Below the pieces are notes generated by a model. It did not search any database, was not told the origin of the DNA, and saw only the letters and a program-made list of their open reading frames with translations. This document shows positions 1 through 39,956 of a stretch of 39,956 nt of DNA, piece after piece. Position 1 is the first letter of the stretch. Each line of letters starts with the position of its first letter. Position numbers and translations under genes: made by a program. The DNA comes from a virus: positions 1 to 39,956 of the IMG/VR virus record IMGVR_UViG_3300032828_000003. The stretch is one strand, 5' to 3'.

Positions 1-47
1 CGCTGTCGGCCTCATACCGAGCGTGGCTGGCGCTGGGAGGCAAGTAG
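1..47 (+). CDS. 3' end of a 57-aa zinc-ribbon gene (partial)
   Basis: These bases match 39637-39683 exactly, which are the last codons and TAG stop of the 57-aa gene at 39510-39683. The gene is cut by the window edge because the sequence is a linearised circle. Nothing further can be read from this fragment alone. Confidence 0.6.
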   Translation, partial: LSASYRAWLALGGK

Positions 48-234
48 CATGCCAGCGATCGACCCGATCGATCTGGTGCTGCGGACCAGGTGCCCGGCGA
101 AGCACGCCGCCGATCTCGCTCGACGGCGCGCGCGTCGTGCGCGGGATCCCGAGCTGCGGGGTGGCGCTGTGATCCCGGTCGCCGGCAAGGCACCGGTCGA
201 CAAGCGACCCAGCCTGCACTGGCTGGACATGGAA
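1..234. repeat. Left copy of the terminal direct repeat
   Basis: Bases 1-118 match 39637-39754 and bases 119-234 match 39841-39956. The right copy carries 86 extra bases (39755-39840) that are missing here. Such end redundancy is expected from a circular or circularly permuted phage genome closed by an assembler. The internal difference implies a real sequence variant, an assembly error or a repeat-mediated deletion with a 4-base CTCG microhomology. Confidence 0.9.
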
Positions 235-510
235 CGCTGGCTGGCCTTCGAGCACCGCTGGCACTCGATCGGCGCGGCCTGCTACTGGGACCAGCGCAAC
301 GGCGTGGTCCGCAAGCGCGTCGAGACCGGTCGCGGCGTGTCGTTCCAACGATTCGACCGCGTGCTCGTGGAGACCGGCGAGAACACGTTCCGCGCCGGCT
401 TCGTCACCTCGACGACGCTCGACGGGTGGATCGAGGTCGCGATCCGCGGCGAGAGCGGCCGCTGGCTCTGGCACCCTGAGCGCGTTCGCAAGCTCCCGGC
501 GGACTGGTGA
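49..510 (+). CDS. Fused hypothetical protein created by an 86-base deletion
   Basis: This 153-aa frame starts at ATG 49 after GGGAGG. Its first ~23 residues (MPAIDPIDLVL...) are those of the 69-aa gene at 39685-39894. From GTG 169 onward it is the separate next gene, which at the other end begins at 39891. The 86-base deletion after base 118 is not a multiple of three and joins the two frames. In the undeleted form I would call two genes overlapping by GTGA: 69 aa, then 113 aa (169-510). The 113-aa part (two Trp-rich stretches near its start, ending WHPERVRKLPADW) has no family I recognise. Confidence 0.6.
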   Translation: MPAIDPIDLVLRTRCPAKHAADLARRRARRARDPELRGGAVIPVAGKAPVDKRPSLHWLDMERWLAFEHRWHSIGAACYWDQRNGVVRKRVETGRGVSFQRFDRVLVETGENTFRAGFVTSTTLDGWIEVAIRGESGRWLWHPERVRKLPADW

Positions 511-545
511 TCAAAAAAACCACAACCAAGAACAGGACAGGACCA

Positions 546-803
546 ATGCTACTGCAGATCGGCAAGAAGTACCTTCTGATGACCCAGCGCTACGCGTGGC
601 ACGGGACCGTGACCGCGCAGAACCCGACCCACGTGCAGCTCGGCGACGACGCCGAGGTCGAGTACGAGGACATCGGCGCGTTCCACGACTGGGCGAGCGG
701 CAAGAAGACCGGCAGCGGGAACCACGTTCCCGGACAGGTCGTGTGCATGCTCGGCACGGACGCGACGCCGCTGCCCGCTTCGAAATCGAAGAAGGACAGG
801 TAA
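546..803 (+). CDS. Small hypothetical early protein
   Basis: An 85-aa frame, MLLQIGKKYLL..., ending in a basic KSKKDR tail. I chose ATG 546 over the upstream in-frame ATG 507. It follows AACAGGACAGGACCA, the same kind of leader (AGGACCA then ATG) that precedes the early genes at 38791, 39219 and 39510. ATG 507 overlaps the previous stop but adds only a low-complexity Lys/Thr stretch. No domain recognised; the middle looks like a small beta-barrel (KYLLMTQRYAWHGTVTAQ, THVQLGDDAEVEYEDI). Confidence 0.65.
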   Translation: MLLQIGKKYLLMTQRYAWHGTVTAQNPTHVQLGDDAEVEYEDIGAFHDWASGKKTGSGNHVPGQVVCMLGTDATPLPASKSKKDR

Positions 804-807
804 GATC

Positions 808-933
808 GTGCCTCGGTGCGATGGGCGCGGCCTCTGCGGATGCGGCGAGCCTCGCTGCGCCGTGCGAGAATGGTGGTTCGCGTTCTGTCGCGCGTGGCGT
901 TTCATCGGACAGGGCACAACGAAAGGAAAGTGA
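808..933 (+). CDS. Tiny Cys-rich protein, possible zinc knuckle
   Basis: A 41-aa frame starting GTG 808, with GAAGGACAGG upstream. Four cysteines sit close together (RCDGRGLCGCGEPRC), then an aromatic stretch (WWFAFCRAW). The stop at 931-933 lies 3 bases before the SSB-like gene. Size, a fair ribosome site and filling of an otherwise empty gap support it. The short length and the possibility that this is a leader for the next gene keep confidence modest. Confidence 0.4.
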   Translation: MPRCDGRGLCGCGEPRCAVREWWFAFCRAWRFIGQGTTKGK

Positions 934-936
934 ACC

Positions 937-1392
937 GTGGCAGTGCAACGACTCATCCAGGGCAACTACAAGGTCCGCCTGCTCGAGCTGAGCATGGGGA
1001 CGAACCCCAACAAGAACAACCGGCCGGAGGTCAATGCCAAGGTGATCGTCGTCGAAGGCCCCGACAAGGACTCGACCGCGACCTACCAGGGTACGTTCAC
1101 CGAGAAGCAGATCAAGTGGACGCTGCGCGACCTCAGGGCGCTCGGCTGGAAGGGCAAGACGATCGCGACCGTGGTCGCCGACTGCATGACCGACCCGAAG
1201 ATCGTCGACGCCGAGATCGAGATCGCGTCGCACACGTACCCGGACAGCGGCAAGACGTCCGAGTGGTCGGCGGTGCGCGCGTTCGGTCGCAAGCGCATGG
1301 AGCTCGGCGCGCCGACCCCGGCCACGATCAAGGACGTGGACGAGTGGCTGGCCGAGGCCGCCAAAGAGGACAATGATCCGGTGCCGTTCTGA
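937..1392 (+). CDS. SSB-like single-strand DNA-binding protein
   Basis: A 151-aa protein starting GTG 937 after GAAAGGAAAG. It looks beta-strand rich and ends in an acidic tail capped by aromatic Phe, EDNDPVPF. That recalls the DDDIPF-type tip of bacterial SSB, which recruits partner proteins. The SSB call rests on this tip and on context: the Sak4-type annealing ATPase follows two genes later, and that recombinase family works with SSB. Likely role: coat ssDNA during replication and annealing. No sequence-level match to a named SSB family is claimed. The stop overlaps the next ATG (ATGA). Confidence 0.6.
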   Translation: MAVQRLIQGNYKVRLLELSMGTNPNKNNRPEVNAKVIVVEGPDKDSTATYQGTFTEKQIKWTLRDLRALGWKGKTIATVVADCMTDPKIVDAEIEIASHTYPDSGKTSEWSAVRAFGRKRMELGAPTPATIKDVDEWLAEAAKEDNDPVPF

Positions 1393-1565
1393 TGCTGACG
1401 GTGTTCGTGTTCGCCTACGGCTTCGTGTGCACGCTGTTCGGTATCTGGAGCGGCAGGCGCATGGAACGATCTGGCCACTGGAAGTGGCTGCAGCGTCAGC
1501 GTGAGCTCGATGGCGCGCTGGTGTCCGCGTTGCTCCGGCAGCAGGAGAGGTTGAAGCGACGATGA
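1392..1565 (+). CDS. Small single-pass membrane protein
   Basis: A 57-aa frame opening at ATG 1392, overlapping the previous stop as ATGA. The first ~20 residues (LTVFVFAYGFVCTLFGIWSG) form one transmembrane helix. The rest is basic and helical (GRRMERSGHWKWLQRQR..., ending QERLKRR), so an N-out, C-in orientation is likely. Function unknown. Similar tiny phage membrane proteins can be host-takeover or exclusion factors, but nothing here specifies a role. Confidence 0.6.
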   Translation: MLTVFVFAYGFVCTLFGIWSGRRMERSGHWKWLQRQRELDGALVSALLRQQERLKRR

Positions 1566-1724
1566 TCCTTGGATCCGGCACGGACCGCAGCGAGGCCTCC
1601 CATGTCCTCCCGTTACCCGTAGCGCCCGCATCCGCCGGTCGCCGGATCCTCTAGCCCTGCCTCGGCAGGCAGCGTCCGCGTTCGACTCGCGGACAGGGCA
1701 CGAACGAAAAACAAGGAGAGAACG
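1566..1724. other. Intergenic stretch with inverted repeats
   Basis: No convincing gene. A 30-codon frame begins at ATG 1562 and ends at 1654, but it has no recognisable features. The stretch holds GGATCCGG (1570s) mirrored by CCGGATCC near 1645, and a tight hairpin, CCTGCCTCGGCAGG, near 1655-1668 with no following T-run. AAGGAGAG just before 1725 is the ribosome site of the next gene. A promoter is possible but I cannot point to clear boxes. Confidence 0.35.
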
Positions 1725-1886
1725 ATGGAGATCATGATCACGACCGACAGAGGACCGGCCGAGGCCAGGCGTCTCGCGAAGGAACGCTCGAAGGGAAAGC
1801 CGGTCTACGTCCGGTGCGTCTGGTTCTCGCGTTCGATCGAAGACGCGAGCGATTACCTGTTCTCGACGATCGCGAGGCACGTGTAA
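1725..1886 (+). CDS. Small basic hypothetical protein
   Basis: A 53-aa frame (MEIMITTDRGPAEARRLAKE...) with one of the best ribosome sites in the window, AAGGAGAG then 4 bases then ATG. Its TAA overlaps the ATG of the Sak4-like gene (TAATG), so the two are probably translationally coupled. The pattern of beta-strand, Arg/Lys-rich helix and VYVRCVWFSRS strand suggests a compact alpha/beta fold. Function unknown; position suggests an accessory of the recombination module. Confidence 0.6.
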   Translation: MEIMITTDRGPAEARRLAKERSKGKPVYVRCVWFSRSIEDASDYLFSTIARHV

Positions 1887-2893
1887 TGGCGTTCGTCAAG
1901 GCGACCAAGAAGCAGGCGAAGCTCCGGCTCGCGCTGATCGGGCTGGCGGGATCGGGCAAGACGTACTCGGCGCTGTCGATCGCCACCGCGCTCGTGCCGA
2001 ACGGCCGCGTCGCGGTGATCGACACCGAGCGCGGGTCGGCGTCGCTGTACTCGGACCGGTTCGCGTTCGACGTGCAGGAGCTCCAGCGGCACAGCCCGCA
2101 CGACTACGTCGAGGCGCTGGCCGATGCCGACGCCGACGGCTACGACGTGGTCGTGATCGACTCGCTGTCGCACGCCTGGATGGGCAAGGACGGCGCGCTC
2201 GAGCAGGTCGACAAGGCCGCCAAGCGGTCCGGCTCGGGCTCGACGTTCACGGCGTGGCGCGACGTGACCCCGATGCACAACCGGCTCGTCGACGCGATGC
2301 TGTCGTGCAGGGCGCACCTGATCGTCACGCTGCGCTCGAAGATGGAGTACGTGCTCGAGCCCGACGATCGCGGGAAGATGGCGCCGCGCAAGGTCGGGCT
2401 GGCGCCGGTGCAGCGCGAGGGCCTGGACTACGAGTTCACGATCGTCGGCGATCTAAACCTCGCCCACGACCTGATCGTGTCCAAGAGCCGCGCGGACGTC
2501 GTGCCGGTCGGCGACGTGATCAGCAAGCCCGGAGCGCAGCTCGCGCGGAAGCTCGCCGACTGGCTCGCGAGCGGCGAAGCGCCGATCCCGCAGCCCGAGA
2601 TCACTGTTGCTCCGGCGATCGTCGCCGTCGACAGGGAAGAGGGCAGCCTCACCACCGGCGTGGTCGTCGAGGCGGTCGAGAACGGCAAGGTCGTCGAGCG
2701 CTCGCTCCTGTCCGAGCTAGACGCGCGGTTCGCGGAGTACCTGGGCGGCATCATGGGCGCGAACGACATGGCCGAGCTCGATCGCGCGGCGACGTCTCCG
2801 GCCAAGCCCGAGAAGGGCACGCGCGAGCACGAGCTGGCCACGCGCGCGTACAAGACCAGGAAGGCCGAGATCCTGAGCGGAGCGGCGTCGTGA
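1886..2893 (+). CDS. sak4: Sak4-like RecA/Rad51-type annealing ATPase
   Basis: A 335-aa AAA_24-type phage ATPase. Walker A is GLAGSGKT (residues 19-26) and Walker B is VVVIDSLSH (88-96). A Thr/Arg-rich sensor segment (HLIVTLRSK) follows. Known members are single-strand annealing recombinases of the Rad51 superfamily that work with SSB. I set the start at ATG 1886 because the motif pattern begins right after it and it overlaps the previous stop; the upstream in-frame ATG 1814 lies inside the previous gene. Residues past ~240 form a low-similarity helical tail that may contact partners. The end overlaps the next GTG (GTGA). Confidence 0.85.
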   Translation: MAFVKATKKQAKLRLALIGLAGSGKTYSALSIATALVPNGRVAVIDTERGSASLYSDRFAFDVQELQRHSPHDYVEALADADADGYDVVVIDSLSHAWMGKDGALEQVDKAAKRSGSGSTFTAWRDVTPMHNRLVDAMLSCRAHLIVTLRSKMEYVLEPDDRGKMAPRKVGLAPVQREGLDYEFTIVGDLNLAHDLIVSKSRADVVPVGDVISKPGAQLARKLADWLASGEAPIPQPEITVAPAIVAVDREEGSLTTGVVVEAVENGKVVERSLLSELDARFAEYLGGIMGANDMAELDRAATSPAKPEKGTREHELATRAYKTRKAEILSGAAS

Positions 2894-3270
2894 TCCGCGC
2901 GTTCGGCACCGACGTGAAGGTCGCGGCGCGCTCGCGCGGCGTCGAGATCCACGGCACGTGCGAGTGCGGAAACGAGGCTAGGATCGGCGAGCGCGCGTGC
3001 GACCGGTGCCTGTGGCTCGACGGCAGGACGCCGTTGATCGGAAACGTGATCGAGATACTCCGCGAGCAGCGGTTCGCGTCCGTCGAGAACATTGCGGACG
3101 AGCTCGGCGTCAAGAAACGGAACGTGCTGCGCGCGCTGGCCGAGCTGCGCCGGCTCGGTCGTGTCGCGTCCGAGATCGATCACGTCGAGCGCCGGTACGG
3201 ATGGGGCCGCGAGTTCCACGACTGGAGCGACACGAAGGTCTGGCGGCTGTGCGATCGGAGGGCTCCGTGA
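2890..3270 (+). CDS. Zinc-ribbon plus winged-helix DNA-binding protein
   Basis: 126 aa from GTG 2890 (GTGA overlap). Residues ~23-40 hold a C-x-C...C-x2-C cluster (CECGNEARIGERACDRC), likely a zinc ribbon. Residues ~50-85 read as a helix-turn-helix (IEILREQRFASVENIADELG, then KKRNVLRALAELRRLGRV) with a wing. It is probably a DNA-binding accessory or regulator of the recombination/replication operon. No catalytic motif is visible. The gene is coupled to the nuclease behind it. Confidence 0.6.
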   Translation: MIRAFGTDVKVAARSRGVEIHGTCECGNEARIGERACDRCLWLDGRTPLIGNVIEILREQRFASVENIADELGVKKRNVLRALAELRRLGRVASEIDHVERRYGWGREFHDWSDTKVWRLCDRRAP

Positions 3271-4424
3271 TCACGTTCAGCATGCTTCCTCGCCTGCTCG
3301 AGTGCCCGGCCTCGGCCGCGCTCCCCAGGCATGAGACCTACTCCGCCGACGCCGCTGCCGGAAACGCGAACCACGACCGGCTCGCGCGGTTCGGCGACCT
3401 GCCCGACGAGCTGCGCGCGCTCCTGCCGCCTGACCCGATCAGCGAGGTCAAGCTCGCGTACGACGTGGCCACCCGCCGCGCGCGGATCATCGGCGCCGGC
3501 CGTGGCCGCGCGTACGGCCCGCTCGGCCCGTTCGAGATCGCCGGCTCGGTCGACGCGCTCGGGCTCGAGAAGGAGCGCGCGGTCGTGCTCGATTGGAAGA
3601 CCGGCGCGCTCGACGTCGACCCGGCCGCGCGCAACCACCAGCTGTGGGGCTACGCGCTCGCGGCCAGCCGGGCCTTCGGCCGCGACGAGGCGCTGGTCCG
3701 GATCGTGTACACGGCGCAGGGCAACCGTGTCGACGAGCACGCGATCGACGCGCTCGAGCTCGCGGCGTTCGCGGACCGGCTCGAGCGGCTGCACGGCCAG
3801 GTCGCGTTCGCGATCGCGCAGCGCCGCGACGGCATCGAGCCGGATACTGTGGAGGGACCGTGGTGCCGGTACTGCCCGGCCAAGCAGAGCTGCCCGAGCA
3901 AGACCGGGCTGCTCCGGATCATCGCGCACGGCGGCACGATCGGTCAGCTCGGCCGCGAGATGACGCCCGGCCAAGCGCGGATCGCGTACCAGCAGATCGT
4001 GGCGCTCGAGGGCATCGTCAAGGACGCCCGGAAGCGCGCCGAGCGGTACGTCGACGAGAACGGGCCGATCGACCTCGGCGACGGCCGCGCGTTCGGCCGC
4101 TACGAGCGCAAGGGCAACGAGAAGGTGGACGCTGCGATCGCGTCGCGCGCGATCCGCGAGGTCTGCGGCGAGCGCGCGGACGACGTGGCCGACGTCGCGC
4201 TCGAGATCTCGACCAGCAAGGCCGCGATCGAGCGCGCCGCGGCGTCGATCGGCGACAGGCAGCTCGCGAAGCGGATCCTGGGCCGTGCGCGCGAGCTCGG
4301 CGGGATCACGAGCGAGGTCAAGCGGCCGGTCGGCGAGTTCTCCGTCGGGCGGAATCCGGCCGTCATGCCGGAACCGTTCCCCGTCGAGGACATCGACTCG
4401 CTGATCGCGGAGCGCTCCGAGTGA
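3267..4424 (+). CDS. Cas4-like PD-(D/E)XK nuclease with Fe-S cysteines
   Basis: 385 aa from GTG 3267 (GTGA overlap). RecB/Cas4-type nuclease motifs appear in order: H36, D96 in GSVDAL, D109-x-K111 in VLDWKTG, and QLWGYA from Q125. Cys13 plus C200, C203 and C209 (CRYCPAKQSC) match the one-plus-three cysteine pattern that binds a 4Fe-4S cluster in Cas4 and AddB. The expected role is DNA end processing that feeds ssDNA to SSB and Sak4. The last ~150 residues are a helical extension. A ten-base gap separates it from copy A of the repeat family. Confidence 0.8.
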   Translation: MITFSMLPRLLECPASAALPRHETYSADAAAGNANHDRLARFGDLPDELRALLPPDPISEVKLAYDVATRRARIIGAGRGRAYGPLGPFEIAGSVDALGLEKERAVVLDWKTGALDVDPAARNHQLWGYALAASRAFGRDEALVRIVYTAQGNRVDEHAIDALELAAFADRLERLHGQVAFAIAQRRDGIEPDTVEGPWCRYCPAKQSCPSKTGLLRIIAHGGTIGQLGREMTPGQARIAYQQIVALEGIVKDARKRAERYVDENGPIDLGDGRAFGRYERKGNEKVDAAIASRAIREVCGERADDVADVALEISTSKAAIERAAASIGDRQLAKRILGRARELGGITSEVKRPVGEFSVGRNPAVMPEPFPVEDIDSLIAERSE

Positions 4425-4434
4425 GCGAGCACGA

Positions 4435-4701
4435 ATGATCGATCTTTTCTTTGATCTCGAACCGGCATCCCTGCTCGTGGCCTGGGACGCCGCCTGCGAG
4501 GGCGGCTGGTGGCCGCTGCCCGGCGTTTCGGTGTGGTCGTGGTCGCGGTCAGAGTCGCGGTCGAGGTTGAGGTCGAGGTCGTGGTCGCGGTCGCGGTCGC
4601 GGTCGGCATCGCGGTCGTGGTCGTGGTCGTGGTCGGGGTCGGCGTCGCGGTCGTGGTCGTGGTCGTGGTCGTGGTCGGGGTCGGGCTCGGTTAGCTCATG
4701 A
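4435..4701 (+). CDS. Copy A of head plus Ser-X tail family
   Basis: 88 aa. Head: MIDLFFDLEPASLLVAWD, then AACEGGWWPLPGVSV. Tail: near-perfect Ser-X dipeptides with X mainly Arg, Trp or Gly. Three further copies lie at 6298, 6896 and 7776. Codons for shared head residues differ mainly at third positions between copies (CTT/CTC, TTT/TTC, CCG/CCC), supporting this frame. The ribosome site is weak. The stop overlaps the helicase ATG (ATGA), so translation probably feeds the helicase. No known domain. Arg plus Trp in a low-complexity tail could bind nucleic acid or drive self-association (inference). Confidence 0.7.
   Translation: MIDLFFDLEPASLLVAWDAACEGGWWPLPGVSVWSWSRSESRSRLRSRSWSRSRSRSASRSWSWSWSGSASRSWSWSWSWSGSGSVSS
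4534..4690 (+). repeat. TCGNGG hexamer array A
   Basis: An imperfect tandem array of the hexamer TCGNGG where N is T, C, G or A, with a few departures (TTG, GAG, GCA). The unit is two codons, so slippage changes tail length but not frame. No combination of N creates a stop in any of the six frames, which explains the long shadow frames on both strands. Confidence 0.85.
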
Positions 4702-6311
4702 GCGATCCGAACGGTCACGGCAGGCTGGTCGATGCGCCGCTCGAGCGCGCGTTCGTCGCGGCCCTGCTCGAGCAACCGACCGCCATGCTGACGCTGCCCG
4801 ACGAGTTCGGGATCGACTGCCTGGGCGACGGCCAGGCGATCCTGACGTTCGCCGCGATGGCGAATTTGCGCGCCCAGGGCAAGGAGATCACGCGCGCGAG
4901 CGTGCGCGACGAGATCGTGCGGAACACCGGCAACCCGGACTCGGCGGCGTGGTTCGATCCGATCGCGCGGATCGTCCCGTCGGCCGAGGCGCCGGTGCTG
5001 GGCTGGGCCGCGTCGCTCGTGCGCATGGCCGCTCGCCGTCGAGCGCTGATCGAGGACCACGACGCGTCCGAGCGCGACGTCGACGACTTCGCTCTGCGCG
5101 ACGCCGAGGGGCCGCGAACGATCGACGACGAGATCGCGGCCGAGCCCGCCGTTCCGTCGTCGCCGCTCGTGCTCCTGCGCGACGCGGTGCCGCTGATCCG
5201 AGCGCGGGCCGCGCTGCCGTGGATCGAGATCGGGATCGACGACATCCACGCCCTCGCCAGGGGCCGGGCGGGCTCGTGCGTGTTCGTGGTCGGCTGGGAA
5301 GGATCGGGCAAGTCGTCGCTCGTGATCCAGGCCGGGCTCCACGCGGCGTCGCGCGGCCTCTGGTTCGTGTACGTGACCACCGAGCTAGACGCCGAGGAGG
5401 CCGCGGCGCGCGGGATCGGCATCGTGGCCAGGCGATCGTGGGAGGATGTGCTCCGCGGGCGGCTGGACGATGCCGAGATGCTCGCGTCCTGCCCGGAGGC
5501 GTTCGCGATCGTGGACAGTGACCGGGCGACCTTGGCCAACGCCGAGCGCGCGGTGGCCGAGATGCGCCGCCGGTTCCCGGACCGGCAGGGCGTGCTCGCG
5601 CTCGACTACCTGCAGGATCTCGCCATGAGCGACGGCGACATGCGGTCGCGCGTGGCGCTGGTGTCGCGCGGGTTTCGCCGGCTGGCCAAGCGGCTCGACG
5701 TGTTCGCGATCGCGGTGTCTCAGACCTCGCGCGGCACCAAGAAGCTCCTGCGCGACGGTGAGCTGGTGGGCGCGGACACCGCGTCGAGCGGCGCCGAGAG
5801 CAGCCAGATCGAGCGCGACGCGTACGTGACGCTGACGTTCGGCGCGCCCCAGCGCCGCGACGACGGGACGCTCGACGTCGAGCTCCACGTCGGCAAGGGC
5901 CGCATGACCGAGGGCGACCGCGTGTGGCCCCTGCGGTTCGACGGGCGCACCGGGCGCTTCGAGGTCCTGGGGGCGAGCCGAACCGGCGACGAGGTGCGCG
6001 AGGAGCGCGAGCGCAGGAAGGACGCGCTCATGGAAGAGTCCCGGAGCGAGGCGCTCGAGCGGATCGAGACGCACGTCGACGCGCTGCTCGCGTTCGCGAA
6101 CGAGCCCAAGAGCCGGAACGATATCTTCGATCCGGCTGCCGGCGGCGTGGGCGGTAACCGGCGCAGCGTGCTGTCCGTGGTCGATCGCATGGTACGGTCC
6201 GGCGCGATCGTGCGCGTCAAGGGCAAGCGGTTCGGCCAGCACTGGCCGCTGGCGCTCAGGACCCGGGCCGTGGAGCTCGGATGGGAGATCGTGCCCGATG
6301 CCGTCGAGTGA
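4698..6311 (+). CDS. dnaB: DnaB-like replicative helicase
   Basis: 537 aa. The N-terminal domain (~10-75) resembles the DnaB helical N-domain. The RecA-like motor has Walker A GWEGSGKSS (199-207), TTEL (227-230), Walker B VLALDYLQ (299-306) and the SQTSR element (341-345). An extra C-terminal region (~455-537) reads as a winged helix (RSVLSVVDRMVRSGAIVRVKGKRF) absent from ordinary DnaB, possibly for origin or partner binding. There is no primase domain and no primase gene nearby, so host priming is likely. Copies of the head/SX-tail family overlap both ends. Confidence 0.88.
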   Translation: MSDPNGHGRLVDAPLERAFVAALLEQPTAMLTLPDEFGIDCLGDGQAILTFAAMANLRAQGKEITRASVRDEIVRNTGNPDSAAWFDPIARIVPSAEAPVLGWAASLVRMAARRRALIEDHDASERDVDDFALRDAEGPRTIDDEIAAEPAVPSSPLVLLRDAVPLIRARAALPWIEIGIDDIHALARGRAGSCVFVVGWEGSGKSSLVIQAGLHAASRGLWFVYVTTELDAEEAAARGIGIVARRSWEDVLRGRLDDAEMLASCPEAFAIVDSDRATLANAERAVAEMRRRFPDRQGVLALDYLQDLAMSDGDMRSRVALVSRGFRRLAKRLDVFAIAVSQTSRGTKKLLRDGELVGADTASSGAESSQIERDAYVTLTFGAPQRRDDGTLDVELHVGKGRMTEGDRVWPLRFDGRTGRFEVLGASRTGDEVREERERRKDALMEESRSEALERIETHVDALLAFANEPKSRNDIFDPAAGGVGGNRRSVLSVVDRMVRSGAIVRVKGKRFGQHWPLALRTRAVELGWEIVPDAVE

Positions 6312-6600
6312 CCTTTCGCTCCTCTCCGACCCTGACCCAGCGGCCCTGCTCGTGGCCTGGGACGCCGCCTGCGAGGGCGGCTGGTGGCCGCTGCCCGACG
6401 TATCGCTGTGGTCGCGATCGCGATCGCGGGCGCGGGCGTGGGCGGGGGCCGGGTCGTGGTCGGGGTCGTGGTCGGGGTCGTGGTCAGGGTCGTGGTCAGG
6501 GTCGAGGTCAGGGTCGAGGTCGTGGTCGTGGTCAGGGTCGTGGTCGGGGTCGAGGTCGTGGTCGGGGTCGAGGTCTGGGTCGTGGTCACGGTCTGGGTAG
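6298..6600 (+). CDS. Copy B of head plus Ser-X tail family
   Basis: 100 aa. Starts at ATG 6298, overlapping the helicase end by 14 bases, with GGAG upstream. Head: SDPDPAALLVAWDAACEGGW, then WPLPDVSLW. Its 48-base core from CTGCTCGTG to TGGCCGCTG is identical to copies A and D. The tail begins with an Arg/Ala/Gly stretch, then becomes a (Ser-Trp/Gly/Arg) run. It stops at TAG 6598-6600, immediately before an AT-richer block; unlike A, C and D it does not overlap a following gene. Confidence 0.68.
   Translation: MPSSDLSLLSDPDPAALLVAWDAACEGGWWPLPDVSLWSRSRSRARAWAGAGSWSGSWSGSWSGSWSGSRSGSRSWSWSGSWSGSRSWSGSRSGSWSRSG
6410..6597 (+). repeat. TCGNGG hexamer array B
   Basis: Hexamer array with the same logic as array A but enriched in GGGTCG and TGGTCG units. 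Its first units are diverged (CGATCG, GCGCGG). Dense G-runs lie on the + strand, directly upstream of the palindrome-rich block. Confidence 0.82.
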
Positions 6601-6895
6601 CAGTACTGATTACATGTAATATGAGCATCAATACTATAAATACTGCTGTTGATACCATTGGTACCATACTGGTACCAACTGGTACCAACTTCGAGGTACT
6701 GACCGTACCGGTGGCGGTACCAACACCCCTTATTATAGGGGTTGGTACCGGTACCAGTACGTTGGAAAATACCACACTCGTCGATCGGCACCCCAAGCAT
6801 AGGTTGGTACTGCCATTTTGGCGTACTACATATACCTACTACTTTTACAGTCAGACTGTAATTCTACACTCATCAGGATTGGTGGTACCAAATCC
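6601..6895. promoter_or_regulatory. AT-richer palindrome-rich block, candidate replication origin or control region
   Basis: A ~295-base non-coding stretch. My hand count gives about 45% GC, against clearly higher GC on both sides. It holds seven GGTACC palindromes (6660, 6671, 6681, 6716, 6744, 6750, 6884), several within TGGTACCA. It also has a 12-base palindrome ATTACATGTAAT (6609-6620), a 17-base palindrome TTACAGTCAGACTGTAA (6845-6861) and a bulged hairpin (6716-6749). It sits between the helicase and resolvase genes and is flanked by G-rich arrays. Iteron-like repeats plus AT-richness suggest a replication origin; a multi-operator promoter is the alternative. Confidence 0.6.
6716..6749. 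promoter_or_regulatory. Hairpin inside the palindrome-rich block
   Basis: The left arm GGTACCAACACCCCT (6716-6730) pairs with AGGGGTTGGTACC (6737-6749) around a six-base TATTAT loop, with a two-base AC bulge in the left arm. It is not followed by a T-run, so a terminator is unlikely. A cruciform or protein-binding dyad fits better. Confidence 0.6.
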
Positions 6896-7203
<308 letters not shown>

Positions 7204-7207
<4 letters not shown>

Positions 7208-7779
7208 TTACAGTCGGATTGGATCCAGGCATCGCTACCATGGGCGTCGCCGTGCTCGACACGGCATCGCTCAGGATCGTCTTCCTGAGCTCGCTGCCGC
7301 TTCCTAAGCTTCGTGGGGGGCACAACAGCACCGGGCTCGCGAAACGCGCGCTGGCGCGGGCCCAGGAGCTCCTTGAGGTCGTTACGGAGCACGGTCCCGA
7401 TCGGCTCGCCCTGGAGTCGCTGTCGTGGCCGCGCGGCGCCACGCCGGTGGCGTGCCTGTCTCTGTGCTGGGGCGCCGCGTGCGGGATCGCGCGCGCGCGC
7501 GGCATCTCGGTGATCGAGCTGCCGCCCAAGCAGTGGCAGAAGGCGATCGGCATGGCGAGCGGCAGTGATCGCGAAACGCTTGAGCGCACCGTCTGTGGTG
7601 CCTGTTCGCCAGGAGCGCTGGCTCAGCTCGACGCCATGAAGCCGGCGCTGCGCGAGCACGCGATCGACGCGGCCGGCATCGCGCTCGCCGCTCGGTGGAT
7701 CGTGACCATACTAGAACCGCAAGCGTTCGGCGAGCGTGCTAGATCAGGGCGCAGGAAGCGAAAGGCGCGTCGACGATGA
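7204..7779 (+). CDS. ruvC: RuvC-like Holliday junction resolvase
   Basis: 191 aa from ATG 7204. It has an RNase H-fold RuvC signature: D7 in GLDPGIATMG, E71 in LALESLSW, and H152/D155 in REHAIDAAG. The fourth acid is His, as in Thermus thermophilus RuvC (H143/D146, same +3 spacing), so the site is probably intact. A basic tail (RSGRRKRKARRR) follows. The expected role is resolving branched DNA from recombination and replication before packaging. It overlaps copy C upstream and copy D downstream by ATGA. Confidence 0.85.
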
Positions 7780-8033
7780 ACGACTTGTTTGGCGACCCTG
7801 ACCCGCACGCGCTGCTCGTGGCCTGGGACGCCGCCTGCGAGGGCGGCTGGTGGCCGCTGTCGTGCGTGTCGTCGTGGCCGCTGTCGTGCGTGTCGTCGAG
7901 GTCATGGTCGCGGTCGCGGTCGTGGTCGCGGTCGTGGTCGCGGTCGCGGTCGGGATCGGAGTCGTGGTCGTGGTCAGGGTCGAGGTCGTGGTCGTGGTCG
8001 TGGTCGGGATCGCGGTCGAGGGTTACGACATGA
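7776..8033 (+). CDS. Copy D of head plus Ser-X tail family
   Basis: 85 aa from ATG 7776 (ATGA overlap with the resolvase stop; AGGAAG further upstream). Head: NDLFGDPDPHALLVAWDAAC, then EGGWWPLSCVSS. An internal 24-base tandem duplication repeats WPLSCVSS. The tail is Ser-Trp/Arg/Gly, ending RSRVTT. The stop overlaps the next gene ATG (ATGA). Its 48-base core is identical to copies A and B, suggesting recent copying or gene conversion. Confidence 0.7.
   Translation: MNDLFGDPDPHALLVAWDAACEGGWWPLSCVSSWPLSCVSSRSWSRSRSWSRSWSRSRSGSESWSWSGSRSWSWSWSGSRSRVTT
7851..7898 (+). repeat. 24-base tandem duplication in copy D
   Basis: The unit at 7851-7874 (TGGCCGCTGTCGTGCG followed by TGTCGTCG) is repeated exactly at 7875-7898. 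It spans the head/tail border and keeps the frame, showing recent in-frame growth of the gene. Confidence 0.85.
7899..8020 (+). repeat. TCGNGG hexamer array D
   Basis: The shortest of the four arrays, mainly TGG, CGG and AGG alternating with TCG, with single departures (TCA, GGA, GAG). Same frame and strand as the others. Confidence 0.8.
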
Positions 8034-8443
8034 AATCGTTCGATCCGATCGACCTTGTGCTGGCCGACTCGCTGTCGACGAGCGAGCGCGAGACGCTCGA
8101 CGTCCTGAACGAGGCGCGAGTCCGTTGCCGCCGATACCTGAGCGATCACAAGAACAAGCTGCTTCCGAGAGACGCTGTCGATCTGCTCGCGCTCTGCGAG
8201 CGGCGCGAGGCACGCCTTCGAGCCGACAGCCGCAAGGAGCGCCTGCTCCAGGCCCAGCTCGCGCTGGTCGCGCGCAAGCTCGGGCCGATCGACCAGGACT
8301 CGATCGACGACGAGATCCGCGGCCTGGTCGCTGGCGCGCTGGCGAGGATGACCGGCGAGCAGCTGCGCAAGCTCGCGCTCGTGCGCGACGTCGAGGCGCG
8401 CGCGCTCGACCTGGCCAAGAAAGACAGCGAGGGCGTGTCGTGA
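8030..8443 (+). CDS. Helical hypothetical protein, weak small-terminase candidate
   Basis: 137 aa from ATG 8030 (ATGA overlap with copy D). The N-terminus (MKSFDPIDLVL) shares DPIDLVL with the early genes at 49 and 39685. The rest is predicted helical with many Arg/Leu/Glu. It lies between the replication genes and the large terminase and no other small terminase is obvious, so it is a weak candidate by position only. No recognised domain. Confidence 0.6.
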   Translation: MKSFDPIDLVLADSLSTSERETLDVLNEARVRCRRYLSDHKNKLLPRDAVDLLALCERREARLRADSRKERLLQAQLALVARKLGPIDQDSIDDEIRGLVAGALARMTGEQLRKLALVRDVEARALDLAKKDSEGVS

Positions 8444-8604
8444 GCCGGCTCGATCCGCTCGATCGAGCGCGTGAGAAGAACGAGCGGCTGCGGATCGCGC
8501 GGATCGCCGCGCGGGACGCTCGTTCGCAGCTGCTGTTCCGACTAGCGAACGGCGACCATGTGCGCTACTACGGGCTCGGATGGCGGATCGAACGGTGGCT
8601 GTGA
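8440..8604 (+). CDS. Small basic hypothetical protein
   Basis: 54 aa from GTG 8440 (GTGA overlap). Arg-rich helix (REKNERLRIARIAARDARSQ), then a short strand segment ending in an aromatic YYGLGWRIERWL. May bind nucleic acid. The stop overlaps the GNAT gene start. Function unknown. Confidence 0.55.
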   Translation: MSRLDPLDRAREKNERLRIARIAARDARSQLLFRLANGDHVRYYGLGWRIERWL

Positions 8605-9029
8605 GCGCGATCGAGCCCAGCGTCCGGATCCGCGGCGCGCGCGGCCGCGATCAGGCGTTCGTGGCCGCGACCTGGGCGTTCTCGCTGCGCGACGCCGGAT
8701 GGCGGCGCAGCAAAGCCAACGAGATCGTGGACCGGCTGCTCGACGATCCTGCCTGCCGGCTCCTGTGCGCGTGCGATCCCGAGGAGCCGGACCGGCTGGT
8801 CGGCTGGATCGCGGCGGCCACGCTGCCCGCGGCCCGGCTGCTTCTGTACGCGTACGTTCGTGACAAGCACCGCAGGGGCGGAATCGGCTCGCTGCTCCTG
8901 CGATCGGCGTTCGCCGACGCCAGCAAGCCGCTGTACCATGTGCTGCGCGGCCCCGACGCCGACGCGCTGCTGACGAAGTACCAGAGCAAGGAGCTGCCCG
9001 TGGAAACGTTTCTCGGAGGCGTTCAGTGA
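8601..9029 (+). CDS. GNAT-family acetyltransferase
   Basis: 142 aa from GTG 8601, chosen because it gives the GTGA overlap typical here; ATG 8580 would add seven residues. The acetyl-CoA motif A is LYAYVRDKHRRGGIGSLLLR, with R-x-G-x-I-G at its core, preceded by a strand (LLLYAYV). GNAT proteins transfer acetyl groups from acetyl-CoA to amines. The target is unknown and could be a host protein or modified nucleotide. The end overlaps the next gene by GTGA. Confidence 0.7.
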   Translation: MSAIEPSVRIRGARGRDQAFVAATWAFSLRDAGWRRSKANEIVDRLLDDPACRLLCACDPEEPDRLVGWIAAATLPAARLLLYAYVRDKHRRGGIGSLLLRSAFADASKPLYHVLRGPDADALLTKYQSKELPVETFLGGVQ

Positions 9030-9346
9030 ACGTCGACGCGACCAGAACATGGACCATGCGGTGCGCTCGCATGCTCTCTCGCGAGCTACAGATCATCGCC
9101 ACCGAGCGAGCGGCTCACTCGATCGACGGTTCCATGACAGGAATGGCCATGGCGTCGATCCTGGCAGTCCCAGCAGGACCGTTACGTGATTTCGAGATCG
9201 CGAAATGGGCGGGCAGGATCATCGACGGGCCCGGAAAGATCGCGTTCGTTCTCATGCCAGATGCTTCCGATGAAGAATTGGATGCCTTCATCGCCCTCAA
9301 CGACAGGATCCTCGAGGAGCTAAATGCGCCACATCCCGCTCGCTGA
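9026..9346 (+). CDS. Hypothetical protein
   Basis: 106 aa from GTG 9026 (GTGA overlap). Contains a Met-rich segment (MTGMAMASILAVPAG) and an acidic helical end (DASDEELDAFIALNDRILEE). Codon third positions look less GC-biased than in its neighbours, which may hint at separate origin. No family recognised. It overlaps the start of groES by 23 bases. Confidence 0.55.
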   Translation: MNVDATRTWTMRCARMLSRELQIIATERAAHSIDGSMTGMAMASILAVPAGPLRDFEIAKWAGRIIDGPGKIAFVLMPDASDEELDAFIALNDRILEELNAPHPAR

Positions 9347-9791
9347 CCGCGTGATCGTCGAGGAGCTCGCCGAGCGCAAGAAGACCAAGGCCGGGATCTG
9401 GATCCCGGACAAATACACCAACCAGAAGAGCGTCGCGTTCGGCACCGTGCTCGAGGTCGGCGCCGGCCGCGTCAACGCCGGGGGCAAGGTCGTCCCGCTC
9501 GCGGTCAAGCGCGGCGACGTGGTCATGTTCCCGCGCCAGGCGCCGGCCGCGGTTCCGATCTTCGACGACGAGGGCGACGAGAAGATCGTGCTCCTGCTGC
9601 GCGAGGCCGACATCGTGTCGATCGTCGAGGGCATGCCGCGCGCCTCGCTGATCTACGACGTCGCCGGCGCGCCGCTGTCGATCGATCCGCAGTCGCTCGC
9701 GCGCGCGGACTCGACGTACAAGGCTGAGGAAGAGATCCGGATCGCCGAGCGCGAGGGCTGGTCGGATCCGGACGAGCATGTCGACGAGTAG
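9324..9791 (+). CDS. groES: Phage GroES-like co-chaperonin
   Basis: 155 aa. Residues ~4-97 are a clear Cpn10 fold: PLADRVIVEELAE, a mobile-loop-like KKTKAGIWIPD, VLEVGAGRVNAGGKVVPL, VKRGDVVMFP and the terminal KIVLLLREADIVSIVEG. Cpn10 heptamers cap GroEL; phage versions such as T4 gp31 adapt host GroEL to fold phage capsid protein. No groEL is present, so it must use the host chaperonin. A ~58-residue C-terminal extension is unusual and may be phage-specific. It is placed just before the terminase and capsid genes. Confidence 0.87.
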   Translation: MRHIPLADRVIVEELAERKKTKAGIWIPDKYTNQKSVAFGTVLEVGAGRVNAGGKVVPLAVKRGDVVMFPRQAPAAVPIFDDEGDEKIVLLLREADIVSIVEGMPRASLIYDVAGAPLSIDPQSLARADSTYKAEEEIRIAEREGWSDPDEHVDE

Positions 9792-10020
9792 GCGGCCACC
9801 GCGCACGATCCGTCCGGTCGAGATCGTGTTGAATCCGCCGGACGTCGTCGGAAAGACGCTGGCCCGGTGCGGCTGGTGCCTGGACCTGCCGGCGACGACG
9901 TTCGTGGCCGCGACGCCGACCTGCTCGACGTGCGCGGAGCTGACGCCGCACGGCCGGGTCTCGCGCTACCTTGTCACTGTGCACGCCAGGATCTACGGAC
10001 CGAAGAAGGAGCCGACGTGA
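9778..10020 (+). CDS. Small zinc-ribbon protein
   Basis: 80 aa from ATG 9778, overlapping groES by 14 bases. Two CxxC pairs (CGWC and CSTC) separated by ~16 residues fit a treble-clef or ribbon zinc site. Basic residues flank the site (SRRPPRTIRP, YGPKKEPT). Function unknown; perhaps nucleic-acid binding. Confidence 0.58.
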   Translation: MSTSRRPPRTIRPVEIVLNPPDVVGKTLARCGWCLDLPATTFVAATPTCSTCAELTPHGRVSRYLVTVHARIYGPKKEPT

Positions 10021-10250
10021 CCGAGAAAGGCCGCATCACGTACGTGAAGTTCGAAACCGAGGTTACCGTCGGCGGCGACTTCCACGGCCTCCAGAGCTGG
10101 ACGTTCGACAAGCACGGCGAGAAGGGAATCACGCTCGCCGAAGAGGGTCCGTGGCTCGTGATGACGGTGCAGGACGGCACCACGCGGTGGATTCCGATCC
10201 ACAACGTCGCGTTCATCGCGCGCGCGAAGCCCGAGGGCACGAAGAAGTGA
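10017..10250 (+). CDS. Small beta-rich hypothetical protein
   Basis: 77 aa from GTG 10017 (GTGA overlap). Alternating hydrophobic strands (RITYVKFETEVTVGG, LVMTVQDGTTRWIPIHNVAF) suggest a small beta barrel, the SH3- or Sm-like kind common in phage accessory proteins. No function can be assigned. Confidence 0.58.
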   Translation: MTEKGRITYVKFETEVTVGGDFHGLQSWTFDKHGEKGITLAEEGPWLVMTVQDGTTRWIPIHNVAFIARAKPEGTKK

Positions 10251-10402
10251 GCCCCGACGAGGAAGAGGCGTACGCCGAGTACCAGATCGCGACGCGCGCG
10301 CTCCGCGATGCCGAGCTCGTGCTGCGCCGCGCGCAGGACAGGTACAAGGCCGCGCTCGCCGAGCTGAACAAGCGGATCGCGCCGCTGCCCGAGGGCGGAT
10401 GA
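10247..10402 (+). CDS. Short coiled-coil protein
   Basis: 51 aa from GTG 10247 (GTGA overlap). Nearly all helix with a heptad pattern (YQIATRALRDAELVLRRAQD, then RYKAALAELNKRIA), so probably a dimerising coiled coil. It lies just before the large terminase; a small-terminase fragment is possible but unsupported by sequence. Confidence 0.52.
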   Translation: MSPDEEEAYAEYQIATRALRDAELVLRRAQDRYKAALAELNKRIAPLPEGG

Positions 10403-10406
10403 TCGT

Positions 10407-11933
10407 GTGCGCGGGATCCTGCACCACCGGATTCCGTTGCGGAAGGGCGACCGGCCCGATGATCTCGTCGGCCGGCTGACCTCGGACTGGTTCCCCGAGC
10501 AGCGCGCGTTCTACGACGATCCGTCGCAGCTGGTGGCCGCGATCAAGGGCCGTCGCGCCGGCGGCACGCGCGGCGGCGCCGCGCACTTCGTCCGGCGCGC
10601 GCTCGCCCTGCCCGGCTTCCGCGGCCTCTACCTGAACAGCACGCGCGGCGAGGCCGAGCGGCTCGCCTGGTGGGGCCTCAAGAGCGACGGCATGGCCTCG
10701 CTCGTCGAGCGGCTCAAGATCCCGTGCGATACCAACGGCGCGAAGCTCGAGCTCCGGTTCGAGAACGGCAGCTGGATCTTCCTGCGCGGCGCCGACGACG
10801 AGGCCGAGCTGCGCAAGGCGCTGGGCTTCGCGTACCACGAGGTCTGGTGGGACGAGGCGCAGAAGATCCCGCCCAAGATCGCGCCCGCGATCCGCGAGGT
10901 GCTCATGCCGGCGCTGCTCGACGACGGCGGCCGGCTGCGCCTGGTCGGCACGCCGGTCCGGCAGATGGCCGGCCTGTTCTGGGAGGTGACGCGGCCCGAG
11001 ATCGAGCGCCGGATCCCGGGCTGGAGCGTGCACCACTGGACGCTGCTCGAGAACCCGTTCTTCGGCCCCGATCGCGAACGGCGCTGGGCCAAGGGCGTGC
11101 TCGGCCTCCAGCGGCTGCTCGGCGGCCCGGACGTCGCGCCGATCGACAGCCCGATCATGCGCCGCGAGGCGCTCGGCGAGTGGGTGCGCGAGGACGCCAA
11201 CTACGTCTACGCCGTGCACCGCGCGAAGCACGAGGGACTGTTCTACGCGCCCGCGCGGCTCCGCCCTGACGGCTTCCCGGACGTGGCCACCGCGCTCGAC
11301 GATCTGCCGTGGCCGAAGTCCGAGGCGATGTTCGCGCTCGGCATCGACATCGGCTACTTCCCGGACCCGTTCGCGTTCGCGCTGTGGGCCTGGCACCCGA
11401 ACCATCCCGAGCTGCACGAGGTCTGCAGCTGGACGAAGACCCGGCTCACGAGCGACGAGCAGGTCGCGGCCGTGAGAGCCGTGCGCGAGCACGTCGCGAT
11501 CGGCATCGTGGTCGCCGATGCCGGCGGGCCGGCGAAGGGCACCGTGCGCGGCTGGAGCAAGGAGTGGGTCGACCGCTACGGCCTGCCGATCGTCGAGGCA
11601 GAAAAAGCGCACAAGCACGTCGCGATCGACACGGTGAACGCAGACCTGATCGCGGGCAACCTCAAGCTCCGCGACGGCGGCGCGCTGTACGACGAGATGA
11701 AGGATCTACAGTGGTCGAGCGTGGTGTCCGGATCGGGCCGCATGGTCGAGGACCCGACGCTGGCGAACCACGCGTGCGACGCTGCGCTGTACGCGCACCG
11801 CCACAGCTGGCAGCACCGGTACGTTCCCGCGGTCGTCGAGCCGCCGCCAGGGACACCGGAGCGGGCCGTGCTAGAAGAGCAGCGGCTCGAGCAGGACCGG
11901 ATGGACGAGCTCGACGAGGAGTGGCTGCACTGA
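10407..11933 (+). CDS. terL: Terminase large subunit
   Basis: 508 aa from GTG 10407. The ATPase half has a deviant Walker A, KGRRAGGTRGG (47-57), and Walker B VWWDEAQ (146-152). The nuclease half is RNase H-like with D314 in GIDIGY, D371 in VVADAGG and D458 in NHACDAA. It translocates DNA through the portal and cuts it at headful or at a specific site. The stop overlaps the next ATG (TGATG). Confidence 0.88.
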   Translation: MRGILHHRIPLRKGDRPDDLVGRLTSDWFPEQRAFYDDPSQLVAAIKGRRAGGTRGGAAHFVRRALALPGFRGLYLNSTRGEAERLAWWGLKSDGMASLVERLKIPCDTNGAKLELRFENGSWIFLRGADDEAELRKALGFAYHEVWWDEAQKIPPKIAPAIREVLMPALLDDGGRLRLVGTPVRQMAGLFWEVTRPEIERRIPGWSVHHWTLLENPFFGPDRERRWAKGVLGLQRLLGGPDVAPIDSPIMRREALGEWVREDANYVYAVHRAKHEGLFYAPARLRPDGFPDVATALDDLPWPKSEAMFALGIDIGYFPDPFAFALWAWHPNHPELHEVCSWTKTRLTSDEQVAAVRAVREHVAIGIVVADAGGPAKGTVRGWSKEWVDRYGLPIVEAEKAHKHVAIDTVNADLIAGNLKLRDGGALYDEMKDLQWSSVVSGSGRMVEDPTLANHACDAALYAHRHSWQHRYVPAVVEPPPGTPERAVLEEQRLEQDRMDELDEEWLH

Positions 11934-12205
11934 TGGGAGCGAGACGGAAGACCGACGACGAGCGCAGCAAGGACCTGCTGCTGTGGGCGCGCAAGCAGCG
12001 GATCGCGGTCCAGCGGATCACGGTCGGCGACGTGTCGATCGACCTGGTCGACTACCGGCTGGCCGAGTCCGAGGGGCCGGTCGTACGCTCGGAGCGCGAG
12101 GCCAAGCGCACGATCTACAACGAGTTCGCCGGCCCGCTCGCGGGCGACGCCGGGCTCGTCGAGAAGGAGGACGAGAACGCTGTGATCGAGGACGACGACG
12201 AGTGA
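11933..12205 (+). CDS. Small acidic-tailed hypothetical protein
   Basis: 90 aa from ATG 11933. Basic start (GARRKTDDERSKDLLLWARK), middle strand segment (RITVGDVSIDLVDYRLAES), and a very acidic end (VEKEDENAVIEDDDE). Sits between terminase and portal, where head-assembly accessories are common. No family recognised. GTGA overlap downstream. Confidence 0.58.
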   Translation: MGARRKTDDERSKDLLLWARKQRIAVQRITVGDVSIDLVDYRLAESEGPVVRSEREAKRTIYNEFAGPLAGDAGLVEKEDENAVIEDDDE

Positions 12206-12438
12206 ATCGTATGGTAGGCACGGTGCCAATGCCGTTATTCGAAGTTGCGATCCTAGAAATGCCATCCAAGAAAGAGCTCGAGGACGGGACAGCGGTCGAA
12301 CGCTTGGCGTTCGGTCCCAAGTTCGTTGTTGCCAAGGACGCCCAGTCGGCCGCGATTCGCGCGGTCCTCGACAACGCCGGCGATGCGGGGAAGGTAGATC
12401 AAGCGCGCATGCAGGTGCTCGTCCGCCCTTTTGCGTGA
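12202..12438 (+). CDS. Small conserved-type phage protein
   Basis: 78 aa from GTG 12202 (ATG 12211 is an alternative). Reads MPLFEVAILEMPSKKELEDG, then FGPKFVVAKDAQSAAIRAVL. It has the strand-helix pattern of small structural accessories found near portals in podoviruses. Function unknown. GTGA overlap to the next gene. Confidence 0.57.
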   Translation: MNRMVGTVPMPLFEVAILEMPSKKELEDGTAVERLAFGPKFVVAKDAQSAAIRAVLDNAGDAGKVDQARMQVLVRPFA

Positions 12439-12593
12439 GCGACCGGCAGCAGCAGGCGCGTAACGTGGCGCCGGTCGCTCAACACAATCAGCTGCAGGCC
12501 CTGCTTCAGCCACAGCTGGGTGGCGTGCACTATTTGAATGCACCTGCGCATTCGGCCACGTTCACACCAGCGAACCTGGGCCTGTCGCAGTAG
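12435..12593 (+). CDS. Short Gln-rich hypothetical protein
   Basis: 52 aa from GTG 12435 (GTGA overlap). Gln-rich (VSDRQQQARNVAPVAQHNQL), then a segment rich in His, Asn and Ala ending ANLGLSQ. No domain recognised; probably a minor or peptide-like virion component. Confidence 0.48.
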   Translation: MSDRQQQARNVAPVAQHNQLQALLQPQLGGVHYLNAPAHSATFTPANLGLSQ

Positions 12594-12648
12594 CGCTTTC
12601 GATTGGGCGTTGCGTCCGTTGTCGTCTCGCTGCTAGTCTGCCAGCCGC
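12594..12648 (+). promoter_or_regulatory. Gap before portal, weak promoter candidate
   Basis: The only gap in the early-to-late run that could hold a late promoter. TTGCGT and TAGTCT are about 18 bases apart, matching sigma70 boxes at only half their positions each. Read-through from upstream is just as likely. Confidence 0.2.
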
Positions 12649-14718
12649 GTGGCCAAGAAACGAGCCAAGCGGGTCTACGCCCGGCGGCTGACCGAGTCCG
12701 ACAAGGACAAGGCCTCGTACGACTACGACGATCGTCCTGGCCCGTCGGTCGCGTGGTGGCGGACGCGATCGGGCGTCGACTGCCAGGCCTCGATCTGGTC
12801 GTGGGTCGAGCGGCTGCGCCCGTTCTGGAACCAGTACTCGATCATGGACCTGGTCCACGAGGCGATCTACCTCGGCCGGCCGCTCGGGATGTCGCGCGCC
12901 GCGCAGGGCGGCCAGTACCTGCTCCTGCGCTCCGGCGTGTTGCTCAACCTGAACGTGATCATGTCGATGGTCGACACCGCGACGAGCCGGCTCTGCAAGC
13001 GCCGGCCGATGCCGGCGATCAGCGCGCGCGACGCCGACTGGGAGGACAAGCAGTTCGCGCTCGAGGTGAGCCCGATCCTGCGCGCGCAGATCGGATCGGG
13101 CGCGGTCGACGCGATCGATCCGCTGATCGTCCGCGACATGTGCATCCGCGGCGACGGCTGCTACAAGGTCGAGCGCTACTGCGGCGACCTCGCGATCCGG
13201 CGCCTGCCGATCTACGAGATCGTCGTCGACCCGTTCGAGGCCGAGCACGGCGGCCCTCGGCAAATGGTCCACCTGCGGCCCGAGCCGCGCGAGGTGATGG
13301 CCCGGCGGTACCCGGAGAGCGCCGACGCGATCTGGGCAGCGCCGGCATATAACCGCGCCGATCCGTGGTCGTTGTACAACTATAGCTACCAGACCACGCT
13401 GACGCACGACTTCGTCGAGGTCGCCGAGGCGTGGCACCTGCCGAGCGAGGGCGGCGACGACGGCCAGCGCGCGGTCGTGGTCCGCGGCGTGCTCGAGCCG
13501 GTGTACCGGCGCGAGTACTGCCGGCCCAGGTTCCCGATCGCGAAGCAGTCGTGGACCGCGCCGACCCGCGGCTGGCGCGGCGAGGGCCTCGTCGTCCAGC
13601 TCGCCGGCATCCAGGAGCAGATCAACGACATCCTGCGCGACGCGCGCGAGGGACTGAAGTGGGCCAGCCAGCTGACGATCTTCGTCCAGCGCGGCGCGAA
13701 CGTGAACAAGCACCACCTGCGCGCGCGGCACCCGCACGTCGTCGAGTTCGACGGCCAGGAGCCGCACTACGTCGCGCCGAACCCCGTCAGCGAGCAGGCG
13801 ATCCGGATCCTGCAGCTCCTGATCGAGCAGGCCTACCAGATCACCGGCATCTCGCAGATGGCCGCGCAGAGCAAGAATACGCTCGGCGCCGGCGCGAGCG
13901 GCGCCGCGATCGACAACATGGACGACCTGCAGAGCGACCGGTTCGCGCACGTCGAGGCCAGCCGGCAGCAGGCCCGCGTCGAGCTCGGCCGGATCATGGT
14001 CGACGAAGCGCGGCAGATGCACGACGAGGTCAAGAACCCGGACGAGTACGACGAGGCCGAGTTCGACGCGTACGGCCCGCTCCAGGACAAGGACGAGCTC
14101 GCGCCCTGGATCATGAACAACAAGTGGAACGACGTCGACATCGACGGCGGCAGCTACACGCTGCACCTCGAGCCCGTCAACTTCATTCCGGACACGCGCG
14201 CCGGCCGGCTGTCGGGCGTCGCTGAGCTCGGCAAGAACGGGCTCATCCCGGACCCGTCGATCCAGGCCGACCTGTTCGACGAGCCCGACGTCCAGGCCGC
14301 GAACCGGATCACGCTCGGCCCCAAGCACCGGCTCGACAGGGTCATGAGCGGGCTCGCGAAGCTCCGCGTTCCGATGGCGGACCTCCAGCCCGACCGGTAC
14401 ATGAACCTGCCGCTCGGCGTGCTCATGGCAAAGGGCTGGTTAAACGAGGCCGAGGCGCAGGACGCGCCCGAAGAGGTCAAGCAGCGCTACCGGGACTGGA
14501 TCGAGCTGGCCAAGGCCGAGATTCAGGCCGCCGACCGCGACATGGCCCCGTCGCTGCCGGGCGCCCAGGCGAACAACATCGTCGCCGCGCCGAACGCGGC
14601 CATGCTCCAGCCCGGGCTCGGCGGCGGCGGTCCGCCTGGACCACCCGGAGCCGGAGGTCCGCCCGGGGCTGGCGCTCCGCCGCCGGGCATGCCACCGTTG
14701 CCGCCAGGAGTCAGCTGA
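12649..14718 (+). CDS. Portal (head-tail connector) protein
   Basis: 689 aa from GTG 12649. Large podoviral-type portal: N-terminal basic stretch, SIMDLVHEAIYLGRPLGMSR helical wing, then SMVDTATSRLCKRRPMPA typical of portals, a long helical barrel region and stem. Twelve copies form the DNA gate that docks the terminase. The last ~35 residues are Gly/Pro-rich (GGGGPPGPPGAGGPPGAG...), probably disordered. It directly follows the terminase block and precedes the scaffold and capsid genes. Confidence 0.83.
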   Translation: MAKKRAKRVYARRLTESDKDKASYDYDDRPGPSVAWWRTRSGVDCQASIWSWVERLRPFWNQYSIMDLVHEAIYLGRPLGMSRAAQGGQYLLLRSGVLLNLNVIMSMVDTATSRLCKRRPMPAISARDADWEDKQFALEVSPILRAQIGSGAVDAIDPLIVRDMCIRGDGCYKVERYCGDLAIRRLPIYEIVVDPFEAEHGGPRQMVHLRPEPREVMARRYPESADAIWAAPAYNRADPWSLYNYSYQTTLTHDFVEVAEAWHLPSEGGDDGQRAVVVRGVLEPVYRREYCRPRFPIAKQSWTAPTRGWRGEGLVVQLAGIQEQINDILRDAREGLKWASQLTIFVQRGANVNKHHLRARHPHVVEFDGQEPHYVAPNPVSEQAIRILQLLIEQAYQITGISQMAAQSKNTLGAGASGAAIDNMDDLQSDRFAHVEASRQQARVELGRIMVDEARQMHDEVKNPDEYDEAEFDAYGPLQDKDELAPWIMNNKWNDVDIDGGSYTLHLEPVNFIPDTRAGRLSGVAELGKNGLIPDPSIQADLFDEPDVQAANRITLGPKHRLDRVMSGLAKLRVPMADLQPDRYMNLPLGVLMAKGWLNEAEAQDAPEEVKQRYRDWIELAKAEIQAADRDMAPSLPGAQANNIVAAPNAAMLQPGLGGGGPPGPPGAGGPPGAGAPPPGMPPLPPGVS

Positions 14719-14721
14719 CGA

Positions 14722-15960
14722 ATGGCCGATCCAGCGCAAGAGGCGGACGATGATGGCGACGTCGCCGCGATCGACGGCGGCAGCGAGCCGGAGTCTCCGA
14801 CCGGCGACGCGCCCGACGATTCCGACGACGGCGAGGACGCGTTCGACGCGCAGTCGACGCTCGCGGCACGGATCGTCAAGGCCTCGTCGGCGACGCGCCC
14901 GATCTCCAAACGCACGCGCGAGCTGTTCGCGGCCGCGTCGCAGAAGATCAAGGCCTCGAAGGGCGACGACGATGAGGACGTCGCCTTCGGCCTGGACGAG
15001 GCCGAGGCTGCGCCTGCTGGTGCTCAAGGTCAGGCTGGCGCTGCTGCGCCGGCGGCTGGCCAGGCTGCTGCGAAAACAGGAGCAGCAGCAGCCGTGGTGC
15101 CGCCCGCGCCGTCGCTGGACCCGCAGGTCGCCGAGCTCCGCCAGCAGTGGACGGCGAAGATCGCCGACCTCGACAAGCGCGAGCAGCAGATCGTCGAGCG
15201 CGAGCGCACCGGCGACGTCGGCAAGCTCCGCGACAAGTACTTCGAGCGCGGCGCCGACGCGCTCGTCGACGTGATCAAGCAGTGGTCGATCGCCGAGACC
15301 GACGACGATCTCAAGGACGAGATCGCGTCGGTGGTCGCCGAGCTGTCGAGCAAGGTGCTCGGCGTCGAGGTGCCGCGCGAGGCGCTCGAGCGCGCGAGCA
15401 CGCGCCGCACCGCGAAGTCGATCAAGATCATGAAGGCCGACATGGTTCGCGACGCCGAGGCGCGCGAGGCCCAGATCAAGGCCCGCGAGGACGAGGCCAA
15501 CCGGACGCGCGTGAAAGCGATCCTCGGCCAGGAGCTCGCCAAGAAGGAGCACGCCGAGGCGTTCCCGTGGCTCGCGTCCGAGGACGCCCCCGGCGACATC
15601 GTGTTCGACGTCGTCGAGGCCGCGCTCAAGCGCGACGGCACGCAGCTAACGTGGCAAGAAGCCGCGAAGCGCGCCAACGATTTTCTGAAGAACCAGGCTT
15701 CCGCGTACTACGACAAGCGGAAGCACCTGCTCGCAGGCCCGGCGCAAGCCGGCGCCGGCGCGCCACAGCAGCAGCGCACAGGGAGACCATCAGGTCCGCA
15801 GGTCACGCGCCCGCCGCAGACGGCCCAGCCGCCGCCCGCCCCACAGCAGCCACCGGCAATCCCGCCGGTGAACGGCAAGTGGAACGACGAGGCCCACCGA
15901 CGCGCAACGAAGCAGCGGTTCCGCGCTGCGTTCCAGCCGCGTCCGGAGGACGCCGACTAG
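14722..15960 (+). CDS. Capsid scaffolding protein
   Basis: 412 aa from ATG 14722. Strongly acidic N-terminus (DDDGDVAAIDGGSEPESPTG), Ala/Gly/Pro-rich linker (~100-140), long coiled-coil segments (RQQWTAKIADLDKREQQIVE...), then a Gln/Pro-rich stretch and a short basic C-terminal helix (ATKQRFRAAFQPRP). Acidic coiled coil with a basic C-terminal capsid-binding tip is the classic scaffold layout, and it sits directly before the major capsid gene. No protease gene or domain is visible. Confidence 0.75.
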   Translation: MADPAQEADDDGDVAAIDGGSEPESPTGDAPDDSDDGEDAFDAQSTLAARIVKASSATRPISKRTRELFAAASQKIKASKGDDDEDVAFGLDEAEAAPAGAQGQAGAAAPAAGQAAAKTGAAAAVVPPAPSLDPQVAELRQQWTAKIADLDKREQQIVERERTGDVGKLRDKYFERGADALVDVIKQWSIAETDDDLKDEIASVVAELSSKVLGVEVPREALERASTRRTAKSIKIMKADMVRDAEAREAQIKAREDEANRTRVKAILGQELAKKEHAEAFPWLASEDAPGDIVFDVVEAALKRDGTQLTWQEAAKRANDFLKNQASAYYDKRKHLLAGPAQAGAGAPQQQRTGRPSGPQVTRPPQTAQPPPAPQQPPAIPPVNGKWNDEAHRRATKQRFRAAFQPRPEDAD

Positions 15961-16012
15961 ATCTTCGTCGGCGACCGCGAGCAGGCCAACCCGATCACAA
16001 GGATGACCTGCG

Positions 16013-17257
16013 ATGACCCTGGATACCTCAGCGTTCAATCCGATGCTCAAGGAGCACTACGCTCCCGGGCCGGTGGCCAACATGGCCTTCCAAAAGAACA
16101 AGGCGATCGGTCTCATGACCAAGCGCAACCGCAAGCCGTCCGGCGAGGGCGGCGGCAAGTACTGGGTCCAGCCGATCCAGTACGCCGATCCCGGCGGCGG
16201 ATCGTCCGACTTCGCGACCGCGAACGCGTACACCGACGCCCAGTCGCTGTACGTCGCGTTCCAGGTCTCGCGCAAGAAGCACTACCGCGTGGCCAAGGTC
16301 GAGAACGAGGTGATCGAGGCGACGGCCGAGGGCAACATGGACGCCTTCGAGCCCGCGTTCGACGAGTTCGACCGCGCGATCCGCGCCGAGGGGAACTATC
16401 TAAACTTCCGGTTCTTCCGGACGTCGGGCGGGTACATCGGCCGCATGAGCAACAGCTCGTTCGCGACCGCCGTGCTCACGCTCGACGATCCGGCGGGGTG
16501 CTGGGGCGTTCGCAAGAACGACGTCGTGAACCTGTCGGCGACCGACGGCACGAGCGGCTCGCTCAAGGCCGGCTCGCTCAAGGTGCTCAGCGTCCAGCGC
16601 CGCGCCGGCACGATCACGATGACCGGAAATATCTCGGCGGGCGTCGCGACCGCGGCGCAGAACGACTACGTGTTCCTCGCCGGCGACTTCGGACTGGGCT
16701 GCAGCGGCCTGCTCGACTGGGTGCCGGACTCTGCGCCCGGCGCGACGCTGTTCTACAACGTCGACCGCACGGCCGACGCCGACATGCTCGGCGGGCTCCG
16801 CGTCGACGCGACCAACGGCGAGCCGGTCCACGAGACGCTCGTCAACATGGTGGTCGCGGCGGACGAGCTCGGTGCCGAGCCCGACGTCTGCTTCGCGAAC
16901 CCGCGCGCGCTCGGCACGCTGACCAAGCAGCTCGAGGGTAAGTGGATCATCATGAAGGGCCAGGGCTACGGCGGCAGCGAGGCCGATATCGGCTACAAGG
17001 GCTGGCAGGTCACGCTCGAGGGCCACGAGGTCACGATCTTCAGCGATCGCACGTGTCCGGTGAAGCGCCTGTTCATGCTGCAGCTCGACACCTGGACGAT
17101 GTTCTCGGCGGGAATGGCCCCCAATTTCATCCAGAAGAAGGCCGGTTCGATCATCAAGCCGTCGGAAACGAGCGACGGCTTCGAGGGTCGCATCGGCGAG
17201 TATTTCAACTTCTCGTGCAAGGCGCCGGGCTGGAACGTCAACGCCCAGCTCCAGTGA
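16013..17257 (+). CDS. Major capsid protein
   Basis: 414 aa from ATG 16013 after AAGGATG. The opening (FNPMLKEHYAPGPVANMAFQ) and position just after the scaffold identify the coat protein, probably of HK97 fold. An inserted beta region (~130-210) is rich in Ser/Gly/Thr. The C-terminal part (GYKGWQVTLEGHEVTIFSDR...) resembles the P-domain strands of related podovirus coats. Hundreds of copies form the shell. No cleaved N-terminal delta domain is visible. Confidence 0.83.
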   Translation: MTLDTSAFNPMLKEHYAPGPVANMAFQKNKAIGLMTKRNRKPSGEGGGKYWVQPIQYADPGGGSSDFATANAYTDAQSLYVAFQVSRKKHYRVAKVENEVIEATAEGNMDAFEPAFDEFDRAIRAEGNYLNFRFFRTSGGYIGRMSNSSFATAVLTLDDPAGCWGVRKNDVVNLSATDGTSGSLKAGSLKVLSVQRRAGTITMTGNISAGVATAAQNDYVFLAGDFGLGCSGLLDWVPDSAPGATLFYNVDRTADADMLGGLRVDATNGEPVHETLVNMVVAADELGAEPDVCFANPRALGTLTKQLEGKWIIMKGQGYGGSEADIGYKGWQVTLEGHEVTIFSDRTCPVKRLFMLQLDTWTMFSAGMAPNFIQKKAGSIIKPSETSDGFEGRIGEYFNFSCKAPGWNVNAQLQ

Positions 17258-17267
17258 GGTGATGCCC

Positions 17268-18038
17268 ATGGCGAACGCGAAGACCTACTCGATCGATCCG
17301 AACATCTTCCAGCCGACCTCACTGTCTGGCGTGGCGCAATCGCCCGCCGACCGCAACGCGTCGGCGTGGACCCGGCTCCTGCTCACCTCGAACCTCGCGC
17401 TGTCAGCCGGCTTCGAGCTGCTCGACACGACGGCCACGACGCTGTCGCTCGACGTGTTCGAGTCGCGGCTCAACGTGAGCGGCACGATGGCGTTCACGCT
17501 CCCCGACGGTACCGTCATCGGGCAGCGCAAGCGCGTGCGCTGCGTGGCCGCGGCGTCGACGCCGCTCGCGACCCTGACCGTGACCACGCCCGAGACCGCG
17601 ACCAACTACGCGTGCTCGTCGACGTTCGTGTTCGACACGATCGGGCAGGCGGTCGAGTTCGAGTGGACGGAAAACAGCAAGTGGAAGGCCACGACGGTCA
17701 CGCGCGCGGGCGGCACGGCGAACAACGTCGTGGTCGGCACGACCGTGCTCACCGGCCTGAACCTGTGGGCGACGTACTTCCTCTCGGTCACCGGCACCGT
17801 GTCGTCGACCACCACCAAGGGCGTCCCGAACGGGTCGGCGATCGGCGAGCAGATCCTCGTCGGCTGCTCGACGGCCGCGTCCACGCCGTCCGGGACGATC
17901 TCGATCACCGGCGTGACCAACGCGGGCGGCGCGGCGACCACGCTCGGCACGTGCACGGCGACCACCCACTTTGCGACGCTGCGCTGGAACGGTGCCGCGT
18001 GGCAGGTGCTGGGCAACGCGACCCTGGTCCTGTCGTGA
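17268..18038 (+). CDS. Virion decoration or head-fibre-like protein with internal repeat
   Basis: 256 aa. GAGGTG sits six bases before ATG 17268; ATG 17262 and GTG 17259 are in-frame alternatives. The Ser/Thr/Val/Ala-rich beta sequence contains two related units, each with a CVAAASTP/CSTAASTP-like turn, a strand pair and a W(K)A or WQV segment. Such repeats suit a capsid-surface decoration or fibre protein. Placed between coat and adaptor. Exact role is inference. Confidence 0.6.
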   Translation: MANAKTYSIDPNIFQPTSLSGVAQSPADRNASAWTRLLLTSNLALSAGFELLDTTATTLSLDVFESRLNVSGTMAFTLPDGTVIGQRKRVRCVAAASTPLATLTVTTPETATNYACSSTFVFDTIGQAVEFEWTENSKWKATTVTRAGGTANNVVVGTTVLTGLNLWATYFLSVTGTVSSTTTKGVPNGSAIGEQILVGCSTAASTPSGTISITGVTNAGGAATTLGTCTATTHFATLRWNGAAWQVLGNATLVLS

Positions 18039-18051
18039 AAGGAGCACCGTA

Positions 18052-18492
18052 ATGCAACGCGGGAACAACATGGCCAAGGCGACGTTCGCGAACCATACGG
18101 ACGTGTACGCGGCGTTCCTCGGCGGCGGCGCGGCGACGAACCTGTCGATCCCAACCAACGGGGTCCTGACCGATTCCGCGGCCGGGCTCTTTCCCAGGAG
18201 CGCGAACCTCGCGCTCACGGGCACGTACGTGTCCACCGGCGTCTTCACGATCGTCCTCAGCGAGTCGTGCAAGAACATCCTGTGGGCGCAGCCGATCGTC
18301 GTGTCGGACGGCGGATCTCCGACGGCGATCCTCGAGGCGACGTGCACGAAGATCACGCCGCCGAACACGCTGACGATCAAGATCTTCACGCCGAGCGGGA
18401 CGTTGACGGACCCAGGGACCTCCGACCTGATCATCATCCGCATCACGTTCGCGGACACGAACTCGATCAACGGCATGGCGGCGGCCGGCTGA
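18052..18492 (+). CDS. Small virion structural protein
   Basis: 146 aa from ATG 18052 with AAAGGAG seven bases upstream; MAKATF at 18070 is an alternative start. Beta-rich Thr/Ser sequence (GTYVSTGVFTIVLSESC, KITPPNTLTIKIFTPSGTLT). Likely a minor head or decoration protein by position. Confidence 0.58.
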   Translation: MQRGNNMAKATFANHTDVYAAFLGGGAATNLSIPTNGVLTDSAAGLFPRSANLALTGTYVSTGVFTIVLSESCKNILWAQPIVVSDGGSPTAILEATCTKITPPNTLTIKIFTPSGTLTDPGTSDLIIIRITFADTNSINGMAAAG

Positions 18493-18502
18493 GGACTCCC
18501 CG

Positions 18503-19177
18503 GTGGCGCTCGTCAAGACCCTCGCCGATCTCCGAGCGGCCCTGCTCCGCAGGGTCCGCGTGGAGAACAGCACCGATCTGACGCCGGACGTCCTGAACGA
18601 CGTCGTCAACGACGCGCTGTACGAGGGCCGGGATATCATCACCGGGAAGTGGCTCGAGTACTATACGGTCAGCGTTCCGCAGGCCGTGACGGCGGGGACA
18701 GATACGTACGCCCTGCCGACCGACTTCTACAAGCTGCGCGGCGTCTGGATCCTGACCGACACGCTGCGCTACCGGCGGCTCATGCCGATCGACCTGGACG
18801 CGCTGCACGAGTACACGGGGACCACGACCGCCGACAAGGCGTACCGGTACCTGCTGATCGCGCGGAACCTCCAGCTCGCGCCGGTCCCCGCCTCGAACGA
18901 GACGCTCAAGATCTGGTACGTCCCGATCCAGGCCGAGCTCACGAACGACTCGGACTCGGTCACGTTCGACGTGCCGGCCGAGCTGAAGCTGATCCTTGCG
19001 ATCGGCTGGCGAGACATCCTCGAGGGGCAGGATCTCGACCCGTCGCCGGCGGTCGCGAAGGTCGACTACTACACGAAGCTCCTGCGGACCGCGGCCGACG
19101 GCAAGGACGCGGCGCAGCCGTTCTATCTCGACCCGCACGGGCCGTTCGTCGACGACGACTTCGACGAGGTATGGTGA
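18503..19177 (+). CDS. Head-tail adaptor protein (gp6-like)
   Basis: 224 aa from GTG 18503. The helical start (TLADLRAALLRRVRVENSTD, then VLNDVVNDALYEGRDIITG) and later WYVPIQAELTNDSDSVTF match the layout of podoviral adaptors that ring the portal and hold the nozzle. The C-terminus is acidic (FVDDDFDEVW). The gene supports short-tailed morphology. Confidence 0.72.
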   Translation: MALVKTLADLRAALLRRVRVENSTDLTPDVLNDVVNDALYEGRDIITGKWLEYYTVSVPQAVTAGTDTYALPTDFYKLRGVWILTDTLRYRRLMPIDLDALHEYTGTTTADKAYRYLLIARNLQLAPVPASNETLKIWYVPIQAELTNDSDSVTFDVPAELKLILAIGWRDILEGQDLDPSPAVAKVDYYTKLLRTAADGKDAAQPFYLDPHGPFVDDDFDEVW

Positions 19178-19512
19178 TGCCGGCGCAGCGAGCCAAGCGT
19201 CCCGTGCCGCGCCCGCAGGCGATCGGCACGAACACGCCCGACCTGCCGAGCGTCCAGCGCGCGCTCGGCGACGTGCTCGACAAGCTGCCGACGGTCGCGA
19301 ACCGACCGCGCTCGTCGGTCCAGGCCGACCTCGTCGTGGGCGACAACCGCGTCGCGCACGGCGTGGGCATGGTGCCGCGCGGCGTGAGCCTCGTGCCGAC
19401 CGTCGCCGACGCGACGTTCGCGTGGTGCCTCAAGAGCCGCGACGACAAGCAGGCGGTGATCACCGTGGTCGGCGTGGCGCAGCCGGGCTGCGTGCTGGAG
19501 TTCTGGGCATGA
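19177..19512 (+). CDS. Small virion or tail-associated protein
   Basis: 111 aa; ATG 19177 overlaps the previous stop (TGATG), GTG 19174 is an alternative. Basic start (MPAQRAKRPVPRPQAIG), then beta strands (VGDNRVAHGVGMVPRGVSLV, AVITVVGVAQPGCVLEFWA). The compact beta fold following a flexible arm suggests a tail-knob or fibre-anchor protein. Function inferred from position only. ATGA overlap downstream. Confidence 0.58.
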   Translation: MPAQRAKRPVPRPQAIGTNTPDLPSVQRALGDVLDKLPTVANRPRSSVQADLVVGDNRVAHGVGMVPRGVSLVPTVADATFAWCLKSRDDKQAVITVVGVAQPGCVLEFWA

Positions 19513-20570
19513 GCACTCCGAACATGGGGATGACGCTGCCGGTCGACCATGGCTCGAGCGGCACGTGGGACACGATCCTCGACCAGGTGTTCACGGTGAT
19601 CGACCAGCACGATCACACGACCGGCAAGGGCGTGCAGATCCCGACGGCCGCGCTCAACGTCAACGCGCACCTCGCGATGGGATCGTTCGCGGTCAAGGAC
19701 GCGCTCGCGTTCGATCTAGGGCCGACGACGCCGGCGAGCGTGTCGTCGTTCTCGAGCGCGCTGTTCGCGAACAGTTCCGATAGCAACAACCTCTACTACC
19801 GCAACAGCAGCGGCGTGAACGTGCAGATCACGAGCGGCAGCACGCTGAACGTGTCGATCGTCGGCGGCATCGGCGGAGACTACAGCTCGGTGAGCGCGCT
19901 GCTGTCGTTCGACGACGCGACCGACAGCTACTGGCTCCAGCAGCAGGGCTCGCCGCGGCCGTGGGCGCGCGTCCGCGTCGGCGACGTCGACATCTACGAG
20001 ACCGCTGCGTCGATCACGAACCGCGTGCGCGTCCAGAGCCCAAGCGGGCTCGCGGCGAGCTACGCGATGACGCTGCCGGCCGCGCTCGGATCGCAGACCG
20101 AGCCGCTGTCGGTGAGCTCGGCCGGCGTGATGTCGCTCGGCAAGCACGGCACGTACACGCTGCAGCTGCACGGGTCGATCTTTCAGCCGACGGCCGGCAC
20201 GCCCGCGTACGGCGCGTTCGTCGGCACCTCGGGAATCTCGGCATCGGGCGCGGCGCTGAACGCGGTCGCGCCGATCCCGCTCCGCGACAGCGAGCGGATC
20301 ACCGCGGTCAGGTTCTTCGTCGCGGACAGCGCGACCGGGCCGACCAAGGTGCAGGGCAGCATCGGCAACGTCGTCGGCAGTACCGGAGTGCCGACGAACA
20401 CGAACTCCACCTCGGTGTCGGCCGGGACCGGCGCGAACCAGACGCTCCAGATCACCGGCCTCACGATCACGGCGACGGCGGGTACCGCGTACCTGCTGCA
20501 GATCGCGACCACGACGGGGACGAACTTCTCGGCCTGTTACATGGTGGAGATCGACTATGACAAGCCGTGA
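19509..20570 (+). CDS. Tail fibre or virion beta protein
   Basis: 353 aa from ATG 19509 (ATGA overlap). The N-terminus (MSTPNMGMTLPVDHGSSGTW) resembles virion-anchoring peptides of fibre-like proteins. HDHTTGKGVQIPTAALNVNA is a known type of trimer-collar motif in tail-fibre proteins. The rest is Ser/Thr/Gly/Ala beta sequence ending TNFSACYMVEIDYDKP. Probably a trimeric fibre or baseplate component; no enzymatic motif. Confidence 0.66.
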   Translation: MSTPNMGMTLPVDHGSSGTWDTILDQVFTVIDQHDHTTGKGVQIPTAALNVNAHLAMGSFAVKDALAFDLGPTTPASVSSFSSALFANSSDSNNLYYRNSSGVNVQITSGSTLNVSIVGGIGGDYSSVSALLSFDDATDSYWLQQQGSPRPWARVRVGDVDIYETAASITNRVRVQSPSGLAASYAMTLPAALGSQTEPLSVSSAGVMSLGKHGTYTLQLHGSIFQPTAGTPAYGAFVGTSGISASGAALNAVAPIPLRDSERITAVRFFVADSATGPTKVQGSIGNVVGSTGVPTNTNSTSVSAGTGANQTLQITGLTITATAGTAYLLQIATTTGTNFSACYMVEIDYDKP

Positions 20571-20817
20571 TCAGTCGCAGGATCCGGCTCGCACGGTCGA
20601 GCCGTCGACGAGCGGGCACGAGCGCTCCCAGCACGTTCCGGTCGGCGGCACGCACTCCGCCGGAACGGGATCCTCGCTGCATCCGAGATCGAACGCGCAG
20701 CACGGATTGGCCTCGGGCGCGAGCGTCTCGCACTCTGCGGGCTCTGGGCTCGAAGGATCGACGCCGCATCCGACCAGCAGAACCATCATGGCGATCTTCA
20801 ACATGCTCACAATTTGA
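20557..20817 (+). CDS. Polar low-complexity protein (competes with antisense lipoprotein frame)
   Basis: 86 aa, ATG 20557 with GGAG seven bases upstream, overlapping the fibre gene by 14 bases. Ser/His/Gly/Thr-rich with no hydrophobic core, ending with an odd IMAIFNMLTI. A good ribosome site and orientation favour it. Composition and the convincing lipoprotein on the opposite strand argue against. I regard it as slightly the weaker of the two. Confidence 0.35.
   Translation: MTSRDQSQDPARTVEPSTSGHERSQHVPVGGTHSAGTGSSLHPRSNAQHGLASGASVSHSAGSGLEGSTPHPTSRTIMAIFNMLTI
20571..20810 (-). CDS. Possible antisense small Cys-rich lipoprotein (moron-like)
   Basis: 79 aa on the minus strand from GTG 20810 (ATG 20804 gives MLKIAMMVLLVGCG). 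It shows a textbook signal: Lys, hydrophobic IAMMVLLVG, then lipobox Cys, followed by PSSPEPAE and about nine more cysteines (CC, CWERSC). It would be lipid-anchored in the host envelope. It lies fully inside a + strand frame in the late operon, opposite to all neighbours, as isolated lysogenic-conversion or exclusion genes often do. No clear ribosome site is visible, which is the main doubt. Confidence 0.48.
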   Translation of the reverse strand: MSMLKIAMMVLLVGCGVDPSSPEPAECETLAPEANPCCAFDLGCSEDPVPAECVPPTGTCWERSCPLVDGSTVRAGSCD

Positions 20818-20825
20818 GAGGGTAT

Positions 20826-20999
20826 ATGCCGCTTGTCAAGTCAGCGTCCAAGGCAGCCGTTTCGCAGAACATTCGGACGGAGATCAAGGCGGGCCGCCCG
20901 CAGAAGCAGGCGGTGGCGATCGCGCTGTCGACCGCGCGCAACGCCCATCACAAGGCGCACCAGGACGCGCACGCGAAGGCGGCAAAGAAGATCTACTGA
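20826..20999 (+). CDS. Small conserved basic phage protein
   Basis: 57 aa. ATG 20826 follows GAGAGGG by three bases. Reads MPLVKSASKAAVSQNIRTEI, then KAGRPQKQAVAIALSTARNA, a pattern I recognise in many phage and bacterial small proteins of unknown role. Basic, helical, possibly DNA-binding. Its stop overlaps the nozzle ATG (TGATG). Confidence 0.7.
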   Translation: MPLVKSASKAAVSQNIRTEIKAGRPQKQAVAIALSTARNAHHKAHQDAHAKAAKKIY

Positions 21000-23900
21000 T
21001 GCCGATCCGCCCCGTCCCATTGCCGATCCAGTTCGCTGGCGGCGTCGAGACCAAGACCGACGCGAAGCAGGTCCCGCAGACGAAGCTGCTCACCTGCGAG
21101 AACGCGACGTTCGTCAAGGGCACGACGCTCGCCAAGCGGAACGGGTACGTCGCGCTCGGACGGCTGACCGAAGCGGGCGGCACGTACGGCACCGCGATCG
21201 GGATCGGCGAGCGCGACGGCGAGCTCGTGCTGTTCGACGGCGTGCGCGCGTGGAGCCACCGGCCCAGCTCGGACACGTGGAGCGACACCGGCGACATGGC
21301 CGCGTGCACGATGATCAACAGGCCGATCGCGCGCACCGGGACGCAGCAGACCATGCTCGACCAGGCGCAGCTGTCCGGCGTGCGCGCGGCCGCGTGGGAG
21401 GACAGCCGCGGCGGCGTGCGCATGAGCGTGATCGAGGCCGAGACCGGCCGGATCCTGCTCGCCGACACGCAGCTGCACGCTACCGCCCAGTGCCCGCGCG
21501 CGTGCGTGTGCGGGTCCGTGATCCACGTCTACTACCTGGTCGCCGCGCTCGGCCAGATCTGGGTCGCGATCGTGAACCCCGCGATCCCGTCGACCGCACC
21601 GGTGCCGCAGCTCCTGATCGATGACGTCCGTCGCGCGAACGCGGTCTACGACGCGGTGACCTCGTGGTCGACGACGTACGCGGACACGAACCCCGTCTCG
21701 ATCGCGTGGTCGTGCGAGACCGGCGGCCACCGCGTGGCATACGTCCACCCGAGCGGCGTGCTCGGGTCCGCGGTCACCGGGCTGCCCGGCGCGGCGACGT
21801 TCTCTGCCGCGACCGACACGGTCGACGGCCCGATCGGGATCGTGTACGACCGCCACAGCGACTCGGTGGTGGCGGTCGCCTGGGGCGATAACGCCTCGCA
21901 GGTCCGTGTCCGGTTCGTGACCTCGACAAGCCTGGTCACGTTCGTCTACACCGGGGTCGTCACTTCGATCTTCGGGACGTCGTGGCTGCGCGTCGCGCTC
22001 GACTTCACCGGCCTCAGCGCGGGCGGCTTTCCGATCCTGTGGTGGGCCGCGGACACCGACCGCGGGCTGCCCGCGCAGCCCGACCAGTGGGCGATCGAGA
22101 CCGGTGCGCTCGACGCGACCGGCACGCTCGTGCAGGCGTCCCGCCAGCTGCGCGGCCACGTCGTCGCCGGCCGCGCGTTCTACGACCAGGGCAACGCGTA
22201 CCTGCCGGTCGCGCACGCGCCGCAGTTCTTCCCGTACGCGGCCGTGATCCGGCTGTCGACGTCGACGCTCGGGCCGATCACGCCGTGCTTCGCTCGGATC
22301 CTGCCCGGATCGCTCTACGCGAACACGACGCGCAAGCACGTCCCGAGCTCGCAGAGCGTGGACCCCGAGACCAGTGGGCTCGACATCGGCAACTCCGCCC
22401 GGCACGAGATCGCGCTCGGCTACCGGATCCAGCTGTCGGGCTCGAGCGCGACGCAGTGGAGCGAGGCCGGCGCGATGGTCTGCGCGCTCGACTTCTCGGA
22501 CGCGAACGCGTACCGCACGCAGCAGCTGGGCCGCGGGCTCTACCTCGCCGGCGCGTGCCCGCAGCGCTACGACGGCGCGTCGTGGGCCGAGGCCGACTTC
22601 CACACGGCGCCGGACACCGTGAGCGGCGTTACGTGGGTCAGCGAGGGCGCGGCCGGCGCGCTCGGCGCGGGAACCTACGGCTACAAGATCGTGTACGAGG
22701 AAATCGACGCGCAGGGCGAGCGCCGGACCAGCGCGCCCAGCGTCCAGCAGAACGTCACGATCGGCGCGAGCAAGAAGGTGAACGTCACGATCCCGACGCT
22801 CCGGCTCACCGCGCGCTCGCGCGTGCGGATCGGCGTGTTCCGCACGCCGCAGGGCCAGACCGGCGACCCCGACCAGCTAACGTTCTACCGCGTGACCTCG
22901 ACCGATCCGACCGCGTCGGGCGACAACGGGTACGTGGTCAACGATCCGACCGTCGACACGATCTTGTTCGTCGACAACATCACGGACGCGACGCTGATCG
23001 GGCTCGAGCCGCTCTACACCAACGGCGGCATCCTGCCGAACAACCCTGTGCAGATCGCGGGCGGCGTGATCGCGGGCGGCAAGAGCCGGCTGTTCGCGAC
23101 CGACCCGGTCGATCCGCACCTCGTACGGTTCTCGCAGCAGATCGGTGATGACGAGGGCGTCGCGTGGCCGATCGACCTGTCGACGCGGATCGACCCGTAC
23201 GGCGGCGACGTGATCGGCCTTGGCATCGTCGATGACACCGTGGTCGCGTTCACCGCGACCGCGATCTACGGCTTCGGCGGCCCGGGTCCGCAGGACAACC
23301 CGAACGCGGACCCGCAGTCGTTCTCGTTCTCGCCGCCGCGGCTCATCACGAGCGACGTCGGCTGCAAGTCGCCGGGCTCGATCTGCCAGTCGCCGCTCGG
23401 CATCGTGTTCCAGTCGTCCAAGGGCATCAAGATGCTCGACCGCACGCTCAACGTGGTCGACATCGGCTCGGCGGTCTACGCGTACAACGACCAGACGGTC
23501 CGGCGGGCGACGCTCCTGCCCGATCGACACCAGATCGTGTTCCTCACCGACGACGGCTCCACGCTGCTCTGGGACTACCAGCGCGACCAGTGGTCGACGT
23601 TCACGAACCACGAAGGGCTCGACGCGCTCGTGCTCGACGGCACGTACCACTACCTGCGCACCGACGGCCGCGTGTTCGCCGAAACGCCGGGCTCCTACGT
23701 CGACGACAACAGCCACATCGTGATGCGGATCGAGACCGCGTGGATCAAGCTCGGCGGGTACCTGCAGGGCTGGCAGCGGATCCTGTGGGCGTTCATCATC
23801 GGCGAGTTCGAGAGCGATCACCTGCTCGGCGTCCGCTACCGGACCGACTACAACGACGCGTGGTCGGAGCAGATCCAGCTCGACGTCGGGAACAACTACA

Positions 23901-24139
23901 ACCCGAGCGTGTACGGCGCGGGCGCGTACGGCGTTGGCGAGTACGGCGGACCCGGCGGAGACGAGACGCGCTACCAGCGCGCGATCCACTTAAACAAGCG
24001 GTGCCAGTCGATCCAGTTCCGGTTCGAGGACATCGAGGACGTGACCGAGTACGGCGCGAGCTACCAGCTGTCCGAGCTGCTATTGATCGGCGGCGTGCTC
24101 GGTCCGGCGTTCAAGCTGCCGGCAGCGAGGAGGAACTGA
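20999..24139 (+). CDS. Tail nozzle / stabilisation protein
   Basis: 1046 aa from ATG 20999. The opening (PIRPVPLPIQFAGGVETKTD, then NATFVKGTTLAKRNGYVAL) is typical of podoviral nozzle proteins of the T7 gp12 or P22 gp10 type. Multiple beta-propeller-like segments follow, including SRLFATDPVDPHLVRFSQQI and YNDQTVRRATLLPDRHQIVF. It should form the tail tip through which DNA leaves. The C-terminal part has Gly/Tyr repeats (YGAGAYGVGEYGGPGG). An upstream in-frame extension to 20567 overlaps other genes and was rejected. Confidence 0.75.
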   Translation: MPIRPVPLPIQFAGGVETKTDAKQVPQTKLLTCENATFVKGTTLAKRNGYVALGRLTEAGGTYGTAIGIGERDGELVLFDGVRAWSHRPSSDTWSDTGDMAACTMINRPIARTGTQQTMLDQAQLSGVRAAAWEDSRGGVRMSVIEAETGRILLADTQLHATAQCPRACVCGSVIHVYYLVAALGQIWVAIVNPAIPSTAPVPQLLIDDVRRANAVYDAVTSWSTTYADTNPVSIAWSCETGGHRVAYVHPSGVLGSAVTGLPGAATFSAATDTVDGPIGIVYDRHSDSVVAVAWGDNASQVRVRFVTSTSLVTFVYTGVVTSIFGTSWLRVALDFTGLSAGGFPILWWAADTDRGLPAQPDQWAIETGALDATGTLVQASRQLRGHVVAGRAFYDQGNAYLPVAHAPQFFPYAAVIRLSTSTLGPITPCFARILPGSLYANTTRKHVPSSQSVDPETSGLDIGNSARHEIALGYRIQLSGSSATQWSEAGAMVCALDFSDANAYRTQQLGRGLYLAGACPQRYDGASWAEADFHTAPDTVSGVTWVSEGAAGALGAGTYGYKIVYEEIDAQGERRTSAPSVQQNVTIGASKKVNVTIPTLRLTARSRVRIGVFRTPQGQTGDPDQLTFYRVTSTDPTASGDNGYVVNDPTVDTILFVDNITDATLIGLEPLYTNGGILPNNPVQIAGGVIAGGKSRLFATDPVDPHLVRFSQQIGDDEGVAWPIDLSTRIDPYGGDVIGLGIVDDTVVAFTATAIYGFGGPGPQDNPNADPQSFSFSPPRLITSDVGCKSPGSICQSPLGIVFQSSKGIKMLDRTLNVVDIGSAVYAYNDQTVRRATLLPDRHQIVFLTDDGSTLLWDYQRDQWSTFTNHEGLDALVLDGTYHYLRTDGRVFAETPGSYVDDNSHIVMRIETAWIKLGGYLQGWQRILWAFIIGEFESDHLLGVRYRTDYNDAWSEQIQLDVGNNYNPSVYGAGAYGVGEYGGPGGDETRYQRAIHLNKRCQSIQFRFEDIEDVTEYGASYQLSELLLIGGVLGPAFKLPAARRN

Positions 24140-24140
24140 C

Positions 24141-25100
24141 ATGGCCTGGTACGACGTGTTTCTCGGCGGCATGGGCGCATCGACGAATCCGAGCGATTAC
24201 AAGATCACGTCGCCGTACGGCTCGCAGATCACCGGCATGATCAACAGCGGCGTGCAGGGGATCGATCAGCGGCAGACGCCGCAGGCGCAGCAGAACAGCC
24301 CGTACGCGGCCATGCAGATGCAGCAGGCGCAGCAGCTCCAGCGGATCGCGAGCGGCCAGCAGCAGGGCGCCGGCGAGCTCGCGGCGCAGCGCCAGGCGCA
24401 GAACGCGATGGCCGGACAGCAGGCGATGGCGCGCATGGCCCACGGCGGGAACGCCGCGCTCGCGGCCCGTGGCGCGGCGAACAACGCGGCCGGCATCGGG
24501 CTCGCCGGCGCCGGCATGAGCCAGCAGGCCGCGCTCCAGGACCAATCGGCCGCACAGCAGGCGCTGACCGGCGCGATGGGGCAGGCGCGCGGGCAGGACC
24601 AGCAGATGCAGCTCGCGAACCTCGACGCGCAGCTGCGCGCGATGGGAATGAACGATCAGGCCCGGCTCGGCTATCTGCAGCAGCTGACCGGGCTCAACGC
24701 GCAGCAGCTCGCCGCGCAGTCGCAGGCGATGCAGACCGCGGTCGGGCAACAGGGTCTGCTCGGCCCGCTCTTGAGCGCTGGCGGCCAGGTCGGCGCGGCC
24801 GCGGCCATGTCCGACGAGCGGGTCAAGACGGGCGTGACCGACGCGCGCGACGAGGTCGACGAGATGCTCGATCAGCTCCTGCCGAAGGCGTACGCGTACA
24901 AGGATCAGAGCAAGCACGGCGTCGGCCGCCGTGTCGGCATCATGGCGCAGGACATGATGCGATCGAGGGCCGGAGCGCGCGTCGTGTTCCAGCACCCCGA
25001 CGGCCTCGCGCTCGACGTCAACAAGGCCCTGTCGGCCGCGCTCGCGTCGAGCGCGCGGCTCAACGAGCGGCTCCGCAAGGTGGAGCGGAAGGCGCGCTGA
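24141..25100 (+). CDS. Ala/Gln-rich virion protein with peptidase S74 chaperone domain
   Basis: 319 aa. Residues ~40-220 are a Gln/Ala-rich helical region. Residues ~224-319 fit the S74 intramolecular chaperone: SDERVKTGV, LLPKAYAYKD, RRVGIMAQDM, HPDGLALDVNKALSAALASS and a final coiled coil. In this family a Ser and a Lys five residues later catalyse self-cleavage; S224 and K229 match that spacing, so cleavage before S224 is predicted. The domain normally helps trimers fold. Its fusion to an internal-type protein next to the ejection genes is unusual. Confidence 0.75.
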   Translation: MAWYDVFLGGMGASTNPSDYKITSPYGSQITGMINSGVQGIDQRQTPQAQQNSPYAAMQMQQAQQLQRIASGQQQGAGELAAQRQAQNAMAGQQAMARMAHGGNAALAARGAANNAAGIGLAGAGMSQQAALQDQSAAQQALTGAMGQARGQDQQMQLANLDAQLRAMGMNDQARLGYLQQLTGLNAQQLAAQSQAMQTAVGQQGLLGPLLSAGGQVGAAAAMSDERVKTGVTDARDEVDEMLDQLLPKAYAYKDQSKHGVGRRVGIMAQDMMRSRAGARVVFQHPDGLALDVNKALSAALASSARLNERLRKVERKAR

Positions 25101-25106
25101 GGCCCG

Positions 25107-27089
25107 ATGGGGATGGTGACCACGCCCGACGGCCGGCAGGTGTTCCTGCCGGACTCGCTCATGCCGCCCGGCGTGCCGCCGCCGGTGTCGGACGAGCTCG
25201 CGGGCGGCCCGTCCGTTCCGCCGCCGGTTCCCGCTCCGGCCTCGCCAGCGCCGCCGCCCGTTCCGGTGCAGGCTCCAGCGCCGATCGCGCCGATCGGGCC
25301 CGTGCCGACGGCTCCTGTTCCGCCGGCTCAGACACCGGCCGGCAAGCCAGGCAAGGCCGCTCCGCCGCCCACGCCCGAGCAGCAGATCGAGCAGGCGACG
25401 CAGGCCCAGGCCGGCGAGAAGCAGGAACAAGCACGGACCGCGACGCAGATCGGCGACCTCGAGGCGCAGCAGCTCGCCGAGACGAACGCAGCGAAGCAGA
25501 AGGCCTACACGAAGGCCTGGGGCCTGCAGCAGCACGGCGACCTTTCGCAGGAGGCGTACCGGCAGAAGATCGCCGACGCCTCGAAGCAGGCCGAGGGGGC
25601 GGTGAACGCGTACGCCAACTTCAAGGTCGACCCGGGCCGGCAGTGGGCGAACATGTCGACCGGCCGGAAGATCCTGGCCGGCATCTCGGTCGCGCTGTCC
25701 GGGCTCGGCGACGCGTTCATGCGCAAAACCGGGCCGAATGCCGCGCTCGGCATCATCCAGGGCGCGATCAAGGATGACGTCGACCAGCAGTGGAAGCAGA
25801 AGGAGTCGCTCGGCCAGGAGATCGGGTTCAAGAACACGCACCTCGCGTCGCTGCGGTCCGCGGCGGCCGACGATCGCGAGGCCATGAACTACCAGATCGC
25901 GGGCGAGTACAAGAAGGCCGCCGACCAGATCGACCTCGCCGCGTCGAAGTACGCGAGCCCGATCGCGAAGGCCCGTGCGCAGCAGACCTCGTCGCAGCTC
26001 CGCGCAGACGCCGACGGCATCATCGGGACCGCGGCCGAGCAGAGAGTCGCGCGGCAGCACGCGGCCGAGCAGATCCAGATCTCCAAGGGCCAGCTCGGGC
26101 TCGGATACGCGCACCTCGCCGAGCAGAAGGCCGAGTTCAAAGAGACGCAGGACTTCGCGAAGCAGAAGTGGAGCGAGGAGCAGCTACTCGAATACTCGAA
26201 GCTCCTGCAGGCCGGCGAGAAGGAGAAGGCGGCGCAGCTAAAGGCGCAGCAGGATCAGATCATGGAACGCGGCATCATGGCGCCCGAGGTTGTCAAGGCG
26301 CCTGACGGCACCGTGCAGACGCACTACGAGCCGCTCGTGCAGGAGGACGGCAAGACGCCGTTCACGATCGCGAAGGAGCGCGCCAAGGACGTGCAGGAGG
26401 TCGGCACCGGCGTGCTCAAGGGAATCCACGCGATCGATGCCTTGCGCCAGATCCGCAGCGAGAGCGGCGGCCAGGCGTTCAACACCGTCGAGGCGCGGCA
26501 GCTCGCGGCCGAGGAGGCGCGCGCGATCATCGCGCTGCACGAGGCCGGCGGGATCAAGCGGTTCTCGGGCGACGTCATCGATCTCATGAAGAAGAAGCTC
26601 GACGGCGGCGAGGACGTGACCAGCATCATCCACTCGATCATGCCGAACCTCGAGGACGCCCGCCGCGATCTGACCGACGACTGGAACGACACGCTTCGCG
26701 GTGCCAATTACACCGGCAAGAAGCGGGTAGAATTTTTAGACCCGCTCGCGCAGGGCAAGCCGGCCGAGAGCGCGGCCAAGCAGCGCAACCGCGTGCTCGA
26801 AAGCAACGTGCAGCAGACCCCGCTGTTCTCGGGCAGCATCGGCAGCCTGCCGCACGAGCTGATGGGCGAGCCCGGTCAGCGGCTCGCGGCCGCGAACCAG
26901 GTCGACATCACGCCGGACCAGAAGGACGTGCTCGACACGCAGTCCTCGCTCCTACGCAACCCGGCGACCGCGCAGAACGCTCGCGAAGTGCTCTGGAGCG
27001 TGTACTCCAATCCGAAAACCAACGGCAACGTGAAGGCGTACGCGGCGAAGATCCTCGAGGCCGATCGCCTGAGGCTGCGCGGGCAGTAG
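25107..27089 (+). CDS. Internal virion (ejection) protein, helical
   Basis: 660 aa from ATG 25107. Pro/Ala-rich N-terminal ~100 residues, then a long coiled-coil helical body (EQQIEQATQAQAGEKQEQAR..., IADASKQAEGAVNAYANFKV). A moderately hydrophobic helix occurs near residue 190 (RKILAGISVALSGLGDAF). The C-terminal third is more ordered (FKETQDFAKQKWSEEQLLEY). This composition and position match podoviral ejection proteins that enter the cell with the DNA. No lytic transglycosylase motif seen. Confidence 0.66.
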   Translation: MGMVTTPDGRQVFLPDSLMPPGVPPPVSDELAGGPSVPPPVPAPASPAPPPVPVQAPAPIAPIGPVPTAPVPPAQTPAGKPGKAAPPPTPEQQIEQATQAQAGEKQEQARTATQIGDLEAQQLAETNAAKQKAYTKAWGLQQHGDLSQEAYRQKIADASKQAEGAVNAYANFKVDPGRQWANMSTGRKILAGISVALSGLGDAFMRKTGPNAALGIIQGAIKDDVDQQWKQKESLGQEIGFKNTHLASLRSAAADDREAMNYQIAGEYKKAADQIDLAASKYASPIAKARAQQTSSQLRADADGIIGTAAEQRVARQHAAEQIQISKGQLGLGYAHLAEQKAEFKETQDFAKQKWSEEQLLEYSKLLQAGEKEKAAQLKAQQDQIMERGIMAPEVVKAPDGTVQTHYEPLVQEDGKTPFTIAKERAKDVQEVGTGVLKGIHAIDALRQIRSESGGQAFNTVEARQLAAEEARAIIALHEAGGIKRFSGDVIDLMKKKLDGGEDVTSIIHSIMPNLEDARRDLTDDWNDTLRGANYTGKKRVEFLDPLAQGKPAESAAKQRNRVLESNVQQTPLFSGSIGSLPHELMGEPGQRLAAANQVDITPDQKDVLDTQSSLLRNPATAQNAREVLWSVYSNPKTNGNVKAYAAKILEADRLRLRGQ

Positions 27090-27091
27090 CG

Positions 27092-29986
27092 ATGGGCGAT
27101 ATCACCCTGACCAAGGACGGTCGGACGATCTCGGTCCCCGAGGCGGACGCCGCGACGCTGCTCTCGAGCGGCTGGCAGCAGGAGACCGCGTCCGGACAGG
27201 TCGCGCGCGAGGAGGGCGAGCTGTACAAGGAGCAAGACCCCGGGATCGCGGCGAGCGCGATCACGAGCGGGCTGTCCGGGCTGACGCTCGGCGGCTTCGA
27301 CGCGTACGTGCGCGCGCTCGGCGGCGAGAAGGATCTGTCGGACGTCCGTGCTCGTCACCCCGTGGCCTCGACGATCGGCAACGTGGTCGGCGCGCTCGGC
27401 CCGAGCATGCTGGTCCCCTACGCGGGCGAGGACTCGATCCTCGGCTCGCTCGGCACGCTCGCGAGCAAGACCCCGGCCGGCATGGTCGCCGGCATCGGTT
27501 CCAAGATCGCCGAGCTCGGCAAGGGCGGCACCATGCTCGCCCGCGCGGGCGCGACGGCCGGCGCCGGCGCGTTCGAGGGCGCGGCGCAGAACGCGGGCGC
27601 GTACATCTCCGACGTCGCGCTCGGCGACAAGGAGCTGTCGGCCGACGGCTTCATGGCCGCGATGGGCAAGGGCGCGCTGTTCGGCGGCGGCGCGGGCGGC
27701 GCGCTGTCGCTCGCGGGTTCCGGGCTCCAGGCCGCGCGCCGGCTGTTCCCGGCGCAGGAGCTGACCGAGGAAGCGGCGAGCAAGGCGTCGCGCGAGGCCG
27801 CCGACGAGATCGGGCGCGCGAGCGACGACGCAGGCGTGCTCAAGCAATCCATGAAGAGCAGGCTCCAGGAGATCCGCGAGCAGCGCGCCGCGGTCGACCT
27901 GGACTTCGCGCAGAGACTCAACGAGATCCAGTTGCAGAAGGAAGCGCAGATCGCCGGCCACGAGGTGTCGGCGGCTCAGTCCAAGGCCGAGGCCGCGGCG
28001 GCGCGCGCCGAGCGCGCCAAGGCGCCCAGGGTCCGCAGGGCGTTCGCCGGCGAGGAGCCGGCGGCCCCAGCGACAGAGGCTCCGTCCGCGCCAGCCGCCG
28101 AGGCTCCTGCGCCGTCGATCGCCGCTCCGGCCGCTGCCGTGCCCGAGGAAGCGGCCGGCGACGCGACGACGCTGCTCGAGCGCCAGCTCGCGGCCACCAA
28201 GCAGGGCCTGGACTCCGGGCTGTCGCTATCTGACGTCGCCGCGCAGCGGCCGTCCATGATCGGAGCCGCCGACCGCGAGATCGCCAAGGTCGACCCCGAG
28301 GCCGACAGGCTCGTCCGTTCGCTCGGCGAGCTCGACGACAGCCACAACGAGCTCCAGCAGTGGCTTGGCAAGTACCAGGGCGGATCGGTCGCGAAGTTCG
28401 AGCGCTCGCAGGCGGCGCGCGACTACGCGAGCGCGATGCGCCCCCAGGAGCCCGGATACTACGCGAGCGTCCCGGCCGGCGAGGGCTCGGTCGCGGTCCC
28501 GCGCGGCGTGCAGCGCACGTTCCGAGGCTCCGACGTCGAGCGGGCCGCGGCCGAGGCGAAGATCAACGCGAAGGTATCGCCCGAAGAGAAGGTGGCGGCC
28601 GACGACGCGATCGAGCAGATGTTCGGCCGTCGCGCCCCGTCGGGCGCGGATATCGTCGGCGGCGCGCCACCTGCCTCGGTCGACGATCAGGTCCGCGCCG
28701 CGCTCGGCGCGCGCGTCCCGGACGTCAACGAGGACATCAACCAGGCCGCCGACACGATCGGCCGGTTCGAGGCCGCGCACGCCGACGCGGTCGAGGCGCT
28801 GGGGCCGCGCGCGCCGTCGTCGGCGCAGGACCGCGCCGCCGGCATGCGCGCCGCGCAGAAGAGCGCGGAGGACGCCACGGCGACCGCCACGGCCAGGGCC
28901 GCGCAGGGCGGCGAGGCGGGCGCGGACGTCGTTGCGCTCGGCGGAAATCCGGTTCCCGCCGCTGCCGCGGCCGGCAAGGGCGGCCTGCTCAAGAAGGGGA
29001 TCGAGATGGCCAAGAACATGGGCACCGCGGCCGAGGCGCTCCGCATGCTCGGGCTGAACGTGCCCGACCCGAAGTCGATCCCGGTGATCGGACCGCTCCT
29101 GAGCCTGTACCTGAAGGCCCGCATGGTCGGCAAGGCCTTCTCCCGCTACGGCGGCAAGGTGATCGAATCGCCCGAGACGGTCGTGGCGGCCAAGGCGGCG
29201 AGCGCTCGCCAACAAGTCTACACGGCCGTGGACTCGCTCGTCGACGGCGGATCGAAGGCGCTGCAGCGCGCGGCCGAGGCGGCGCCGCCCCAGGCGGCCG
29301 TGCTCGGACACAAGATCTTCGACGACGGCACGCCGCAGCCGAAGACTCCGGTCCCGGCCGGCGCGTCCGAGCCGCAGGCGCTGTTCCTCGCGCGCGCCGA
29401 CGAGATCAACCGCGCGGTGCAGCCCGGCGCGCTCGAGAAGCAGCTGCAGGACCGGCTCGGTATCTCCGACCCGCGGCAGCTCCAGCCGCTGCTCGAGGCC
29501 CAGCTCCGCAAGTTCCAGTTCCTCGACGGCAAGCTGCCCAAGCCCGACAGCGCCACGACGCCGATCGCCGGCCAGGCCCAGCCCCTGCCGCCGCAGGCCT
29601 CGATCACGAAGTTCGCGCGCTACCTGCACGCGGCCGAGGACCCGATCGCGGTGCTGACGCGCGCGGTCGCCGACGGCTACGTGCACGCCGAGGAGGCCGA
29701 GACGCTGTCGGCCGTGTACCCGAGCCTCGTCGCCGACGCCGCGAAGCGGTTCGTCGAACGCGCGAGCTCGAGCGACAGGCCCATCCCGTACGGCGCCCGG
29801 CTGACCGCGTCACGACTGCTGGGCATCCCGGCCGACGCGTCGTACGCTCCGGGCTCGGGCTCGTTCCTGCAGCAGTCCTACAAGGCCCAGCCGCCGCCCG
29901 CCCCGCCACAGGCGCCGCAGGGCAGGCCGACCATCACGTCCGACGTCCGCTTCGACCAGCGGAGCGATCCAGCCACGAAAGGGTGA
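27092..29986 (+). CDS. Large internal virion (ejection) protein
   Basis: 964 aa from ATG 27092. Gly/Ala-rich hydrophobic segments around residues 50-200 (GIAASAITSGLSGLTLGGFD, GALFGGGAGGALSLAGSGLQ) could insert into the host membrane. Central Ala/Glu/Pro-rich linkers and coiled coils follow. Residues ~650-690 hold a further hydrophobic helix (VIGPLLSLYLKARMVGKAF). Likely forms part of the trans-envelope channel with the preceding protein. The C-terminus is Pro/Gln-rich. Confidence 0.64.
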   Translation: MGDITLTKDGRTISVPEADAATLLSSGWQQETASGQVAREEGELYKEQDPGIAASAITSGLSGLTLGGFDAYVRALGGEKDLSDVRARHPVASTIGNVVGALGPSMLVPYAGEDSILGSLGTLASKTPAGMVAGIGSKIAELGKGGTMLARAGATAGAGAFEGAAQNAGAYISDVALGDKELSADGFMAAMGKGALFGGGAGGALSLAGSGLQAARRLFPAQELTEEAASKASREAADEIGRASDDAGVLKQSMKSRLQEIREQRAAVDLDFAQRLNEIQLQKEAQIAGHEVSAAQSKAEAAAARAERAKAPRVRRAFAGEEPAAPATEAPSAPAAEAPAPSIAAPAAAVPEEAAGDATTLLERQLAATKQGLDSGLSLSDVAAQRPSMIGAADREIAKVDPEADRLVRSLGELDDSHNELQQWLGKYQGGSVAKFERSQAARDYASAMRPQEPGYYASVPAGEGSVAVPRGVQRTFRGSDVERAAAEAKINAKVSPEEKVAADDAIEQMFGRRAPSGADIVGGAPPASVDDQVRAALGARVPDVNEDINQAADTIGRFEAAHADAVEALGPRAPSSAQDRAAGMRAAQKSAEDATATATARAAQGGEAGADVVALGGNPVPAAAAAGKGGLLKKGIEMAKNMGTAAEALRMLGLNVPDPKSIPVIGPLLSLYLKARMVGKAFSRYGGKVIESPETVVAAKAASARQQVYTAVDSLVDGGSKALQRAAEAAPPQAAVLGHKIFDDGTPQPKTPVPAGASEPQALFLARADEINRAVQPGALEKQLQDRLGISDPRQLQPLLEAQLRKFQFLDGKLPKPDSATTPIAGQAQPLPPQASITKFARYLHAAEDPIAVLTRAVADGYVHAEEAETLSAVYPSLVADAAKRFVERASSSDRPIPYGARLTASRLLGIPADASYAPGSGSFLQQSYKAQPPPAPPQAPQGRPTITSDVRFDQRSDPATKG

Positions 29987-29989
29987 CCC

Positions 29990-30466
29990 ATGGCCCAGGT
30001 AACGCAGATCTCGAGGAACCTCCAAGCGATCAAGAGCGACGGCACGATCGTGCCGCCCGACGAGAACGGGTACGTCACGCTCGGCGTGGCCACGTACTAC
30101 TTCGTCCTGGGCGGGATCAAGGACGAGCCGCTGGCGAGCTGCCACATCCTCACCGACGCGACGATCGCCGGCACGTTCACCGTCGAGGGCAGTGGCCTGC
30201 CGCGCCAGAAGGGCGGCGGCGGTGCCGCCGACGTTACCGACTGGAGCACAACCACCGGCGAATGGGTCCAGATCAACCCGCCAAGCGGAACGTACGTGCC
30301 GAGCAACGGCACGGGCTGGACGGTCACGGGGCTGTCGCTCGCGAAGACCGCCGGCGTGGGCGCGGCGCTGCTCGACATCGGCAACATCGGCCAGCCGCGG
30401 CTCCGGATCGCCGCGGCGATCACCACCGGCGGCAAGGTCCGCGTGAGCTTCACGGGAAAGTCGTGA
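29990..30466 (+). CDS. Small virion protein, probable tailspike partner
   Basis: 158 aa from ATG 29990 (ACGAAAGGGTGACCC upstream). Beta-rich Thr/Gly/Val sequence: HILTDATIAGTFTVEGSGLP, then VTDWSTTTGEWVQINPPSGT and a C-terminal KVRVSFTGKS. It directly precedes and overlaps (GTGA) the esterase tailspike, so it may anchor that protein to the tail. No catalytic motif. Confidence 0.6.
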   Translation: MAQVTQISRNLQAIKSDGTIVPPDENGYVTLGVATYYFVLGGIKDEPLASCHILTDATIAGTFTVEGSGLPRQKGGGGAADVTDWSTTTGEWVQINPPSGTYVPSNGTGWTVTGLSLAKTAGVGAALLDIGNIGQPRLRIAAAITTGGKVRVSFTGKS

Positions 30467-32457
30467 TCGGCAGCCGCGTCGGATACCGGGTCGGGCCGAT
30501 CGTGGGGCCGGTCGTGGGAGTGCAGGCCGACGAGGAGGGCGGGCTCGGCGTTCCCGGCATCTTCCTCGTCGGTCAGTCCAACACGCAGGGCCACGACGTG
30601 GCCGAGAACCTCAGCGCGGGCAACGCGTCGTACGCGAACACGTTCAGCGCGATCCCGTTCATCCAGCAGCTGTCGGTGGCGCAGGATCCGACGCCCACCG
30701 AGCGCTTTTTCGATGGCGACACGATCCACGGCGCCTCCGGAACGGCGAATCCGCCGTCGACGTTCGGCACGATCGGGCCGCACTTCTTCCCCGGAGTGGC
30801 ATCGGACATCATCGGTCCAGAGTGCTCGCTCGCGCGGCAGCTGAACAGCAACGGCGACCCTGCCAAGCAGCTCGCGAGGATCAGCTACGACGGCGCGAAC
30901 CTGCACACCAACTACCTGCCCGCCGACAATTCTCCGTCGGGCGGGCCGCCGTACTACTTCGCGCGGATCAACACGTTCCTGCAATCGACCGGGATCACGC
31001 CGCTCGCGTTCGTCTGGGTGCAGGGCGAGAACGATGCGAAGCTCAATGCGGACGCCTCGGTCTACGCGGCGTCGATGACAACGTTCTGGAACGCGATGTT
31101 CGCGATCTGGCCGAAGGTGCCGCTGATCATCCTGCAGCTGAACGCGTCGCTCGACGGAGTCACGTACCCGTTCCGCGACACGGTTCGCGCGCAGCAGATC
31201 ACGTTCTCGCAGACGTACCCGATGGTCTCGGTCGTCAACTGCGACGACCAGACGCTGTTCGACAACGTGCACCTGTCGGCCGACGGCCAGGTCGTCGCCG
31301 GACAGCGCTACTACACCGCGTACGCCGCGGCCGTTCAGACGACGACGCTCAGCGCGACGCTGCTCGATTCCGCCGATCCAGTGCAGGCGGGCGGGACGGC
31401 GTTCTCGTACACGGCGACCGTCACCAACACCGGAACCGCGAACGCTGCCTCGAGCATCGCGTACGTCGTAACGCTTCCCGCCGGTGTCGGCTTCACGAGC
31501 GCAAGCGGAACCGGCTGGACGTGCACGAACGCGAGCGGGGTCGTCACGTGCACGCTCGCCACGCTGGCGGCGAACACCACCTCGTCGACGATCACGATCA
31601 ACTGCACGTCACCGGGCGGCGCGGGATCGGGGACCGCCACCGGCACCGTCGTCGCGAGCAACGTCGCCGCGCTGACGGCCACATCGCAGACGACGACGTG
31701 GAGCGCGCCGTCGGTGACGAAAGATTCGACCTCGAACGTCTACCTCCCGCAAACGTCGACGGAGTGGCAGAACCTCATCGCGCTCGCTGGCCTCACGGGA
31801 ACGGTCGCCGTGCCGGACTGGTGGCTCAACTGTCAGGTCGCGAGCGGCAATGTTCCCGACCTGAGCGGCAATGGATACGACCTAACGGCAGCCGGCTCGA
31901 ACATGACGTACCAGCAGTCGCTGGTTGGTTGGTCGACGCTGGGCCTCAAGTGGATCAACGCCGCCACCGGCACGCTCACGTCGACGAGCACGAACCTGCC
32001 CGACCTGAGCACGACGTCCATCTGCATGGTCAAGCTGTGCGCGATCACGGGCACGCCATCGGCGACCCGCGGGCTGTTCAGCGCCGGGACGAGCAACTAC
32101 GTGCAGACGCAGATCTCGAACTCGGGACCGAAGTTCATCTGCGCCGACGGCGCCAACTCGCTGACGTCGACGAACAACCAGCTGACCACGGTCGTGCCGT
32201 ACGTGATGCAGCACAACAAGACCGGCTCATCGACCAACTTCACAACGGACAGCGAGCGCCTGTCCCCGACGATCAGTGCCTCGGCGACTGGCAAGAAGAT
32301 CGAGTACGGCGTGTCGTCCGGCGTTGCGACCGCGGCGCCTGTGTGGATGCCGTACGGCTTCGGCTGGAAGGGCGCTAACGCTGAAATCTCGGCGGCGAAT
32401 CTAAAGACGCTGCTGAACACCATGCTTAATGGCTATCTGACGCTGTCGTGGTCATGA
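30463..32457 (+). CDS. Tailspike: SGNH esterase, DUF11 and lectin-like domains
   Basis: 664 aa from GTG 30463. Residues ~30-290 are an SGNH/SASA-type esterase: S39 in FLVGQSN, VWVQGEND (184-191), and D267/H270 in FDNVHLSADG. Residues ~295-402 match DUF11 (AGGTAFSYTATVTNTGTANA...LPAGVGFTSASGTGW). Residues ~450-664 look like a LamG/concanavalin lectin (LSGNGYDLTA, KTGSSTNFT, YGFGWKGANAEISAANLKTL). It probably deacetylates host surface polysaccharide while binding it, making it the likely receptor-recognition enzyme. The N-terminal ~25 residues may be the virion anchor. Confidence 0.78.
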   Translation: MIGSRVGYRVGPIVGPVVGVQADEEGGLGVPGIFLVGQSNTQGHDVAENLSAGNASYANTFSAIPFIQQLSVAQDPTPTERFFDGDTIHGASGTANPPSTFGTIGPHFFPGVASDIIGPECSLARQLNSNGDPAKQLARISYDGANLHTNYLPADNSPSGGPPYYFARINTFLQSTGITPLAFVWVQGENDAKLNADASVYAASMTTFWNAMFAIWPKVPLIILQLNASLDGVTYPFRDTVRAQQITFSQTYPMVSVVNCDDQTLFDNVHLSADGQVVAGQRYYTAYAAAVQTTTLSATLLDSADPVQAGGTAFSYTATVTNTGTANAASSIAYVVTLPAGVGFTSASGTGWTCTNASGVVTCTLATLAANTTSSTITINCTSPGGAGSGTATGTVVASNVAALTATSQTTTWSAPSVTKDSTSNVYLPQTSTEWQNLIALAGLTGTVAVPDWWLNCQVASGNVPDLSGNGYDLTAAGSNMTYQQSLVGWSTLGLKWINAATGTLTSTSTNLPDLSTTSICMVKLCAITGTPSATRGLFSAGTSNYVQTQISNSGPKFICADGANSLTSTNNQLTTVVPYVMQHNKTGSSTNFTTDSERLSPTISASATGKKIEYGVSSGVATAAPVWMPYGFGWKGANAEISAANLKTLLNTMLNGYLTLSWS

Positions 32458-33653
32458 TGCGCGCCCTCCTGCTCATGCTCGCCGCTTGCTCGCACCCTGC
32501 TCCGGTGCCGGTCACGCCGCTCGTCGCGCCGCTCGCTGCCGTCGCCCAGGTCGCGAGCTTGGGCCCGTCGACCGGCTACGCGCCGCGCGCCTCGCTCGTG
32601 CTCGGCCCTGGCGGCTCGCTCTACGGCACGACATGGAAGGGCGGCAACGGCTGCGGCACGGTCTACCGGCTCGACGGCACGGCGATCACCGTCGTCCACG
32701 CCTTCGCCGCGCTCGACACCAGCGGCCGCAACGCCGACGGCTGCCGTCCGGTCGCACCGGTCAGCTTCAACAGTTCGGGCCGTCTCTACGTCGTCGCGCG
32801 CGAGGGTGGAACCGGCGGCAATCCGATCCGTCCGGCGCCCGGGGCGATCATCTCGATGACCCCGGCCGGCGATCAGGTCGAGCTCGAGCACGCGTTCACC
32901 GGCGGCGCGGACGGCGCGAGCCCGGCCGGCGCGCTTGTGTGGTCGGGCGAGATCGCCTACGGCGCGACACCGCAAGGCGTCTACCGCTTCGATGCGGGCG
33001 CGATCAGTTACGTCACCGCCCTCGCCGCGCCCGGTCCGCGCAACACGTACGGCTCACCAACGATCGACCGTGACGGCAATCTCGTTACGTGGGCGGCGTA
33101 CGGCGGCGCCAACAATGCCGGCGGCATCGTCGTGATCCAGCCCGACACCGGCGCGGCCCGCACGCTCTACGACTTCCCGGCCTACACGTTCGCCGGCAAC
33201 ACCGACAACGCGCCGCTGCAGTCGCCGATCGTGACGAGCGACGGCGCGGTGTGGCTCACGAGCGAGTTCGGCGGCACGAACGGCACCGGCATGGTGATCA
33301 AGCTCGAGCGCACCGCGACGGTGGTGCACGAGGGCGGCCCGTGGATCGCGACCGCGACGCCGACCACGCCGCGGTTCTCGTCGATGGACGGCGCGCTGCC
33401 GCTCGGGACGCTCGTCGAGCTCGGCGATTGGATCTACGGCACGACGTACTACGGCGGGGCGAACGGCGTGGGCTCGATCTTTCGGATCGGCCACGACGGC
33501 CGCGGCTATCAGGCGCTCTACTCGTTCGGCGCCGGCGACGGCATGTGCTATCCGGCAAGCGGCTTGACGATCGGTTCAGACGGTGCGCTGTACGGGACGA
33601 CGTTCTTGTGCGGGGCGACGGGCGGCGGATCCATCTACCGACTGGAGCCATGA
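32454..33653 (+). CDS. Lipoprotein beta-propeller with GloVer-type repeats
   Basis: 399 aa from ATG 32454 (ATGA overlap with the tailspike). MMRALLLMLAAC is a lipoprotein signal with lipobox LAAC and Cys12. The mature part has about seven repeats around LYGTTWKGGNGCGTVYRLDG and IYGTTYYGGANGVGSIFRIG, the pattern of TIGR03803 GloVer proteins, implying a seven-bladed propeller. It would be anchored in the infected host's envelope. A lipoprotein right behind the receptor-binding gene suggests receptor masking or superinfection exclusion; that role is inference. Confidence 0.72.
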   Translation: MMRALLLMLAACSHPAPVPVTPLVAPLAAVAQVASLGPSTGYAPRASLVLGPGGSLYGTTWKGGNGCGTVYRLDGTAITVVHAFAALDTSGRNADGCRPVAPVSFNSSGRLYVVAREGGTGGNPIRPAPGAIISMTPAGDQVELEHAFTGGADGASPAGALVWSGEIAYGATPQGVYRFDAGAISYVTALAAPGPRNTYGSPTIDRDGNLVTWAAYGGANNAGGIVVIQPDTGAARTLYDFPAYTFAGNTDNAPLQSPIVTSDGAVWLTSEFGGTNGTGMVIKLERTATVVHEGGPWIATATPTTPRFSSMDGALPLGTLVELGDWIYGTTYYGGANGVGSIFRIGHDGRGYQALYSFGAGDGMCYPASGLTIGSDGALYGTTFLCGATGGGSIYRLEP

Positions 33654-34021
33654 TGCCGGACGGTCCTGATGACACCGGAAGCCGACGACGTCTCTCGCAG
33701 AGCGAGGCCGACGAGCTCGTCATGGCCAGCGCCCGGGCCGAGCGCAGCGCGCAGCGCGACGCGCGCGTGCGCGACCTGGAGCTGCGCCTGGTCGAGGTGA
33801 TCGGGATCGACGGCGACGGCGGCGAGTTCGCGTTCGTGAAGCGCCAGCAGGCGCGGCACGAGGAAAGGCTGGAAAAGATGGAGAGGCAAGTTGCGGATCA
33901 GGCTCTGTTCCAGAACAGCCTGAAGACCTCGATCCGGTGGACGGTGGCGCTCGCGTCGCTCGCGGCCACCGCGATCGGGGCGCTGGTCCTGGTCCTGATC
34001 GAGTACGTGATCAAGCGGTGA
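33650..34021 (+). CDS. Coiled-coil protein with C-terminal TM helix, XhlA-like lysis accessory
   Basis: 123 aa from ATG 33650 (ATGA overlap). Charged coiled coil (RAERSAQRDARVRDLELRLV, then KRQQARHEERLEKMERQVAD), then one TM helix near the end (TVALASLAATAIGALVLVLI). This layout resembles XhlA-type proteins that accompany holins. First gene of the lysis block. Confidence 0.6.
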   Translation: MMPDGPDDTGSRRRLSQSEADELVMASARAERSAQRDARVRDLELRLVEVIGIDGDGGEFAFVKRQQARHEERLEKMERQVADQALFQNSLKTSIRWTVALASLAATAIGALVLVLIEYVIKR

Positions 34022-34142
34022 CGCCATGGGACGGCTCGACACCGACGAGGCCTGGCTGCGGGACACGCCTACCGACCCGCCGGGTTCCATGGCATTCAGG
34101 ATGTGGCCGGTCGAGAACCCGGCACTACGAAAGGGTGCAACG

Positions 34143-34361
34143 ATGGCAGACGCGACAGCGACACCGACGGCTCCGAAACCGGCCTGGAGAACGACCGAGT
34201 TCTATCTCTCCCTGGCCACGCTCTTGATGGGCGCGCTCTACGCGAGCGGCCTCATCAGCACCGGCTCGACCTGGGACAAGCTCGCCGGGCTCGTGACGAT
34301 GCTCCTGGCGGCGACCGGCCACACCGTGAGCCGCACCGTGCTCAAGGGCGGCGCGTCATGA
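34143..34361 (+). CDS. Holin-like two-TM protein
   Basis: 72 aa from ATG 34143, with GAAAGGG about eight bases upstream. Two hydrophobic segments: FYLSLATLLMGALYASGLI and LAGLVTMLLAATGHTVSRTV, with a short loop, matching small class II holin-like phage proteins. An in-frame ATG at 34026 would add 39 residues of unrelated polar sequence; size and the ribosome site favour 34143. Expected role: timed membrane lesions that let the endolysin out. ATGA overlap to the next gene. Confidence 0.65.
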   Translation: MADATATPTAPKPAWRTTEFYLSLATLLMGALYASGLISTGSTWDKLAGLVTMLLAATGHTVSRTVLKGGAS

Positions 34362-34822
34362 ACGACGTCGAGAAGGAAGCCGGCCGGATCGCGACGATCG
34401 CGATCGCGCTCGCGGTGGCCGCGGCCATGTGCCTGGGCTTCTCGCTCCAGGCGTGCGCGTGGCTGTCGTCCGAGAGCAAGAAGGTCGAGGCCGCGGTCGT
34501 GGACTGCACGACGTCGGCCGCGCGCGACGCGATCTCGCAGTACGGGCCGATCCTCGACGCGTTGCTCGTCCAGTACACGCAGCCCGACGGCAAGGTGAAC
34601 TGGGCGCCGCTCGAGGACACCACGAAGTCGCTCGGCCTGCAGGTCGGGAGTTGTGTTCTTGCTTCAGTAGTAGCGCAAGAACTAGCCCCGAAGAGCGCCG
34701 CTGGAGCACCTAAATCTGGCGCTCTGTTCCTTGACGCTTCGAGCCTGCGTGCAGGATTCGAGAAGATCCGGCGGGAACGCTACCAGGGCTTCAGGTTCCG
34801 GCTCGACGGCGGTGTCCTCTGA
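34358..34822 (+). CDS. Membrane or lipoprotein lysis accessory, spanin candidate
   Basis: 154 aa from ATG 34358 (ATGA overlap). The hydrophobic segment ~10-33 (IAIALAVAAAMCLGFSLQAC) ends in an LQAC lipobox-like site, followed by charged helices. A cysteine (VVDC) lies soon after and another near residue 98 (GSCVLASVVAQELAPKSA). Either an outer-membrane lipoprotein or an inner-membrane anchored periplasmic protein. Position between holin and endolysin suggests a spanin function, not proven. Confidence 0.55.
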   Translation: MNDVEKEAGRIATIAIALAVAAAMCLGFSLQACAWLSSESKKVEAAVVDCTTSAARDAISQYGPILDALLVQYTQPDGKVNWAPLEDTTKSLGLQVGSCVLASVVAQELAPKSAAGAPKSGALFLDASSLRAGFEKIRRERYQGFRFRLDGGVL

Positions 34823-34833
34823 GCGGAGGACTA

Positions 34834-35607
34834 TTGATCGCCGGTATGATCATCCCGGTCCCGGGCGTCGACGTGATCGGACCGCACGACGCGGCGTGGG
34901 CGCACCTGTCGGCGGGCGACGGCGTGCCGCGCGCGCGCTGGCCGACGCAGGCGATCCTTCACAAGACCAAGGCCGACGATCCGGAGCGTGTAGTCTCGGG
35001 CCGCGGCCCGGCCGGCCGCGCCGAGCGCGTCGCCGAGTTCTGGCAGCAGGACCCTGCGCACTCCGGAGCGCACCTCGTGCTCGACGGGCACGTCGCCGCG
35101 TGCCTGGCGGATCTCGTCCTCCTCGAGGCGTGGCACGCCAACCAGGGCAACCTCCGCTCGGTCGGGATCGAGCACTGCGAGGAGGCCGGCGGCGTGGTCT
35201 ACGAGGACACGCTCACGATGGGCGTGCGCGTGTGCCTGGCGCTCGCCGAGCACCTCGGGATCCAGCTCCAGGTCCCGCGGCCGGGCAGCTACCGCGAGGG
35301 GTTCCCGCTGACACGCTACGAGGACGGAGGGACCTCGCTCGTTGGCTTCTTCGGGCACCGCGACGTGACGAGCTCGCGCGGTCGCTGGGACCCCGGCGAG
35401 GCGATCTTCTCGCGGCTGATCGCGGCCGGGGCCGAGGCCTACGACTTCGAGGTCGGCGAGGACCTAGCGGCCTGGAAGCAGCGCCAGCGCGACCTGAACG
35501 CGCGCGGGCACGATCTGGTTGTCGACGGGATCCCGGGCCCGGCCACGACGCACGCGCTCCGCGAGGAGGGCTACCGCGGCGGCGTGTGGGCGCTCGGTCG
35601 CTGCTAG
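34834..35607 (+). CDS. Endolysin: N-acetylmuramoyl-L-alanine amidase
   Basis: 257 aa. TTG 34834 lies right after GAGCGGAGGA; ATG 34846 is an alternative without a spaced ribosome site. The amidase_2 (T7 lysozyme-like) domain shows zinc-ligand-type positions: H in AILHKT, GAHLVLDG, SVGIEHCE, and FFGHRDVT...RWDPG. The C-terminal ~45 residues (WKQRQRDLNARGHDLVVDGI, then PGPATTHALREEG) are a peptidoglycan-binding type 1 module. No signal peptide, so holin-dependent export. A mutated duplicate of its 3' end lies at 36552. Confidence 0.82.
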   Translation: MIAGMIIPVPGVDVIGPHDAAWAHLSAGDGVPRARWPTQAILHKTKADDPERVVSGRGPAGRAERVAEFWQQDPAHSGAHLVLDGHVAACLADLVLLEAWHANQGNLRSVGIEHCEEAGGVVYEDTLTMGVRVCLALAEHLGIQLQVPRPGSYREGFPLTRYEDGGTSLVGFFGHRDVTSSRGRWDPGEAIFSRLIAAGAEAYDFEVGEDLAAWKQRQRDLNARGHDLVVDGIPGPATTHALREEGYRGGVWALGRC

Positions 35608-35656
35608 CGCGTCGATCCGCGCGCGATCGCGAGATCGACGGCCGAATGAACGAGCT

Positions 35657-35740
35657 GGGGGAGGGAGGGGGGAGGGAGGGGGGAGTGGTGAGGAGGGGTG
35701 AGGAGGGGTGAGGAGGGGTGAGGAGGGGTGAGGAGGGGTG
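35657..35740 (+). repeat. G-rich tandem repeats with embedded Shine-Dalgarno motifs
   Basis: First a GGGGGAGGGAGGGG-type run (35657-35685), then five exact copies of the 10-mer AGGAGGGGTG (35691-35740). Each unit contains AGGAGG, the core complement of 16S rRNA, and a GTG. The G-runs can also form quadruplexes. It separates the endolysin from the last rightward gene, so it could act in termination, translation start, or neither. Confidence 0.85.
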
Positions 35741-35992
35741 TTTTCGCGCTCGGAAAGCGGGTGCCGATCACCCCAGAATCTCAGGGTGGGGGATCCGCGC
35801 CAGCTTGAGCTACCGCTCGTCGAGCGCACGCCGTTCGAACAGCGGTCGCTCGCGGAGTACCTCGGTTGTGTCGAGCGTGGCGACGTCTGCGAGACCTGCG
35901 ACGACACCGGGGTCATCGAGGTCGACCAGTCCAATCCCCGCGGCGCGGGCACTGGACGCGGACGTTCCCACAGTCGGCTCACCCGGAAGTGA
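35738..35992 (+). CDS. Small Cys-x2-Cys protein at the end of the rightward operon
   Basis: 84 aa from GTG 35738, within the last repeat unit; GTG 35786 (GDPRQLELPLVERTPFEQRS) is an alternative that removes a poor N-terminus. The better part continues AEYLGCVERGDVCETCDDTG, a CxxC pair that resembles half of a zinc ribbon, and ends basic (RGRSHSRLTRK). Its end overlaps the tail of the convergent minus-strand gene by 14 bases. Function unknown. Confidence 0.5.
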   Translation: MFSRSESGCRSPQNLRVGDPRQLELPLVERTPFEQRSLAEYLGCVERGDVCETCDDTGVIEVDQSNPRGAGTGRGRSHSRLTRK

Positions 35993-36212
35993 ACGTCGCG
36001 AGCCCGAGAGGATCGAGCGCGTGGTCGCGGATCCAGCTCGAGACGGTCGCCGGCTGTCCGTCGTCGTTGCCGTCCGCGATCATCTGCGCGTTCTCCGCCG
36101 CGATCGCAGCCTTGATCCTGGCGATCTCGAAGGCCGAGAACTTCACAGCCACGACGATCGTGCGGCCGCGCGTGCCGAGGGATGGGCGCCCTGGGCCTGA
36201 CCTCCTAGGCAT
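35979..36212 (-). CDS. Ribbon-helix-helix DNA-binding protein
   Basis: 77 aa from ATG 36212, overlapping the end of the previous minus gene. Basic arm (MPRRSGPGRPSLGTRGR), then a strand TIVVAVKFS, helix AFEIARIKAAIAAENAQMIA, and a second helix VSSWIRDHALD: the Arc/MetJ-type arrangement. A plausible regulator or partition-like protein. Last gene of the leftward operon. The upstream in-frame extension to 36308 is unlikely, being a shadow of the neighbouring frame. Confidence 0.6.
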   Translation of the reverse strand: MPRRSGPGRPSLGTRGRTIVVAVKFSAFEIARIKAAIAAENAQMIADGNDDGQPATVSSWIRDHALDPLGLATFTSG

Positions 36213-36444
36213 CGGCCATCGCCTCGGCGGTCGCGATCGCGCGGGCGCACTCGACGCGGCACTGCGCCTGGGACATACGCTCGATGCGAGCGTGCGCGCG
36301 CGCGTCAAGCACGTCGTGCGATACGCCGATCTCGCCCGTGAGCGCCTTCTGCGCGATGGCTGCCATCGCGAGGTCGCCGGCGGCGCCGGCTGCGGACGCT
36401 AGCGCCTGGATTTGCATGTCGGTGATGTTTTCGTTCGTGGTCAT
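36205..36444 (-). CDS. Small helical hypothetical protein
   Basis: 79 aa from ATG 36444 (MTTNENITDMQIQALASAAG...). No Shine-Dalgarno is visible, so an extended upstream start (36477) or a leaderless transcript is possible. Mostly helix, with a Cys-containing segment (SQAQCRVECARAIATAEAMA). Its stop overlaps the ribbon-helix-helix gene, so the two look like a regulatory pair. Function unknown. Confidence 0.52.
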   Translation of the reverse strand: MTTNENITDMQIQALASAAGAAGDLAMAAIAQKALTGEIGVSHDVLDARAHARIERMSQAQCRVECARAIATAEAMADA

Positions 36445-36551
36445 GAGAATAAGGTAATACCGATTCGGTCGCCACACAAGAGGAAAAACGTGCTACTGAT
36501 ATTAACACGCAAGCCCTCGATTCCTAACGGAAGGTTCACTGCCCCCCACGC
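36445..36551. other. AT-richer gap upstream of the two terminal minus-strand genes
   Basis: No gene that I believe. Lower GC than the surroundings, with ATATTAAC-type stretches near 36497. It likely holds a promoter for the 79-aa and ribbon-helix-helix genes, but I cannot define -35/-10 boxes with normal spacing. Its right edge abuts the stray endolysin fragment. Confidence 0.35.
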
Positions 36552-36618
36552 GGCCACGACGCACGCCCTCCGCGAGGAGGGCACCGCGGCGGCTGCTGGG
36601 CGCTCGGCAAGGGCTGAG
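36552..36618 (+). pseudogene. Stray duplicate of the endolysin 3' end
   Basis: Matches 35541-35607, the endolysin end encoding ATTHALREEG...GVWALG, with a few substitutions and a one-base deletion (T lost after GAGGAGGGC) that shifts the frame. No promoter, start or upstream domain accompanies it. It is a copied DNA fragment, probably the footprint of a recombination event that also damaged the neighbouring minus-strand gene. Confidence 0.8.
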
Positions 36619-36915
36619 CGCTGCGAGCGAGCGAGACGAGCCACTCGGCGAACGCAGGCGGTGTACGACGACGCTGCTGCGCGGAGCAGACCTTGATGCC
36701 GGGCGGCGCACTTGGTCTACTGCGATGGGGGCGCAGTCGTGCTCGTTGCCACGGTAGAGATGCTTCAGGGCGCCCCACGGCCCGCACGGCGGATGCGCGA
36801 CGACAGGCCACGGGCCGTTGTAGAGCCGCGCGTCGCGTTTGATATCCCAGCAGTCGACGCCTTCCATCTTCGGGTAGGGACCGCGCGGGTCGATATAGAG
36901 CGCGGCAACGATCAT
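36614..36915 (-). pseudogene. Decayed phage gene with internal deletion and frameshift
   Basis: Starts at ATG 36915 (MIVAALYIDPRGPYPKMEGV, then DARLYNGPWPVVAHPPCGPW), the N-terminus of a widespread phage protein with a HPPC motif. After ~70 residues (...APIAVDQVRR) the frame turns to nonsense at ~36706. Immediately downstream in another frame comes PPGIKVCSAQQRRRTPPAFA, then EWLVSLARSA, which reads like the C-terminus of the same family. So the centre is deleted and the frames are broken. The left end runs into the stray endolysin fragment. The start overlaps the next gene's stop (ATGA). Confidence 0.68.
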
Positions 36916-37091
36916 ACGACCTTGGCCAGCGTGCTGCCGCACAGCGGGCAGTCGCGCAGGTCGAGCGTCTCGGCCGGTCCGGTCTCGTCGGCCGGGACCT
37001 GTATGAACCCGCGGTGGCGCATCGACCGCCACCGTAGCTCGTCGCGCTTGTCGTCCTCGTGGCTGGCGTTGGTGCAGCTCATTGTCGTCAC
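36912..37091 (-). CDS. Small zinc-knuckle-like hypothetical protein
   Basis: 59 aa from GTG 37091 (GTGA overlap with the previous stop); ATG 37082 is an alternative three codons in. Charged start (SCTNASHEDDKRDELRWRSM), then CPLCGSTLAKVV at the end, half a zinc ribbon. Role unknown. Confidence 0.52.
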   Translation of the reverse strand: MTTMSCTNASHEDDKRDELRWRSMRHRGFIQVPADETGPAETLDLRDCPLCGSTLAKVV

Positions 37092-37279
37092 GATCCAGAG
37101 GATCGGCCGGTCGCGGCCGGCGTTCGGGCAGCGGCGGGGTAGCGAACGGCTTCCTCGGCCGCGTGCCGTTCGTACGCCCGGTGGCAGGGCAGGCACACGC
37201 ACCATCGCACCGTCCGGCGGCCGACCTGAGCGTGCTGGTGGAGCATGATCGTGCGGACCTGCTTGCAGTCGATGCACAT
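37088..37279 (-). CDS. Small zinc-binding protein, HNH-like cysteine layout
   Basis: 63 aa from ATG 37279. MCIDCKQVRTIMLHQH, then CVCLPCHRAYERH: two CxxC pairs flanking a His-rich strand, as in zinc-ribbon or truncated HNH folds. No catalytic His-Asn pair is certain. The start overlaps the previous stop (TGATG), so it belongs to the same operon. Confidence 0.55.
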   Translation of the reverse strand: MCIDCKQVRTIMLHQHAQVGRRTVRWCVCLPCHRAYERHAAEEAVRYPAAARTPAATGRSSGS

Positions 37280-37440
37280 CACGCCGGGCTCCAGCGCGAC
37301 CTGACCCTGACGAGCAGCTCGTAGTACGTGGTCGGCGGCAGGCCGAGCGCCCAGGCCGCGCGCCGCACCGAGCCGTGCGCCCGGAGCGCGAGCAGCACGA
37401 TCGCGGCGTCGATCCGTTTGGTGATGTCCAGCTTGCTCAA
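37279..37440 (-). CDS. Fis-type helix-turn-helix protein
   Basis: 53 aa from TTG 37440 with AAAGGAGGG four bases upstream, the best ribosome site in this operon. The core (AAIVLLALRAHGSVRRAAWA, then LGLPPTTYYELLVRV) is a Fis/NtrC-like HTH. Likely a small DNA-binding regulator or DNA-bending protein. The TTG overlaps the previous stop (TTGA). Confidence 0.65.
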   Translation of the reverse strand: MSKLDITKRIDAAIVLLALRAHGSVRRAAWALGLPPTTYYELLVRVRSRWSPA

Positions 37441-37601
37441 GATTCCCTCCTTTCGCAGACGCAGGGCGTCGGCGGCTGATGATAGGCACCGGTGACCGCG
37501 AGCCTGTGGCACAGCCGGCAGCGGAAGACCGCGTGCGCCCCGTCGCGCTCGAGCTCGATCCACGTGCGGCCGACCGGGCGGAGCGGCGGAGCGTTCCACA
37601 T
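37437..37601 (-). CDS. Small zinc-ribbon protein
   Basis: 54 aa from ATG 37601 (TAATG overlap). Reads MWNAPPLRPVGRTWIELERD, then CRLCHRLAVTGAYHQ and CVC near the end, so a C-x2-C plus C-x-C zinc site. This gene is hidden in a frame different from the longer open frame over the same bases. Its Lys/Arg-poor acidic strand region suggests protein rather than DNA binding. Confidence 0.55.
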   Translation of the reverse strand: MWNAPPLRPVGRTWIELERDGAHAVFRCRLCHRLAVTGAYHQPPTPCVCERRES

Positions 37602-37804
37602 TACGACTCGCCCCCGAGATCGAACCGGTCGTCGATGTCCTCGAGCCGGACGCCGACCGCGGTCACCTCGAGCTGCAGGACGTTGCGGTACGCGACCGCG
37701 GCGTGCTGCAGCTCGGCGAGCGCGAGCGGATCGCCGTCGACGTAGTAGCGCGCGGCGGTCTCGAGGCGCTGGCGGGCGGTGAAGCGGCGCATCGACTCGC
37801 TCAC
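37601..37804 (-). CDS. Small helical hypothetical protein
   Basis: 67 aa from GTG 37804 (GTGA overlap). Helical throughout (MRRFTARQRLETAARYYVDG, then DPLALAELQHAAVAYRNVLQ), acidic at the end (LEDIDDRFDLGGES). Perhaps a small regulator or partner of the neighbouring XRE proteins. No domain recognised. Confidence 0.55.
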   Translation of the reverse strand: MSESMRRFTARQRLETAARYYVDGDPLALAELQHAAVAYRNVLQLEVTAVGVRLEDIDDRFDLGGES

Positions 37805-38127
37805 GGCCTGCTCGCTCGCTTGAGCCGGAGATCCTGGTGGCTCACCAGCGGCGCCGAGTCGAGCAGGATCGTCAGCAGCGTGCCGCCGCGCGTCTCGCGG
37901 CGCTCGGTCACGTTGCCGCCCGCGGTCTCGGCGTCGCCGACGACGAGCACGCGCGATCCGACGCGGGCGCACAGCAGATCGTCGCCGTGCGCGCTGACGA
38001 GCGCGAGCAGCGTGCGGTCCTCGATCCGCCATTCCTTCGGAGCGATCATGTCGCGACGGTGATCGCCCTTCGGCATGCGCTTCTTGCGCACGCCGGATCG
38101 GGTGTGTGTGGCCTGCCGCGCGGTCAC
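37801..38127 (-). CDS. Hypothetical protein of the leftward operon
   Basis: 108 aa from GTG 38127 (GTGA overlap with the XRE gene stop). Basic N-terminus (THTRSGVRKKRMPKGDHRRD), then alternating strands (TLLALVSAHGDDLLCARVGS, RVLVVGDAETAGG, TLLTILLDSAPL). Compact alpha/beta protein with no catalytic signature I recognise. Confidence 0.55.
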   Translation of the reverse strand: MTARQATHTRSGVRKKRMPKGDHRRDMIAPKEWRIEDRTLLALVSAHGDDLLCARVGSRVLVVGDAETAGGNVTERRETRGGTLLTILLDSAPLVSHQDLRLKRASRP

Positions 38128-38486
38128 TGGCGCGCTCCGATCTCGTCGACGACGTCGCCCAGGAGATCGCGCAGCGAGCACGACAGCGCGCGGCAGATCG
38201 CGATCAGCACGATCATGCGCGGCATCGATCGCCCGGCCTCCCACGCGAGCACGGTCCTGATGCTCGCGCCGATCGCGGCCCCGAGCTCGACGGCCGCGAT
38301 CCCCTGCTCCTCGCGCAGCCCGCGGATCCGCATGCCGACCTCGAAGCGGATCGCCATCTCGTCGGCGAGCAGCGTCTGCACGCTGATCCGGTTCGCGCGG
38401 CCGCCGCGATCGATCGATCGCGGCGGTCGGCCGCGACGATCGATCCGGTTCTGGCCGCGGAGCGGAACGGGAAGGTGGCCGGTCAT
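38124..38486 (-). CDS. XRE-family regulator (second HTH)
   Basis: 120 aa from ATG 38486 (ATGA overlap). Basic arm (RIDRRGRPPRSIDRGGRANR), then an XRE-type helix-turn-helix: GMRIRGLREEQGIAAVELGA, AIGASIRTVLAWEAGRSMPR, ending in a short acidic tail (LLGDVVDEIGARQ). Likely a Cro- or CI-like partner of the first regulator, in the same transcript. Confidence 0.7.
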   Translation of the reverse strand: MTGHLPVPLRGQNRIDRRGRPPRSIDRGGRANRISVQTLLADEMAIRFEVGMRIRGLREEQGIAAVELGAAIGASIRTVLAWEAGRSMPRMIVLIAICRALSCSLRDLLGDVVDEIGARQ

Positions 38487-38680
38487 CGCTTGTTCCTGGC
38501 CGCGAACAACGGCATACGAAGCACGTCGCACAGCTCCACGAGGTGCTCGAACTTCGGATTGCGCTTGCCGCGCTCCCATTGCGCGACGGTGGCCGGCGAA
38601 ACGCCCATCGACTCCGCCAGAGCGCGCTGCGTCAATCCGGCCCGGGCGCGAGCTCGTCTGATTCGTTCGGACAGTTCCAT
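38483..38680 (-). CDS. XRE/Cro-CI-like repressor
   Basis: 65 aa from ATG 38680. A near-minimal XRE HTH: LSERIRRARARAGLTQRALA, then ESMGVSPATVAQWERGKRNP and HLVELCDVLRMPL. First gene of the leftward operon, facing away from the strong rightward promoter. The palindrome AGCATAATGCT lies 12 bases upstream of its start, a natural autoregulatory operator. No separate cleavage or dimerisation domain, so it is Cro-sized. Confidence 0.78.
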   Translation of the reverse strand: MELSERIRRARARAGLTQRALAESMGVSPATVAQWERGKRNPKFEHLVELCDVLRMPLFAARNKR

Positions 38681-38691
38681 TCGGCGATGAT

Positions 38692-38702
38692 AGCATAATG
38701 CT
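38692..38702. promoter_or_regulatory. Operator-like palindrome 1
   Basis: AGCATAATGCT, a perfect 11-base palindrome around a central A, between the repressor start and the first rightward promoter. The same motif (AGCATGATGCT) recurs at 39116 at the same place relative to the second promoter, as expected for a repressor-binding site. Confidence 0.62.
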
Positions 38703-38740
38703 TCAAATTGTGAGCAACGAAAAATTTCTCGAAAACGATG

Positions 38741-38769
38741 TTGACATCCTGAGTAGGCGGTCGTAGATT
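38741..38769 (+). promoter_or_regulatory. Early rightward promoter P1
   Basis: TTGACA (38741-38746), 17-base spacer, TAGATT (38764-38769): a strong sigma70-type promoter. It fires toward the gene at 38791, whose leader is TTGAGAGGACCAAGACC. Confidence 0.85.
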
Positions 38770-38790
38770 GTTCTTGAGAGGACCAAGACC

Positions 38791-39102
38791 ATGACCATCA
38801 CCGCCAAGTACGCTGCCACCTGCCCCTGCTGCTACGGCCCCATCCGCCCCGGCGACAAGATCGAGTGGAGCAAGGGCTCCAAGGCCCGCCACACGGCCTG
38901 CGCGCCCTCTGTCACGCCCTCTGTCGGCACGCCGATCGCGACCTACCTCGGCAAGGTCACCCGGGCCGACATGCTCTCCGGCCGTCGCTCGTCCCGTGGT
39001 TGCGGGCGCTGGACCGGCTGCTCGTGCGGTAGCCGCGAGGACAGCTACGGTGACCTGATCCCGAGCGACCGTAACTGCGCGTCCTGCGAGCGCGACGCCT
39101 GA
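38791..39102 (+). CDS. Early two-zinc-site protein
   Basis: 103 aa from ATG 38791. The N-terminal YAATCPCCYGPIRPGDKIEW...KARHTAC is a zinc-ribbon-like module (CxCC plus H and C). Further cysteines (CGRWTGCSCG, CASC) form a second cluster near the end. First gene after P1, so among the earliest made; possibly a host-takeover or transcription-binding protein. Function is inference. Confidence 0.65.
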   Translation: MTITAKYAATCPCCYGPIRPGDKIEWSKGSKARHTACAPSVTPSVGTPIATYLGKVTRADMLSGRRSSRGCGRWTGCSCGSREDSYGDLIPSDRNCASCERDA

Positions 39103-39115
39103 GCGTCGGCGCTGT

Positions 39116-39126
39116 AGCATGATGCT
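39116..39126. promoter_or_regulatory. Operator-like palindrome 2
   Basis: AGCATGATGCT, differing from operator 1 only in its central base. It lies 41 bases before the -35 box of P2; operator 1 lies 38 bases before that of P1. Confidence 0.6.
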
Positions 39127-39167
39127 TCAGGTTGTGAGCAACCAAAAAAAAACATCCGAGAAGGATG

Positions 39168-39196
39168 TTGACATTTTGAGTAGGTGGTCGTAGATT
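39168..39196 (+). promoter_or_regulatory. Early rightward promoter P2
   Basis: TTGACA (39168-39173), 17-base spacer, TAGATT (39191-39196), identical boxes to P1. It drives the gene at 39219 and probably reads through the circle junction into the early genes at the left end. Confidence 0.85.
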
Positions 39197-39218
39197 GTTT
39201 CTTGAGAGGACCAAGACC

Positions 39219-39455
39219 ATGACCAAGACCAAGAATGAATCCGGGACAAGGACCATGACCAAGACCGTACTACGCATCTCACAGCACGGATCCAAGATCG
39301 CCGACGTCGCCTCCGAGCGCGCTGCGCGCAAACTCGCCAAGGAGCTGCTCGGTTCGTCGCGAATCGCCGAAACGCCGACCACCGATGGGTGGCAGTATTG
39401 GCGACCGTCTGACGCTGAGGATTCCGACGACGCCGTGACGGTCGAGGTGTTGTGA
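39219..39455 (+). CDS. Small early hypothetical protein
   Basis: 78 aa from ATG 39219 after AGAGGACCAAGACC. A second in-frame ATG at 39255 is preceded by GGGACAAGGACC, an almost identical start leader, so a shorter 66-aa form is possible. Basic start, ordered middle (VLRISQHGSKIADVASERAA, RKLAKELLGSSRI), acidic end (PSDAEDSDDAVTVEVL). No family recognised. Confidence 0.58.
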   Translation: MTKTKNESGTRTMTKTVLRISQHGSKIADVASERAARKLAKELLGSSRIAETPTTDGWQYWRPSDAEDSDDAVTVEVL

Positions 39456-39509
39456 GAGCTGACAACCGGATAAGCACGGATTGCTCCTGAGAGGACAAGG
39501 ACAAGGACC

Positions 39510-39683
39510 ATGACCAAGACCAAGAACGAAATCAGGACCACGATCGCGCAACCGCCCAAGTACGTCGCGTGCTTGCACTGCTCTGATGATTACAAGATCA
39601 CATGCGATCATGAACCGGCCGCTGGAATGACTCGGGCGCTGTCGGCCTCATACCGAGCGTGGCTGGCGCTGGGAGGCAAGTAG
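39510..39683 (+). CDS. Small zinc-ribbon early protein
   Basis: 57 aa from ATG 39510 after GAGAGGACAAGGACAAGGACC, a third variant of the early leader. CLHCSDDYKITCDH is a compact C-x2-C...C-x-H cluster. Its 3' end is repeated at bases 1-47. The next gene starts one base after its stop. Confidence 0.58.
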   Translation: MTKTKNEIRTTIAQPPKYVACLHCSDDYKITCDHEPAAGMTRALSASYRAWLALGGK

Positions 39684-39684
39684 C

Positions 39685-39894
39685 ATGCCAGCGATCGACC
39701 CGATCGATCTGGTGCTGCGGACCAGGTGCCCGGCGAAGCACGCCGCCGATCTCGTCCGCTGCCGATACCCGCTCGCCGCCGCCGTCATGGACAGCCAGCG
39801 CGCGCCGTCGAGCAGCCGCTACGCGCGGTTCGTGCGCTCGCTCGACGGCGCGCGCGTCGTGCGCGGGATCCCGAGCTGCGGGGTGGCGCTGTGA
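39685..39894 (+). CDS. Small early hypothetical protein (intact form)
   Basis: 69 aa from ATG 39685 with GGGAGG upstream. Begins MPAIDPIDLVLRTRCPAKHA; DPIDLVL recurs in the 137-aa gene at 8030. Arg-rich later part (SSRYARFVRSLDGARVVRGI). Its stop overlaps the GTG of the next gene (GTGA). The left-end copy lacks codons from this gene through the 86-base deletion. Confidence 0.6.
   Translation: MPAIDPIDLVLRTRCPAKHAADLVRCRYPLAAAVMDSQRAPSSSRYARFVRSLDGARVVRGIPSCGVAL
39755..39840. other. 86-base segment missing from the left-end copy
   Basis: Flanked by CTCG at 39751-39754 and 39837-39840, so its loss can be explained by recombination between 4-base repeats. It removes 28 and two-thirds codons from the 69-aa gene and fuses the remainder to the next frame. 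Confidence 0.85.
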
Positions 39895-39956
39895 TCCCGG
39901 TCGCCGGCAAGGCACCGGTCGACAAGCGACCCAGCCTGCACTGGCTGGACATGGAA
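39891..39956 (+). CDS. Start of the 113-aa hypothetical gene (partial)
   Basis: GTG 39891 begins VIPVAGKAPVDKRPSLHWLD and runs off the end of the window. The continuation is at 169-510. The GTGA overlap with the 69-aa gene supports this start. Confidence 0.6.
   Translation, partial: MIPVAGKAPVDKRPSLHWLDME

Follow-up and report, generated by a model that had tools for sequence, protein, structure and literature searches.

What might a dense cluster of GGTACC palindromes do inside the replication operon of a phage? The question arises from a virus record in IMG/VR, here analysed as a single stretch of 39,956 bases (the window), in which a sequence-only reading had proposed that the block at positions 6601-6895 is an origin of replication or a cluster of operators. 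The two ends of the record (1-234 and 39637-39956) agree in every base (100%) across 118 and 120 bases on either side of an indel of approximately 80 bases, and the phage genome is thus probably complete and circularly permuted, with a length of about 39.6 kb. The indel itself probably marks a gene that is present as two variants, either in the population or in the assembly. A search for the host in GTDB genomes, with the terminase and the capsid protein as queries, gave no match.

Gene content of the replication operon

The plus strand carries a coupled operon in which most gene junctions overlap by ATGA or by a few bases. Open reading frames were called in this analysis with a simple script and may be imperfect. 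The operon includes genes for a P-loop ATPase (1885-2893; no match in Pfam, resembling Sak4 by eye), a helix-turn-helix (HTH) protein (2890-3270), a PD-(D/E)XK exonuclease (3267-4424), a DnaB-type helicase with a C-terminal extension (4698-6311; DnaB_C, 2e-13; PHROG 19), a RuvC-like resolvase (7204-7779) and a further protein (8030-8443). The HTH protein, a possible partner, weakly matches PHROG families annotated as replication initiation proteins, and a fold search with this protein returned only generic helix-turn-helix matches (E >0.5). The predicted fold of the helicase C-terminus was too poor to be used. No initiator gene was recognised in the operon, nor any gene resembling lambda O, and searches with DnaB, RuvC, the SR head described below or the exact iteron DNA recovered no close relatives of the replication module.

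Four small genes on the same strand, here called SR1 to SR4, are interspersed among these genes: SR1 (4435-4701) between the exonuclease and the helicase, SR2 (6298-6600) between the helicase and the block, SR3 (6896-7207), a second copy, as the first gene past the block, and SR4 (7776-8033) between RuvC and the gene at 8030-8443. Their products share a conserved head, DPxALLVAWDxACEGGWWPL, followed by a low-complexity (S[R/W/G])n tail, which is encoded by arrays of the hexamer TCGNGG with N as the sole variable base. Each of them adjoins a gene of the replication operon, mostly via an ATGA overlap, and neither viral contigs nor annotated phages yielded relatives. The tail can be likened to sticker-and-spacer sequences that form condensates. 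One distant relative of the phage (L016, approximately 1590-1910, minus strand) encodes a small protein with a cysteine-rich head and a hexamer-coded GY/GF/GT/GS tail, which suggests that small proteins with repeat tails may be widespread among these phages.

The block corresponds exactly to the gap from the SR2 stop codon to the SR3 start codon and is the sole sizeable non-coding gap within the coupled operon. It had been described as lying between helicase and resolvase genes, which is right for the wider surroundings, but one small repeat-protein gene intervenes on each side. The cluster starts 348 bases past the helicase stop codon, with the 300 bases of SR2 in between. Since SR genes are present four times in the operon, SR2 may be a later insertion at this place.

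Two other features of the window were noted. A duplicated AT-rich, promoter-like region at 38690-38790 and 39110-39215 contains TTGACA-17-TAGATT and a motif shared by its copies, TGCTTCA...TTGTGAGCA; XRE repressor genes on the minus strand adjoin it, and it is probably the early or immunity control region. A GroES-like co-chaperonin gene (9324-9791; Cpn10, 7e-18) is kept upstream of the terminase in many relatives.

Composition, stability and structure of the block

All seven reported GGTACC sites were recovered (6660, 6671, 6681, 6716, 6744, 6750 and 6884), in a block with a GC content of 44.6% (296 bases tested) as compared to about 69% for the genome. The whole window contains 12 such sites, of which five are located outside the block. 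The expectation by chance had been put at well below one, which holds for the block, where shuffled sequences contained 0.41 sites on average and four at most, with seven copies reached in none of 10,000 shuffles, but not for the whole window, where 3.3 sites are expected. Nor did any 6-mer at all reach seven copies in 5,000 shuffles of the block. The deeper signal under the repeats is the GTAC core, which occurs 13 times in the block and at most six times in any other 295-base window, while each of the other 15 four-base palindromes is present in 0-3 copies in the block. The spacing is iteron-like for the first three sites only (6660-6686), which are 11 and 10 bases apart; the remaining sites are not regularly spaced.

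Calculations of nearest-neighbour stability placed the two weakest 50-, 100- and 150-bp duplex stretches of the entire genome in the block or with their start a few bases ahead of it. The left AT-rich segment (6601-6657), a candidate unwinding element, is the least stable duplex in the genome at 50-150 bp and contains the palindromes CAGTACTG (6601-6608) and TTACATGTAA (6610-6619). The right AT-rich segment (6815-6880) is the second least stable stretch and contains the palindrome TTACAGTC-A-GACTGTAA (6845-6861). Six of the GGTACC sites lie to the left of the right segment and one to its right (6884-6889), shortly before the start codon of SR3, with partial sites at 6806 and 6823. Positions 6658-6678 form the inverted repeat TTGGTACCA-TAC-TGGTACCAA, the 9-base arms of which match perfectly. 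Sites four to six are part of a bulged hairpin (6704-6761; arms 6704-6727 and 6738-6761), the tip of which reads GGTACCAACACCCC-TTATTATA-GGGGTTGGTACC. The hairpin and the two longer palindromes of the sequence-only reading (6610-6619 and 6845-6861) were thus confirmed. Folding as DNA gave z = -6.6, and both strands fold strongly (z = -5.1 for the plus strand and -7.5 for the minus strand).

Searches for other landmarks were negative. No DnaA boxes (TTWTNCACA, up to one mismatch) were found in 6501-6950, and the block does not in this respect resemble a DnaA-dependent origin. No IHF sites were found in the block region, no match to the block was obtained in Rfam, and its DNA showed only chance-level similarity to phages and plasmids. 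GC skew, which had been proposed as a check, did not mark the block: the cumulative curve changes direction near 33.2 and 12.5 kb.

GGTACC clusters in other viral contigs

We scanned IMG/VR for three GGTACC sites separated by gaps of 3-6 bases; GGTACC was the one palindrome scanned. At least 120 loci were identified and merged by similarity into 75 groups. Among the matches listed, 42 of the 75 groups had spacings that were multiples of 3 and were set apart as probable in-frame protein repeats, leaving 33 independent clusters that cannot be such repeats. We compared the open reading frames of at least 120 residues that cover or flank these 33 clusters to the remaining ones of the same loci. 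Replication proteins were matched by 12 of the 69 adjacent frames, as compared to 1 of the 239 others (Fisher p 8e-8, among the matches listed), with a query set that was itself largely taken from the cluster neighbours, and a Pfam check was therefore made independently. This identified Prim-Pol (6), DUF5906 (4), AAA_25 (3), PriCT_1 (3) and DUF1376 (2) domains among the 69 neighbours, each of which was seen fewer than two times among 110 other frames, again among the matches listed. The link between GGTACC clusters and replication genes is an association and does not by itself assign a function.

The typical arrangement among the matches listed is a first site 0-25 bases past the stop codon of a primase-helicase gene, followed by steps of 10-11 bases. 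Examples are L036 (+2, +12 and +23 from the stop codon), L093 (+1, +11, +22), L088 (0, +11, +22), L063 (+1, +11, +21) and L055 (+16, +26, +36), and the 11- and 10-base spacing of the first three sites in the block fits this pattern. In L121 and L133 the cluster is located inside a DUF1376 gene, like the iterons of lambda inside O, while in L097 and L102 it is on the 5' side. Very dense arrays included 18 GGTACC sites in 320 bases at about position 6700 of L046, in a long open frame of a high-GC contig with no neighbour identified, and 10 sites in 320 bases at about position 798 of L130, beside a Prim-Pol and AAA_25 primase-helicase. Clusters with a 9-base spacing in AT-rich non-coding DNA (L052 and L109, also L128 and L144) sit just upstream of a gene that by eye resembles a small terminase and could be packaging sites.

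Iterons behind related primase-helicases in annotated phages

Several annotated phages encode a primase-helicase akin to the one of L036, and in four of them comparable repeats built from a different word lie directly 3' of the gene, with copies counted over both strands: 11 copies of GGTACA in Idiomarinaceae phage 1N2-2, 12 of GGTTCA in Alteromonas phage XX1924, six of GGGACA in Salicola phage CGphi29 and eight of GGGACA in ct3Oc712. Three of these four phages also carry a hairpin that is bounded by repeats or similar sequences and has a C-rich and a G-rich arm around an AT-containing loop; this build was not seen in XX1924. It reads GGTACACACACC-TATAT-AGGTGTGTACC in 1N2-2 and GGACACACACC-TATA-GGGTGTGTCC in ct3Oc712, and the cluster of contig L154 has TGGTACCTCCTCCCC-TATA-GGGGAGGTACCA. 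The tip of the bulged hairpin in the block is likewise a repeat-bounded hairpin of the C-rich/AT-loop/G-rich kind. The arrangement is not universal, as no iteron cluster was present in Manatee ct76p945, ctfjg026 and Caulobacter phage GB2A, although these also matched the primase-helicase queries.

The clusters beside AAA_25 proteins (L036, L154, L130 and L038; 1N2-2, CGphi29 and ct3Oc712) thus resemble the block in the same or a variant word, GG[TG][AT]C[AC], in the 10-11-base spacing of many of them and in the hairpin. The proteins differ: those beside the clusters have a primase and a C-terminal domain with no detectable kinship to the window helicase. No homology was detected between the helicase C-terminus and the cluster-bearing AAA_25 primase-helicases, with an hhalign probability of 0.15%.

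The corresponding position in relatives of the phage

A terminase search recovered about 25 distant relatives in IMG/VR. Most of those that reach far enough carry an initiator gene upstream of the terminase (Phg_2220_C, DnaT-like or other matches to "replication initiation"). For L006, L016 and L019, duplex stability in the region upstream of the terminase is lowest inside this gene, and L019 has repeats of GTTACG there. None of the initiators tested matched the window. In L010, a relative by capsid and terminase, a P4-family primase-helicase gene is directly followed by an AT-rich gap (3275-3450) with the palindrome GTTCTTA-N4-TAAGAAC, itself another candidate origin with a different palindrome. 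The initiator genes suggest that this position is the origin slot in the relatives, which in the window would be filled by the helicase and the block.

Comparison with known origins and alternative explanations

SaPI/PICI elements have their origin directly behind the 3' end of rep, where two iteron sets enclose an AT-rich tract (PMC6092414), and the SCCmec protein Cch2 uses its C-terminal domain to bind iterons located a short way past its own gene (PMC7581432). The block resembles both in its short putative iterons and AT-rich DNA in the region 3' of a gene for a replicative helicase or initiator, but the window helicase is of the DnaB type (SF4; DnaB_C/PHROG 19) rather than SF3/D5, a 300-base gene intervenes, and each putative iteron is a complete palindrome, GGTACC, in the company of a hairpin. 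P4 alpha is a helicase with a winged-helix domain that binds origin repeats, and plasmid pRN1 has an essential stem-loop directly downstream of its replication protein gene (both as described in PMC4234260), although pRN1 lacks iterons and both proteins are primase-helicases, whereas the window protein is a helicase only. Lambda has 19-base inverted-repeat iterons within its initiator gene O (PMC7466680); palindromic iterons (putative ones in the window) and an AT-rich region in a replication operon are common to both phages, but the window sites are short and intergenic, and no O-like gene accompanies them.

Because largely unrelated viruses carry similar clusters right behind helicase genes, the block is probably an origin. 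We estimate a probability of roughly 0.7 that it is the lytic origin of the phage, of the helicase-adjacent iteron type represented by SaPI/PICI, Cch2 and P4. The initiator genes in the same slot of other relatives and the palindromic AT-rich gap of L010 count in favour of this assignment, while the GC skew, the intervening SR2 gene, the helicase C-terminus, with no detectable kinship to those of the cluster-bearing proteins, and the three annotated phages without a cluster count against it. Under the origin assignment, the GGTACC palindromes would serve as iterons for an initiator encoded by the phage. This role would most likely fall to the DnaB-type helicase, acting via its C-terminal extension, or to a partner, for instance the HTH protein at 2890-3270. 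Binding around the iteron-bounded hairpin would melt one of the two flanking AT-rich segments, onto which the hexameric helicase could be loaded, and the host primase and polymerase would then begin copying, in a scheme modelled on SaPI Rep, Cch2, P4 alpha and lambda O. What we observed is the cluster with its structure and low duplex stability, its position in the replication operon, and the way such clusters recur next to replication genes in other phages; whatever goes beyond a cluster beside replication genes is our inference.

The alternative offered by the sequence-only reading, a cluster of operators, would make the block an AT-rich promoter into SR3 and RuvC, with a phage regulator bound to the GGTACC sites, the last of which overlaps the ribosome-binding region of SR3. 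This last site lies 6 bases before the start codon, several HTH proteins are encoded by the phage, the promoter-like gaps at 38681-38790 and 39103-39194 are likewise AT-rich, and a weak -35/-10 pair is legible by eye at 6609-6637. A consensus scan recovered no sigma-70 site, however, and GGTACC is missing from the other promoter-like gaps, so that as an operator it would serve one locus only; the clusters 3' of primase-helicase genes elsewhere would also be left unexplained. The proposal of an origin or operators thus held up, and the comparison with other viruses (the replication matches among neighbours listed above and the equivalent iterons in annotated phages) favours the origin, with a regulated promoter being unlikely.

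We consider it highly improbable that the hairpins work as RNA, as a structured leader or attenuator of SR3 and RuvC. Both strands do fold strongly, and RNA-based prophage origins provide a precedent (PMC7157519), but perfect DNA palindromes fold on either strand anyway, Rfam gave no match and the sole terminator-like site of 4000-10000 lies elsewhere; moreover, the symmetric GGTACC recurs in both orientations, as sites for proteins do. A packaging (pac) or other recombination site is the least probable explanation. The overlapping window ends are consistent with circular permutation, and some in-frame-spaced clusters (L052/L109, L079/L141) are by eye near small-terminase-like genes, but with spacings in multiples of 3 they represent a different class, the block is within the replication operon 3.5 kb upstream of the large terminase gene, and there was no integrase among the genes searched.

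Implications for phage replication origins

Our searches of the open-access literature turned up no mention of GGTACC iterons at a phage origin. We tentatively suggest that GGTACC and its variants GG[TG][AT]C[AC] could constitute one widespread family of phage origin iterons, located beside unrelated replication proteins (DnaB-type helicases, AAA_25 primase-helicases, prim-pol/D5, DUF927-Cch and DUF1376 proteins) and often accompanied by the C-rich/AT-loop/G-rich hairpin. Such a family would raise the question of why different helicase families share one palindrome. For most phages, and particularly for those represented by metagenomes alone, the lytic origin has to our knowledge not been mapped. 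If the family is real, it would supply a sequence signature for recognising lytic origins directly in a phage genome: with the word and the hairpin predictably placed beside the replicative helicase gene, they would be callable from sequence and testable in cultured relatives such as 1N2-2 and XX1924.
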